DNA of 64,000 bases from Sthenelais limicola (Eukaryota; Annelida; Polychaeta; Phyllodocida; Sigalionidae). The stretch is taken from contig OW804094.1 in the NCBI GenBank assembly GCA_942159475.1, positions 53,564,966 through 53,628,965 on the forward strand, in the 5' to 3' direction. Positions 1 to 64,000 of this stretch are shown one piece after another (within the stretch, counting starts at the first letter, position 1; each line of letters opens with the position of its first letter). Both the position numbers and the translations under genes were made by a program. The notes beneath the pieces were generated by a model. The model ran no database searches, was not told the origin of the DNA, and saw nothing but the letters and a program-made list of their open reading frames with translations.

Positions 1-3000
1 CTAGTGGCAAGGCCTGAGCCTGACCTTTATCGAGAGGTCACCACCTCAGATGTTTTGGATCCAAGAGAAGCGCCACTTATGCCGTAGGAGATCTCCTTCA
101 GGGTCATTAAGTTGACCTCTCACAAGAAATAGAACCGAGGTGGACAGAGGTTATTTATAGCGCATACCAGTAATTACAGTATAGAACATGGAGCGAAAGG
201 ATGGGCAAGGAAACGCTGTGAGCAATAAAAGTAAATTTCGAAGGTTCATCCCAGCAAGATAAATGGGCTATAATAAAAGGCTTGCATTGTGTCTTAAATC
301 GTGGGTTTTAGATGGCCACTAGCTGTATGATAAATGCTGAAGACAAATTTTGAAGCTGTGACTTGTAATTAAGACGGGCCCCGAGGTCTTGTCAGTTGTC
401 GCACCTGATTAATTCACAATGCAACCATACGGACATCTCCAAACAAAGAAACTTTTTCCATTGACACCTTGGGATTCTTGGTATAAGAAAGTGCATTTTA
501 GCCATCACTAAAATAGATCTATCAATATCTTTAAAAGGGTTAGATACTTTGCATATGACAAGTAAACGCACTAAAATATTAACAACATGTTTCACTGCTA
601 ACTAAAGTTCCGATTGTAAATGCGTGGCAATTGCTATTAAGCCAAACGTAGGAGAATAAATAGACAGAAACACCATCGCTGCATCAATTAGTTGACAAAA
701 TATTATCGATGAACATAAGGGCACAATAATTTGAAGACACCAGATGTGGTTGGCGGAGTTACCTGGTGCCGCGAGGGAGAGACCTATTCTCCCACCTGGT
801 GTGCGTGAAGGACCATACAAAAGGGCTTTCCTGGGATCCCCCAATGCCCTGTCAGACACCCGCCAGTTTTGGCCCCACTCCCCCTCCTGTTCAAAAAGCC
901 CAGACCAATGGTAACCTGATCGTATGGGCGCATGGCAAGACCATCTATACACAAAAGATAAACGAACAATATCTCAGCGCCATGCCTAGCAGAGTGAAGC
1001 TGCCCCATAAATTTGCGCTTAAAAGTTTCTCAACAGATAAACAATTAGACCAGGGCTGTTGGTGGTGGTGATTATATTTGTGATAGACCACGAGATGTGT
1101 ACATGACAGTTGGCCTTTCATTTTCGCTATTGGAGGTCTTGGAAAGGGCCTAAAGCTCCCAGCGGTGGCAGGACGACAGACATGGCAGGGCCAATAGAGG
1201 AATGAAGACCTGGTTGTTTTATAAGTCAGGACAACACACAGGACCTGGGTAATAATAAGGCATTCCCGATTGAGGTCATTCATTCAGAACATCAGCTTTG
1301 ACCCAGGTAGTTGAGAGACAATTGGTTAATTCTTTCCCGAACATCTGAGATTCCCAACAAAGCCACATGGGAAATGAATGAAGGGAGGTGTAACTATTGC
1401 CAAGAGGATACGTACTTAAAAGACGGTAAAACACACCTGAAGACGCATTTGTCTGCTGCTGATTTGTCAGACACATACATTTCACTTGCCAAGAATTCCT
1501 AATAGTCATCTTACTTGTTTATAAAGATTACTTTTAGGTAGGTACATCATGTGTGAGACAACATAAAAATATTTGTTTCAAACAAGTCTTTGGAATGGGA
1601 CCGATATTGTCATGAACATAGTTGAACATGCTGAGTGCACGAAACGAGTACATGTGCGTAAGAGCATTTAAAAACAGCATAACCGTGACCATATTCCCAT
1701 GGACCTCACATGTCATGCAATGTTTAAGGAAAACAAGATACGTTACAAACCCTACCTGGTACAGTAGATCTCCAGGTGCGTACATGCCCGAGCTTGTTTT
1801 GCTCGCTGGAGGAATGATGTAACTGGTAGATGAGAATAAGAAACAGGAGGAGGAATACATATGAAGCTGGATAACCTAGTATTGTCATAGCATTTTATAC
1901 ATCGTCCTATGCCTCGTGCCAGCCCTCGCATCAACAGCTCCAATTTGCTTGTGTATTTACTTCTAAGCTTGGTCTTGGCGTACCAGGTCGTCTATCAAAT
2001 TTAGGGAATAAATTTACCAGCGTGATGACGATGATGAAATATAAATAAGCATTTGTCAACCAGTGTAATCGCGAATAAATACATTTCATTTCAATTTAGA
2101 TGTAAATACTGCACTGGAATGTTAAGTACGGTTTTAGTAGTCAGAATGCTATTGATATCTGAGTTACTCAAGAAAATCCACCGACTCTATTCTAATTAAG
2201 CCATCAATATATGACTCAAGCATTCACAGCTGTGAGATATTGCTGACTCCTCTAGGTTGTTCTGGTAATATGAGCTGTTTGGGCGCCCCTTAGTGTTCAT
2301 AGGCTCATGCTTGGAAGACCTTGCTTAATTGAATCCTTTGGTTGCAATATATTACGTGATTAGTCCAGGACCAACAGCTAAAACTGCTCCAGAACAGATC
2401 TTAATAATCCCTGTCCGTTTCTTCTGAGCAATTACAACAGTAATTACCAACAGTCACCCGTGGCATTCCTTTGGAGGTAATGATAACAAATCAGTTAGCA
2501 TTAGTGAGAGGGGCAGGGAAGCGTAGAAAAACGATATTGTCCAATATGGTGATATACAGCATCCGTACCCAAATTAGGATCATGTGCGCTTGATGTACAA
2601 CTGGGCAGTATGGAATTTACAACACCCTGGGCGTCATAGTGGTAGTGAGTGTTGTTGTAGCAGAGCTGAGCATGAAAAGGACCACAGCACGTGCACTATA
2701 GCCTCCGCACTTGAAGCCCTGCTGCTATGCTTTCCGCTCGTCCCCCTCCTCTTGCTCTTGTATGATGACAATAGCATTATCCCAAGCTCATCATCGGCTC
2801 GTGAGCTATTGGGGAGGCACTCCTCAGCCCTATGGCTTTGGTCCGTTTCACTATGGTACAGCTAGCTAAAATGGACACGAATCAAATGGCAGTCACGCCC
2901 AGGAAGAGCTTTTATAAAGTGCACAGTTGCTTTTTCTTTTACTTTCCCTACACCATTCATCTAATAAACCCGCTGTTGGCTCTCTCGAATGAGTTTTCAG

Positions 3001-5239
3001 TATAAAAGTTCAGACATAAAACACATTGAACAATTTCAGCGGCAGAAGATGTGTAATATGTTATTAGTCAAGGCCATAATTAGGACTAATTAGAGGCCTG
3101 TCAGAAATAGGTCTCGCTCGTGGATTGCTCAGCCTTGCTTGTTGTTAGCAAAACGCTCAAAGATTGGCTGGCAGTGAAATGACCATAAAGCAAAGGCTCA
3201 GGTGGAGGTAAGCGGTTCATCCCATGCTAGACTGGCTATATACGCTCATCTGAGTCCTGATTTATGATATTGAACTTGCCAGCTTAATATATAGGGCAGG
3301 ATCAAACACTCCAATGTTGTACATCCTTTCAAATAGCTCGCCTCAAGATCTATGACATTTAACCTTACATACGGCTTCTGATCCAATCCCTTTTAGTTAT
3401 ATTTAATCTTGCTATGTATTTTGATGGCACGGTGTGTTAACGGCTAAGTTAGCATTCCTTCTAGCCTTCATTGCGATGAAAATGGCTATTAAAACCCAAA
3501 ACGAGCTATTCACCACGACAAAGGCCAAATGATGTATTTTGATAGAATTGGTTATAATAGCGAACAAACAGATGCATGGTAATGTAATTCCAAGCTATCC
3601 ACCTATACATATAGTACAATCTATAAACTAGTGTGAAATTTAGGGTTAGATAATGTTGGTGTAGCTTACAGCTTACATTGGAAAAGAAACAAATTCTATA
3701 CTAGTATGGGTGGCACCCATACGGACATAACTAGTTAAGAAACCTGTGGTCGAGATTTTGCATGGAAACGTATCTCATAGTTGTCTTACATTCTACGAAA
3801 TACCTCATACATAGTACACAGATGAGTTATTGAATCTGCAAACGTAGGCTATAGGCTAGATGTAAATGGATTGGCATGAGAGTGCAGTAAAGATAAAATG
3901 GTAACTTTAGAGCAATTTGCATTTCACAATTTTAAGAGGTTCTGAGGCGTCGTGTTACAATCATATTATGCACATTTATGATATCAATCAAGGAAAGTGT
4001 GTCCTATAATATTATCAAGCGAGGTAAAGTGCTCCAATACCAGAGAGAGATGCTTAATGCAGGAAATGCTAAGACAAAATTAGATGAGTCATTTTGATCA
4101 CCAGTAATGGTACCTGCCATCACCCTTGGGCACTTGACTACAGCTCACTCACTCACACATGGGCTGAAGGCAAAGCAGAGCATTTTACGCACGCCTTGCC
4201 GCGCGACGCATCTCCCGCGCGGCAGATTGCTGTGGAGGCTGCCGCGGCGACTGCAGGTTGGCGAGCGTATCGAATTACCAGCGTTTCCAGGTAAAACAAG
4301 CCGCACGCTGAACAACGATCGGGTTACAACGACCGGGAGAAGATCCAAACCAGCGCTATCCAGCAGACACACCTACCTACATTCACACATGCTCATCTTT
4401 CTACACATTTTACATTTACACATAGGCCTATATTTATAAGTAAACCTTGATACAAACACTTTCACAGAAAAAATGTCTGATATCCATATCATAGTCGATT
4501 TGTCCCCAATCAGAGTGTAGATATGATGAATAAGTGCACGTAAAAGTTCTGCGCTCGATAGCTGCAATGTTATAAAGAACAGAGCTCTTTGCTGCCAGTC
4601 ATCTCCAATACATTGCCTAACAAAAAGCAACGTTTTTATTGCCTGGATATGACTGTATGCCTTTTAAAAAGTAAAATTACAAGAAGAAATACCCAGTTTG
4701 TTTAATGTTTCAGCACTACAATATGTCAAAGCCCAGTGCCTTCCATAATTCTTATATCCATAGCATCACACCCTAGGTTTATACCAAAACTGTCAACGTT
4801 TCATTTATTTCAGAATCCGTGCAAAACGTATATCAAAGTGTGAGTAATGTATTCCAGCTGCAGAATCATTCATTTCAGTAGAGCCCTCTTCATGTAATCT
4901 TACCTCAACCAGTAAAAGATTAAAGTATACACGGACAAAACTTCCAATTCATTACCAAAGCTCCTATTTCTGTGTTAGTTGAACAAATTAACTAAAGATG
5001 TATTATTATAAAACATATTACCCTCCATAGAATCAACAGTTTTGTTTGTTATTACACCCCTGTGCTGTTGCTTCCTATACCTTCAGCATTGTATGTCACA
5101 CTTGGTCAAAGTGGTGCATAACATGTGAGTTATGTCACCCTGGGGACATACAACAAGTAGGTCCGCCCAAAACGTAAATTACTTCTTTTATTTTTAATTA
5201 TTTATATTTTTTTATTTATTAATGGGGTGTAATAAATAT
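1..5239. other. Intergenic DNA, no gene recognised
   Basis: AT-rich single-copy-looking sequence. I read both strands and saw no frame with convincing protein composition, domain or paired splice sites. The longer open frames (for example 602-952, 766-1071 and 945-1283) overlap each other on both strands, are rich in rare residue runs and match no family I know. The one compositional exception, a CpG-rich patch at about 4,185-4,300, is listed separately. Confidence 0.6.
4185..4300 (+). promoter_or_regulatory. CpG-rich patch, possible promoter or first exon
   Basis: About 115 bases are strikingly richer in G, C and CpG than the surroundings and contain a near-palindrome made of GCCGCGCG and CGCGCGGC around 4,199-4,224. 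At 4,291 the patch ends in CCAG followed by GTAAAAC, a plausible splice donor on the plus strand. A CpG-rich first exon is one reading. A decayed GC-rich repeat is another. The open frames through it (4,094-4,439) give arginine- and alanine-rich translations with no recognisable domain, so I do not call a protein. Confidence 0.2.
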
Positions 5240-5374
5240 GGAACAAAGCTCGGGTGAAGTCTGTACACTTGTTAGTGACCTCGGGAGCACAGAAGATCTC
5301 GGGCTAACGCCCTCTAACTTCCCGCGCTCCCTCGGTCAATAACAAGTGTACAGACTTCCCCCTTGCTAGGTTCC
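5240..5374. repeat. Fold-back (long hairpin) repeat, MITE-like
   Basis: The left arm (5,240-5,295) and right arm (about 5,318-5,374) are imperfect reverse complements over roughly 55 bases. The core AAGTCTGTACACTTGTTA is identical in both, and both arms begin with GGAAC. The flanks are also similar (AATAAATAT on the left, and ATAAATAGAT on the right when reversed). The transcript would form a long stem with a short loop. The sequence supports a fold-back or MITE-type mobile element. No coding capacity is present. A hairpin RNA is an alternative that I cannot test here. Confidence 0.65.
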
Positions 5375-8300
5375 ATCTATTTATGTATTCGTTCAACGCA
5401 ACATTATAGCCTGTACCATCTTGATCTACATTCAATAACTAAATCTTTTACCAATTATTACTTGATCTCAATAAGAAAATATTGATCCATATTAAATAAT
5501 ATTTGACAACTATTACTTGATCTCAATAAGAAAATATCAATCATTAAGTTCATTTGGTACTTTTAGAATAGAAACATGAACTCAGTGATACATATCCCAT
5601 CCTACAATTTATTATTCGTTTAGTTTTGAATCCATTTCGTATATATAGACATTTCAAACTATATTTTCTCCCTCAGTATCCGGTATGTCTAAATTATTTC
5701 CGATCCAGTTATTTTTCTAAATGGTATCTAAGTTATATTTAAAATAAATGAATAAAAATAAACCATATCATCTGTGTTATCAAAGAAATGACATTTAGAT
5801 ACAGATGCAGAAATATTAATTATGGATATAATTGCGGAAACAACTATTTAATCCTTGACGCCTTCAGATTTCAATAATCTGTTATTTCAATGATTTTGTA
5901 ACTGATTATTAAAACAATTAATGAGGAAACTGCAAATTAATCATCCACTTAAAGTTAATTCAAGCAATGAAAAGTTCAGGTTCATTACAAGAGATACTAA
6001 CTAGAACTACATACTGATCATTACTTCATGGAACAGAATCATCTTTTCCTCCATAACATCTCTAAAATATCAATATCAGCTGCACATGGACAGTTCGTTC
6101 ATACCATAGAACCAAACAAAAGCTTTATCCAAGCCGCCAGGATGAAGTAGTTTATGTGAAGGAGAAAGCGAACATCCCACTGTATTTCATACTGATCTTC
6201 AACTGATATCAGAGATGCGATTATGTGAGAAGTAACGTGCCAATAGCTGCCTTTGCATTTTTCATGAACAAGGGGAGTTACTCGGGCCTAATCATTCAGC
6301 TAATTCCTTTCCACAGTTAGATTTTCGATTATAGGGAGGAATGCCTTCTGAACGATCAAAGGCATTAAAAGTAGTGAGTGTGTTTGACACCGACACTAAG
6401 GTGTGACGTAGCTTTTCCACCTTGTGTTCAAACCAAAACGATTAGAAATGAGAGTAATATTCTTCTTTCTTCAATGTGAATTGGCGATATAAGGAAATAA
6501 TCACTGCGATTACACACACATGCACACATAATATACATATTTATACATACAAAATAAATATGTACACGTCATTGCTTTTGCCTTTTGTGGAGAGGTTCCT
6601 GCCTTGCACATTCTGCCTCCTACATAATAGACCACTGGCCATCCTGAGATGTATTATGATATACAATTACTCAAAATTAGCCACACGTATATCACACGTC
6701 TCTTTGTAAATTAGAGACCTAGACCTATCAATTGACCAAGCGTCTGTCATTTGAATGTGTCTTAATTATAATCACTGGCCAACAGTCGGAAATAACCAGA
6801 GTGTGACATTGTGCAACGATTCATTTGCAGAGACTGACTTGACTTTGCTAGACAATGTGTATAACTAATATTCCTAGGGGCCAAAATTAATAGAAACATA
6901 AAACGACACTGGTGTTTTTAATAAAAGCGCAAGCTAAATGTTAGTCAATTGTACAAATACAGATAGACAGGTATGGTATGTGTCAGGGCACGGGAATCGT
7001 CCAAGTAAAACATGATGCCGGCCGAATATTCCAACATATATGCTACATGGTAGTCATAAAAGAAACGATGGAAAGGAAAATGATTGAAAAAATAAATCTA
7101 TTGGTGCTTAAGATGTTTACTAGCAGGCTTCAATCTATCAACAACTGATAATTTCTAAACATTGCTTTCCTTTTGTATACTAATTGGAATATCTAACCAG
7201 TTTTAAGACCTGAAATCGAAAATTGCATTCCCAGGGAGAAAGAGTTTAGTCAAAGCACTTCTCAAAATGCGCACCATAGGGATTCATTTAAGACACTTCA
7301 AGATTGTAAAGGTATATTTTAGCAATAGACATAATACCTGTTAAATTACATCACGAGCAAGGTATTCACACTGTACTCAGTTCTTAAGAGTGGATTTTGC
7401 TATACTATGCCAGTAATTACCAAATCATATTAAATGCATATTGGCTAGAACTGTGACCTGTGATCGATCTTAATGCACAATGCACAGTATTACATATATA
7501 GGCTCTTATATAACATATATGCATATATGCCGGGCGTATACATTTTATTAAATTATTCAGTTGATAATAATAATCAGTAAATTGGTATAGTAAAATAATT
7601 ATAACAATTATATTATGTATTGATTTCAAATAACATTTCTAATCTAAACCGAACTATTGTTTGCCCATGAATCCGATCGTCGAAAGAACTATTCCAAAAT
7701 TCTGAAAGACGACAGGGCGACATCAGAAAACCGGTCTTCATTGGGTGTTTTAAGGGGAGACAACCACAAAGCGATTGCAACTCGTTGCTTTGGCAAATAT
7801 AAATAGCTATTCACCGACAAACAAAGGCAGTCAGACATTTCGACGCGACAAAGGCTTTGGGGATAGAAGTTTGAGTAAGCTGAAATTCCAAGCCAACTGG
7901 AATGAGTTTCGTAAAATACCTTCACAAGAGCGCCCGTTTAAGGACGTCGAGAGGAAATACATGAAAAAGCTGCAAAGAATCTGGTAGAGAGGCCTATTCT
8001 TAATACATGACATATTAACAAGTATCGAGGTTGAGAATCTTTTCCGACCCCATTCCCTGTATGCCATGTAATCAAATATACACATATCCCATTGGCAAGT
8101 AAGATGAATGCAAGAGGGGACTTCTTTTTAAAAACCAGCGATATATGAAACACCATCGCTCAAATGAACGAAGGGAATACAGTATTTAAATATAATGCCA
8201 AACTCCACGATAACATCCTAAATTAAAAGGATAGAAGTATCAGTATGGTTTACTTACCAAAGAGCAGGTATCCTCATAGTCTATATTCCATGGGGGCGGA

Positions 8301-10292
8301 TACCAATGCGCATGCATGGGAGATGGAGCAGTAGCCATTAGAAGCGATCTCTCTCCTCCTGAGCAATAGTCAGGGCCACCTGGGTAAAACGCCAGCTTGA
8401 CTGTACTACTTGTAATTCCTGGCAGGTTATACTGAAGAAGACATTCTTCCGAGTTGCACTCTCTTCCAGAAAATCACTAGTGCGTGTATGCTCAAGTTGG
8501 AGCGAATTACAGATCATGCAGGCAAACCTTTTCCTTCCAGATCTTTTACTCCTTCCCATGTATCTGTTGTAGGCTGCTGACATCAAGAATTAGACAGTTT
8601 AACTACGATCATCCTCTTCTGAATAGACCAGATTATAATAAGCCAAGGCTGTAGGAAAAACAGAACATCCGAAAGGTATTTCTCACTGACGAGAAAGTAA
8701 ATCGCCACAGAACCTGAGAAGGACACAATTCGTTTGATCTACTGATGGGTAATTGGTGCAACTGAAAAACCAATGGGAAAAAATAAACTTCCTCGGCAAA
8801 TATTTTCCTGAGTGCCGAATAAAACCCCACTGCTTGAAAAAAATCGATGCCAGGGACACAATCTCTCCATAGGCATTACAGTAGGTGTTCAGAACGACGA
8901 ATGCTTGAATTTGGTTTTAAGTAGGCAAAGAATACCGCTTATATATCCAACGCTTCAAACATGAGCAATGTTCATTTGTGTAAGTCAGATATCTATCCCT
9001 CACAATGCGAATGACTCTAGAATTACAACCATGATCAGTGTCAGATTTTATCAGAGCTCGCAAAAATTCAATGCTTGGCCCTTTTTTTGAACGACGAAGG
9101 CTGCGGTATATGTGAGAAGAGAAGTGCAGATATCCTCTAGCCCGCAGAGAGGTAGAATTCCAACTGGAGGACCTCCAGAAATTACTAGATTGTGTCTGAT
9201 AGGTACTGAGACCTACCCCCTCTCCTAGTTGCAGCCGCGGCGATTGGGCGTCTTGCTCCAAAGGCTGGTTCCTTGCCAATTATTAATTCTTAACCACGTT
9301 ATTATTAAAGAAGCTGTTTTGTGTGATGTGCACAATCATGTCCCCACCACACGGCTTCAATAGGCACGCCAAGCAGATGCAAGGCTTGAGTACAAAGCAG
9401 CCAGGCGCTGGCTGCCAGGAAAGCAACAAAGTTAAAAATCTCTTCTTTATTCACGATTAATTGTCAATAGAAACCTTCATCGATTTCATGTTACAAAAGC
9501 AGTTGCCTCTCTCTCTGTTTCTCACACTCAGGTCCCCACCATCCATCCATCCACCCCAACTGCTGCCACATCCCAGCCCTTCCTCTCCACCCCACAGAAT
9601 TATCGATGTTGTGGAAGTTGGAAAAATTAAAGTTTCATGCAAAGGGTTGGCAGAATTAACGATCCAGAAGCTCAGCACCGAAGAGCTCCAAACGAATTTT
9701 GGCCTTTCGACGAAGGAGCTGCTGATGGGATGTTAGTTAATTAATCAGTTACAAATAGCTCTTAACAATGGGGCGGGGATTAGGAGAGCAAATTATTGAT
9801 TGAATGGCTTGGCTTAACCTTTTGGGGAAGGCACACCTGGCTCGTTCCAAATCAACCCTACCGGAGTTGTAAGGGTGTGAGAGTGAAGAAGGCGAGGGAG
9901 GGGTATCGGCCTCGATACAGAGAGTGAGAGAGTGAAAGAGAGAGGGGGAGACAAGGAGAGGATGGGGAGTGGATCTGCAAGTGGTGCATAATTCATTACT
10001 ACCTCCAACGCGGTGTGCTATTACTGGCAACATGGAAGTAAGAAATCACAGATTGTGTGCACCGCGATGGTAATATTAAAAGCCGTGGTGATATTATGGG
10101 AGACATCGACAATAAGCACTCGCTGTAAACAATAGCACAACAAGGTTCTCACTCATCCAGGAAACTGAAACAGAATAAAAAATCACCAGAACTGTGATCA
10201 CATATATAGTAATGATTTTAAGGAATAAATTACTTAATTCCAGGAGCAAGTGTGAACATCTAGATTATATAAAAGACTGTATCTTTATAGAA

Positions 10293-10340
10293 TATAATTG
10301 TTTTAAATGAATTAAATAATTGTTTTAAATGAATTAAACG
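10293..10340. repeat. Short tandem duplication (two ~24-base units)
   Basis: The unit containing AATTGTTTTAAATGAATTAA occurs twice head to tail in an AT-rich context. This is a simple local duplication with no wider implication. Confidence 0.7.
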
Positions 10341-11159
10341 AGACTCAACATAATAACCTATAAAATGTTTTTACTTTCGAGTTTAAGATAGGTAGATACA
10401 ATAGAAAAGGTTAGAATAGCTAGAAAAGGAGTTAAAAAATAAGTTGTATATTTAGTTTCCTTGGTAATCCCTGCAATATGGGATGAATGAGGTATTTATC
10501 TGAAAGGGTTAATTTAGGCGCTAATATGGCTAATAGCGGTTCATCTACTTGTAGGATGCATAGATTCCATACGTGACTTCGCCTTTGCTCCTAATATATA
10601 TACGATATATCCTTTGTCATGTACCAGGAATTTATCGACAACAAGGTGGACTGAGATAACATTGCTCTTTTCATCTGTGGGAACGGGATCATAATAGGTT
10701 ACCGCCAAATAATTGTGTGCCGAGCGGCATCATGTCTGTAGCTGGCACATGATTGTCTTTTATTGTGACAACATGTCCCTGTTGCTAAGGCAGGTACACA
10801 CGTAACATGGCTAAGTGGTGATTAGTGAGTGCATGAGTGGTATCAACATCATGCTATGGCTGGCCCTCGAGCATGTGCAGCAATGACATATAGGACTGAT
10901 GACTAGAAGGGCCTTGCTTTTACACCTCTACAACCAACCAAAAGTGAATACAAAATAGTAAGGGTCAGGAGGAGGTGGTGGGAATGGAAGGGGACTTAGG
11001 AAAGAGAGACCTTCGTCCATTTTCCATGCATCAATCACATATTTAAAGCATGCACATCTCTCATTGGGACTGGGGCAATCATTAATGCATCCACTCGACT
11101 CAGAGAATAAATATTCACATATGGATTCTTACTGGAGGTAGAATAGCCGGCTAGAAAAG

Positions 11160-11193
11160 TGTGTGTGTGTGTGTGTGTGTGGCGGGGGGGGGG
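11160..11193. repeat. TG microsatellite followed by a G run
   Basis: An uninterrupted run of TG dinucleotides (11,160-11,181) passes directly into GCG and a run of about ten G. Simple sequence repeat. Confidence 0.9.
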
Positions 11194-12756
11194 ATGTAGC
11201 TGGAGGCATTATAAAAAGCAGTCAGCCCACCTCGCCTGTCCCCTCATCAGTGAGGAGTTGAGAATGGCATGCCAACCTGCCATCACAAAGCTGAGTATCT
11301 GATTTCACAACAGACTTTATGGACAATCGTTAACAGACCAGAAAAGCTTATGCCGGGTCTAGATGGAGCTATTCCTAGGCTTTGTTGCACTCGGGAATGG
11401 GCTGGCCTGGCGAATTCTAGGCCACACATCTAAGATTGCAGTTTGTTATATTCATATAATTTCTACCACTGAGATCCAACCTTGATATCGAAAGATATAA
11501 CGCTGCGGAAATCTAACATTTTATACTATGTTGATGTATACAACTTTTAGTTCGACGACTAATGGAATATACAGATCCAGCACCTAGAAGGTCCCTTTTT
11601 ACCAGAACACATATCCAGGTTCATATATGTATATATTTGCATATAAAGAGTATTCAATCATTATTGTGGTAAATCTTTGCGGATACAGAATACAGAGATA
11701 TAATATATCTGTTCATGGTAGTACGTTAAGTAACTGAAGTCATATCCAGCTCATCAAATAACCTATTAACATGGTAAATGATAGCCTTCGTCATTAACAG
11801 CTATGATGTAAGGTCGTCAGGTGTGGTCCCGCCATAAAATCCTACGCGTATTGGTACAACCCAATGGCAATGAGTCCATAAATTAACATTGCGCCTTTGA
11901 GATATAAGGAAATTCAACATGTCCTTGACTATATTCCGAGCTTTTCAATAACTAGTGACACGAAGATCTGCATTTGTACCCCACCACAATGTTATGATAC
12001 TAAAATGTTTCTACTGTTTAGTGCTAGAGACTCCTATCAATTGTCGCGCAGAAAATGTCAATATTATTCACGGTAATTGGTGCAATACAAGTCTGCTTCA
12101 AACTTAGATAGCAAAGGCAAATAAGGAAAGACAAAGAAGATATTCCACTCCAAAAGGTTTCTTAGCGGTATGGATATTCACCAATTCACCTATAATAACT
12201 ATAAATCTCTTTATTTGAAATCAGAGCATCCTACAATTATGTCTAGCATTCGTGTCTTCTTTTTAACAACCTTACGGTTAGCACAGTCTCTAATTTTCAT
12301 TCCGATCGATTCAGAGAACGGTGCGCCCCAACAAAAGATTATGTCATCTTTGTCTTCAACCCTAACCTCCACCTGGTTGCATCATCGACGTGTGATTGGG
12401 GAGGTAGCTACACCTGGGTACAACGTGCCAGAGTGTACAATTTCAGGGAATTAATGGCCTAGAATGAGATATAAAGAGCAAAATGTTCGGAGTAAAAGCT
12501 ATTTTATCTAATACCGATTAAGCATGCTGCTTATTCCAAATATTCAGGAACCGATATAATTCTGGAATAGACCTTGCAAATGCTGAGAATGATTTAAATG
12601 CAGTATTAACGGTCCCAGCACAAGAATAACAAGAATCAAATATCTTACCTTTGCAGGCCAATTACATTATTGCCGTAGTAATTTATTACCCAACTCATCC
12701 CTTTATAACTTAATACTAAAATAATCATGTAAACAGCATCAGATATTAACCCAATG

Positions 12757-13567
12757 TTCAATTCAATTCAATTCAATTCAAAAATTCTTTATTGTATCGA
12801 TCTTGATTTACAAAGGTCGTTCGTTTCTGACACGCGGACATGTCAGTTCTTCCTATCGAGTGCCGACGTTATTTACTTAGAACATTTGTCTTGGTTTGGT
12901 TACAATAAGAAAACAGAAGAGTAACCCCTGTCTGGGGATTAAAATAACTTAATATTAACAAGTATTTCAACATTGTATGAGGTGAGAAATATTACAGATG
13001 AGAGACGGATGAAAAGTGCTAGCAGGCAATTCTAATTTTAGACTTTTGTCGTTGTCGGATAACAATATGAGTTCAGTTTCATATACAAGTAGAGTGTAAA
13101 GCTCATTGGACGGAATAAAGTGCAGGAAAACGTACAGTCATACCCAGTATTAAGTACATTTCAGGACAAAATGATAGTAAGTTGTAAGTTGTAACACGAG
13201 TTTCAAGGCAGGAGCAGCAACAGCATAATATAATAAGCACCATAATACAGGTGATATTGACAGGAAGTCGTAAGGTATAAGGTATACGAGGAGATAATAG
13301 TAAGTAATCAATGTTAATCAGTTAACATTCAATACTAGGTAGAAAGTCATACTTTGGATTTTTATAAGAAGAGGTACTGGACTCTAAACCAGGTATTAAC
13401 ATTAAGAGTGTTGCTTAGAACGGAGCTAAGAGCTGCTGGGTGTATTTTCTGAATGAATAGCTATCTTCTAATTTATGTGCAGCTGTTTTTAAATTATTCC
13501 ATCTTATTCTGGATTTATAAGTTATAGAGTCGGTTATTTTAGACAGCTTTGAGTTTAGAACAATCAT
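12757..13567 (-). mobile_element. 5'-truncated non-LTR retrotransposon (LINE)
   Basis: Read on the minus strand, the copy starts inside the end of a reverse-transcriptase-type ORF, continues through about 630 bases of 3' untranslated sequence and ends in CAATAAAGAATTTTTGAATT followed by further TTGAA units (12,757-12,781 on the plus strand). A poly(A)-signal-like AATAAA followed by a pentanucleotide tail is typical of target-primed non-LTR elements. The 5' side stops abruptly near 13,567, as expected from incomplete reverse transcription. The family looks like CR1/Jockey-clade elements, but I cannot assign it. It differs in sequence from the LINE at 46.7-48.4 kb. Confidence 0.7.
13415..13567 (-). 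pseudogene. C-terminal remnant of a LINE ORF2
   Basis: About 50 codons are open on the minus strand up to a TAA at 13,415-13,417. The translation contains SRIRWNNLKTAAHKLEDSYS followed by FRKYTQQLLAPF and the stop. This hydrophilic ending with regularly spaced basic and aromatic residues (RxRWNNL, then SFRKYxxxLL) is the usual C-terminus after the reverse transcriptase domain of CR1/L2-like elements. The catalytic domain is not present and the frame is closed upstream of 13,565, so this is a dead fragment. It lies at the 5' edge of the truncated LINE copy. Confidence 0.65.
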
Positions 13568-13896
13568 TTATGTTAGATTTCTATCATTCAATTAAAATGG
13601 GGGGGGGGATGGTTCAAATTATAGAACTAAACGAGTTGTGGCCCCGTGTGAAAACCATTTTACCCAAAAATAAACACAAGCTTAGTACTGCCACCAATAG
13701 CTCTGGTCTAGAGAACCATATATCTCAGATCCCCATTTAACTCACTTTTCTCACTCTAATCTAATTCTTTCACCAATTGAAAGGGAATGACATCAACAAA
13801 TAAATGTGTGGGTTATAGGAAAACCAAGTGCCAGATGCGGATATATTATTGAAATCTTTTAAAAATATGACTCAAAAATGAGACAAATATAAAAAG

Positions 13897-13972
13897 GCTG
13901 TCTGCTCTGGGATTCGATCTCACTATCTCCCATTTGGGAGTCTAGCGCTCTAACCACTTGACCATTAATACC
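13897..13972 (-). repeat. tRNA-derived relic (SINE head or tRNA pseudogene)
   Basis: On the minus strand there is a box A (TGGTCAAGTGG, 13,954-13,964) followed at normal tRNA spacing by a box B (GATCGAATC, 13,911-13,919), with GTTAGAGCGCTAGACTCCC between. The internal RNA polymerase III promoter is therefore recognisable. The acceptor and T stems do not pair properly, so it is not an intact tRNA gene. A tRNA-derived SINE head or a tRNA pseudogene both fit. I do not see a clear SINE tail. Confidence 0.5.
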
Positions 13973-15050
13973 ACTCGATATACCCATTGACCACTACATA
14001 TACCATTGATTCATCACATTTCAGGTTTACTTAAATCCCCTGTTCTCCTCATGGTGATGAGAGAATGGGGAAAATAAGTGGTGTTCTCCACTTTGGGATA
14101 GTGATACTTCAGGTTGTTGTCATTCTGTCAAAAATGATCCAATAATCTTATGAATGGTATCACTAGAAAGGGAATTGTTTTTGCTGTCTAACTCTTTAGA
14201 TAACTTGACATGCTTGCTTATGGATTATCATACCTGTAATGTGGGGGGAATGCAATTTACTGGGACTCCAGTTCCACAACTCTTACTAGCAGAACTGACA
14301 GCTAGAGCTAGCTAGCCTAGAGAGAGATAGATGCAATGGTGAGTATGATGGACTGAAAATGATCATCATTCACTCATGAATTGGCATTGTTCTTTCTGTT
14401 TTATTTTTAGGAAAACCCATGAACAGTCGAGTATTAATGATGCTAGGGGCAGTGAAAAAGGATATCGCCTGATTGGGAGTTTAATTTTACTGATAGGAAG
14501 CAGACAGTAAGAAATTGGGCCGTATTCATACCTTGTGAAAGTGTACGGCTCAAACATACTGACAGAAGCGCCACCTTTTGATCTTCGGCGAATAACATAT
14601 TACACAATTCTAAGAGCAAGGTGTATAGTCCATCTGAATAGACTGGACAATAATTAATAGTATATTTTCATGAAATACTTAACAAAATACTCACAAGTCT
14701 CAGGCATTGAAGTGAACCTGACACTGCCCAGCTGTTGATTTATTGATAGAGCCATAAAAATGACAGGGGGTAGTTTATGGCAAGATAATTTTAGAACTGC
14801 GATTTTTCTTTTGATGTTGATGTGTGGAAGAAGGAATGCCATTAATTGCTATTAACCTCTCACCTCCTAATGAAAATAATGGCTGGTTTATGACTTGTGG
14901 CAATGTCACAACTATAAATTACACCTTTATCTATTATCACTGATTACGTAACATTGTGCATCATTACCCAATGTCATTAATTATTCATCTTCCTTATTAT
15001 GTACAAGTACGCCACATGGGCGAAAAATTGCTCGAAGAAGGGAAGTGGCG

Positions 15051-15064
15051 CCCCCTGACAGTAG
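15051..15064 (-). promoter_or_regulatory. CTCF-like motif (weak)
   Basis: On the minus strand the site reads CTGTCAGGGGGCGC. It keeps the AGGGGGCGC core of the bilaterian CTCF consensus (CCASYAGRKGGCRS) but misses the consensus at three upstream positions. Weak on its own; listed because better matches occur at 26.36 and 34.04 kb. Confidence 0.25.
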
Positions 15065-15203
15065 ACGGAAGAACTAACGGACGAGGGGTAGGTGTGAAGG
15101 TTTAACTAAGTGGTAAACGGCGTCATGATTACCTTTAATATGATCAACATTTCGCTAAAATTTGGTTCAACATGCACCTCAAACATAACAGTAAACAAAA
15201 TCT

Positions 15204-15595
15204 GAGCAAGACCCTAGACAATGTAGATGAAAAAAAAAAATGTTTTCCCGTCCTAATGGGATTTTAATGACATTTGCGGTTTGGAGCATTTCAATGACAT
15301 TTTGCGGTTGAGAGCAAGACCCTACCTAGACAATGTAGATGACAAAAAAATTTGTTTTCATCCTAATGGGATTTTAATGACATTTGTGGTTTGGAGCATT
15401 TGAATGGCATTTTGCGGTTCTGAGCAAGACCCTAGACAATGTAGATGAAAAAAAAAAATTAAAAATTTTTTTTCCTCCTAATGGGATTTAAATGACATTT
15501 GCGGTTTGGAGCATTTGAATGGCATTTTGCAGTTCTGAGCAAGACCCTAGACAATGTAGATGAAAAAAAAAATTAAAAAAAAAATTTGGCAGAAT
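15204..15595. repeat. Tandem array of ~110-bp units (four copies)
   Basis: Units beginning GAGCAAGACCCTA start at 15,204, 15,312, 15,422 and 15,537. Each runs through an ACAATGTAGATGA segment, an A- or T-rich tract, CCTAATGGGATTTTAATGAC and ATTTTGCGGTT. The spacing varies from 108 to 115 bases because the A/T tract changes length. The same unit recurs, degraded, at 22,130-22,400 and in one piece at 53,280-53,345, so it is a dispersed minisatellite or satellite family rather than a local duplication. No ORF is conserved across units. Confidence 0.85.
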
Positions 15596-16052
15596 TTACT
15601 TAATATGTACAGCTGCCAATTGTACATTTTCAGAAAATCTGACCCATATAGAGGATGACCAGGATTAAAGTTTGAAACTTAAGTTAAAAGAAGTAATTTG
15701 GCTTCTAAGCATGCTAGAATGATGGGACAAAGACCAAACGTATTCTTATGTTAAGGAGAATATATTTACACATGAATTGCAATAATATGTCACACAATTA
15801 GAAAAATTGATGCCAGCACTCTAGCTCTGTTATGATGCCTGTCAACTGTCTGTCTGGCTGTTATCACTTAATTAGGTGAGGGCGGTCAAGCAGGCCGCCC
15901 AGGTGAGGGGAAAAGGCAGGGATTATCAGGATTATCAACATTCCATCTTAGATTGAGATATATAGTAGATGAAAGGAAAGTGCGCATTTTGGAAACAAGA
16001 TTTTGAATTTTGAAAATGAAAAAATTAATTTAAATTTCCGAAAATTAGACCA

Positions 16053-16066
16053 AAAGGTGGCGCTTT
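16053..16066 (+). promoter_or_regulatory. CTCF-like motif, paired with an inverted copy at 14.57 kb
   Basis: CCAAAAGGTGGCGC matches the CTCF consensus at most positions. An 18-of-20-base reverse-complement match to this site and its flank lies at 14,567-14,586. The pair may be two CTCF-type sites in divergent orientation, or the ends of a 1.5-kb repeat that encloses the tandem array. Confidence 0.25.
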
Positions 16067-16239
16067 GGTTATATTTACTGCATGGACAAATCATGCGGCT
16101 ATAAATAGGGGGGTCTCTTATCTACAGGAATGTCAATTAGTAACCCGATCTGCCAACGATTTTTGTCAGTATACTACACTAATTCTAATAAAGCTCGCAG
16201 AACTTTGTTCTTCGAGCTTAATAATTACTCATAAACATA

Positions 16240-16632
16240 TGTGATACCTCACCTACTCAAAGTGGGGAGCCAGGGGTCAACCCATGGTCAGTCAGGTGTG
16301 ACCTCCCCCACTAACCTCCCCCTTCAGGTCACGTGCAATGACCCAATTAACATCAGGTGATTGGCTGCCTTAATGAGGCACCAATAAGGTGATTGGCCAA
16401 TGCCTACTATTGGCTCTTCATGTAAGGATATGTAAATGCATACCACATGATTTATGTTGATTGGTTATATGATAATTAATGCGCATGCGCAATGGATCTC
16501 ATGGTCACATGACCAGTTGTATAAATAGAATGAAATAAAGGATGTTCATCAGTCTAGAAACGGGACTACTCTGTTACGTCATTATTATTATTAATCATTC
16601 CTATAGGCTATCCTCTAGCCTGGCTTCATACA
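16240..16632 (+). mobile_element. Solo LTR-like element with 7-bp target duplication
   Basis: The element starts TGTGATACC and ends TTCATACA (TG...CA), and is flanked on both sides by the perfect direct repeat AAACATA (16,233-16,239 and 16,633-16,639). Inside it has the layout of an RNA polymerase II promoter: several CCAAT boxes in both orientations (16,350-16,470), a palindromic NRF-1 site (TGCGCATGCGCA, 16,480-16,491), TATAAATA at 16,520-16,527 and AATAAA at 16,534-16,539. There is no internal coding region or second LTR, so the best reading is a solo LTR left by recombination. Seven bases is longer than the usual 4-6-bp LTR duplication, which leaves some doubt about the class. Confidence 0.6.
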
Positions 16633-16639
16633 AAACATA

Positions 16640-19600
16640 CCTTGAGAACTCTACCCTGACCGATAGTATATTGATCATATAAGCAAGTTGTGCTCGGTGT
16701 GACTCATTTGCAGGACTGCTTGTCCTGTCTTATCATTAACAAGCCTGCCCCTCCAAATTCTTTACTAACCACTAACCAATCAGGGGGCCTCAGGGTGGTG
16801 CAGTTAATTACCAAAAACAACTGCCCTTTCCCTCCCCCTCCCTTTATACTTCCTGTGTGTGTCAGACCCGTTGATTGTGGCCCTTGATTAACTGATTGTG
16901 GTGTGTGCTCTTGAGAGAGAAAAACAGGTATGAGAGACAGAGAAGAGGGGGAGGGAAAAGTGGGAGGGGAAGTGTGGGGAGAGAGGGATACCGTCCGGAG
17001 GACGGGTACTTTGCTAGTATGGGCATAAAACTTGATGTATAATCATGTGTAAATGTATGATGTGTAAATCTGAAAAAAGTAGCTGACTTGGTGAATGCTC
17101 AGAGACAGTGTGAGCACCAGGCCTATCGGTAGGGATATCGGTAGGTCCTTCAAGGTGCTAATGAGTTGAGCCTTTCCTACTTTGAATTCTTCCACTTCTG
17201 ACGTAAGAGGGAGTTGAAGCTTGGCTGTCCTGCTGTAGAGGTCTACTGAAGTAAAGCTGGGGGTACTCCTAACCACTTCCAGGGGGTCATTCCAGCTTCT
17301 CTACAGTTGACACACTTAACTAGCCTCCCCCCTACCCCCTGCTAAAGACTGAACCCACCTCAACCCTTCACCCAGACACCATGTAAACAAACCATCACAT
17401 AGCCATGTGTTACAGGATACTTCTGTTTATACTGGGGACCTCAAAACCTCACCCGCCTCTAAGTCGGCTTCCAAACATACCAACCAAGAACAGAATATCT
17501 GCTAGCCTCCTAATTACTGAACAAACGAAATTGCTTGGTACAGTCGTAAATTTAGCATCTAATGATAGCAAATTGCCACTATTTTCAAAGTCTTTTTCCA
17601 AAATGTTGCTGGGAAATGCCAGACGCCTAAGCAGGTGGATAATAAGGGAAAAACATGTCGGAAGCGAAGGTTCTTTGAAGAGTGGTTTCTTCCTTAAATT
17701 ATTGGCTATATAAAAGGATTGTCAGATGTTTAATCGTATTTAGACAAAAGACCACAAGTGAAAAACGTCCATTTCGACCACCGAGTGTGCATAGAATCAT
17801 TCAAGTGTATCAATAGGGCCTGCAAGTGTGTGACGTGGAAGGGCGAGATTGGCTGAGAAAGGGGCGGGGTGGGTCCTGTCAAAATGCCGGGACTATAGGG
17901 TCACTATGGGAGATAAAGAACATAATCTAATAGATCATTTAGTGTGGTCACTGTATTATCCGTTTTTTGATTATTGATAACTAACACATTTCTAATGCAT
18001 TCTAGGCATTTACATATATTACCTTATCTTTATATTTGGGAGAAAAACTGCTGTCATTTCCAATGTGACGCTATGACATAGGGGTCACCGACGCGTTAGC
18101 CCCCAAGTGGGGTGCCGTCAGTGGGGGTTTCCCAACCTAGTTAGAATGAGGTCACAAGACTTGCAGTCCCTATGACGAGTTTGTTTTTTGTTTTCATATC
18201 ACAAGTCTACTCCTCTTAACCTCGTAAACAACAGCATTTGTTAGTGGCTAGCACCTTATAGCTTCACACTCTCTCTGTCAATCAAAACTCACCAAAACTA
18301 AGCGCCTTCGGTAGTGGGCATATCAGCACATGTGTGATACGTCTAAACGTATCATATAGGCAGATATCATTCATTTCTACCGTATATGATAACACCCACA
18401 CTTGTGATGACCTTAATAAAGTGGTTTCTTTATTGATAAGGAATGCCATTATTTGACAGCATGTATGACCCTAAACGAATTTTATCTACATGTAGAAGGC
18501 TTGAAGTCATGAATAGTTAGGCTTCACAAGTGTAACATGAGCACTGCAGGGGATTGTCCTAATCTGGCTATTTATGTTTAAATTCTGCAGGTTTAGGTAG
18601 AGGCCATCTGGGAATTGACAATGGGAAATACACGTGTTTCAGGCGAATGTCCATCACGAACTAAAGCTGGATTATTGGCTCTGTGACGAGCATATCCAGT
18701 CCTAATCACTGGATCGATGCAGGTCCTTACTGCAACGTAGTAGTCCAAGATATCAGCCAAGAGCTGACAAAGAATGCATTTTAAATCAGCCAAATTTTGA
18801 TAAACATATTAATATCACTATAGAACACGAGAATGATCGATGCTGGTTCTTATGTGTAGCCTAATATATCACTATATTCTTACGTACTAGCCTAAGATAT
18901 CACCCCAGAGCTGACAAAAAAACTTTTTTTAAATCAACCAAGTTTTGACAAACTTATTAATACCACTAAATATAGAGCAACACACTGTTGCTTTGTGGGT
19001 GTATGTTAAATGTTGTTCACAAAGCTTGTATTCGACGAATAACGAACATGTCAAATGTTTGCCTGATTTTATTCATTTTATCATTCCATAAACTGATGTG
19101 TTATATCAATTTAGAATAAATTACCATCAGTTTTTCAAACAACAATGGGCTTCCAGTTGGCAATTTACGCTAATAAGGACAGTCTGTTATAACTCATTTT
19201 TCCCTCCTCGAAAATTGAATTGCCTTTGAAAGATACATCCTCTCAAATAATAGAGCACCAAATAATAAGCCCCCACACAAACATGCCTGCCTCTTTGACA
19301 GTCAAGAAGCATCCCCCCGCCACGCCGACCATCGGTTTAACAAGCTAACGCAAATGAGCATCACACGCAGGCGTTAGCACGAACAATGAAGACATCAGTG
19401 CCTCCGCCTGGCCCCCCACCCCTTTCAGCATGAGCCGGATTTGCCTCACAACCCAGGGGGAAACAATAAAACAACCCAACGGTCATGGTCGGTGCACTCA
19501 CGCGCTAATCAGCACGATGAGCTATTCATTAGCGAGAAGCTCACAGCTCCCTGTCATCACATCAATGAGCAGTTTGGCTGGGGGCTATTAGTCAGGGATT

Positions 19601-20350
19601 AGGGCGTTACATGAATTATGAATGGCGATTAAATCACAGCTCAATCAGATCCGTAGTGGCAAGGCCCTGATCCCGGCGCCGTGGGAGCCCCCCAGCAGTG
19701 ATTCTAAAAGGTGCTAGAGACAATAGTTTATGTGGATAAGTGCTACAGCAGTGTTTTTCGGATATCACAAAGGATCACAGTGCAAATAACTGCGACTTCC
19801 CGTCTCAATGGCCAATGAAAAATTAAGATATATATGCTGAAAAACCTCTTTGAATGTTCTTATATGGAATTGTTTTGCTCGCATTTGCTTTGGTGGATGA
19901 TTCACAAAATAGGGCATGGATGCCATACTAGAATACTAGGAAAATTCCCAGCACATAGTTCCTTACTACATATACTACTAGCCCATTAGAAGGTTTAGAA
20001 GTTATCATGGTTACGCGAGCGAGACTGCGACATGAATGTCCTATCAAAGGAATGATTCAAAAACAACGATAATTAATCATCAACAAATACGCTTGTCTCA
20101 CCTGGAAGTGATACGTCGTCACATGATGTAATGTGCGTAGAACTACGTCCACAACCTGGTTAATAGATATTTTAACTTTTCGTCTGTACTTGGTATGTAC
20201 TGGAAGACCTAGATTAAAATACAGCTCTGCTGGAAGGGCATCTCCTTTTTGCCAATTTATGGAACAATATATATCATTATTATTAATATCAGGATGGTAT
20301 AAGAAAGACACAATACCCAATAAGACACTGAGAGATAAAGTTTTTTTGTT
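16640..20350. other. Intergenic DNA with one conserved-looking block
   Basis: No gene is recognisable. GC-richer spots occur at 17,820-17,890 (GGGGCGGGG and ATTGGC, promoter-like) and 18,080-18,135. A short perfect hairpin lies at 18,335-18,354 (TGATACGT, loop CTAA, ACGTATCA). The block at 19,280-19,700 is described separately. The open frame at 17,405-17,713 has no domain. Confidence 0.5.
19280..19700. promoter_or_regulatory. Candidate cis-regulatory (conserved-noncoding-like) block
   Basis: About 420 bases have even base composition, no simple repeats and a high density of short homeodomain-type cores: ATTAGCG, GCTAATCAG, GGGATTAGG (Otx/Pitx-type TAATCC on the other strand), GCGATTAAATCAC and several TGTCA/TGACA half-sites near ATCAATGAG. 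It resembles conserved developmental enhancers of bilaterians and has no coding frame. This is inferred from composition only, since a second genome is needed to show conservation. Confidence 0.3.
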
Positions 20351-20367
20351 GTTGTTTATTTATTCAC

Positions 20368-20412
20368 GACCATACATGTTTCGGAGATGGGTTGTCTCCT
20401 TCTTCAGTGGTC
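20368..20412 (-). ncRNA. Hammerhead-ribozyme-like fold (Penelope/retrozyme type)
   Basis: On the minus strand: stem I 5' strand GACCA (20,412-20,408); CTGAAGA, matching the CUGANGA core (20,407-20,401); a one-base insertion A; stem II GGAGA, loop CAACCCA, TCTCC; GAAA (20,82-20,79 of this kilobase, i.e. 20,382-20,379); the palindromic mini stem III ACATGT; then A as the H17 cleavage nucleotide of a GUA triplet; and stem I 3' strand TGGTC (20,372-20,368). A tiny loopless stem III is characteristic of hammerheads in Penelope-like elements and retrozymes, which act as dimers. An AATAAATAAACAACAACAAA tail follows. The extra A before stem II may reduce activity. No Penelope reverse transcriptase is recognisable nearby. 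Confidence 0.5.
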
Positions 20413-22129
20413 AATTATTATTAATAACAATTCTAATCTCTACCTTTACATTCTATGATATTACCAAGTTAACTCAAAACAATTCTGAACGATGTACATA
20501 CATTCTCTGAGTTCAAATAAACAATAGAATGGTAACAGTAAACGATCAATGTGCAAGGGCCAAGGGCTATAATTATATTTCATGCTACATTTAGATTTCA
20601 CCAGCGGCTACGATAGGTGTATGTAAATATAAAATACTACTAGTTCCATCATCCCTATATTCACTAAATCCCTCCACATTTGAAGATAGTAAGGAAAGTG
20701 GTAGAGCATCGACAAAATATGAAGGTCCATCCTGAAAATTAACACAACAAAGGGAGTGCATGAGTGGAGTGCACTGTACCCTTTGAAAAGAGGCAGATTT
20801 GGGATTGGTCTTTTTAGGTGCTTTTAATATGCGATGGCCAAGAGTTAGAGCACAATAAGGCCATTGACTAAAGCCGGTGCTTCTAAACAAGCGATTTAAA
20901 GGGCATCGATATAATCCCTAGTATTATGACTAAGCACCAGAGGTCGAGGAAAGGTCATCACCACCTGTGTTCTCTACCTGTACGTTCACACACAGAGTAC
21001 ACCTTTCCTTTTCATCGACATCTTCACATCAAAAGCTGCGCAAGGCAGCCACGACCACACGTTTCTCAATCGGAGTCAACATTAACCATTTAAGCTATGC
21101 AATCTGGCCCGTTAAGTGTCCCCCTATTACAAAACAGAGCTAATATTTTGCAAGTCTCCTTGAATAGAAGAAAAGAGGACGGTGGTGCTGGCGGATGCTC
21201 CAGAGCAAATTTGGGTTTTCCGATACCAAGCAAAGGACCTATGTATGTTCATTATACATTCAGTGCGGAACAGTCGTGGGAGTCTGGTTAGGAAAAGACC
21301 CTACCTTTTTGTGACCTCATCATACGGTACAATGTTTATGATGGATTATCAAGAAAGATGTCACGATGGAGGGCGGGGCGGGGAGGTGAGGGGGGGGGGG
21401 GGGCATTTCTATAGCCCAACATCAACTGTTCTTCACAGGAAGCAAAACCGGAAATTCTCTTAGTTCAACATTGATCGACTCAGTCGCGGGGTGACGCTCC
21501 GATTCGCCAGCAGTACTGCTACCGAACGTTGTCAAGGTCGCAGGATGAGAGGATCCATTGCCAACCTGATGATATTGCATCTCCCAGAGAATAGTTGGAG
21601 ATCAAACAATTAATATCTGTCTCCGATCACCGATATCCAAGTCCCTACCAAGGTTACCTCCTCTTCCGGGTCAGGATTTCAAATACCATCGCATGCAAAG
21701 ATTATAAATCAAGGCCAGTTTATTGACCTGAGATACTTTCTCATATGCCAATGAGCATTGGGAGACTGAGAACCAATTGCTTCATACTGATTATCATAAT
21801 GTTCACAATGGTCATTACAATTTTAGGGTCAATAACAAGTGGTGTCGGTGGTTCAAATTCAAAGGATTTATCAATCAACAGTAAACAAATAATATCATTC
21901 TCCCTTTTTATTTATCCAACTCGATCTAACAGCAAATAAACATTTCAAAGGACAGTGCAGTTAAAGAGCAAGCCGGAATGGCTTAAAATATTCAAGGGGA
22001 AAAGTGAGTGGACCAATGGCGACGAACTGACAATGTTTATAAAATATTAAATAAAAATCTCTTTATATATCAAAATCTCTTTACTAAGGGTGGACAACCT
22101 TGGTTTTAACAGCAGTGTTAGAAGTATTA

Positions 22130-22400
22130 AAGTGCGGTTTTGAGCATTTTAATGACATTTTGCATTTTAGAGCAAGACCCTAGGCTAGAATGATGGGGGG
22201 GGGGGCAATGAAAAAGTCCGTCCTAAAGGCTTCTAATGGCATTTTGCTTTGGATCATTTAAATGACATTTTGCTGTAGAATGATGGAAAAAAAGATTTGG
22301 GGAAAAAATCCGTCCTAATGGGATTCATATGACATTTGCGGTTTGGAGCAATACCCTAGAGTAGAATGATCCGTCCTAATGGGATTCTAATGACAGCTAT
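22130..22400. repeat. Second locus of the ~110-bp dispersed repeat
   Basis: Three degraded units share with the 15.2-kb array the segments AGAGCAAGACCCTA, GTCCGTCCTAATGGGATT, AATGACATTT and GCGGTTTGGAGCA. A G run (about 22,196-22,205) has expanded inside one unit. Divergence between units here is clearly higher than in the 15.2-kb array, so this looks like the older locus. Confidence 0.75.
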
Positions 22401-22986
22401 ACCAAGTATATCATAGAATATAATTTTGAATAGTTTGTGTTAAGAAAAATCGCTTTCGTCGTAGTTAGGTTGGCTTTAAAAGGATGCCAGATGCTATGAT
22501 ATATGCCAGTTTAGTTTCATATGTGCTTAAAACACGTATTGTATACATGTGGCAATGCCTGGGCAACAGAGAAAGCCAGAGAACTATCCAGAGAAAGCTG
22601 GAGAATGGTCGCCCAGTAATTTAGCTTCTTCAATAATAATCTGGGTTGTGCTATAAAATCTCATGTAAACATTATTAGAGTAGACAGTCTACCTTGTACC
22701 AACATTGTGCCAGAATCTTATCTGCAATGGAAGCAAGAACATGTCTTTACTTCTTCATTTATTTCTCCCTAAACGATAGCTGAAACGAATATTAGAATAA
22801 CTACTTATTCTAAAATATAGGAAATAATAATATTCATAATCAATTGTCTTCACAAAGCACTAGTATCCCCTTATTTGTGTAACTTTAATACAGGGCCCTT
22901 AACTCAGAACTTCAGCAATATAATCGGCCGGTGGGGGCCGCAGTGGCATAGGCCACAAAGCACTGTGACCACACCAATCAAGAAAA

Positions 22987-23443
22987 CCGCTTTACCTCAT
23001 CTTAAACCGCTTTACCTCATCAAGGGGGACATTGTGTGTTTCTGTATTTATATACCTCTGACATATATGAAAATAATCACCAGAGATCATAATCAATATT
23101 AGATCATAAGGATTTCATCATTATCGTCATCAAGACAGTGCTTTTTGGAAAAAACAAATTTCCAAATCTAATAGTGATGAGGTAAAGCCAATGTGATGAT
23201 GAGTGTAAAGCGACTGAATGATTTCTGTACAACACAAACATGTTACGGGCATCTTCCTTGAAAATAATAAAACATTTCTACAATGTTTACTTCCAGATAG
23301 GTCTAAGTTAAAGTTATTACAGTATACCTTGGTGCTGTATGCATCCACTAACATATGAATAAGCAACCCACATGAATGAAAAACGTGTTAAACCTAGCAA
23401 ACGTTTAAGAACTGAAACCTCCGAATCCCACTTTACCTCATCA
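22987..23443. repeat. Clustered 12-base motif CTTTACCTCATC
   Basis: The motif occurs in tandem at about 22,988 and 23,005 (preceded by AAACCG or AAAACCG), again near 23,432, and inverted near 23,176 (GATGAGGTAAAG). Four occurrences in about 450 bases is unlikely by chance in this sequence. It may be a transcription-factor site cluster or debris of a small repeat. I cannot decide. Confidence 0.45.
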
Positions 23444-26009
23444 TGTATAAGTAGGTGTAGGCACAGTGACAAAGGGGCAGAGGGCAGTGACCACCATACA
23501 ACACCAGTCAGGAGCCATACATCGCACGGTACCGAATGTAAACTCTCCCACGTGGAAACATGCAGTGGCTCTCAAGTATGCAAGAAGTTGGTCCAGAACT
23601 CAGTTCGGATGCGGTCCTATTCAGTTCTATTCCATGTTCTTCAGTCCAGCATCCTACCCTCGTAATAAAAACACTTATTACATGGGAAAGCTCAATGTAT
23701 TTATATTACATCTGGTTATTCAACAGCTTTAATTAGATTCAAATCTACCGTCTGAATGCTATGGATCGACATTGAGATCTTGACCATTGACAAGCTCTTA
23801 GACCCATTCATCCGGAGCCGACGCGACCCAGTCACATAGAAAATTGAATTAAAATGGTGAATGGGCGGTCGGGAGAGGGGGAAGCATTTGAAAAGAATGA
23901 AAAATGTTTTATAGGCTGACAACTATGAGGACTGTGTCACTCCGTACTGGTACCAGGTAGATGAAGGTAGATTTTGACGGGAGGCCCTTGACCATCCTCC
24001 GACAGCCCCCTTGACCCGCACACGCCCCTTTTATACCCCGCACTATAGAAGCACCCAAGGAACACCCCTCTACAGGCGCCCACCCCCGCTGGGAGACTAC
24101 ATCACAGTGACAGACCAATCTATGCGGCACAATACATCTTAAATACACAAAACCATTCCCCAAAAAGTGGTATTTACCTAGCAGCCTTTCATGTCACATT
24201 GTGAGTTAATAGTGCAGACAAATCTAAAAGTCTATACACACCTCGGTGAATATAGGCAGAGGGGGGAGAACAATAGGACCATCATTGCTATCTGTGTTAA
24301 ATAGACACTGCTCATTTCCCAGGTAACACTGTGTGATTATTTAAGGCCTAGAAGGTTGACATCCTTAATTGGAAATGAAGCGATTCCTTTAAAATGTGAG
24401 ATAGGGAAATAGAATTGAAATTAATAAATATCGGGCGGGACATTTCGCCGAAACCGAATGTGGCTGAATGATTGGTTTTGAATCCTTACTAACAGGATAG
24501 TTGTGTAAAGGTGTTTACGAATACAGATCAACTCATGTTTAAAATTGTATCATGGAAGTACATCACAAACAGGTCTTTTATCACTGTGATTTATAAAAGA
24601 GAACTTGGGCATGGTGTACGAATTGAAATTGGGAAGTAGAATGGATACACCTATTCATACCTATGGCTCGCCCTCCATACAGAAACTTTTCGAACGTCAT
24701 CTCCTTCCTTTTCTTACATACCTCTGATATTATTTATGTTTCTAAGTGTCCATCGCTTATATATAACCGTAACTACAATCTATTCAAGTCAAAAACTAAG
24801 GCAATAAACTCAGGAAGTCACTGACATGGCTTGAATAATTGTTTGGGGGAGAAGGTACATAAATTAAGCCCTGCTGACAAAAGATTGAGAATTGTTGATC
24901 GCTCAGGCTTTAGAAGGCAACTCAGGCATAGCTTGATTACAGTGTAGACCTTCAGAGGCCATTGCCCATACTTCTATTTATACATGTTTAATTCCCACCA
25001 TATTACGCTTTCAAGGAGTGTATGTTAAGATCGTGATATTTCTTTATAGGAAAGCTGGTGATAGATTTATATAAAGATAGATAATAATAAAGATATAAAG
25101 ATAGACAATAGACACCACTAAAATCATTTTGGTTTAATTTAATGAAATTCAGATATAGAGCATGCTTTACCATGGAACAGCCATGCATTAATCTTATCCC
25201 ACTGGATACAACAATATTACTCGAAGGTCTTTCTTCCCTCTTCTATAACAAATCAAAGGAAAAACGCCGACTAGGTGTTTCTGTATATCGTCGGTAATAG
25301 AGTAAGTTTCCTGAATACAAAAGAAAATATATAAAAAGGCTTTAATTATTTATCATTTGGTCAGCCAGTTGAAAGGTAGCTTTATTGTAAATGTATATGA
25401 TTGAATGATCAAGCCCTCCGTTCAAATGGCTTCATTTAGCATGAACAACTGAACTTTATGGACCTACTCGTAATATCAAATATGGCTTTACGAAATTCAC
25501 TCCGAAGGATATATACTTCAGGTAATTGCAGAATTAATGTAACCATATATGAATCATTATGATAATAATATTATGTGGCCCACTTTTCACAGCCTATCTC
25601 TTTGAGGCCCTATTAGTAAACAGATTACAGGGTGACTGGTATCATGGTAGGGTTAAAACGGTGCGGAAGTTTCTTCATGTAGAATAATCAAAATAATGAC
25701 CAACAGGGGATTCGATGCTGTTTTGGTATTAGATTCACTGCTTTGGCTAAATTTTCGGGGGAATGGGGGTGGGGAGGGTGCTTCCTTGCAGGGCTTTTAT
25801 TATTTATTCCAAAAATATTTTCGTGGTTTCAATACTGCACAAAAAGGCTTTGTCTTCATCTGTTCACAAGCAGAAGTTGCTCAAATCGCAGGAACTCCAA
25901 TACCTTACGCTCAAATGACAACCACAGCATTCAAAGAGGAATTAGCTTGTTTTCAAATGGGCATTTTCATTTGGCATTTGCCCGGCTGAGACCTGGGATG
26001 TGTTGACAG

Positions 26010-26340
26010 TAGTGTTCTGTGCCTGTGACAGTGTGTGTAACTGAGCTCTTCAGACTGCTGAAGTTCTATACCACTGGTGTTGTTATGCGCTCTGGTGTGG
26101 GTGTCAGGCGAGGGTATTGAACTGCACAAATCAGAAGTGGGCTGCCTCTGTGCGCCTCCCGCTGCCTGTCATTGCTAATGGAGTCTCACTTCATGCCAGG
26201 TAAAGGCCCTTTTGTCAGTCTCATTGTCCTGCCTTGGCTAAGTGCTCACTAATTAGACGAGAGCTTTTGTATGGCTCTCTGTTGAGCTAACAGAACAATG
26301 GTTTGGAACTCCAAGCTCTGTCATAACAGGCTGCGAAGTG
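26010..26340. promoter_or_regulatory. Candidate cis-regulatory (conserved-noncoding-like) block
   Basis: Balanced composition, no simple repeats and no coding frame. Contains TAATTAG and CTAATTAGACGAGAG homeodomain-type sites, GCTGCCTGTCATTGCTAATG (TALE plus homeodomain cores side by side), GCCTTGG and AACAATGG (Sox-type). A CTCF-like site sits just past its right edge. Composition-based inference only. Confidence 0.3.
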
Positions 26341-26354
26341 ACAGCAGCACTACA

Positions 26355-26368
26355 CTGCCCCCTACTGA
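26355..26368 (-). promoter_or_regulatory. CTCF-like motif (strong match)
   Basis: On the minus strand TCAGTAGGGGGCAG matches 13 of 14 positions of the bilaterian consensus CCASYAGRKGGCRS. It is immediately downstream of the regulatory-looking block at 26.01-26.34 kb. CTCF binding is known to be conserved across most bilaterians. Binding here is an inference. Confidence 0.45.
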
Positions 26369-27581
26369 GAACGGGGAGAACAAACAACACCTCTAGAACA
26401 CATTCACCCCAGTCAGACCCAGTTAAAAGTTTTCACTCTCAGGACTACCAAAATCCCAAAAGACACTACCTTTCTCTGACAGCTCCGACCATTCTACCTG
26501 ATTTAAAAGGTCCATTATGACATCGACTTTCTTTTTCCATATGGACACTGGACACGATATTCCATTGGAATAAAATGCCTGTCAAATTTGAATTTCTGGC
26601 ATGTATGGGGTTTCAAAAATAATTATAGAAATACAATTCTATCACCAAAATCAATATTGAATTCGGACAGTTCGAAAGGTGAGGGGAATGATAATAATCG
26701 CCAATATGATTGATACGTGGTGTCTCCATTTATTTGGAAATCTTTTTAAGACAAGAAAATGGATGCAATCTACTCGGAGAGACTATTCGTACTGAATCTT
26801 AACTGAGCAATTCGTCCCATGTCAGAGTGCCACATGGCTTTCATCGCCCTCCAACCGACTGTACACTAAATATTTATCGTCACTTCGGTGCTTCTATTAA
26901 GAGATGCTATCATAACAGCCACTCCAAATCATGACCACTTTCCCATTGACCGAAAACAATTCTAAGATCACACCTTGCAGGAGAGGCGAACATAGCAAGT
27001 ACTTATACTGTTACCGAGTAACTCCCTCGGGCTTTTAGGCACTATCGCTTTTAGGATAAAAACTGGCCGAGTAAAAACAGAACGAGCTTCATCTCGATAA
27101 AGGCGAGGTTTTTTATTTCGTCGAGAGCAAGCCAATCATTATGATTCCCTTTTGTCTCCCTGGTTCTGTTTTCTCACACCGATAGGGGTTTTATAGTTAT
27201 ATAAATACAGTCCAAAGATATTACATAAATGAATGTTACTTAATAATCTTTGAATAAAATGCTTAACATACTCTGGGCAACGTGTTCCTTATTATCAAGG
27301 CATGGGAATAAAATGGTTCCCGTAAACTACATGTAGACTACCTATACGAAACCCGCGGGCAAATTCAACGAACACAAAAGAAACCCTGATAAATAGAATA
27401 AATGGCCTCCGCATTCCTCTATGAAATTGAATCATTTATGAACAGGGCACGTATACACACAACCTATATCAATGAATCCAAGTATCTTGAAATAGATGTT
27501 TACACCCTGAACACTATATATATATGCACTATGTAAATTAATGTGGACCTGAAAGTGATTAGGACATGTAGGGGACGTGGC

Positions 27582-27643
27582 TTCTCTCTTTATTTACAAA
27601 CTAATGACCATATTCTCTCTTTATTTACAAACTAATGACCATA
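27582..27643. repeat. Perfect 31-base tandem duplication
   Basis: Two identical 31-base units starting TTCTCTCTTTATTTACAAAC abut at 27,612/27,613. Perfect identity points to a recent event such as replication slippage. Confidence 0.85.
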
Positions 27644-28129
27644 TACCAATTCAATGCATGCGGCCATGTCACTTGATATTTTTTTAACGTTTGATTGTGA
27701 TGTTAGGGTGAAAATATTTTTGGGTATTTAGTCAAACCTCCTCTTATCAAGACCGATAGGGTCTTGATTTTGTCTCCCAACCCCACTTCCACCAGTCTAA
27801 GTAAAATGTAATAAAAAGGTTATTTTAACCTTTAAACACAATAAAAAGGACCCCCACCAGTACATGTATATTTTCTGATAAACATCTTAATATATATATA
27901 TATACTTTAATATGTTACAGTTGTTTGGAATTATCCATTGTATCGCCATGATTGTATAAATGTATGTATAAAGTATTTCAATTGTATGTCTCGCTATATT
28001 TGTGTTTAATAATAAAGATGAATATCCTTCAAAATAAAGCACGCAATATCTATCTAGAAAAACACGCCCTTTAGTTTATTTTTTGTTCTAAGGTGATGAG
28101 TTAAACGAGACCGGAATAGCTTAAGAAAC

Positions 28130-28154
28130 TTCGCGCCGTTCTTGGCGCCGCGAA
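28130..28154. promoter_or_regulatory. Pair of facing E2F-like sites
   Basis: TTCGCGCC (28,130-28,137) and GGCGCCGCGAA (28,144-28,154) form an interrupted palindrome with TTCGCG/CGCGAA at the ends, in AT-rich surroundings. Both halves resemble the E2F/DP core TTTSGCGC. No gene start is visible beside it. Confidence 0.3.
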
Positions 28155-31100
28155 ATTCAGATAATCGGGCAAAATCTCTACAATACGGAAACCCACTACT
28201 CAGTATTCTCTTCTCGGAAAAAGTAAATCCAATAGAATGCTCCGAGGAATAACAACGAAGGAGATCGGAAGAAATCCTCTGTTGGTCGAGACCAGCTAAT
28301 ACAAGGAAACATGCGAGAATTTCAAATAGTCTTGAGCAGGATTTAGTGTCTGTTCTTGTCTTACATAGGATGAGTGTGTTTGCGCTTATTCATAATATGG
28401 CACGACCATGCGATATGTTTAGTGACGGGTTAACTGATGACATCATGAGAAATGTCAAAAGACTTGCAGAGAAGGTTGCATGCTGAGTGGAAAGCATGAA
28501 AAAAAATGGCAGAAAATTCAGTTGAAGTAGGTACTCCGATAGTTCTGTTTACCCGTTGTTTACCCAATTCATGCTGGGAGTTTACAAGAGATGATAACGC
28601 GATCCGCTAGAGATCTCGACTATGTTCTTCCACACCGACCCAGTAGCCCCCTCTTCTAAATCATTTCAACGTTCCATACATGTATATAGCCTCTTTCAAA
28701 ACGCGCCCATCCTTTCCTCGATGGTAACTCTTGATCCCTAAAAGGCCTTTGAGCTATTCTATTTCTCCTTTCTCACTCATTCGGCGCCTAGTTGGGACAA
28801 GACCCGCAGGTGTCTTGAGTGTTATCTGACCCAAACCCTTATCTCTGTCTTTTCCGATCAGAGGTGCATTGATACTAGTCACTTGGGAAGGATGCTCCGC
28901 TGTTACGGTTTTTCTCGATGGGTCGCCGTGTCTATATGCACTTACTGCAGTACAATACCCAACACAGATGGTCATGCCTATCATCATCATACGTATATTA
29001 ATACTCTTCAGGCACTGGGATTCTCATCGCATTTGTCTTGTGGTCAAATGAGGGCCACACAGGCGCCATCTTGAGACTTAAGACAGAGGTCATGCCCTGT
29101 GAGTCATGACCTTAATCTCTGGTCACCTCAGCCTCTTGGACATCCTCTCAGCTGCAGAACGGTGTCATTGATGAGTCGGTTTTGAATCCCTTCCTCAGTT
29201 AGCTATTTACAATAAACATGGTACACGAATATTCCTTGGTGTATATAAGCCAACCAAAAATAGTTCATATAAAGAAATCCGATATACTACAGCAGAGTGA
29301 TTGCTTCGATGCCGACTGCTAAATATGATGCGAAAATGGCAGTTATAAAACTGTTGAAGTTTAAATAATCTTTCATATACTACCTCCAAGTATATATTAT
29401 ATTATCTTTGTGATGAATGGAGAGATATCCGACTGCTGAGTTAGTGAGTTACTCCAAGAGGAACCAACACCAACGTTTCATCTGTAATTATAAATTCGCA
29501 CCTATGATATGTTGTATTTTGACAATGACAATATCGCCAAATCAAACGTACTCAAACCGAAAACAGATGAAGTTAAATGTAATAAAAAAACAATTGAAAG
29601 GAAGGACACACCATGACAAAAAAAAATTCTGAAAAGAATATCATAACCCAGTAAACCGATCTTGAGAGATCTTATTCCTTGGTGACAGTTCATTTCAGGG
29701 GTTAGTGCCCAAGTTCGTCCGCGAGCACTGTTTCAACTTGCATCCAGAAACCATGCGGTAGAGTACTTCCATGTTCCAGACATGCGAAGTTTGTGACCAC
29801 AAATGACGTGCAAAGTTCCTAAACATGATGAGCCCGAGATGTTCTTTGTTCAAAAAGGAACTTTCTAAACGATCACTTCGCCAACAATGGCTGCGTGACT
29901 TTGGTAGGTTAACCCGAAGCCAGTTGTTGTGGCGAAAGATTACATAAATATTACCACATTGTAATGTTAACGAGTAGAGATACATTAAGGTTCGTTACCA
30001 ACAAAATGTACGGGAGAATCTTGAGCAATGTGCATTTATGCATAAAGAGAATAGAGCTTTGTTGAGGATGAACATATTGCCTCAGTGGATCTTACTAGAG
30101 CACGACAGTGGTCCTGCTCGGTCCAATAAGCTGAAAGGGCAATAAGACCCTCCAGAAGCCTCAACAAATAGATCCAAACTACAACAAATAAGATCCAGCG
30201 CATGGGATCGATTGAGAGGATGAAATATCAAACCTGTGGAGAGGACAGGGCCGGCCTAAGGATGGGAAACCAGCAGGCACACACGACCGCCGCACAAAAA
30301 GAGAACACAAGAAATTAAACGCCTTTCATGGAATAATGTGGGGGGAAAATGGGCAATTTGGCTCAAGGCAAAGAACTTGCCCACGTCGATCGATGGGTAT
30401 GCAAGTTCTAATTGGTAGAAAATAGCACGCCTGTTTCAATCAGATAATCGAAGGGAGAGTGGTAGGCTTGTTTATTTGTTTTAATAGCGCCTGCATGGTT
30501 ATAAAGTATACAGGGTAGGAACGCAAACGAAGATTTCAACAATCACATATTTTCTTACATGTACATACATTTTCAAGTTCGCCCATGATAGAAACAAAGA
30601 TTAAGCAACCAAACAAATGTAGGTAGGGATATCATATTAACAAATTGTAGAGACCAAATTATAATGGAGGCACTGGTGAGGAATTTGTGGCTTGTTGCTA
30701 CAACTTGGCAAAATGACTGTATAAAAGATCTACCTGAAAAGGGACAGAAAGAAAAGACAATTATTATAGGTTATGTCCATGCTGGAGGTAACAGCATTTA
30801 TCTTAGTGAATGTATGACCATTCAGATCCCAAAACAAAGGTGTATTAATGATATGTTTTGCTAAGGGTATATATGATGAATAGTGAATGGAACTCGGTGC
30901 TATTTATTTGACTCCTTTGACTTTTATTTGATTCCTTTGAAACTGTCCAATAATATTCAATTACTAGCACCTCGTTCCATTTTCTCTATTGTTTCAAGAC
31001 ACCACAATAATTTCATTGTAAATACTTGGACTAAACTAATGTTTAACAACCTAATGAATTATGTACAAACGGTAAAACAACCCTACAGTTTGGGTGGTGA

Positions 31101-34036
31101 AAATATATCTCTAACCAACAATCGGCATGGCAGGTTTACAACGATCGCAAACGTGTCATTAGTCTAATGGAGAAACTGTCAAAGCTGAAACCTGAGCAAC
31201 ACCTCCTGTTTACCCGGACGGAATATTAATCAAAAGTTTATCAGATAAGCTGCAGTAGCCGTAGAAAATATCGAGGACATGGGGACAGTTGATGGATTAA
31301 CTTTGTATACCGTACTTCATTCCTAACACTTGATTGTCGTCCAAGTGTTGGCATTGAAATTGTTACCCAATTTGGGAAAAAAGCAAATGATTAAATGGTT
31401 ACATACGAACAACGCTGTTTTTATATTCGTTTATATCGTTTATACATAGATCTACCTGCAATTAAGCACGATAAATGGTTCCTTAATTGCAAAGGACTCT
31501 GTCAGTCTGTGTATTGAATGAAATGAATATTAGCAAATCAATATGGACGATTGGTGACTATTTTGCTAGACTCACTTCGGAAAAGTAATTACTTTACTGT
31601 ATATATGTTCCTAGGCTATCTCAACTTCAACCTAATTGTACCGTACTTTGTCGAAACTGAAGTATCTACAATTTCTATGAAGCAGTGAAGTTAAAAAAAA
31701 TACTTTTATCAAAATATAACAAAATGTAAAATGAAATCTCTGATACCGTCTGAATATCTTTGTCTAGCATATCTTACGTTCCTTCATCCACAGTATTTCG
31801 AGCTCCTATCATGTATTGTAAAATTAAACTAACTTTAACCGCGCATCAATTCAGTGCAATTCCTATTGGGGAAAACGATTCGCAACCCAGCTCGATCCAC
31901 ATGGGAGGACAAGCGTCTTCATCCTTCCCTTTCTCGCATCTTGACTCCAGTGCACTCTGGAACCTGAGACACTAGAGAACTGGTCAAAAGCTGGAGAAGG
32001 AGGAGGAGCAGGACATGCGAGGTAACCATCTATCAACCCTGCCATGCCGCTTATCACACTCATCAAGGTAGAGCACGTTGTCACCAAAGGCATCGGGCTA
32101 GCTTTAATTAGGCAGATTCCCTAAGTCCATATTCTCAGCTAAGGCGAAAGTGTCAATCGACCATTGGCCTGTATCGGATGTACATCGGCTATCTGTCATA
32201 TCTATGCTCATCATGAGAGACGGACATCAAACGTCCCATCTTCCGTTTCATATGAACTGTACTGAAATTAATTCCATGCCACACAAGTAGACGCACCGAG
32301 CATGTAAAGCAACTATAGCGAGGTGGTTTAATTGTTTCTGACTCCTGGCTAAGTGAGTGCATGAATATAAAAAGCTTGCTTTATTATGAACCTGCAAGTA
32401 CCTTACAGCAAAAGTTACCTTTTAGTTTAAGCTGATACCCCAAACATTCTATATAGGACAGGTTTGAGTCACTCGGTAACGTTACCTGAAGCTATATGTA
32501 CGTTAGTTCATGTCCTAAAACTCTACTCGTTTACTAAACTCGATTCGGGAGATGTAAAGGAAATGGTGTGCTTCATTAAAATCCTATAGAAAAAACTGGA
32601 TTGCCAAATTCCCTTGATGTACGCCGCCTCGATTAAGATCCCTTACTAACAAAACAATAATTATCATCAATTTACCTTATAATTTATTAGGTTCCCAAGG
32701 ACATTTCCCCACGGATATGTATCAAGGATTTACGAAGACGCATCGGATTACCTTGATCTAAAATGGGTCATGACCGCTGGAAGGGCAAGTAATAGTTGCC
32801 CACTCTAAGGAATTCCAATTACCCTTGATTTTCACCAAATTTATTAGGCTTTCACCAATAGTGGTGGCAGGGCAAAGTGAATCAATTGTCCTGTGCTTGG
32901 TTTGCCTTTGACAGTGGTTGCCATGGTAACTTGAAGAGGAACGAGAGGGACTATGGATGCCTAGACATTGGATTGATGTCCCCAGAAAGGCAATTTGAGA
33001 TCCCTCAACAAACTTCATCTTCTTGCACAATCGCCCCTCATAAGGTCACCAAGCAAGGCACCATTTTTACCAAACCTAAACACAAGCTCGTCTCCCTCTA
33101 TCTACCAGGCACTCCCAGCCTCCCTATTTTCTCAAGTCAACTCCTTCCATCTTCATTCAGGGCCCTTCGTTATTCATCAGCGAGTCTAGAATAAATGGGA
33201 ACTTCCATGAATGGACGCGTGATTAATTTTGCTAATTAGTGTTAAATGCGATATGCATCTAACAGCGAGAAGGTTACAAGCCATTAGTTAAGATGATGGA
33301 GCTGGTAAGGGTGATGGAGGACCGGCCATGCTACACTCTTCTTGAACTTTTTTATGAGACGGCTAGTAAGTTTATGTCAAGATCCCATAAAAGTAACATT
33401 GCTCCCCGCCCAGCATTTCCAGAATGAATATAAGCAGTTCAACCTCAATAAAAAACAATGAAGGTATTACCAGCGGTGATAGAATTTTCGCTTGAATAGA
33501 TGATATCTATAAACACCACAAATAAATCGCATGGCCATGGATCGTGGGTTGTTTCAATTGTTTTTAAAAACCTTCGGAATCTCGCTTTCCCTTATAATTG
33601 GGCTCTGTCCACGTAATTTTTGATCAACTGGAAGCGAAACAATAGTAGGCTAAACCAAAACATACAACTTCCAACGCTATTCCTTTTCTAAACTACTAAG
33701 GGATAACATAGGCCTACTATCGCACGGGTTTTTAATAATTTGGGCAACGACCGCGTGGGACCTCTTGAACGCAATGTTGCGGGGGTATTCCGACACCTTA
33801 TCCACTCCTTGTTCTCTTGTTTGGACGTGATGTGTGCCATTTTGGGTCTAATCAGAAACTTCATCCACCAGCACGACCAAGAAATTAGAATCCACTACAG
33901 AACTTTTTCATCAAGGTGCACAAACATGCGCCCGAGCCTTCAGGTGAAGATCCGCCATGCAGCTTCCCTTTTCGCCCGCCAGGTGTGACTGTATTACCAG
34001 ATTTACACGCAAGGGTACGCTGCGACACAAAGTAGT

Positions 34037-34050
34037 CCTGTAGGTGGCGC
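34037..34050 (+). promoter_or_regulatory. CTCF-like motif (strong match)
   Basis: CCTGTAGGTGGCGC matches 13 of 14 positions of CCASYAGRKGGCRS. With the minus-strand match at 26,355 the two motifs point away from each other, so by the usual orientation rule they would not anchor one convergent loop. Confidence 0.45.
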
Positions 34051-34594
34051 ATCTTGAGGAGATATGTGACCTCTGGAGACAGGTTTTTGCACTAAAGGAG
34101 AAATCGATGTGAGATTGGCGCCATTTAAACCGGATAATGTAGGTGTTTTCTTTCACCGGCACTGGTTGAGTATTGCGATAAATGAAAAATCGAGACACCA
34201 CATGCATACATGTATGTATGCATACATGTATAATTAATTCATGCGCCCCGAACCCCGATATATGAAAAGTTGCAGAACATGTTACTGACTGAAAGGGGCT
34301 ACAAGGATTTGATATTATGAAATGGTAGGTATAAACGGCAAACCGAAATAATTAAGATCTTTCAGACGAGTACAGTCTGCATTCGCATCATCACAGTCCC
34401 ATGGGACAGAACCAATTCTGAATAAACGATGCCATGTCACTCATATGGGGGTAAACTCATGGGACTGAACTGTTTGATTTGAGGTCTCTGGGTGTTCAAT
34501 TAGCCAACAAGAACCCCGCTACTGGCATCACAGTGGATTTTAGATTAAAGACTACATAAACAAAAAACAGGAGTGGTTATCTTTTTGGAATTTC

Positions 34595-34700
34595 CTGGGA
34601 ATTGTCGCGCGTGATCCGCGAGCGACCATCGCCAGCGTCGCAAAACTTACTAGTGGGCGGGCGCGACCGGAGCGGGGCGGCAGCTCAGGCCTTCAGAGTA
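34595..34700 (+). promoter_or_regulatory. CpG-rich patch with Sp1-like sites, possible first exon
   Basis: About 105 bases are dense in CpG (GTCGCGCGTGATCCGCGAGC, GGGCGGGCGCGACC, GGGGCGGC) in an AT-rich setting. They are followed by CAGA and GTAAGC at 34,698, a good donor on the plus strand. This may be a short CpG island with an untranslated or very short first exon. The overlapping open frame (34,602-34,787) has no recognised protein. No TATA box is evident. Confidence 0.25.
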
Positions 34701-34869
34701 AGCGCTATGATGCTTCTTTTCTCCCTGAATTCTGTCCAACCATTCAATTTCCACGATCCACAATCATGGCTTGTCCTCTGCCTCTGACTGAATCATCCAA
34801 AACAACAAGGCATTTCACAAGTTGCGAGCACCAATCATTAAAACGTGTAACCTAAGCCTCCACAGTCAT

Positions 34870-34940
34870 TACAGTGTCCGCTTTCCGACGGGCGAGACAG
34901 GCGGGCCAGAAATTGGGATCGAACCTCTGCTGAGATCTGA
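34870..34940 (-). repeat. Possible degenerate tRNA-derived SINE fragment
   Basis: On the minus strand a box B-like GGTTCGATCCC (34,915-34,925) is followed by a CGCCCGTCGGAAAGCGGACA segment, which resembles the tail region seen in several invertebrate tRNA-derived SINEs. No box A is recognisable at the proper distance, so only a fragment is suggested. Confidence 0.25.
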
Positions 34941-37900
34941 TTTCAAAATACCCATTTTCGCAATCCTCTGTCTAAATGGCACTTGAAGGATAGTAGGTTT
35001 GCACAGCAGCCCCTCTAACACTCGGAGATGGTTGGAGGAAAGTAAACTTCTTGCTAGGGGACGCATTGCCTTTTGGAGGTGGGGATGCTGAGTGGGGATT
35101 TTTGCTTGAACGACTCGGAGCAGAATGCACAACCATTATCTGTATGCTGGAGAGCAGCTCTCAGCGGCGGGTTGTAAGTTGGAGGGTGGTATTGTTGGGG
35201 TTGGCACTAGAGGTGGATAGGAGTTTATGGACGCTCCATCACAAATGCTCCACAATGTAAAGTTCTACAGAATATGCCATTCTTTACATAACAGAGGGCC
35301 CAGTCTTAATACATCAATTTAGTACTGATAAATATTTAGTGTTTCTCTCTTTATACACTATGCATTCTCCCCCTGAACATGGACGACAAATCACAAATGA
35401 ATCTGTGGGAATAGTATGATATTTTCAAGTAACTATTTTTCCATGCATGCACTTATTTATGAATATCCCGTTCTGTACTGACGAAAGCTGACCGTTTGAC
35501 TTTCCATGGATTTAACTTGACTGTAGGCTCTGCAGTTAAGCGCATCACAAAATTCCAAGTCAAAAACGCAAGTTTGGAATAAATTAGAGGAGGGTGTGTG
35601 TATTGCTGAATTTCACATCCCCGAACGACCCTACCCCCATGCACATGCCATCATAACACATCCTTGGACCTCCTCCATACTAACGGTACAGAGTATCGCT
35701 TACCCACTCCACCTGTGGAAAACTAGGACCACTCCAGGGTCCCAGCCTCTTTATATTACTCTCATAACAACCCCAGTGGTCATCATATCCCCACTTATAT
35801 AGGTAGTGAAAAAAGTGCCCCAATCGAGAGGACACCCTGCCATGTCTATTCACTCTAGAAATGACTCTGCAACCACAGGCATCACACCCGCGCGACCACC
35901 ATTGCCATAGCCCTCACAGTCGCACGACTACGCACTTGTAGCCGCAGAGAAAACGCTCGAGGATATTACAATTCTCATCATCCGTTGGAGATGCTGGATT
36001 CAGCAAACAAAGCAGGATCATGTTCCATATGCCAGAGGCTACTCGTCCACACACAGAACTCATTTTCATAGCAACCAAATGTTCACATTTTGTGCGCTGA
36101 ATTTCCATGAAGATAAATCATAAATATTCAGAGACAAAGGAGATCCTGAAAAATCATCATATGATTAAAACAAAGGAACCAATACCACCATGATAAAATC
36201 TTGGTCTTATTTTTAATCGCATTACCTCATATTAACCATGCGAATGAAGAAAACATAATAATTTAGAATTTAAAGTGACGATCTGACTGACGAACGATAG
36301 TACATGGTATGAGAGTACCACTATGCTTTTACTATCATCACTCAGGATGCTATCAAGGGATGCCTACTTAGACATGACAGGTGCCATGATTCTCTCTTTG
36401 CCTATACCTTACGCCCAACGCCCACCTGATCCTTTGGGTTAAGGCCAAAATCCTGATATAAGTTTCCATGCATAAATCCACAAGACTCATGGATGCTAAC
36501 AATGGCCATAGACACTCTAACCTTTCAATATCTACTTCCAGCACACAAAAACAGACTCAATCTCTCCAGGAAAATGTTTCTTTATCTCAGGATCCAGTCA
36601 GCATATACTTAATCCCTTTTTTGTAACTTCGAATGTTAAAACAGTGGTTTCTAAAGGGATGTTTTTATTTGCTTCTAGTGTCACAACGCATGGTAATTTA
36701 CACGATACAAAACTTCTAGATGTCCAAGCTGTTTTGTTTCCAATGTATTAAGGTGTCATAAGAGAAGTCTTTTTTAATGACATCCTTTCAGCCTACCGTA
36801 TATGTATAATTTCATGGCTATAATAAGTTGATATTTAGATATCATCCATGCAAAGATGTTTGTACCAAACAAGTAGAGAAACCTATGTTATTTACAGAAG
36901 GGTTTGTTTTACCTGGAACTCAATACATGTATAACACCGCATAAAGGAAATTGCGAATAAGGGTTACATCCTAAATGGTATTTCCCCTTGATCATTCCTA
37001 CCCCACACCCCTTCTGAAATACTATAGCTTGGAGAGTGAGGCCTCTAACGCCACAGAGTATAGATATTAAACAAAGTGCACATTGGCCATTCACGAGAAA
37101 ACATTTACTGAAACTCAAATCAGTACACACTTGGTGCGAGGAATTTTTGTCGATATATCACACTCGATAGGGCCTTATAAATAAATGATGTGTAATATGG
37201 TGTTGACAAAATAATCGAGGGCGAGAACAATCAATGTCTGGAAAGGATTCTTTTACAGAGCATACTAACACCTCTTCCGTCGCCATGGAAATGGAACAGG
37301 CCGGGGTGCGAGGTGTTATGATAAATTTGTCTCAGGACGAAGGCGCACCTGATATTTTCCCCCTGCTCTGACCACTGTAATAAAATGACTGCTCCCCTCC
37401 CAGAAAAACCTCCAAACAAAATCACATAAAACAAACAGAAGTAGGCACTAAACACGCAGGGCAACATAAACACAAGTCTATGCTTCGCCATGCTCCCGAA
37501 GTTAAAATCATAAGAGTCATACACTAGGTCTTTGCATTAAAAAAGTAATGCTCTTGCCTTTGGGGTTATGGTAAACCATGGGCAACTAGCATTATCCTTA
37601 AATAAAGATGACTTTACGATGTAAGTTACACTTATACTTCTTTTGAATAACCTAATACCGACCACGGAGCTCAGGTTTTTAATCATTAGTCTACTTTTCA
37701 TTCTGTTCACAATGTTCAGTTAATCTTTCCTCCTTAACCTCTTATTTTCAATGAATAAAATGGGCATTTCAGGACTATTTCAGATTCTATCAAGATAAAA
37801 TGCTTCAAATATAAAATCACCAAATAACTAATAGGACCAACTTAATTTTACCACAAAGAATGTGACTTAATTCATGTACCGTTCGTTGTGGGTCACGAAA

Positions 37901-39439
37901 CGAAATTAAGCAGAATTAATTCATCAACACAAACTTTAGTGGACCAATTAACCATATTTACCTTTCATTGTTACCGAGGCATATTAATAAATATTCACTC
38001 CGTTGATTGCGCGGGACAAAACATTCTCTGAAACAAATGCCGAAAATCACAAGAGAAACTCAATATGAAACTTTAAAATGAAATAGTTCGTTATTGAGTT
38101 TATGGCAATCATTGTCAGCGTAGGTTAATTGACATTGAAATTGAAATACTTTCACCCAGAAAAGGAATAATGAGAAGGTGATCGTCTCAGCCAAGCTCGG
38201 TTTGAATCATCAGAATACGAAGGACTGAAGCAGACAAAGGATTCACAAGGCAGAAGATGAACATGGTAATATGTTTTTCTAATAAGAGATTATCCCTTTA
38301 TTAAAAGTTGAAATGCCTATCTAATACACTTAAGACATTAGATATACCGTAGCTAATAAGTTTGTACCTGTTGACCACATAATTCATTGAAACGGTAGTC
38401 TCAGTATGATGTGTTAATTAACAAAAACAAAGCCAACAGAACAAATACACAGTATACTACTGACTGTATTCCGAATCCTCGGGGTATCCACATGACCGAA
38501 CACAAATAGGAGGAACATAATTATAGACGATTTACGAAAATCCTTTCTTCTCACGATACATTCAAAGATATTGTTGTCATAATATACAATCAGACTGTGA
38601 CTGATTGTGGATTATTTTAAAATATTTCGCCAAAATCAGAGTTAATCTAGTGCCTTTGATGTGTTGGCATAAAGGCATTAAACGTTCACAAAGCATATCA
38701 AGGAAAAGGCTACAGTACAGAGTTAGGAATGATACGAATTGAACAGTAAAAGGAGATGACATCTTGTTTTGTTTTTTCGTCACCAATTGGCTACTTAATT
38801 GGCAATACAAAAACAATCAGCGCACTTGATGAAAAGCCACTGGATGGTGTTGAACCCGCAAAAACAAAAGGTCAATTGTCCTGTGTGAGAAGATGACTGT
38901 TGTGGCCACTGACTTAAGGCTTGGTCGGTTAGAGGAAGGGTGGCTTGGTTTCAGTTACTGACCAGGAATCAGTGTGGACAGTGAAGAGCTCAGGTTTTTA
39001 ATCATGAGTCCATCGTTATGCTCGCGTTACCACCAGCCATCAGGCCATGGGCAAATCATGGGATTTAGGATTACTGTTTATTCCTTTTATGCAAAATATG
39101 CAAAAAAAAACTCACAGTGTATTCTATATAAAAGGTCAATGAGACATTACAGTAAGAGAGCAAAAGGTGTGACGGAATAAACATCAGCTCAAGTAATAGC
39201 TTCTATAAAGTTTTATGCTGACTTATTTTCTAGTCCAGGTACTAGGGAGATAAAGGAAAAGAATGGGGAAGTGAAGTATCTAATGGGTGGTAGACAAATG
39301 CTCTGACTCAGATATAATATATCCTGCTTTGGATCTAAAATCACTATTCCTTCCAACACTACACTTGAAGATATAGCATATGTTACAACTTAATACCACA
39401 TTTCTACAGAATGATCAACTTTAAATAAAGTTGCATTAG

Positions 39440-39936
39440 CACACCCTCGGCACCTACGACCCCAACGGCAGTTACCAGCATTGTTGTTGTTGTTGGCACT
39501 GATGATTTTCTTTGAAATCTTGCTTAAAAATACTTTATATAACAAACTGAATCGATAGATCTCTTCCTTTTAGGTATGACACCATTGTGATGGGTTCAAA
39601 TAATGTACCAGGGTTGAAGTTTACTTGTATTTTGTACTTGGAATAACACACTGTATGACCCCAACTGATTTCCACTATGACCGTAACTGTATAATGCAGT
39701 TACGGGTATACCACTCAATGTTTTTCACCTAGATTACACTGTATTATAAGCCAGATACATGTATCTGATAACACTCGAACCTAAATGCAACTATAGTAAA
39801 CACCCACAGAACATGACAGCTACTGAAAACGGCTTTTGTTAGGTAAAAACCAACATTGTTTGTTCTAATGGGGACCCACCTTCCGCCATTTTGAATGCTG
39901 GTAACTGCAGTTTAGGTCGTAGGTGACGAGGGTGTG
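39440..39936. mobile_element. MITE with ~42-bp terminal inverted repeats and ATTAG target duplication
   Basis: The ends are reverse complements over about 42 bases: left CACACCCTCGGCACCTACGA and onward to GCAGTTACCAGCATT, right the same with a few substitutions. The element is bracketed by the direct repeat ATTAG (39,435-39,439 and 39,937-39,941). At 497 bp and without an ORF it fits a miniature inverted-repeat transposable element. A perfect 9-bp hairpin (CCGTAACTG/CAGTTACGG, 39,681-39,705) lies inside. CACAC termini with a 5-bp duplication do not match a superfamily I can name with confidence. Confidence 0.75.
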
Positions 39937-39944
39937 ATTAGGGC

Positions 39945-42900
39945 ACGCGATAGGCTACTGTGGTGAAGGCATTGTCCAATATAACATAATTGATAACACA
40001 CTTACAGATTCACCACAGGTCCTTCAAGCGAATTTTTATTTTTTACAAATTCCACTTTAGAGTGAATGGCGTAGGACTACTTGAAGTTAACTTGGGTTTG
40101 AAGCAAAATTCACCATGCAGCAAAAGCGACCCTTTTACAGGTGTGTGAGATTGGTTGCTTTACAACACTATCAACACATTTAATATGGTTATATCAAGGG
40201 CGGGAGAGCAACCCTTTTACAATACAGAAATAACTCTTAATTTAAATGGAGCACCGATGAATAGAGTAGGCTATTGAGGTTGAAAATTCAGTAATGATCC
40301 GCAAGAAATTAAACATGATGTAAGTCCCACTTATTCACAGCAGAAAACCAATTACGCCACCCCTTGTGGTATTGTGCCCCTCTACAGTTATTAAGGACGG
40401 CTGTCACTTGATGGCGTTGTGTCTGGCTGTCACGTCGGCCACTCCCCACCCTGGGCATGCTGTCACGACGGGTACAAGCCCTTTCAGTCTCCCAACAGCC
40501 CGGGGAGAGACAAAAATTGAAATCCGATCGCCTGTCTCGCCTGAAAGGCAGTATTTTTGGCGGGGGCCTAATGAAGCTTTAACAGCGATGCGCATATTCA
40601 TAAAACTCTTCAAATGACAAACTGGCAAGTGAGAATTTAATCCTAGCCAAGACTGCCCGGTGATATTACTAGCCAATGCGTACTACTATAGTTAGGTCTA
40701 CTACTACTACTAGTACTAGGTCTACTACTAGCCTACTCCCACACCCCAAATGCGCCATTGCTGTCTGCAAATATGAAGTATATATCCCATTGGCAGAGGG
40801 AGTCGTGCTACCCCCGAAAGAGCAACCCCAACGAAGAGATTCACACTCATCAGTAAGAGATAAAATAGTGTTATAACAGGCTTCTCTGCTAAGTGATCGC
40901 CACAGAACCCCAAAAACTAATTCCTAATTGTGTCAGGCCTTTTATTCACACTTGCTCTACAACCAAACTTTACTTTCAGCTTCGAGTAAGAGAACCTCAA
41001 GGATGTTCATGCATTTGAATGGGAATGCAATGAAACGTTTGGGAGGCTAGCGGGAACAAAAATACACACACCCCGGACCCTCTCTAAAATGCCATCGTAC
41101 CTGTATATTTGTTAATTAAAGTTCTCAGTCATTGCTTATCAGACCAATCTGAGTCCACCGAAGGTCGCTATGTTTAACATGTATCGTGTCAAGAGTAAAA
41201 TAGTAATTGGTAATGATAGCATCAACTGTGAACTCACGCAGACTATTTAACTGATCGATTGAGATATACCATGATATGACCCGGTATTCCCTTACAATAT
41301 CATCTCTCACTAAAAAGGAGACTCTTCGTAAAACAGATGGCACTACTCAAAAAGTCATTAAGGCAGAATATAGGTATGGGAAGTTCGAGGAGGAGGATAT
41401 GTGTCAACTCCCGTGTCAACTACATCAAATAAATTCAGTTGTGAAAACTAGAAAGCCAGAACGGATTCACAGAAGAAATGGGTAATAAATGTATGGATGA
41501 GTGAAGTAATGTGCAAAGTTCACAATGTGGTGCTAAAAGAAAATCAAAAGGTTAATTTAAGGAGATAAGAGAAAAGAAACGCGTTCGATTGGTGTTAATG
41601 TGCGATAGAGTAACAAATGAATAATAATAATAATAATAAAATTAAGGCAAGTAAAAGCCAGGTAAGTATACGAAATATTGTTGAGTGATGTTATCATAAT
41701 ATGCACCAGATGGCATACACCTGAAATATGTTCAACCTTCTTGAATTATATCACACTTATAAGCGAGGTGGTACTTAGCAAGAAGATAACCATCAAATGC
41801 AACGCATGTACTCAGTTTCTTATATCAGATGAGAATGGCTTTCCCTCAGTTTGGAGGGATTCTCTCAACTCTGAGCCTAGACTGTACTCGGATTGATATG
41901 CCCTGTGAGCGTTCAATGGAATTTCTCTAAACTAAACCTCAACATACAGAACTTTAATTCAAATTTCTATTAGCATTTGATTTAATCAGGCAATGAAAAA
42001 CCGCCCTTTAACCTGGAGGGAGGAATGAGTTCCACCTGCCCTGTCTCTTGCAGACAAATTTCGTCCTCAGCATAATGTGCAATTGCCAGGTGTGTCAATG
42101 CGAATAGTGTGGGAGGAAAACTATCCGCGTAATTGACAACCTTGGTATTTGTTTACCTTTGCTTATTCGACACAACATAAACAACCCCCTAGTGGGGCAA
42201 ACTGTAAGCTCGCCACTCTTGATCCTTGTGGATCCAACACTAGTCTCGTGAGGTTATACCACACCCTGGCACTAGGTATTTGTTTATCAGCAGCATAAGT
42301 TGCTTTCAAAACAAATCCCACATAGCGCGATATGCTGGCCTTGTACATTTTCATATTCTTTTCGGATGGACATTCATAAAACGTGACCTATAATATGTAT
42401 ACTTTTTTTTTCTTTCTTACAAATCGGCGTTTACATGTAAAAATTACCCCCGGCCCACACAACACTGGAGCAATCGGCAGTAAACAAAAATGAAAGAAAA
42501 ACACAACTCATATAATTAATGTCTGATCAATCTTTCAACGAAAAACATAATTTTTCCATTGCATTCAATGGACATGTCCAAATCCAGGGGTCATACAAAC
42601 AAACGGACTATCCAATATGAATTGTGGTTGCACGAGCAGTCGTAAAGCTCTATTCTTGATTAGGACAGGATTTAAACAACGAAAGTCCTAGCAAAATTGA
42701 TATCTTATGACCACCCCATTAATAACATATTATAACTTCGCCTTAATTGAAAATATGTTCTCATAATAACTGGAAATACACCCGGTGGACCATACATCCG
42801 ATGGCCTTTCTTATATACATTGCTTTCATTATTGGGTAACAGTATACCTTGATAAAGGATGCATACCTCTGGCAAAATCGCAGGCAAAACTCCCAAGACC

Positions 42901-45479
42901 TGCCTCTTTGTTGACAATTGTCCTCGTGATCTACTAATGTATTGTTCATGGGAACAATGTAGAGTATTTCTGCATTCCATTCTGTACGGAGTATTGTGCG
43001 GTATGATATTACCAATAACTGTTCCTTTCTCTGTATGTCTCCCCTTAAAACATATACGCCTATTTCAATTAGGGTTATCGCACTTATTCTGTGCAACAAT
43101 TCCATTTTGAATAAGTATTGTTTGCTGAAGGGAATTTAAGATTTTTGATTTGACCTATGGGTGTATTAATTACACGAACTTCATGGAACTTTCGGTTGGA
43201 TCACGTTAGGAAAATTGCGAAAGTTTGATATTGAGTTCGGAAAAGAGTACAAAGAGCGATGAGTGTATAGGGGTTTAATGTTATCCCCTGTCTTTAACCA
43301 CCAGTAAGAGAATAGAGGATGAAAAACCCCAAATTCCTCATAAACATTACCATAGAAATATCTAGTTAACATGTTAATCTTATAAGCTACCGTGAGGTTA
43401 TAGATATTTACAGAGGCATGCTGCCTTTCAGCAAGGAAGGCTAATGTAGGTAAAAGACCACACTATCTCTCTCATTTTAAGGGGTATTAAAGGACATCTT
43501 ATAATATCACGCGAGGGACATACACTAGCTTCTGACCTGAAGGTATCGAATAACTAGCCACGTCCATATTCCACCATGAAAGCACTCTGACCATGCGATT
43601 TTCCCAAGCCCCTCCATGAACCACTATCTATGGGAAAATGACAAAATCCCAAGCTTGCATGCTACCGAATGAAGGATCAAAAGGATCCAAACTGTCCTGC
43701 ACTGACCTGCCCGTCACTGGATGGCCGTATAGCATATACGATCGTCATCTCCACAGGTTGCGTTCTCTATATGTACCCTTGTGTTATGGCGATGGTTCAT
43801 TTGAATGTATGTTATTCACAATTCTTAGATATCTACCCACATATATATATATATATTAATCAAATGTATTGTACGCGGGTATGTTTTTAAATTAAGCTAA
43901 ACTAATATATCGACTATTTCGCCGGTGCGTTGAGGAAGGAACGAATTTGATGGAAATAATTAATTACACTCCTACTAATCTAAATCATATTTATCCTTTC
44001 TAACACATTTGACAGTGAGCGTATTGCGCTATTTCTAGTAGGATTGTATGAATCATTTCATCTAATAGTTAAGTTTTCAATTTAAAATGGGCAATTTGTT
44101 TCCAAATTATATCAGACCACCTAATGAATAACCTGTCAATTCTTCCTCCATAACCAAACTTTCAGAATTTAATAATACTAGATAAGTTAATGTGAAATAT
44201 AAAATATCTGTGTTGTAATAATGGCTAGTTAAACACGGATAATGGGTTGAACCTATGCATTGCTCAATCAACGATTGGAAGCAAAATCCTTTATAGTGTA
44301 GAGAATACTGTATGGTAACCAGAGACACATCAGTGTCTTAAGTAACGGAGAAAACAAGAGGGAATCCATGGAGCAAGGTTTAGTATTGCAGGACATATGA
44401 AATTATCGATACTGTCCCTCACACAGGCTCGCAGGGAAATTAATTTAGGGCATCGGGAGAACAGCAACTCGATACAGGCATAACTTTTAAATAAGCGGAG
44501 TAAACGCGAACATGATTGGACAGTGTTTGTGCTCACGCTTCATGTTGCTATGGTGATGGTTCTGAGGGTCGGAAACCAATCAGTAAAGGACAAATTAGTC
44601 CAATTATCTCAGGACCAGAGGGGCTGGATTGCGACGCATGGTTGTATATTTGTTGAGGTGGGAGCTGGGTCCTGAAGCCGAGTTCTTTTTGTCTCAGACG
44701 TTCTGATGGCTTCTTTCTCCGCCCTTCCTTAAGAATGGAACGAGGTAGATAGGTCCAGTCCCATCGATAGCACAATTTAGCTCCCATCAGAAAGTAAAAA
44801 AAATATACATAGGCTAGGCCTAATATGCAAAATTAAAATACTCTACCGATAGTTATTCACTGTCTGCAGAAGTCAGCGAAAACAAGAGGGAAAGTTATAC
44901 GATGCAGCACAGACTCTAGCTTTTTAGCTTGTTATTAGTGCAATAGAGTACAATTCTATAGAAAGTCTGATCAAACGTAAATTTGTATTGATTATAAACC
45001 TTAAAATGCATAATTTGCCCATTGTCGTAATATGAGGAAGGTATACCTCCATATATATATCCCTAATCACTTCACCTGTTTCCGCACTGTGCGGATGTGT
45101 ATTTCCTTGTGGAAAAATGTATACTAGTAGGCCTATATATATTATATACATGTGTGCATGGTCAGTCTTGATTTCCTTGTCCCCTGTCTTCGCAAGAAAT
45201 CCCCTCTATAATTTCCCAATGCAACAAAAGGCCTACCGGACTACTTGGAAATCATCGTAACCTATCGAATAGAATTCTAATGGGCCAGGAGGCGTTCCCA
45301 GATTATTAAGCCAAGCCAAAAGCCGACAAATCATGGAGTGAGAGAAGGGACAGCATTGGCCACACTGCATTGCCAGTGTTTGGTGGAGCCACCTGGTGTA
45401 TATGATCAGAAGCATCCATATATATCTTCTTTCCTAGTCCATAGGAGGCGGTCTAGCATAAGGCTGAATTCAGAACAGG

Positions 45480-45510
<31 letters not shown>

Positions 45511-46030
45511 CCACTTGCCACTAACTATGCTTCTCAAATTCATTCACATGTCCAGGCCATCATTTAAGTTAAATTTATGGCAAAAATGTTCTCCAAATTA
45601 TGAATTTAGAGACAAAACTTTCAACTTCTCGAGATAAATCCGCCTAAAGACAGCTCTATTCTGTTGTCTTTAGGCCTCAAAAATGCCTTTTTTCACTATT
45701 TTAGCAGTATGTTTATACAGAAATTTGAAATGAAATTGGCTGAGATAATACAGCCACTGGTGAGCGACAATAAGTGAAGCCACTACAGGACATGTGGACG
45801 TATATATATATGCCCTCTTACAAAATCTACCCAACAAAATCCTAAACAACTTTGGTCAAATTCCTTTTTTTGAGACAAAAGACAGAATGCATGATAAGCG
45901 GGATATTGTCTAGCACTGCGCGCCAGCATGTCTTGATGTTTGGAAACTGCAGATGAGCAACACATTTGCCATTACGTCTGGTTGCAAGATGGGTACGGAT
46001 ACAGATACGGTATTGAAGGCATTTATGAAA
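39945..46030. other. Intergenic DNA, no gene recognised
   Basis: No convincing exon. 40,360-40,620 is GC-richer and repeat-free, with competing open frames on both strands and no domain; a regulatory block is possible. Simple repeats: CTA-rich tract 40,680-40,735, AAT run 41,620-41,640, AT run 43,841-43,856, AG run 45,478-45,506. Frames at 42,705-43,110 overlap on both strands and look random. Confidence 0.5.
45478..45506. repeat. AG microsatellite
   Basis: Uninterrupted AG dinucleotide run of about 14 units. Confidence 0.9.
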
Positions 46031-46033
46031 TAC

Positions 46034-46402
46034 CAGTGCTGCCACTCAGATTCTCAAAAAAAAAAGTATCACCAGACCCTCAAAAAAAGTATATTATTCA
46101 ATCTCATACCACCGTTTCAATAGGCATTTTCATTCACAAAATTCTTAGAACACGTTTTCGCCCATGATACATGGCATTTTTTTAAACAATTTTTTAAAAT
46201 GTTCGCTGAGCGGCCGGCTGCTGAGGAAAATTGGTGAGTATTTTAACCCGAATGCCAGCTTCTAGCAAAAAAAGGAAGAAGAGCATTATAAGTCTATTTT
46301 TTGTTGGCAATCCCTTTTAAAAAAAGTATAGACAGAAAAAAAGTATAAAAAAGTATTTTTCAAGGAAAAGGGAAAAAAAGTATAGGTAAAGTGGCAGCAC
46401 TG
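46034..46402. mobile_element. hAT-like MITE
   Basis: Starts CAGTGCTGCCACTCAG and ends in the reverse complement of CAGTGCTGCCACTTTACC, so the terminal 13 bases are perfect inverted repeats. CAGTG...CACTG ends are characteristic of hAT-superfamily transposons. The 369-bp interior is A-rich with several AAAAAAGTAT segments and no ORF. The adjacent 8 bases on the two sides (TGAAATAC and GAAGTGCA) are not a clean duplication. Instead a ~30-base sequence beginning GCAGATACGGTAT occurs on both sides (about 46,000 and 46,413), which suggests it landed between copies of another repeat. Confidence 0.65.
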
Positions 46403-46711
46403 GAAGTGCAGATACGGTATAATGTGAAGGTATTTATGATTATTTCAATGTCTCCAACAATTCATCATATAGAAGTAGACTTGGGTGTAGTGAGGTTCCG
46501 CAAGCAAACCGCAAGCAACCTCAATCCCGTAACCGTATCCGTATCTTTTTTGTGAATTACATCGCATTTTTATGAATGAAAAATAAATTGTTAGATGAAG
46601 CATTTTGTACGTTGTTACGTTACGTTTGTCCCGCCATGTTTTGTTGAACCTCTTTCTTCCTTTTAACGTATATTTGTATAATATCAGAGATACGTGTACG
46701 TGTACGTCTAC

Positions 46712-47310
46712 AAAACAACTATCAGGAAGGGCATTACCTTAAATACCTATATAAATGTCTCTGAAACTTTGTCGTTGAAAGCTGGCGTGGCTCAGGGAAG
46801 TATCCTGGGGCCATTATAGTTTATATTATATATAAATGATGCATATAGTATGGAATTTAGTGGTGATATTATACTATGTGCAGATGATTGCGTTTTGTTA
46901 CACAGATGGAGGAATGATGAAGATTTACGAGAAATACAGAGCGATGTGAGCCTTTTTAGTGGGTGGGTAAATCAGAATGGGTTAAAAATAAATATTCAGA
47001 AGACCAAAATGCAAAATTTCATTTGTCGTAGAGGTAGAAGGAATAATTTGAATGTATATAATGATGGGACTATCATTGAATGTGTTGACGAGATTAAGTA
47101 TCTGGTTACATTCTGGATTACCATCTTAATATGAAACAACATATAAACTCTATCTGTGTCAAGACAGGAATCTTAAAAACAGGCTAAGAATAATTAGACA
47201 CTTTATATCGAAAGAACTGGCCTGCTTAATATATAAAACATATGTACTACCAGTTTTAGAGTTTGGAGGGATTGCCATTGATATTGCCTGCACAGTGTAG
47301 GACCTAACGC
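46712..47310 (+). pseudogene. LINE reverse transcriptase fragment (palm region)
   Basis: The translation contains GVAQGSILGPL (reverse transcriptase motif with the SxLGP signature) ending in an in-frame TAG at 46,817-46,819, where functional elements continue. After that comes FILYINDA, then ILCADDCVLL at 46,868-46,897, the catalytic box with C in place of the usual Y or F before ADD. GWVNQNGLKINIQKTKMQNF follows, the conserved W-N-L-KxNxxKT block. Frame breaks near 47,110 and 47,165 precede LIYKTYVLPVLEFG, the usual fold-down segment after the palm. Clearly dead. Confidence 0.85.
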
Positions 47311-47627
47311 CAAATTCGGGACCTGGATCGGGCTTTTGATAAGCAAGAGTTATCAACATGACCAAGTGGACGGACATAACCACAACTATGTGTGGCATCA
47401 GTGAGGCCTCCAATGATGTATAGTCCAGGCAATCTAAGCCCTCACAGACACACATCAAAATAACTAAAATCCCATGTACAGTTTACCTTCTAGAGCCTTA
47501 TTCTCTGAAACTTGAGTAATTTGTGGTGAAGTGAAAATTAATTTATATACATTGGTTCGGTCAGAGCAGCAGGGAGTATGGAGATCGGTATCACTGCTGT
47601 GGCGATGAACCCTGGACTGTGCAGACA
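47286..47627. mobile_element. Short insertion inside the LINE with imperfect inverted ends
   Basis: The LINE reading breaks after EFGGIAIDI and resumes at about 47,620. The intervening DNA is bounded by TGCCTGCACAGTGTAGGAC and, reversed, TGTCTGCACAGTCCAGGG, imperfect inverted repeats. It has no ORF. A small non-autonomous DNA transposon is the simplest reading. The exact edges and target duplication are unclear. Confidence 0.45.
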
Positions 47628-48012
47628 ACAATCTCGTAGGGTACAGCTATTACAAAATAGTTGTCTTCGTATTATATGTAGTATAAGACTAAGGGAAAAT
47701 CAGAGGATGACCAATGTTGAATTACATAATTTGTGTGGATTGGTACCCTTATGTTCTCGGAGATTAAGTCGCTGTCTATGTTTATTCTGGGCAGAAAAAG
47801 ATAAGGAAGAAGGGCAAATGCATGAATACAATATGCGTGACCCAAATAGAGTTAGGGTAAAATATTGGAAAAAAGAAAGTATAAGGAAGAGCTTAATATG
47901 TAGAATAAATACAATATGGAATGTAGTACCTATAAATATAAGAAGAATGGAAGAGAAAAATGCCTTTTCGAACAGCATTAAAAAGATTTGCTCAGTCTTT
48001 CAGGACCACTGA
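47620..48012 (+). pseudogene. LINE ORF2 C-terminal fragment
   Basis: An open stretch of about 130 codons ends in TGA at 48,010-48,012. It reads RRVQLLQNSCLRIICSIRLR, then a VELHNLCGLVPLCSRR block, then a basic tail. LQNxxLRII followed 20-30 residues later by LxPLxxRR is the conserved post-palm signature of CR1/Rex/Jockey-type elements. It belongs to the same copy as the fragment at 46,712-47,310. The frame remains open, so decay is moderate. Confidence 0.8.
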
Positions 48013-48431
48013 AAATATCTGGGCTATCCCAGATCCGATGGCTTTCTGAAGAGGGTATGCATGTTAGTATATTGTGAGATGTACATTATCTGCTTGTGTG
48101 AATACATTAATTGGAATGTGAATCTGTTAGAGAGAATGTGAAAAAAACATAAGGATTGTCATGATGTTGAACAACGCGCTGGTGTTTGTTTTTATGCATC
48201 TAAGTATTTTACCTATTGGATTTTATATTCTTTCGAGTAATCAGAAGTGATATTATTTATTATTTATGTGAACATCATCTTCACTAAAATATCAAGATTT
48301 GTATAAATGAGAGTAATATGAGAAATCAGCAAATTCTGAAAATAATGTACTTGTACACAATGCTTTTGACTGAATAAAAATCTATAAATACAAAAATATT
48401 TGTCTGAAGCCTCAAGGAAACGTCTGACTAA

Positions 48432-48474
48432 GGAACAAGAACGGTCTGTTATGCATAGCAATCGTTCTTGTTCC
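48432..48474. repeat. Near-perfect 43-base palindrome
   Basis: GGAACAAGAACG (48,432-48,443) and CGTTCTTGTTCC (48,463-48,474) are perfect reverse complements. Between them TGTTATGCATAGCA is itself almost palindromic. It sits just past the LINE 3' end. As DNA it could extrude a cruciform; as RNA it would be a 12-bp hairpin. Confidence 0.7.
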
Positions 48475-48479
48475 TATTT

Positions 48480-51400
48480 ATTTGATTATCTCATGTAAAT
48501 TCAGAATTGGAGATTAACTCCTGTTTTTATGTTCACACACAAAAACATGTCAAGAAGTTGTAAACGATTCATATTTAAGAAAGGGTGATTAGGGAACTAT
48601 AATATGTACATAACTTACATTATCTATACTATACCTGCAATGAGACGTATTTGCTCTTATAATACATTGTAACAACACTCAACTGAGTAACCTATCAACA
48701 AATCCCTCAATGCCCTTGGCAACAGATGATATCACTTGATCAGAAGGTGGAATCATGTGGAATGTGTCTTGTCTTTTGCAATACAACTGGATTGAAAAAC
48801 GTTGGCAGGTGGAAGCAATTATATATTATCCAGGGTCGATTTCAGACTGATGAATTAACCCTAAAACCTGTGCTGAAAGAAAAGGGCTTTTTCTTCCAGA
48901 ATGTGGAGCACCTGGGCGAAACACTAGTGGGAAGACTTTCAAGTTCAGACCCAGGCAGCACTTGGGTTATCAGAAAGGAGTTAATTAGCACCAGGGCTCA
49001 ACCCATCCTTCTTTCCCGGTTGTAAAATTAGAACCCAGACTTTAACTCTTATCGATGAGGTCTTCCTTCAACTCAACAGTCGACTAACTCCATCCAGACC
49101 ATGTATTTAAAACCTTTGCTCTTTAGACCAATGCTTCAACAAGTGGCTGCAGATCTCATGATGCATCGATCAACACATCGTTAAAAATAAGGCACTGACT
49201 CTGGACTGGGAAGGCGTTTGGAAAAGTTGAGTTAGAATAGATAAGAAACTCTTAGCTTCTTATCAAACAGGCCTTCTAGCGTCTTCTTTGGCAGTCGACA
49301 TATATTTCCTCATGCGATTGCTTTTTATCAAACTATGTGTCAACGTGTTCTTATTTTATTTTAGAGTTAATTATTCCGATCGGATGTCTAGAAGGATTAA
49401 TCTTTTTCACTATTCCAAATTAATTACCGAGAGCAAAGAATGTGCATGTACACCAATCGTTTCCCAAAGCTATAAATATTGAGGGCACATGTTCCAAAGC
49501 GAAGCATAATAAACTAAAGCAATTACAATCAAATACAGCAGATCCATTCTCAAATTTGCTTCAATATTAATCATATACAATAATTCTTTACCATCATTTA
49601 CGTTGCCAATATAGATGGGACTACTTGAACTTCCAATGAATATTATGTGTTTAACGAGTATTGTTATACTGGATGTAACATGAAGGAGTGAAGATTCGGT
49701 AGAGTATGAACTTGTGTATTAAAATATGCTTTGAAGTTTCACTTGGAACTGCTCACAAACAGACAGCATACAAGGCTGGTGTTAGTGCCAATCCTAAACT
49801 GAAAGGCATTTTGAATCATTCATCACTAAGACAAGTGAAGATCTAAGAAGTTCCAACCATCCATCTTATAGTGCCTTTCAGTGTTTTTTCAACAAGCGAC
49901 AATCACATATTGGCTAACAAGCGTTAGATGACCAGAATATAGCAAAATCATATAATCCAACATAATCTATGGTATTATCAGTATGAACTAAATTTCCCCC
50001 ACACCCAAATAATTAACTTTTCCCCCATCTCCCACCAGTAAACCGAATGTTAATAATGTCTTAAGTTACTCTGAAAAATAATGTCTAAGATACCTATGGT
50101 TAAATCGGATGGTGAATAAAGCCTGCACACCAGAGTCTGCCTGCATCTACTCAAGACATTGGAGTACCTGTTTCTGCTGACCTGTGACGACATCATGGAG
50201 GGTAACACAGGTCCAGGAGAACTAAGGGTGTCTCTGAGGTCAATTCACTCCTCGGGAACGTCCTGATTTATCACCCACTACCGAGCCAAAAACAAGGGGT
50301 AAATACCATGGAGGGTTTTAACGGAAGCTCACTAATCTCATTCCTTATATTATGGACATAAATATTAGTGCAAGGTCTAATGAGACAGGATGATAGTAAA
50401 TGTAATCATCTTTAACTCTGACATAAAATATGATTTATTCGTTTGGACTCTCGTTTACTCTAAGATGCTCCAGCATTCGAGAATAACCGTCTTACAGATT
50501 TTCCGGCATTGGAATTAAAGTCAACCCATCAGTAACCATCATACTGCTATCGAGATGTATGACTTTATGGTGAAAATACACTATAATCGATTGCTTGCAC
50601 AGGATAGAATACTGGGGCAAGTGAAAAGCCCTATTTCCCTGGGACTTGATCTACCCAGTATAAATAAAAGCTTTAAAAAAAAATACTGCAAGAAAGTTGC
50701 CTCACTACATTTGGTAAGAATATTACTTATTAGTAGTAATATTGGTCCATTTTTTCAACAGCTTGCAGGATACGAACCGTCGATGTTATAATTTGTTCCG
50801 AGCTAAAGTAAATAGTTGGAGAAAGTGTGAATGGCAACGTAACCAATACATTTTCTTTCTCCATTTCCCCCCAAATTCCGTAACCTAAAAACGTGCTCCC
50901 ATAGTAGCCCTATTGCAAGTATATAATAAATCCCTTTCCTTCATGTGTCCCATTGTAGAACTGCCTAGAGTATACTAGTCTGCGCTGGACTATGAACTAT
51001 GTACTACAACGCAAGTCTCATCAAAAACACCCAACACTGATTTATAACAAGGTTGGCTTTTTTGTGCTATTCTGACAACGGCAATAGTTATGTCAACATA
51101 GGACTTCACTCGGAGAAGTAGAATAGCCTTTGATTAGGTTCTAACATCCTCTGTTCTTGTTTCAACACAACGGGAGCATTAGGCAAAGGATCGAACGGAG
51201 GAAGACCAGGCCACTTTGGGACACAACAAAGCACAATTCGTATAACAAATCTTAGGATTGTCACCAGTATGAACTGCTCAGATGTGACAACTTTGTGAAG
51301 TGAATGGGTCCAGAGCCCTCTCATAAAACGGGACTTTAGTTGGACCGAGTTTACCACTGTTTAACATCTCTCAGCACTGTACCTAGACTCCAATCTTCTT

Positions 51401-52680
51401 ATCAAGCCATGTATATCTCTCTCAAGTCAAACCTAAATTGCCTTTCCTTTAACCATGTCACCACCAATAGATATACATCCTGCCACACTTTACTAGTCAC
51501 CACATACAACTTTAATCCACTTTTGCAGATGATTTCTTGCATAGTACTATTCGGCATTGGCTTTCAAAAAATGCCTACTATACACAAGAACCAAAGTGTC
51601 ATTTCCAACTTTTTTCTTCGAATGATTATTATACTATTATGAAAAGAATTATACAAACAGGAGAATTGACTTTTCCTCTAGCTTTCAACGTATCTTTGAG
51701 TACATGACGAACGATCTTTTCCCAACGATCTTAGAGCAGACACACGATTAGAAGCTTAAGGAACAATGAGTCGACCTATTTCAGCATGTATTCCATCAAC
51801 TTTTACAATTTATTTTATTTTCCATCCATTCAAGAGCAATCTACTTGAGACTGCAACTAGGAAGGGAACAATAGTATCACAGGCTGGTGACAGATCCAAC
51901 AAAGATCTATATACAGACAGAGTATTCAAAAGAGTGACTCGTCCAGGGACGATCAATTCTACAATTAAATACGTAGTAGTTCGAACACAAATGTACCTAG
52001 AGTATCACAACAGCACGGGCATTATAATTTTATTAAATCATAAATGGTTCCTTCCCCTCAATAGATGTAATAATCAGACTGTAAAATGGGACCGAAGCAT
52101 TGATTTCTACGGTACCTGACATCGTACACGACATGTATTAGTTACTGTAAGTTAATTATCGATATTTCTTATCTTGTATGCTTATCCATAAAGGCAGGGT
52201 GAAACGCAAGTTATAAAGTACAATGTAAGCAAATAACCATTAATTTGAGCGGTACGAGTATTTAACAAATGTATGGGAAAGGAGACTTAATCATGGAATA
52301 ATATATTATTTCATTAATCATATACACATGTAACAGTGCCATTTCACATATGTGTTAATTGTAGCTGTGATCTCGTAAATACTCGAACGTCAAACTTTGA
52401 AGGTGAAGGTGAAAGCAATGCCTCATCCAATATTTCCATAAAGCTCATTTCTGACTACCGGTAAATAAGGAGTACCAGGGCGCATTGTGTGTATTCAATG
52501 AATTCTATAAACGTGTTAGACTCGTTGGAGTATTCCAAATGTGTTATTCAACAAAAAAGGGCTGCCCTAGCTTGGGCCTCGAAAAAGTAAATGGACAGAA
52601 ATTCAAAATTCGAACAAGACACACGCAATTTAAAGATCCAGCATGGACTAGGAGAGGATCATGTTAACATAATGACTTAC
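48480..52680. other. Intergenic or intronic DNA, no exon recognised
   Basis: If the exon at 52,681-52,819 is real, this stretch would lie in the first intron of that minus-strand gene. I found no downstream phase-0 exon here. The frames 48,726-49,025, 51,340-51,642 and 51,766-52,119 have no domain and are probably chance. Confidence 0.4.
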
Positions 52681-52819
52681 CGGAAACTCTGTATCCGTCT
52701 CCGGAGATAGCGACCTCTTGCGATCCATGTTGGCACAACCTTGACCAAGTCAAGGCTACCAGCAGCAACTGCAGTTCCTCCCCCTGATACTCGAGACTGT
52801 ATGTTCCTTACATCAAATC
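52681..52819 (-). CDS. Probable first coding exon of an unidentified host gene
   Basis: On the minus strand a 139-base segment is bounded by TTTACAATTGCAG (acceptor) and TTTCCG followed by GTAAGTCATT (strong donor). Within it ACATGG gives an ATG at 52,728-52,726 in good context, opening MDRKRSLSPETDTEFP up to the donor, in phase 0. The 5' part would be untranslated. A second frame is open across the whole exon (it contains RVSGGGTAVAAGSLDLVKVV), so an internal exon in that frame is an alternative. The basic, Ser/Pro-rich start suits a nuclear regulator, but the family is not recognisable from 16 residues. The next exon would lie at lower coordinates and is not found. Confidence 0.5.
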
Positions 52820-52901
52820 CTGCAATTGTAAATGAAAAAAAGTTACCAAGCTCTTAACACTGTATGGCGACAGGTAGCAGCATTGGGTCTTTACGTCGAC
52901 T

Positions 52902-52937
52902 CAAACTATTGTACAGATACAAACTATTGTACAGATT
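52902..52937. repeat. 18-base tandem duplication
   Basis: CAAACTATTGTACAGAT occurs twice, 18 bases apart. Simple local duplication. Confidence 0.8.
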
Positions 52938-53279
52938 CAAGGTTACATGTTTCTGAATACGGTTATCCAGGTCTTCCAGCATGCACCGTTATCTAACTGT
53001 CATGACAGGCAGAGAAAGAGTAAAACATAGGAGAAAACAGCACTGATCAATTGTAGATGCATAAGGCGTACTACATCTAAAGCAGCAGTCATAAGTTATT
53101 TAAACATGATACCGATTTGCCAATACATTTTTTTTTTATTCCATTTAAGGCCAAGTCATTGAAAAGATATAATAACGTAATTGCAAAAACAGTAATACAC
53201 TCTAGGTCTAAACCCTTAAATCAGATTGGTATGTCAGCCTACTTCGCTATAATCAGTTTCCTGGCCTATGATTCGGTGT

Positions 53280-53345
53280 TTTAATGGGAATATAATGACA
53301 TTTTGCGGTCTTAATGAAATCATAATGGCACTTTGCGGTTTTAGA
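53280..53345. repeat. Third locus of the ~110-bp dispersed repeat
   Basis: One degraded unit with AATGACATTTTGCGGT and AATGGCACTTTGCGGTTTTA, matching the segment found in the arrays at 15.2 and 22.1 kb. It lies about 450 bases left of the inverted-repeat-bounded element. Confidence 0.6.
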
Positions 53346-53923
53346 CGAGAGGCTTTCCCTTCGCTTGAAGGGACTCACTCAACTTTGGGCGTAGACTGAA
53401 TAGTTGTAGTTGTGCATTTGTTCTTCCGTGTTAGTGTCATAACGTTTGGACAGGAACTGTGAAGCTCACTCAAAATACTGCTGCATAACCTCCCTTTCCC
53501 CGGCCCCAAGAGTGAGATAGATCGAAACCCACGAGAAAAGTAATAATAATGAAAAAAGAAAACATTAAGCACACTAAAATGTATAATTATCGTTGGATTG
53601 TGTTCAAAGAATGTTTACGTTACTGGAATGCTCAGGTCTGTAAATCATTGAAATACAATTAAATATAATTATTTAGCCCAATTTCACAAGGTTTAGACAT
53701 GGTAATTACGTATGAATAAAAAGCGAGGGTGAGGAAGAACAAGAGGTGTTTAATCGCTAATGTACCTTCCCTCCTGACGGAGAGACAGGCGAAAATGGGT
53801 CGGTTTTTAATCGTGTTTAACCTTTGATTAATGAATTATACAGTTGTACCCTTCCGCTTATTGACAAATCTAATTCCCTAAGCTCGTCTGCATATCATGT
53901 GCATGGTTGGCGATTGACGATTA

Positions 53924-54082
53924 CCGAACCTTCTATTTTGACTATATTCGTACCTTCAAAGACCTGTCGCTGCGAACATAAAAAATAAGGAATTGAAGCG
54001 ATTGGCGATTACCGAACCTTCTATTTTGACTATATTCGTACCTTCAAAGACATGTCGCCGCGAACATAAAGAATAAGGAATT
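53924..54082 (+). repeat. Left inverted-repeat arm, tandemly doubled
   Basis: Two ~88-base units, each with CCGAACCTTCTATTTTGACT, a TTCAAAGA segment and GCGAACATAAA. The right end of the element carries one copy in the opposite orientation. Confidence 0.8.
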
Positions 54083-54355
54083 GAGGAATAAGTTCTCATC
54101 GTGGGGGAAGAGAATAGTCAATTAAAATCGTTGAAGAACGAGATGCAGTATGAGTTAATGAGAGACTCCAACTTATTTTCCTTAATGTTGACCTTCATTG
54201 TACGTTTAAAGACAAGGGGAATCGTAGGCCCCATGAATGGTTGGGGATATGATGTTGGAAATTGGCAATCGTGCTATGATGTAATAAGGAGATAAAACCA
54301 GCATTTAGTGTACACAATTTATTTCCAGTAATCCTTCTATGGGTATAATACAAGA

Positions 54356-54929
54356 TTAGTTTCCAGTTGGAGGTGGAGAACTTTCAGCTGCCGCCGCAGG
54401 GTTGGCTCGAATCTCAGCGTGTGTATCCTCACAGATTACATCCTGAAAACTTAGGTATGTTCCAATAGCGCTGTGGACATTTTCCCAGCGGTCATATGGT
54501 ACACGCAGGAGTATTGGCGTCAACTGCTTCTTCCTTTCCACCACGCTGACAATTCCCTATAATGAATAGAAAACCCAATAGTATAACGAGAATTGGTTAC
54601 ATGTATAGTGGAATATTAGATTAAATGTTATAACCGTCAAAATGCTATAAAAATAATACATTAAGAATACACTATTATTCATGCACCTGGAGAATGGAGT
54701 AATCATATTGAATTAAGCGTTTATAGGTATAATAGTTGTGGGAATAACCTACCTTCAGGAAGACCCTTTGCTGCTGCGTAATACCTCCTCTGAAGTAGAG
54801 GAGGTCTATGTATGTCCTTGGGATCCTCTTGGGTAAATAGGCTAATGACTGGTGGTACTCGTGAAGGTTAATCTGCGTCCCGTCGACCCCAGCTACGATC
54901 AACGTGGTGAAGCTGAGATCTTTGTCCAT
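54356..54929 (-). CDS. Small two-exon gene, CARD-like paralog 1
   Basis: Exon 1 (54,929-54,753) starts at an ATG in fair context (GACATGG) and ends AAG before GTAGGT. Exon 2 (54,556-54,356) follows CATTATAG and ends at TAA. Both junctions are phase 0 and give 125 residues. A poly(A) signal (AATAAA on the minus strand) lies at 54,323-54,318. The central part (LPKRIPRTYIDLLYFRGGIT and onward, into exon 2) aligns without gaps with residues about 32-98 of the intronless gene at 55,640-55,990: PK..PR, a spaced L, G.I, GI, R.K, and Y.S near the end, about 18 of 67 identical by hand count. The helix spacing resembles a CARD. The C-terminal tail is Ala/Pro-rich. Function unknown; an adaptor or death-fold decoy is only a guess. 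Confidence 0.55.
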
Positions 54930-54942
54930 GTCTTTCTTTTGC

Positions 54943-55340
54943 TTTTGGTCACTTCCAAATGGGAAGAATTGGTCCTTGCCGTGATTATTCGAAGGGTCAT
55001 AACCGTATCACCATGAAGAGGTGGGGCTGTGGGAGGAAGGGGGGGGGGGGGGGGGGAGACGGTGGAAAGGTATAAGGAATACAATGTTGCTTGCTGTGCT
55101 TTGTTGGACGGCCATAATTGCTTTTGGTCAGTTCCAAACGGTTTTAGGAGGGAAAACGGTCCTTGCCGCGATAATTGGAAGGGCCATAGCCGCGATTATT
55201 GGAAGGGCCATAACCGTATCACCATGGAGAATGATAGCTGTGGGAGGAAGGGTGCAGGGGGAGATGGTGGGAAGGTATAAGGAATACAACGTTGCTCTCT
55301 GTGCTTTGTTGGACGGCCATAAATGTAACGGGTCAAAAGC
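54943..55340. repeat. Two ~200-base direct repeats in the divergent promoter region
   Basis: The block starting GGTCACTTCCAAATGG (about 54,943) recurs as GGTCAGTTCCAAACGG (about 55,128). Each contains GGTCCTTGCCG, a GGAAGGGCCATA-type segment, ATAACCGTATCACCATG, GTGGGAGGAAGG and GGTATAAGGAATACAA. In the second copy an inner ~30-base piece is itself doubled, and in the first a G run (55,039-55,056) has expanded. The block lies between the start of the minus-strand gene (54,929) and the plus-strand gene (55,640), so it may hold shared upstream sequences. The plus-strand open frames through it are low-complexity and I do not call them genes. Confidence 0.7.
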
Positions 55341-55639
55341 TGAAATTGGTGGAGTGGGAGGGTGGGGGTGGGGTGGGATGGGGGGTAGGGGGTGTAATTA
55401 CCACCAGTCGTCTACAGGAGGAGGGATTAAAGGGGACAGTGATTCATGACAAGGTTGGTATAACGTACACAGGAGGAGGGGAATAGGGGTTGAGGGGGTT
55501 GACGATTTATGACAGGGGTAGTCAGGTAACATGGCGGGATAACAGCCAATGGGGCTTATTCCTGGAAGATGATGAACCCACACCTTATTTACGATTTAAC
55601 CTTTGACCATATGACAGCCTAAATCCGAACAACTCAGAG

Positions 55640-55990
55640 ATGTTACCGCAAGCTTTCTACGATATGACCGATTCAACCTTCATCCCCCAGTCCATGAGGG
55701 CGGCATACGCGATAGAATTGGCAGTTGATGTTTTCCCAAAGGAAGTGCCCAGGTTATTCGTCAATGTTTTACACCAGATGGGCATTATTAATGTGGACTT
55801 GAGAGACTTGGTCAACGGTATAGAGGACCCGGCCCGCCGTTCCAAGAAAGTGCAAGACATCTTCTTGGACCTACGTCCAGAGGCGTATTTAGCTGTGATT
55901 GTCGCGATGATGGACTATTACTCCTCTAAACAATTGTACGTGGCAGCGTTGAACGCAGAACGTTTAAGGATGAGAACGGCTGATGATTAA
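55640..55990 (+). CDS. Intronless gene, CARD-like paralog 2, histone-type 3' end
   Basis: 116 codons from ATG at 55,640 (a second in-frame ATG at 55,664) to TAA at 55,988-55,990. The translation is rich in amphipathic helices: residues about 18-30 (MRAAYAIELAVDVFPKEVPR), then LFVNVLHQMGIINVDLRDLV, an acidic-basic turn, FLDLRPEAYLAVIVAMMDYY, and a final helix. Order and spacing recall a CARD of the APAF1 type. It aligns gap-free with the spliced gene at 54,356-54,929. No signal peptide or membrane segment. Twenty-one bases after the stop is a histone-type stem-loop, so the mRNA is probably intronless, non-polyadenylated and S-phase linked. The fold assignment is inferred from pattern only. Confidence 0.6.
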   Translation: MLPQAFYDMTDSTFIPQSMRAAYAIELAVDVFPKEVPRLFVNVLHQMGIINVDLRDLVNGIEDPARRSKKVQDIFLDLRPEAYLAVIVAMMDYYSSKQLYVAALNAERLRMRTADD

Positions 55991-56007
55991 TGCTCAAGAT
56001 AAACCTT

Positions 56008-56084
56008 AAAAGGTCCTTTTCAGGGCCGCCCAATCTTCTAAGAGAGTGTCATATTTTCCTAATAATCCTATACCCACTTCCCTC
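56008..56084 (+). repeat. 3'-flank arm, inverted copy at 56,745-56,825
   Basis: About 77 bases covering the stem-loop, the purine element and CCTATACCCACTTCCCTC are repeated in reverse complement at 56,745-56,825 with few differences. Both copies are the 3' flanks of convergent genes, so the flank was either duplicated with the genes or kept by conversion. Confidence 0.8.
56012..56032 (+). terminator. Histone-type mRNA 3' stem-loop
   Basis: AAAA precedes GGTCCT, loop TTTC, AGGGCC, then GCCCA. This has the architecture of the replication-dependent histone stem-loop (6-bp stem, 4-base UUUC loop, upstream A run, ACCCA-like downstream): five Watson-Crick pairs and one U-G pair. A purine-rich AAGAGAG about 10 bases further resembles the histone downstream element. 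It lies 21 bases after the stop of the 116-codon gene, the usual histone distance. No histone ORF is adjacent. Confidence 0.8.
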
Positions 56085-56401
56085 AAAGTTTCTCAAAAGC
56101 TCCAAGTACCATATGAACCGGTTTCACCAAGCTATCTTATAACTATTTCCATGTGATACCATAATTGTTTAAAACTGTAATGTTAAACCAATGAGGAGCT
56201 AGGGGTGGCAGTTGGGCTAAGGTGGATCCCCTACCCCCTCCCCCTCCCCTTTAACCTGTGCTGCTCACATGTGATTGACAGGTCTGTGATACAACAGCAA
56301 CAAATGAGCACACACCCTTCACCCTTCTCCAGGCTTATGCGTTAAACCAATACGGTAGAATGAATAAAGGCCTTCAGCGATCTTAAGGCATATACATAAT
56401 G

Positions 56402-56579
56402 CGTTTGGCAGGACTTTTCATGATACCATATAAAATCGATAACCTTTGAGGTTAGTAAAATGGGACAAAAGAAATTGGTTAACTGAAATTCGTTTGGCAG
56501 GACTTTTCATAATACCATATAAAATCGATATTCTTTGAGGTTAGCAAAATGGGACAAAAGGAATTGGTTAGCTGAAATT
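56402..56579. repeat. 89-base tandem duplication between convergent genes
   Basis: Two units starting CGTTTGGCAGGACTTTTCAT (56,402 and 56,491), about 95 percent alike by eye. Each contains ATAAAATCGATA and AAAATGGGACAAAAG. No ORF. They fill part of the spacer between the two histone-type 3' ends. Confidence 0.85.
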
Positions 56580-56796
56580 ATGTACAGTCAGGTGGAAAAG
56601 ACATGTTTAGACACCTACGTTTACAAGTTGGATCCTGACAGTTTAAAACATTAACCTTTAGCCCTAATGTTCCCTTTGTGGTTAAACATCTCTGGGTATA
56701 GGATGGGAGGAATGTGGCTGTCTGGACCTGGGCCTAACTGTGTAGAGGGATGTGGGTATAGGATTATTGGGAAAATATAACGCTCTCCTAAAAGAT

Positions 56797-56817
56797 TGGG
56801 CGGCCCTGAAAAGGACC
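56797..56817 (-). terminator. Histone-type mRNA 3' stem-loop (second, minus strand)
   Basis: On the minus strand GGTCCT (56,817-56,812), TTTC, AGGGCC (56,807-56,802), GCCCA. Identical to the loop at 56,012, with GGAGAG as the purine element. It lies 23 bases after the stop of the minus-strand gene. Confidence 0.8.
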
Positions 56818-56840
56818 TTTTATGGTTTTTGGCTGTTGAT

Positions 56841-57200
56841 TCATGGATTCCAGCGTCCTAGGTACACGTCGGCCCAATCTTGGTCCCTGATGGGATCAAA
56901 GACTATCCTAGAAGGGACGTTTAAGCCATCCTCCAAGATCGAAATCATTGTGCGCGCTCGACCATACGACTCGTAGGCGAATATGTGGTAGAAGTGCATC
57001 ATTCTTTCCAGCTGGAGGCGAAACACCGACATATAGTGGAGAGCCTGTGGTCCGCTCATCGCAGCCTGCTGCATTCGGCTGTTAATCATATCTAGTTGAA
57101 CAGACAAATGGTCAAACTGCTGATAAGCTTGAACGCATGACCGAGCCACGCGTTTAAGCTCCAACAACTGCTGCCCAACTGCAATATGGTGCCCGGTCAT
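56841..57200 (-). CDS. Helical protein gene with histone-type 3' end
   Basis: From ATG at 57,200-57,198 the minus strand encodes 119 residues to a stop at 56,841-56,843. The same frame is open further upstream to 57,269 without an ATG and still looks coding (LPLTDFLLDNHLDQ), after a TGA at 57,270-57,272. Either translation starts at 57,200 or the 5' part carries a frame break. The protein is mostly long helices: GQQLLELKRVARSCVQAYQQ, then LDMINSRMQQ, then FRLQLERMMHFYHIFAYESY, ending DQDWADVYLGRWNP. No known family is recognised. A TATA-like GGATATAAG with an inverted CCAAT box lies at about 57,340-57,352. It is convergent with the 116-codon gene and shares its 3' flank. Confidence 0.55.
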   Translation of the reverse strand: MTGHHIAVGQQLLELKRVARSCVQAYQQFDHLSVQLDMINSRMQQAAMSGPQALHYMSVFRLQLERMMHFYHIFAYESYGRARTMISILEDGLNVPSRIVFDPIRDQDWADVYLGRWNP

Positions 57201-57427
57201 CTTGAGAGGTTGATCCAAGTGGTTGTCCAAAAGAAAGTCAGTCAATGGTAATCTGCACCTCTCGTCCAATCATATGGCTTCATAAATGCTTTAGTCGAAC
57301 TGATATGCATATTTCCACCGTGGAGGGCGTTGTTAGTATGACTTATATCCAATCAGGTGGGATTAATCACCCTGCACCCTCATACATAGAACCATATAAC
57401 CAAACGCCCATAGGAAGTGGAGAGGGA

Positions 57428-57464
57428 GGGGGGGGGGGGGGGGAGCAGGAGGAGGAGGAGGAGG
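57428..57464. repeat. G run and AGG microsatellite
   Basis: A run of about 16 G followed by AGG units. A similar G run lies at 55,039-55,056, and an AGG/GGGA-rich tract at 57,940-57,985. Confidence 0.9.
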
Positions 57465-57469
57465 GACGG

Positions 57470-58735
57470 ATGGGGGAGAGGGTGTTGTTTAACACGGATG
57501 ATAGAGGGGTCTGTGGTATGGGTGTGGTGACATAAATAGATGTTAAGCTACAGGTAGATGCTTTGTAAGACTTTATTCCTTCTCAAGATCTAGGAATTCT
57601 TAATCCATTCTACCGCGGCGATATGAGTATGGAACAATCACATGGAGCTCTTATCCAACACATTTGAGTCTTATACCTACCAAGGTGTTACCAGGTGTAC
57701 CTTGGTTATATTACAAAGGTTAATGTAATTGAGTCTGTAGGGCCTAGAGCATATGGTCGGGAGTGGGGAAGGGTTATTAAATCATGCGGTGGCCAAAGTG
57801 AGGCACGTATAAATATCAGTGGCAATGTAATCAATCGGTTATTTGATAAGAGCCACAAGTAATCTTGAAAGGGACAGGTCAGTGTTGCTACTTCAAGGCC
57901 ACATCGTAATGACCGCTGTTTAAGCATTAATCGGTGGTGGTAGAGGGAGGGGGAGGGGGAAAGAGAGATGAAGGACGAGGAGGAGGTGGTGGTTCGATAA
58001 ACCTATCTTCAATAAAGGTCAAGATTAAGGATGAACATAAGCTCAATCATGCTGAGGTTCACCTGCTATTCACCTGCCCCCCTCGCTCATGCTGCTAAGG
58101 TGTCGGGGTGGGGGCAGGGGAAGGGTGAGTGGAAACTGGTGGTGAATGGAGGGAGGGGGTGGGGTGCATATACAGATCCAGACGCAAGCCAAGGAAGACA
58201 CAACCAAGGGAGACAACTACTGAGACACAAGCAAAAATTGAATTGGCTAACACATTTACCACAACTTCGCCACACGCATCAAGCGATATAAAAGCAAACA
58301 CATAGAAAAAATAAAAAAGGACACAACAAGGCACAAACATTTCACAAACCTTTCTATATTATTCAAAAACACGTAGTATTTACAACACGTAGTATTTACA
58401 ACACGTAGTATTTACAACACGTAAAAAGGACACAAAAAACCACACAGCACACACAGCCCATACACACACACACACACAACACACAGCACACACACACACA
58501 CACTATATACATTATATACAGTCCTTAACTAACTTATATCTAAGCAGTAAGCAGAGCAGGGGCGAAGAAAAGAAAAGAGCAAAAAAGAATAGAGAAAAAG
58601 AATAGAAAATCAGAAAAAAGATAAAGTGGATTCAAGAGGCGAAGCTTAAGCATTGCGTTGCAAGCAGCAAAAAGTCTATGTACAGCGCAGCACAAAGTCC
58701 CAGGTCGTGGTGGTAAACGCTCCCCTTCAGCTGGT
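57470..58735. other. Spacer with simple repeats, no gene recognised
   Basis: The open frame 58,031-58,291 and its antisense competitors lack domains. Contains about 3.5 copies of a 16-base unit (CACGTAGTATTTACAA, 58,370-58,425), a CA-rich tract (58,441-58,503) and an A-rich stretch (58,560-58,625). Confidence 0.5.
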
Positions 58736-58740
58736 CGCCA

Positions 58741-59047
58741 TGGTGGTGGCAGTGGTGGCCCTCTCAGCGCCTAGTGGTGGGTGAGGCGGTGGTCTGCGGT
58801 GGACCCTGGAGGGCTCCTGGGGCTCCTGGGGGGCTTTCCCTAGGGCTCCTGGGGGGCTTCCCCTGGAGCTCCATCACCCTGACACAGCACACTAGGTGGC
58901 CGTGGTGGCAGTGGTGGCCCTCTCAGCGCCTAGTGGTGGTGGAGGCGGTGGTCTGCGGTGGACCCTGGAGGGCTCCTGTGGGGCTTTCCCTGGGGCTCCT
59001 GGGGGGCTTCCCCTGGGGCTCCATCTCCCTGGCACAGCACACTAGGC
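58741..59047. repeat. 159-base GC-rich tandem duplication
   Basis: Two copies (about 58,741-58,899 and 58,900-59,047) each with GTGGCCCTCTCAGCGCCTAG, GGTCTGCGGTGGACCCTGGA, repeats of GGGGCTCCTGGGGGGCTT, and an ACAGCACACTAGG end. The plus frame 58,774-59,058 gives a Gly/Trp/Pro repeat peptide, more likely a by-product of the repeat than a gene. Confidence 0.85.
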
Positions 59048-59189
59048 AGCTACACTGAAAGTAAAAAACATTTTTCAAAGTCTACCCTCGCAAAATATTT
59101 TCAAATATTAGTCAAATATTAGTCATAATCATAATTCAGCTACACCGCATTCATAAATTCATAATGATATTCAAACACACAGGCTTCCA

Positions 59190-59272
59190 TATTCATAATA
59201 ATAATAATAATAATAATAATATTCATAATAAAAATATTCATAATAAAAATATTCATAATAATAATACTTAAT
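59190..59272. repeat. AAT microsatellite, interrupted
   Basis: ATA/AAT run followed by ATTCATAATAAAAAT units. Simple repeat. Confidence 0.9.
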
Positions 59273-59323
59273 AATTTAACTTACACTCAGTAGACAGTAT
59301 GGTATACTGTGGCCCTCCCCCTG

Positions 59324-60095
59324 TTATCCGGGTAGCCTTGATCCTGTCCCCCCTGGAAACACAGGGAGAAGGCAGGCTCCCCTGTCTCGGGGCAAAGAAT
59401 TAGGGAAAACCATCGCTGGCAGGGCGGGGTGATGGTATAGTATACCCTCGATGGTATACTCAGCCTCCGCGCGCAGGCGCCATCCGTCTAAAGTTTCATG
59501 ATCCACTAAAATATAAAATCAAAAACTTAACATCAAGCACACAGCACACACAAGCTCACAGCACATTATATACATACATTATATAAAAAGACCACCCTCC
59601 TTGCTCGGACGTGGTGGTGTGCTTACGTGCTCGGAGAATCAAATTCACTCGATTTCAACATTTCACATCGATTCTACAACCCTACACACCCGTTTCAATA
59701 TAAATATAAAATGAAAAACTTAACATCAAGCCCCATTGATACATACACACACACCCTACCCACGGGCACCACCCTCCTTGCTCGGCGGTGGTGTGCTTAC
59801 GTGCAGAATCAAATTCACTCGATTTCAACATTTCACATCGATTCTACAACCCTACACACCAGTAAAACAGTTCTTACAGGTTTCTTTACATGCTATACAT
59901 CACATACTAACGTAATAACCATAAATCAAGCAATATAAACCAATACTTACTGGCTAATTCAAGGTAATCCAAAGTTTTGTTCTTCTGTAGTTCCAACTGA
60001 ATCAAAGACTGTCCGCAAAATGGCCACTTCGTAAAAATTCGGCGCAGATCGGAAGAAAACATAACTTCCAATCTTCCATTCATTCGTTCTTTCAT
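59324..60095 (-). CDS. Two-exon gene of unknown function
   Basis: Exon 1 (60,095-59,951) begins ATGAAAGAACGAATG and ends GCCA before GTAAGTATT, a near-consensus donor. Exon 2 (59,505-59,324) follows TTTTATATTTTAG, a good acceptor, and ends at TAA. The junction is phase 1, the summed exon length (327) is a multiple of three, and the frame stays open, giving 108 residues. The N-terminal part is basic and hydrophobic (SSDLRRIFTKWPFCGQSLIQ); the second exon has LDGWRLRAEAEYTIEGILYH and a Gly/Pro-rich end. No known domain. A second frame through exon 1 (starting at the ATG of MNWNERT) is also open, so the choice rests on splice phase. The 445-base intron holds a tandem repeat. Confidence 0.45.
59591..59860. 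repeat. Duplicated ~95-base segment within an intron
   Basis: ACCACCCTCCTTGCTCGG through CATTTCACATCGATTCTACA to CCTACACACC occurs at 59,591-59,690 and 59,768-59,860. The downstream AAAACTTAACATCAAGC occurs at about 59,520 and about 59,715. Confidence 0.85.
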
Positions 60096-60425
60096 TCCAG
60101 TTCATTAACCTTGGCGGCCGGGCGCCTCTTCTAACCTCTGACACCGCGCTCGACACTCGATCCCACACCGCGCCCCGGCGACGCTCTGAAAACTGATAAG
60201 CAAGCGACACATGCAACTCGTATATGAATAAAGTTAAATGAAACACCTGCTGGAATCTACAGCAATGTCCCCATATTTCAAAAAGAAAAAAACAACTATA
60301 TTACTAACATGTAAAACATGTAGATCCCTCAAGATTCCTACATGATTCCTCATGTGATCCCTCAATATACAATTCCACCGCTCAGCTAGTAGTATATCAA
60401 AATTGGGGCACACGCACAAAATTTC

Positions 60426-60809
60426 GCGCTCTTTTACGCACGCTCATGCCCAAGCGCTCCTCCACCATTCCACCACTCTCCCCATTCCACAACTCCCCCC
60501 ATTCCACCACTCTCCCCATTCCACCATTCCACAACTCAACCATTATATTAATAAACTCCACACAACTCTCAAACTCTCCCCTATATTAATCAAACTCTCA
60601 AACTCCCCCTCACCACCATCCACAATTGCGCTCTTTTACGCACGCTCATGCCCAAGCGCTCCTCCACCATTCCACCACTCTCCCCATTCCACAACTCCCC
60701 CCATTCCACCATTCCACAACTCAACCATTATATTAATAAACTCCACACAACTCTCAAACTCTCCCCTATATTAATCAAACTCTCAAACTCCCCCTCACCA
60801 CCATCCACA
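60426..60809. repeat. ~200-base C-rich tandem duplication
   Basis: Copies start GCGCTCTTTTACGCACGCTC at 60,426 and 60,628 and end CTCACCACCATCCACA. The interior is ATTCCAC/CTCCCC-rich. The second copy lacks about 20 bases. The open frames through it (60,403-60,890) are low-complexity shadows. The conserved GCGCTCTTTTACGCACGCTC segment may be a promoter element upstream of the minus-strand gene at 59.3-60.1 kb. Confidence 0.8.
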
Positions 60810-61061
60810 GAGGGGGCGGTGGTAGTGCTACACCACCACCACCACCACCTCAGTGGGGCAGTGGTGCACACACCACCACCACCACTTTGAGAGAAACAAC
60901 CACTTCGAGATAAACCCTCAACATAACGAGCATGGGGGAGCTAGGGAGATTGGCAGCCATCTTACACTTCGACCACTTCGACCACACAGCGAGCAAAGGG
61001 GCTAGGGGAGGGGCTAGGGCTTGGCAGCCATCTTGGATTACTCAAAAAAGGTCAAATTTGC

Positions 61062-61219
61062 GGGTTTATTACTACTACTTTCAATATTAAAAACCATAGA
61101 ATCCTTTGCAGATGCAACATTTATTTTAACCCTTTTGGACGGGTTTATTACTATACTTTCAATATTAAAAACCATAGAATCCTTTGCAGATGCAACATTT
61201 ATTTTAACCCTTTTGGATG
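61062..61219. repeat. 79-base tandem duplication
   Basis: Units at 61,062-61,140 and 61,141-61,219, each GGGTTTATTACTA... to TTTTAACCCTTTTGGA. The minus strand carries AATAAA in each, so the pair may serve as duplicated poly(A) signals for the minus-strand gene ending at 61,283. Confidence 0.85.
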
Positions 61220-61282
61220 TAACACGCATGGGGATAATTTCAAAGGCACTTTGAGTGCATGCGAATAAACTCTGCACATGTT

Positions 61283-61633
61283 TCAGCATTGCATTAAAGG
61301 TAGAATGGGTGGAGAGACATGCCACACCATCGGAAATTGGGGTTCCAGCGTTGAGCATGAATGGGAATTAAAAATGCTATATTTCCTGCTCATGGTGTCA
61401 AAGTGCAACGCAATGCATCGACCTTGTGAAATAAAGGCAGGGGTTGGGGAAGCTTGTAAAGCGCTTACAAGTTGACCCATGAGAACATTTGTGTTATTCA
61501 TATATCCCCCGAGTGGGAGGATTTGCTTAACATCATACCTCCATTCGTCATACAAGAAATGTCTGGGTAAATCATCAACGTTAAGGTAATCGTATTCTGT
61601 TAGTGGGCGAAGTTTCGAATATACATTGTTTCC
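61283..61633 (-). CDS. OTU/USP-protease-like C-terminal segment
   Basis: An open minus-strand stretch of about 115 codons ends at TGA 61,283-61,285. It begins after a TAA and has no ATG near its start, but GCACGAG before GGAAAC offers an acceptor at 61,634. The translation runs LTEYDYLNVDDLPRHFLYDE, WRYDVKQILPLGGYMNNTNV, LMGQLVSALQ, then GRCIALHFDTMSRKYSIFNS followed by HSC. The L..AL...A....GxxIAL...YxIFxSHS pattern resembles the C-terminal half of cysteine-protease domains found in large transposons and as herpesvirus-tegument-type deubiquitinases, where the SH histidine is catalytic. The catalytic Cys would lie in a missing upstream part. AATAAA lies about 85 bases downstream. Family call tentative. 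Confidence 0.35.
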   Translation of the reverse strand, partial: GNNVYSKLRPLTEYDYLNVDDLPRHFLYDEWRYDVKQILPLGGYMNNTNVLMGQLVSALQASPTPAFISQGRCIALHFDTMSRKYSIFNSHSCSTLEPQFPMVWHVSPPILPLMQC

Positions 61634-62057
61634 CTCGTGCAATTAGATATTCAGCTTTGGGTTGCATTTGCGTCGAACCATCTAGTGACCAAGCCGTGAC
61701 CAAGAGGGCATAATAGATGGGGTGGGTGGGGTGGGGGTGGCCTATCAGGTTGAGTTGAGGGTGGGGGTCTACCCGTGCAATGATCTTCTGACCGTGCACG
61801 GTGGGGTGGGAAATGCTAGGAGGACCTTGAGGGTGGGCGATCTCATTTAAAGGTGCACAATCGCACCTTGTCGAGGTGAACATTTTACAATGCCCGGCCT
61901 TCTTCTCACAGCGCCGTCTTCTTTTGACGTTAACAGTGGGTGGGGAAGCATTACTGATATCCGGCCCATTCATATCAGCACCGTTATCTCCAGTACCTTT
62001 AACCTGACATTGGTCTTTGTCACCGCGCTTCCTTTTCGTGGCACCTTTATTGTTCAC
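61581..62057 (-). CDS. Basic, NLS-rich N-terminal segment, probably same gene
   Basis: An open minus-strand stretch of about 150 codons. The first half is coding-like, with two basic clusters (ATKRKRGDKD and VKRRRRCEKKAG) typical of nuclear localisation signals and a Cys/His spacing HCKMFTSTRCDC. The second half (61,670-61,840) reads through GT-rich DNA that is duplicated at 62,474-62,644, and looks like non-coding insert or intron. No in-frame ATG precedes the basic clusters; AATAAAG before GTGCCACG could be an acceptor near 62,036. With the OTU/USP-like segment overlapping in another frame at the right place, a spliced or frame-broken single gene is likely. Confidence 0.35.
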   Translation of the reverse strand: MNNKGATKRKRGDKDQCQVKGTGDNGADMNGPDISNASPPTVNVKRRRRCEKKAGHCKMFTSTRCDCAPLNEIAHPQGPPSISHPTVHGQKIIARVDPHPQLNLIGHPHPTHPIYYALLVTAWSLDGSTQMQPKAEYLIARGKQCIFETSPTNRIRLP

Positions 62058-62059
62058 AG

Positions 62060-62374
62060 TTACAGGCTGACGCCATGTACCTGGTTCATCTTGCTTTTCA
62101 TTAAATGCCCCAACAACTTGAATAAACCGTTGGACTCTGTGTCATACATGAACTGTCATAAAACTGTCACTGTCAATGTCATTATAAAGATTGAATAATA
62201 TGTAACATAATATTGTATCGATTGAAAAATGTTTACATGTCTTTGATTGAAGAAATAAAAAGAAGAAATGCTAAATGCTAAATATTGTTTATTGATTTAT
62301 TTCTCCATCACTTATCAAACATTCGCAATGATTATGATTTAAATGCCCCCACAATGAAAACGTATTCCTCAAAG
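62060..62374. other. Spacer, no feature recognised
   Basis: AT-rich spacer between the basic minus-strand gene and the duplicated block at 62,375. ATTGAATAATATGTAACATA and similar AT-rich segments only. Confidence 0.5.
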
Positions 62375-62644
62375 ATCCTTTGCAGATGCAACATTTATTT
62401 TAACCCTTTTGGATGTAACACGCATGGGGATAATTTCAAAGGCACTTTGAGTGCATGCGAATAAACTAGGATCGCGTCGAACCATCTAGTGACCAAGCCG
62501 TGACCAGGAGGGCATAATAGATGGGGTGGGTGGGGTGGGGGTGGCCTATCAGGTTGAGTTGAGGGTGGGGGTCTACCCGTGCAATGATCCTCTGACCGTG
62601 CACAGTGGGGTGGGAAATGCTAGGAAGACCTTGAGGGTGGGCGA
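62375..62644. repeat. Composite duplicate of two separate upstream segments
   Basis: 62,375-62,467 is a 93-base copy of 61,179-61,271, and 62,474-62,644 is a 171-base copy of 61,670-61,840 with few substitutions and no indel in either. The 398 bases separating the two segments in the source (61,272-61,669), which hold the OTU/USP-like coding segment, are missing and replaced by AGGATC. Confidence 0.9.
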
Positions 62645-62645
62645 A

Positions 62646-63030
62646 TCAGAAGAGTGTATCAACTGTAGAGGGTGGGAGGAGGGCATGGAGGGTGGGAGGG
62701 TGGGAGGAGGAAATACCACTTCCGTCCATGCCACGTCGGGCATGGACAGGCCAGGGCCAATCAGAAGAGGGAAACAACTGTAGAGGGTGGGAGGTGGGAG
62801 GGTGGGAGGAGGGAATACCACTTCCGTCCGTGCCTCGTCAGGCATGGACAGTCCAGGGCCGATCAGAAGAGGGAAACAACTGTAGAGGGTGGGAGGTGGG
62901 AGGGTGGGAGGAGGGAATACCACTTCCGTCCATGCCTCGTCAGGCATGGACAGTCCAGGGCCGATCAGAAGAGGGAAACAACTGTAGGGGGTGGGAGCCA
63001 CGCCCCTGTCCATGCATGTCGGGCATAGAC
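62646..63030. repeat. 102-base minisatellite with internal hairpins
   Basis: Units start TCAGAAGAG at 62,646, 62,761, 62,863 and 62,965 (spacing 115, 102, 102). Each holds a GGGTGGGAGG-rich tract, CCACTTCCGTCC and a hairpin such as TCCATGCC-TCGTCA-GGCATGGA. 102 is a multiple of three and no stops occur, so frames stay open on both strands (62,573-63,037 minus; 62,672-63,129 plus). I regard these as repeat artefacts. The last unit ends in the longer hairpin CCTGTCCATGC...GCATAGACAGG. Confidence 0.9.
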
Positions 63031-63401
63031 AGGCCAATCAAAATAAAGTGTCAGGAAAACCCAGTCACAGAGTTAACCAATCAGGGCCAAACATTCCCAG
63101 AAAAGGTGCGAACATTCACACCTCATTAAAACGGAGTCCTGTGGAGAACCTGTGGAGAACCTGCGCCACAGTCTTTAATACCATGCTGAGACAGTGTACC
63201 AGACTCGTTAAAACCTGTGGTGATAACGAGAGGCCCCTACAGCTTTCTCTCGATTTCACACACTTTTTCGCCGCAAAACGCAAATCTTTCCTCAGAAAAC
63301 TGGACAAAAAAGGTATCAAGAATCAAAAATTACCAAATCCCCCTCGTCAAAACACAGATAATACATTCCTCCCCCCAGCAATGAAAAAATCAGGAGCCTA
63401 G
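63012..63401 (+). CDS. Basic protein gene beside the right inverted repeat
   Basis: 129 codons from ATG at 63,012 to TAG at 63,399-63,401. After a low-complexity start the translation becomes coding-like: VENLWRTCATVFNTMLRQCT, then NERPLQLSLDFTHFFAAKRK, then SFLRKLDKKGIKNQ and a Pro/Lys tail. The C-terminal half is strongly basic (AAKRKSFLRKLDKKGIKNQK), as in small nucleic-acid-binding proteins. No family recognised. The true start may be a later ATG or an exon border, because the first ATG lies in the last minisatellite unit. The stop is 9 bases before the right inverted-repeat arm. A TGTGGAGAACC 11-mer is duplicated at 63,139-63,160. Confidence 0.4.
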   Translation: MHVGHRQANQNKVSGKPSHRVNQSGPNIPRKGANIHTSLKRSPVENLWRTCATVFNTMLRQCTRLVKTCGDNERPLQLSLDFTHFFAAKRKSFLRKLDKKGIKNQKLPNPPRQNTDNTFLPPAMKKSGA

Positions 63402-63409
63402 GCCTAACC

Positions 63410-63481
63410 AATTCCTTATTTTTTATGTTCGCGGCAACAGATCTTTGAAGCTGGAAAATTTACTCAAAATAGAAGGTTCGG
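63410..63481 (-). repeat. Right inverted-repeat arm (single copy)
   Basis: Reverse complement reads CCGAACCTTCTATTTTGAGT ... CAAAGATCTGTTGCCGCGAA, then CATAAAAAATAAGGAATT, matching both left arm units at 53,924-54,082. Confidence 0.8.
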
Positions 63482-63533
63482 TCCCTATAATCGTTTAATC
63501 CAGTAACTGTCTAACAGATTAAAAACCGACCCC

Positions 63534-64000
63534 AAAATAGATGTTTGAGCAATTTGAGGGTATGTGCAGAAACCTATCCATACTGTCTTTGCCCTCGTGT
63601 CACATAAGAGTGCAAGCTGACCAGAACCATGTGGGAAGCAAACCCGGACACCATTAGTCAGAGATAAGCCTGCCGATGCTAATATTTGTCAAACCAACTT
63701 CCTGAAGTAATATATAGCAGAATTGTAATAAGAATTCATGCAAACGGATATGGTTTAAAAATACAAAATTGATCAAGAGGATTGCAAAGTTATGGTGAGG
63801 CAAACTATGAATATCCTCTGCTTTTCTAAGACAGATCTTATATTGGCGAAATAGATGGCTTGATCAGGAAAAGCTGCGACCTATTTCAATTCAGAGAATC
63901 AAATGTTATCAAAAATCATGTAATATATATATATATATCAACTCACAGCAACTCTCCCTCTAAAGGTTCTGGGAATATAGAAAATAATGTTGTTTAGAGG
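63534..64000. other. Flanking DNA, no gene recognised
   Basis: AT-rich sequence with a TA run at 63,923-63,938. Presumed to be the host flank to the right of the element. Confidence 0.5.

Follow-up and report, generated by a model that had tools for sequence, protein, structure and literature searches.

Histone-type 3' ends on two non-histone frames of a Helentron-like element in Sthenelais limicola suggest borrowing of the host S-phase message-making route

As of 2007, histone genes were the only genes known to make mRNAs of the replication-dependent histone type (PMC1924863). The window analysed here, a stretch of 64 kb of Sthenelais limicola DNA, carries two stem-loops resembling the 3' ends of such mRNAs behind two convergent frames that do not look like histone genes. 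Are these histone-type 3' ends, and does a mobile element use them to enter the histone-processing route of its host? The features concerned are as follows (positions in the window).

55640 to 55990, plus strand: frame 1, intronless, 116 codons, tentatively CARD-like in fold (open reading frame list, predicted structure)
56001 to 56084, plus strand: arm 1 of an inverted repeat, with the entire 3' module inside (self-comparison)
56012 to 56027, plus strand: stem-loop 1, of frame 1; Rfam Histone3 score 22.8 bits; consensus matched with 0 mismatches
56028 to 56032, plus strand: GCCCA; presumed cleavage a few bases past the stem, by analogy with Caenorhabditis elegans
56040 to 56046, plus strand: purine element AAGAGAG, candidate U7 site by its likeness to host histone genes, 12 nt past stem 1
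56745 to 56828, minus strand: arm 2 of the inverted repeat, with the entire 3' module inside (self-comparison)
56783 to 56789, minus strand: purine element AGGAGAG of frame 2, from reading of the sequence
56802 to 56817, minus strand: stem-loop 2, of frame 2; Rfam Histone3 score 22.6 bits
56841 to 57200, minus strand: frame 2, intronless, 119 codons, predicted to form a long helical hairpin (pLDDT 84; open reading frame list, predicted structure)

Both stem-loops read GGUCCU-UUUC-AGGGCC, with UAAAA on the 5' side and GCCCA on the 3' side, and thus have the 6-bp stem, 4-nt loop and flanks of a histone 3' end. The description given in the first-pass annotation (an A run, a 6-bp stem with a UUUC loop, GCCCA and a purine element) is borne out by the sequence, by comparison with the consensus and by control searches. 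The 23-nt consensus is matched with 0 mismatches at these two sites only in the 64-kb window. In 100 dinucleotide shuffles there were 0.05 matches per window at up to three mismatches, and a similar pattern has 4 matches in 257 Gb of prokaryotic contigs, or about 1e-6 per 64 kb. Two stem-loop patterns scanned in the IMG/VR viral contigs gave 0 matches. The folding energy of the two stem-loops is ordinary (z = -0.9 and -1.2).

The stop codon of frame 1 ends at 55990 and that of frame 2 occupies 56841–56843, which places the stems 21 and 23 nt downstream, as previously annotated; the frame lengths, estimated there at about 117 codons, are 116 and 119. Each intronless frame is thus followed shortly after its stop by a stem-loop. 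In C. elegans, histone mRNAs end 3–6 nt past the hairpin (PMC1924863), the basis for the cleavage position presumed above. No poly(A) signal (AATAAA, ATTAAA, AGTAAA or TATAAA) occurs in the 840 nt past frame 2 on its strand; AATAAA is present 373 nt past frame 1. The two 84-bp arms of the inverted repeat are 92 per cent identical. The two stem-loops are therefore a single module duplicated in inverted orientation: both copies reported earlier are present, but they are not independent and count as one observation.

The genome (1.13 Gb) contains a 4.7-kb histone repeat, which allows the window module to be compared with the histone 3' ends of the host itself. In the four genes compared, the stop-to-stem distance is 26–36 nt. 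AAGAG lies 13 nt past the stem in H2A, H2B and H4, and H3 has AAGCAG; the AGGAGAG of the frame 2 module deviates from the host AAGAG. A purine-rich downstream element thus occurs at similar spacing in the window (12 nt), in the second gene family described below (11 nt past the stem) and in the host (13 nt). The element loops have the common sequence UUUC, and the host loops are CAUC (H3, H2B), CCUC (H2A) and GUUA (H4). Such loops are unusual, and the host stem-loops (loci L061, i.e. G000:C94:1700-6700, and L074) score under the Rfam cut-off. The host histone repeat also contains a 5S rRNA gene. In sequence and layout, the window 3' module matches the host histone 3' ends.

A covariance score far below the family threshold had been named in advance as grounds for dismissing the stem-loops. 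At 22.8 and 22.6 bits, both do fall short of the gathering score of RF00032, 34 bits. The stem-loops of one histone unit, scored in one search, reach 26.1 (H3), 28.9 (H2A), 25.0 (H2B) and 25.9 bits (H4). Because 34 bits is likewise out of reach for all four histone genes of the host that were scored, the cut-off does not separate the two classes in this genome, and the low scores do not refute the assignment. Among the processing factors, the RNA-binding domain of SLBP is represented in the genome by one PF15247 match (56.9 bits, model positions 31–70 of 70). An Rfam search for U7 snRNA in the host genome gave nothing over the cut-off; the best score, 24.4 bits, lay under it, as was also the case in the prokaryotic controls.

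The frames themselves are not histone genes. A Pfam search at E values up to 10 assigned no family to frame 1 or frame 2, and tblastn of five histone proteins against 42 loci, including both window frames, found no histone, in agreement with the earlier reading. What the frames share with histone genes is thus the type of 3' end only. No homologue of frame 1 or frame 2 at E values up to 1 in 5.8 billion proteins was found among the 8 and 5 candidates scored, respectively. The low-confidence structural model of frame 1 resembles solved CARDs, with no sequence match, and a CARD-like fold is proposed tentatively; the matches to the two viral CARD proteins listed from BFVD are no better than chance (E = 3.7 and 6.1). 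For frame 2, Foldseek retrieved generic helical hairpins (best E = 0.032).

Frame 1 was matched at 17 genomic loci, nine of them stop-free over all 116 codons. Its pN/pS ratio is 0.39 (pooled over all pairs, 14 rows); the 21 synonymous and 35 nonsynonymous variants give p = 0.0043 at kappa 1 and p = 0.073 at kappa 4, so that frame 1 is probably under protein constraint. The protein search with frame 2 gave 14 loci and a pN/pS ratio of 0.98 (pooled over all pairs, 11 rows), and frame 2 looks neutral between copies. In these comparisons, copies with frameshifts or deletions were counted in the window's frame, and locus L048 was left out owing to its poor alignment. That locus (4740–4960) holds a divergent relative of frame 1 (58 per cent over 43 residues) with an unchanged stem-loop and a different sequence past GCCCAAT.

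The exact stem-loop pattern was then searched in the whole genome. There are 24 matches at 15 loci, nine of which have a plus/minus pair, against 0 for the backward-read control. The other 14 loci (15 regions) are mostly dispersed copies of one element, often 92–97 per cent identical over long stretches; four of them (L047, L048, L051 and L053) are short or divergent. Comparison of the copies delimits the element as follows.

53740 to 63536, minus strand: copy of a Helentron-like rolling-circle element; 5' end near 63536 (mutated), 3' end near 53740; boundaries accurate to a few bases
53740 to 53815, minus strand: 3' end of the element, with a subterminal inverted repeat, a hairpin and the terminus CTCTTG, followed by T in 11/11 other 3' ends
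61286 to 61642, minus strand: degenerate stretch, likened by eye only to a tegument-type deubiquitinase (VTD); no Pfam match

On the window's minus strand, the orientation of the element, its 5' end reads ATTGGGTCGGTTTTTAATC. It is preceded by T in all five other copies found, of which L045 has two changes in ATTGGGTCGGTTTTTAATC. A T also stands directly past each of the 11 other 3' ends, collected by a motif that includes CTCTTG. The 5' end carries a 19-nt repeat that is found again, inverted, 54 nt from the 3' end, and the last 55 nt contain a palindrome with a 7-bp stem and a 4-nt loop (whole fold -15.8 kcal/mol). Helentrons are described as having subterminal inverted repeats, the 3' one 38–60 bp from the end and the 5' one 2–4 nt inside (PMC4067079). 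The window element shares its inverted repeats, its palindrome near the 3' end and its apparent insertion between two T residues with Helentrons and HINEs. It is multi-copy, and by the sequence of its ends and copies it is a mobile, Helentron-like element. Tegument-type deubiquitinase domains, for which a D-x-H motif is described, also occur in Helentrons (PMC9741609).

Three other interpretations of this region were abandoned. A 5-bp target duplication was given up in favour of insertion at T|T. An endogenous virus was rejected, given the rolling-circle ends and the IMG/VR scans, which brought up no relative. A spliced 'gene A' with a poly(A) signal (54359–54930) was discarded; its exon 1 has in-frame stops in 10/10 other copies compared.

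Conservation of the module among the element copies is modest. Divergence was measured on 14 further loci (15 regions) that had been picked by their exact stem-loop, and the searched 21 nt were therefore masked in the counts. In the remaining sequence, arm 1 has 4 variable columns of 63 (14 rows) and arm 2 has 3 of 63 (11 rows, one almost wholly deleted there); 10/72 and 3/55 equal-sized windows, respectively, are equally conserved. In 10 other copies, the stem-loop of frame 2 is deleted once and changed in the loop once. Sixteen frame 1 loci extend to the C-terminal or stem-loop side; the 21-nt stem-loop used as query is present at 15 of them, and the remaining one has changes in the stem and flank. 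The regions compared are 2–4 per cent apart, which indicates that the copies are young.

The strongest support for conserved modules on non-histone genes is a second gene family, found outside the window. It is represented by an intronless frame of 95 codons (L059, 7489–7776) with a Histone3 stem-loop 3' of the frame; a Pfam search with this frame reached no cut-off. Members of the family (L059 7447–7840, L062, L063 and L065–L073) have about 95 codons and appear coiled-coil-like by eye. The L059 frame, used as a protein query, matched at 13 places: five matches are near-identical, two stand at 69 per cent, five at 45–46 per cent, and one is partial. The stem-loop is at the same place in 12/12 members checked (nine read as DNA, three judged from where the Rfam match lies and from its equal score), the partial match C7:82337367 being left out. 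The sequence GGCCCTTTTCAGGGCC is exact in 7/9 members read as DNA; the pair at 69 per cent have one and two changes. The stem starts 22–27 nt past the stop in 7/9; in L065 and L069 the last codons are frameshifted and the stop is displaced. Since the stem-loop had led to the query itself, independence from it is limited to the seven divergent matches, which form about two groups of near-copies, so that the independent lineages are few. A relationship between frame 2 and this family was considered and is unsupported (892/1000 shuffles score equally high).

The comparison of L059 with the copy on C5 is the most telling. Coding identity is 0.576, with pS 0.763 (saturated) and pN 0.331 (unsaturated), and 39/39 nt are identical across the stem-loop, the cleavage site and the purine element. 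Separate neutral drift is very unlikely to have left such identity. The identity may also stem from gene conversion or from a single donor captured more than once; the histone genes in both clusters compared differ from the module. As far as sequence comparison can indicate, this conservation is good evidence that the module is used, and selection appears to maintain 3' ends of the histone type on non-histone genes dispersed in this genome. The proposal to search the genome for further stem-loops beside non-histone frames has thus yielded both the 24 exact copies at 15 loci and an additional family.

A genome-wide Rfam Histone3 search, in which the best 75 of 198,962 candidates were scored and which is not a census, gave at least 73 matches, at least 56 of them over the cut-off. 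Neither the histone genes of the host nor the stem-loops of the window are among the matches listed. Distances were checked for 64 of the 73 listed matches, leaving out nine tandem neighbours at 20.1 bits, and none lies closer than 216 kb to a histone match. Further dispersed families of near-identical sequences (L013–L042 and L058–L060) score about 39–41 bits and often have two stem-loops in tandem. The stretch past their stem-loops, CAAGAGCATTGTWTATTCC, shows likeness to the 3' flank of host H2A, and some of these stem-loops apparently form the ends of spliced genes whose tails are basic. At G000:C5:94411249-94459075 there are at least seven Histone3 matches in 48 kb, the nearest listed histone match being 216 kb off.

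The reading we favour, with a probability of roughly 0.6, is that a Helentron-like element carries two non-histone frames with complete histone-type modules, and that its transcripts would be processed by host SLBP and U7 and expressed in S phase. The module was most likely acquired from a histone-like 3' end. Host SLBP would bind the element transcripts, and the U7/CPSF73 machinery would cut them past the stem-loop. The products would be non-polyadenylated mRNAs, abundant in S phase, and the element would benefit by having its proteins made during host DNA replication; that of frame 1 is perhaps a CARD-only protein. The first-pass annotation had already proposed that an element uses the host histone-processing route. 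Its mobility (15 dispersed loci, Helentron-type ends), the host-like layout of the module and the second family speak for this claim; the lack of constraint on frame 2, and its stem-loop being altered in 2/10 copies, speak against it. More tentatively, several unrelated mobile gene families may have adopted the histone 3'-end pathway as a common strategy that dispenses with poly(A) and confines their proteins to the time of host replication; their SLBP-dependent non-histone mRNAs would then constitute a new class.

For the copies in the window, the chief competing explanation is that the Helentron captured a histone 3' end, or two small genes that had one, and that the module has been copied passively and has no present role. 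Helentrons do capture gene fragments, including those of histones H4 and H15 in Culex (PMC4067079), and a captured histone 3' end is for that reason a natural origin of the module. The pN/pS ratio of frame 2, the modest conservation of the arms, the two altered frame 2 stem-loops and the youth of the copies all fit passive copying. Frame 1, however, leans towards constraint, although its significance depends on kappa, its stem-loop is kept at 15/16 loci, and the module of the second family is unchanged despite saturated synonymous sites. On balance, we consider purely passive copying unlikely, if well worth keeping in mind. It is less probable still that the genes belong to host families in segmental duplicates, the host itself placing histone-type ends on some non-histone genes. 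The dispersal of the second family and of the other Histone3 matches, away from histone matches, would suit such an origin, but the window's family has ends of rolling-circle type, with T before the 5' end in 5/5 and after the 3' end in 11/11 other copies.

Two further explanations are much weaker. Elements of the Helitron type carry a hairpin close to their 3' end (PMC4067079), and the stem-loops might accordingly be structural elements of transposition whose likeness to histone ends is accidental. Yet at its own 3' end the element carries another, different hairpin; the stem-loops are internal, lie in sense with the frames and have histone flanks and a purine element, and the prokaryotic control predicts about 1e-6 matches per 64 kb. 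This explanation is accordingly very improbable. Chance origin of the window stem-loops, with which their ordinary folding energy would agree, is the least credible of all in view of the shuffles (0.05 per window), the 4 prokaryotic matches in 257 Gb and the 24 genomic copies against none in the backward control.

Returning to the favoured reading, the histone-type ends of these repeated mobile pieces suggest, from their sequences, that the host route for making S-phase messages has been borrowed. Mobile non-histone genes with the module would be natural non-histone substrates on which to test the requirements of SLBP and U7, and the element genes could show whether a mobile element ties its expression to S phase. 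A further lesson would be the manner in which a processing signal may reach new genes through rolling-circle elements, and genes ending in histone-type stem-loops might go undetected in surveys of poly(A)+ RNA.

The window modules resemble the 3' ends of metazoan replication-dependent histone mRNAs (RF00032; SLBP/U7 snRNP) in the 6-bp stem, the UUUC loop, the A-rich 5' flank and the CCCA-type 3' flank, as well as in the purine element at 11–13 nt, the intronless frame and the stem-loop 21–36 nt past the stop. Unlike those mRNAs, the window frames are non-histone and occur in dispersed copies. No mobile element organized in this way was known to the first annotator, and among the open-access literature matches listed we likewise found no mobile or viral gene, or non-histone mobile gene, with a histone-type 3' end. 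Non-histone mRNAs lacking poly(A) have been reported, the part of the report consulted mentioning no stem-loop (PMC3188798). A Histone3 element has been predicted by Rfam in a coronavirus, likewise outside histone genes; it scores 14.7 bits and, in this RNA virus, falls inside the nsp3 coding region and not at a gene 3' end (PMC7786107). The frame 1 model, at low confidence and with no sequence match, recalls viral CARD-only proteins in its resemblance to solved CARDs.

The closest relatives of the element itself are the Helentrons, with which it shares inverted repeats (at the 5' end itself and 54 nt short of the 3' end), the 3' hairpin, the T|T target with no target duplication seen, tandem repeats and gene capture. 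It departs from described Helentrons in that its 5' repeat starts at the very end and not 2–4 nt inside, and from autonomous ones in that no Rep/helicase was noticed in the window copy, as judged by reading alone. Helentron-Cq-32A of Culex, which captured H4 and H15 fragments, is likewise a Helentron with histone-derived sequence; the portion of the source describing its captured genes mentions no stem-loop (PMC4067079). Its fragments are histone coding sequences with stops, whereas the window element has the 3' module only, on unrelated frames. Two frames with histone-type 3' modules are what sets the window element apart from the Helentrons described.
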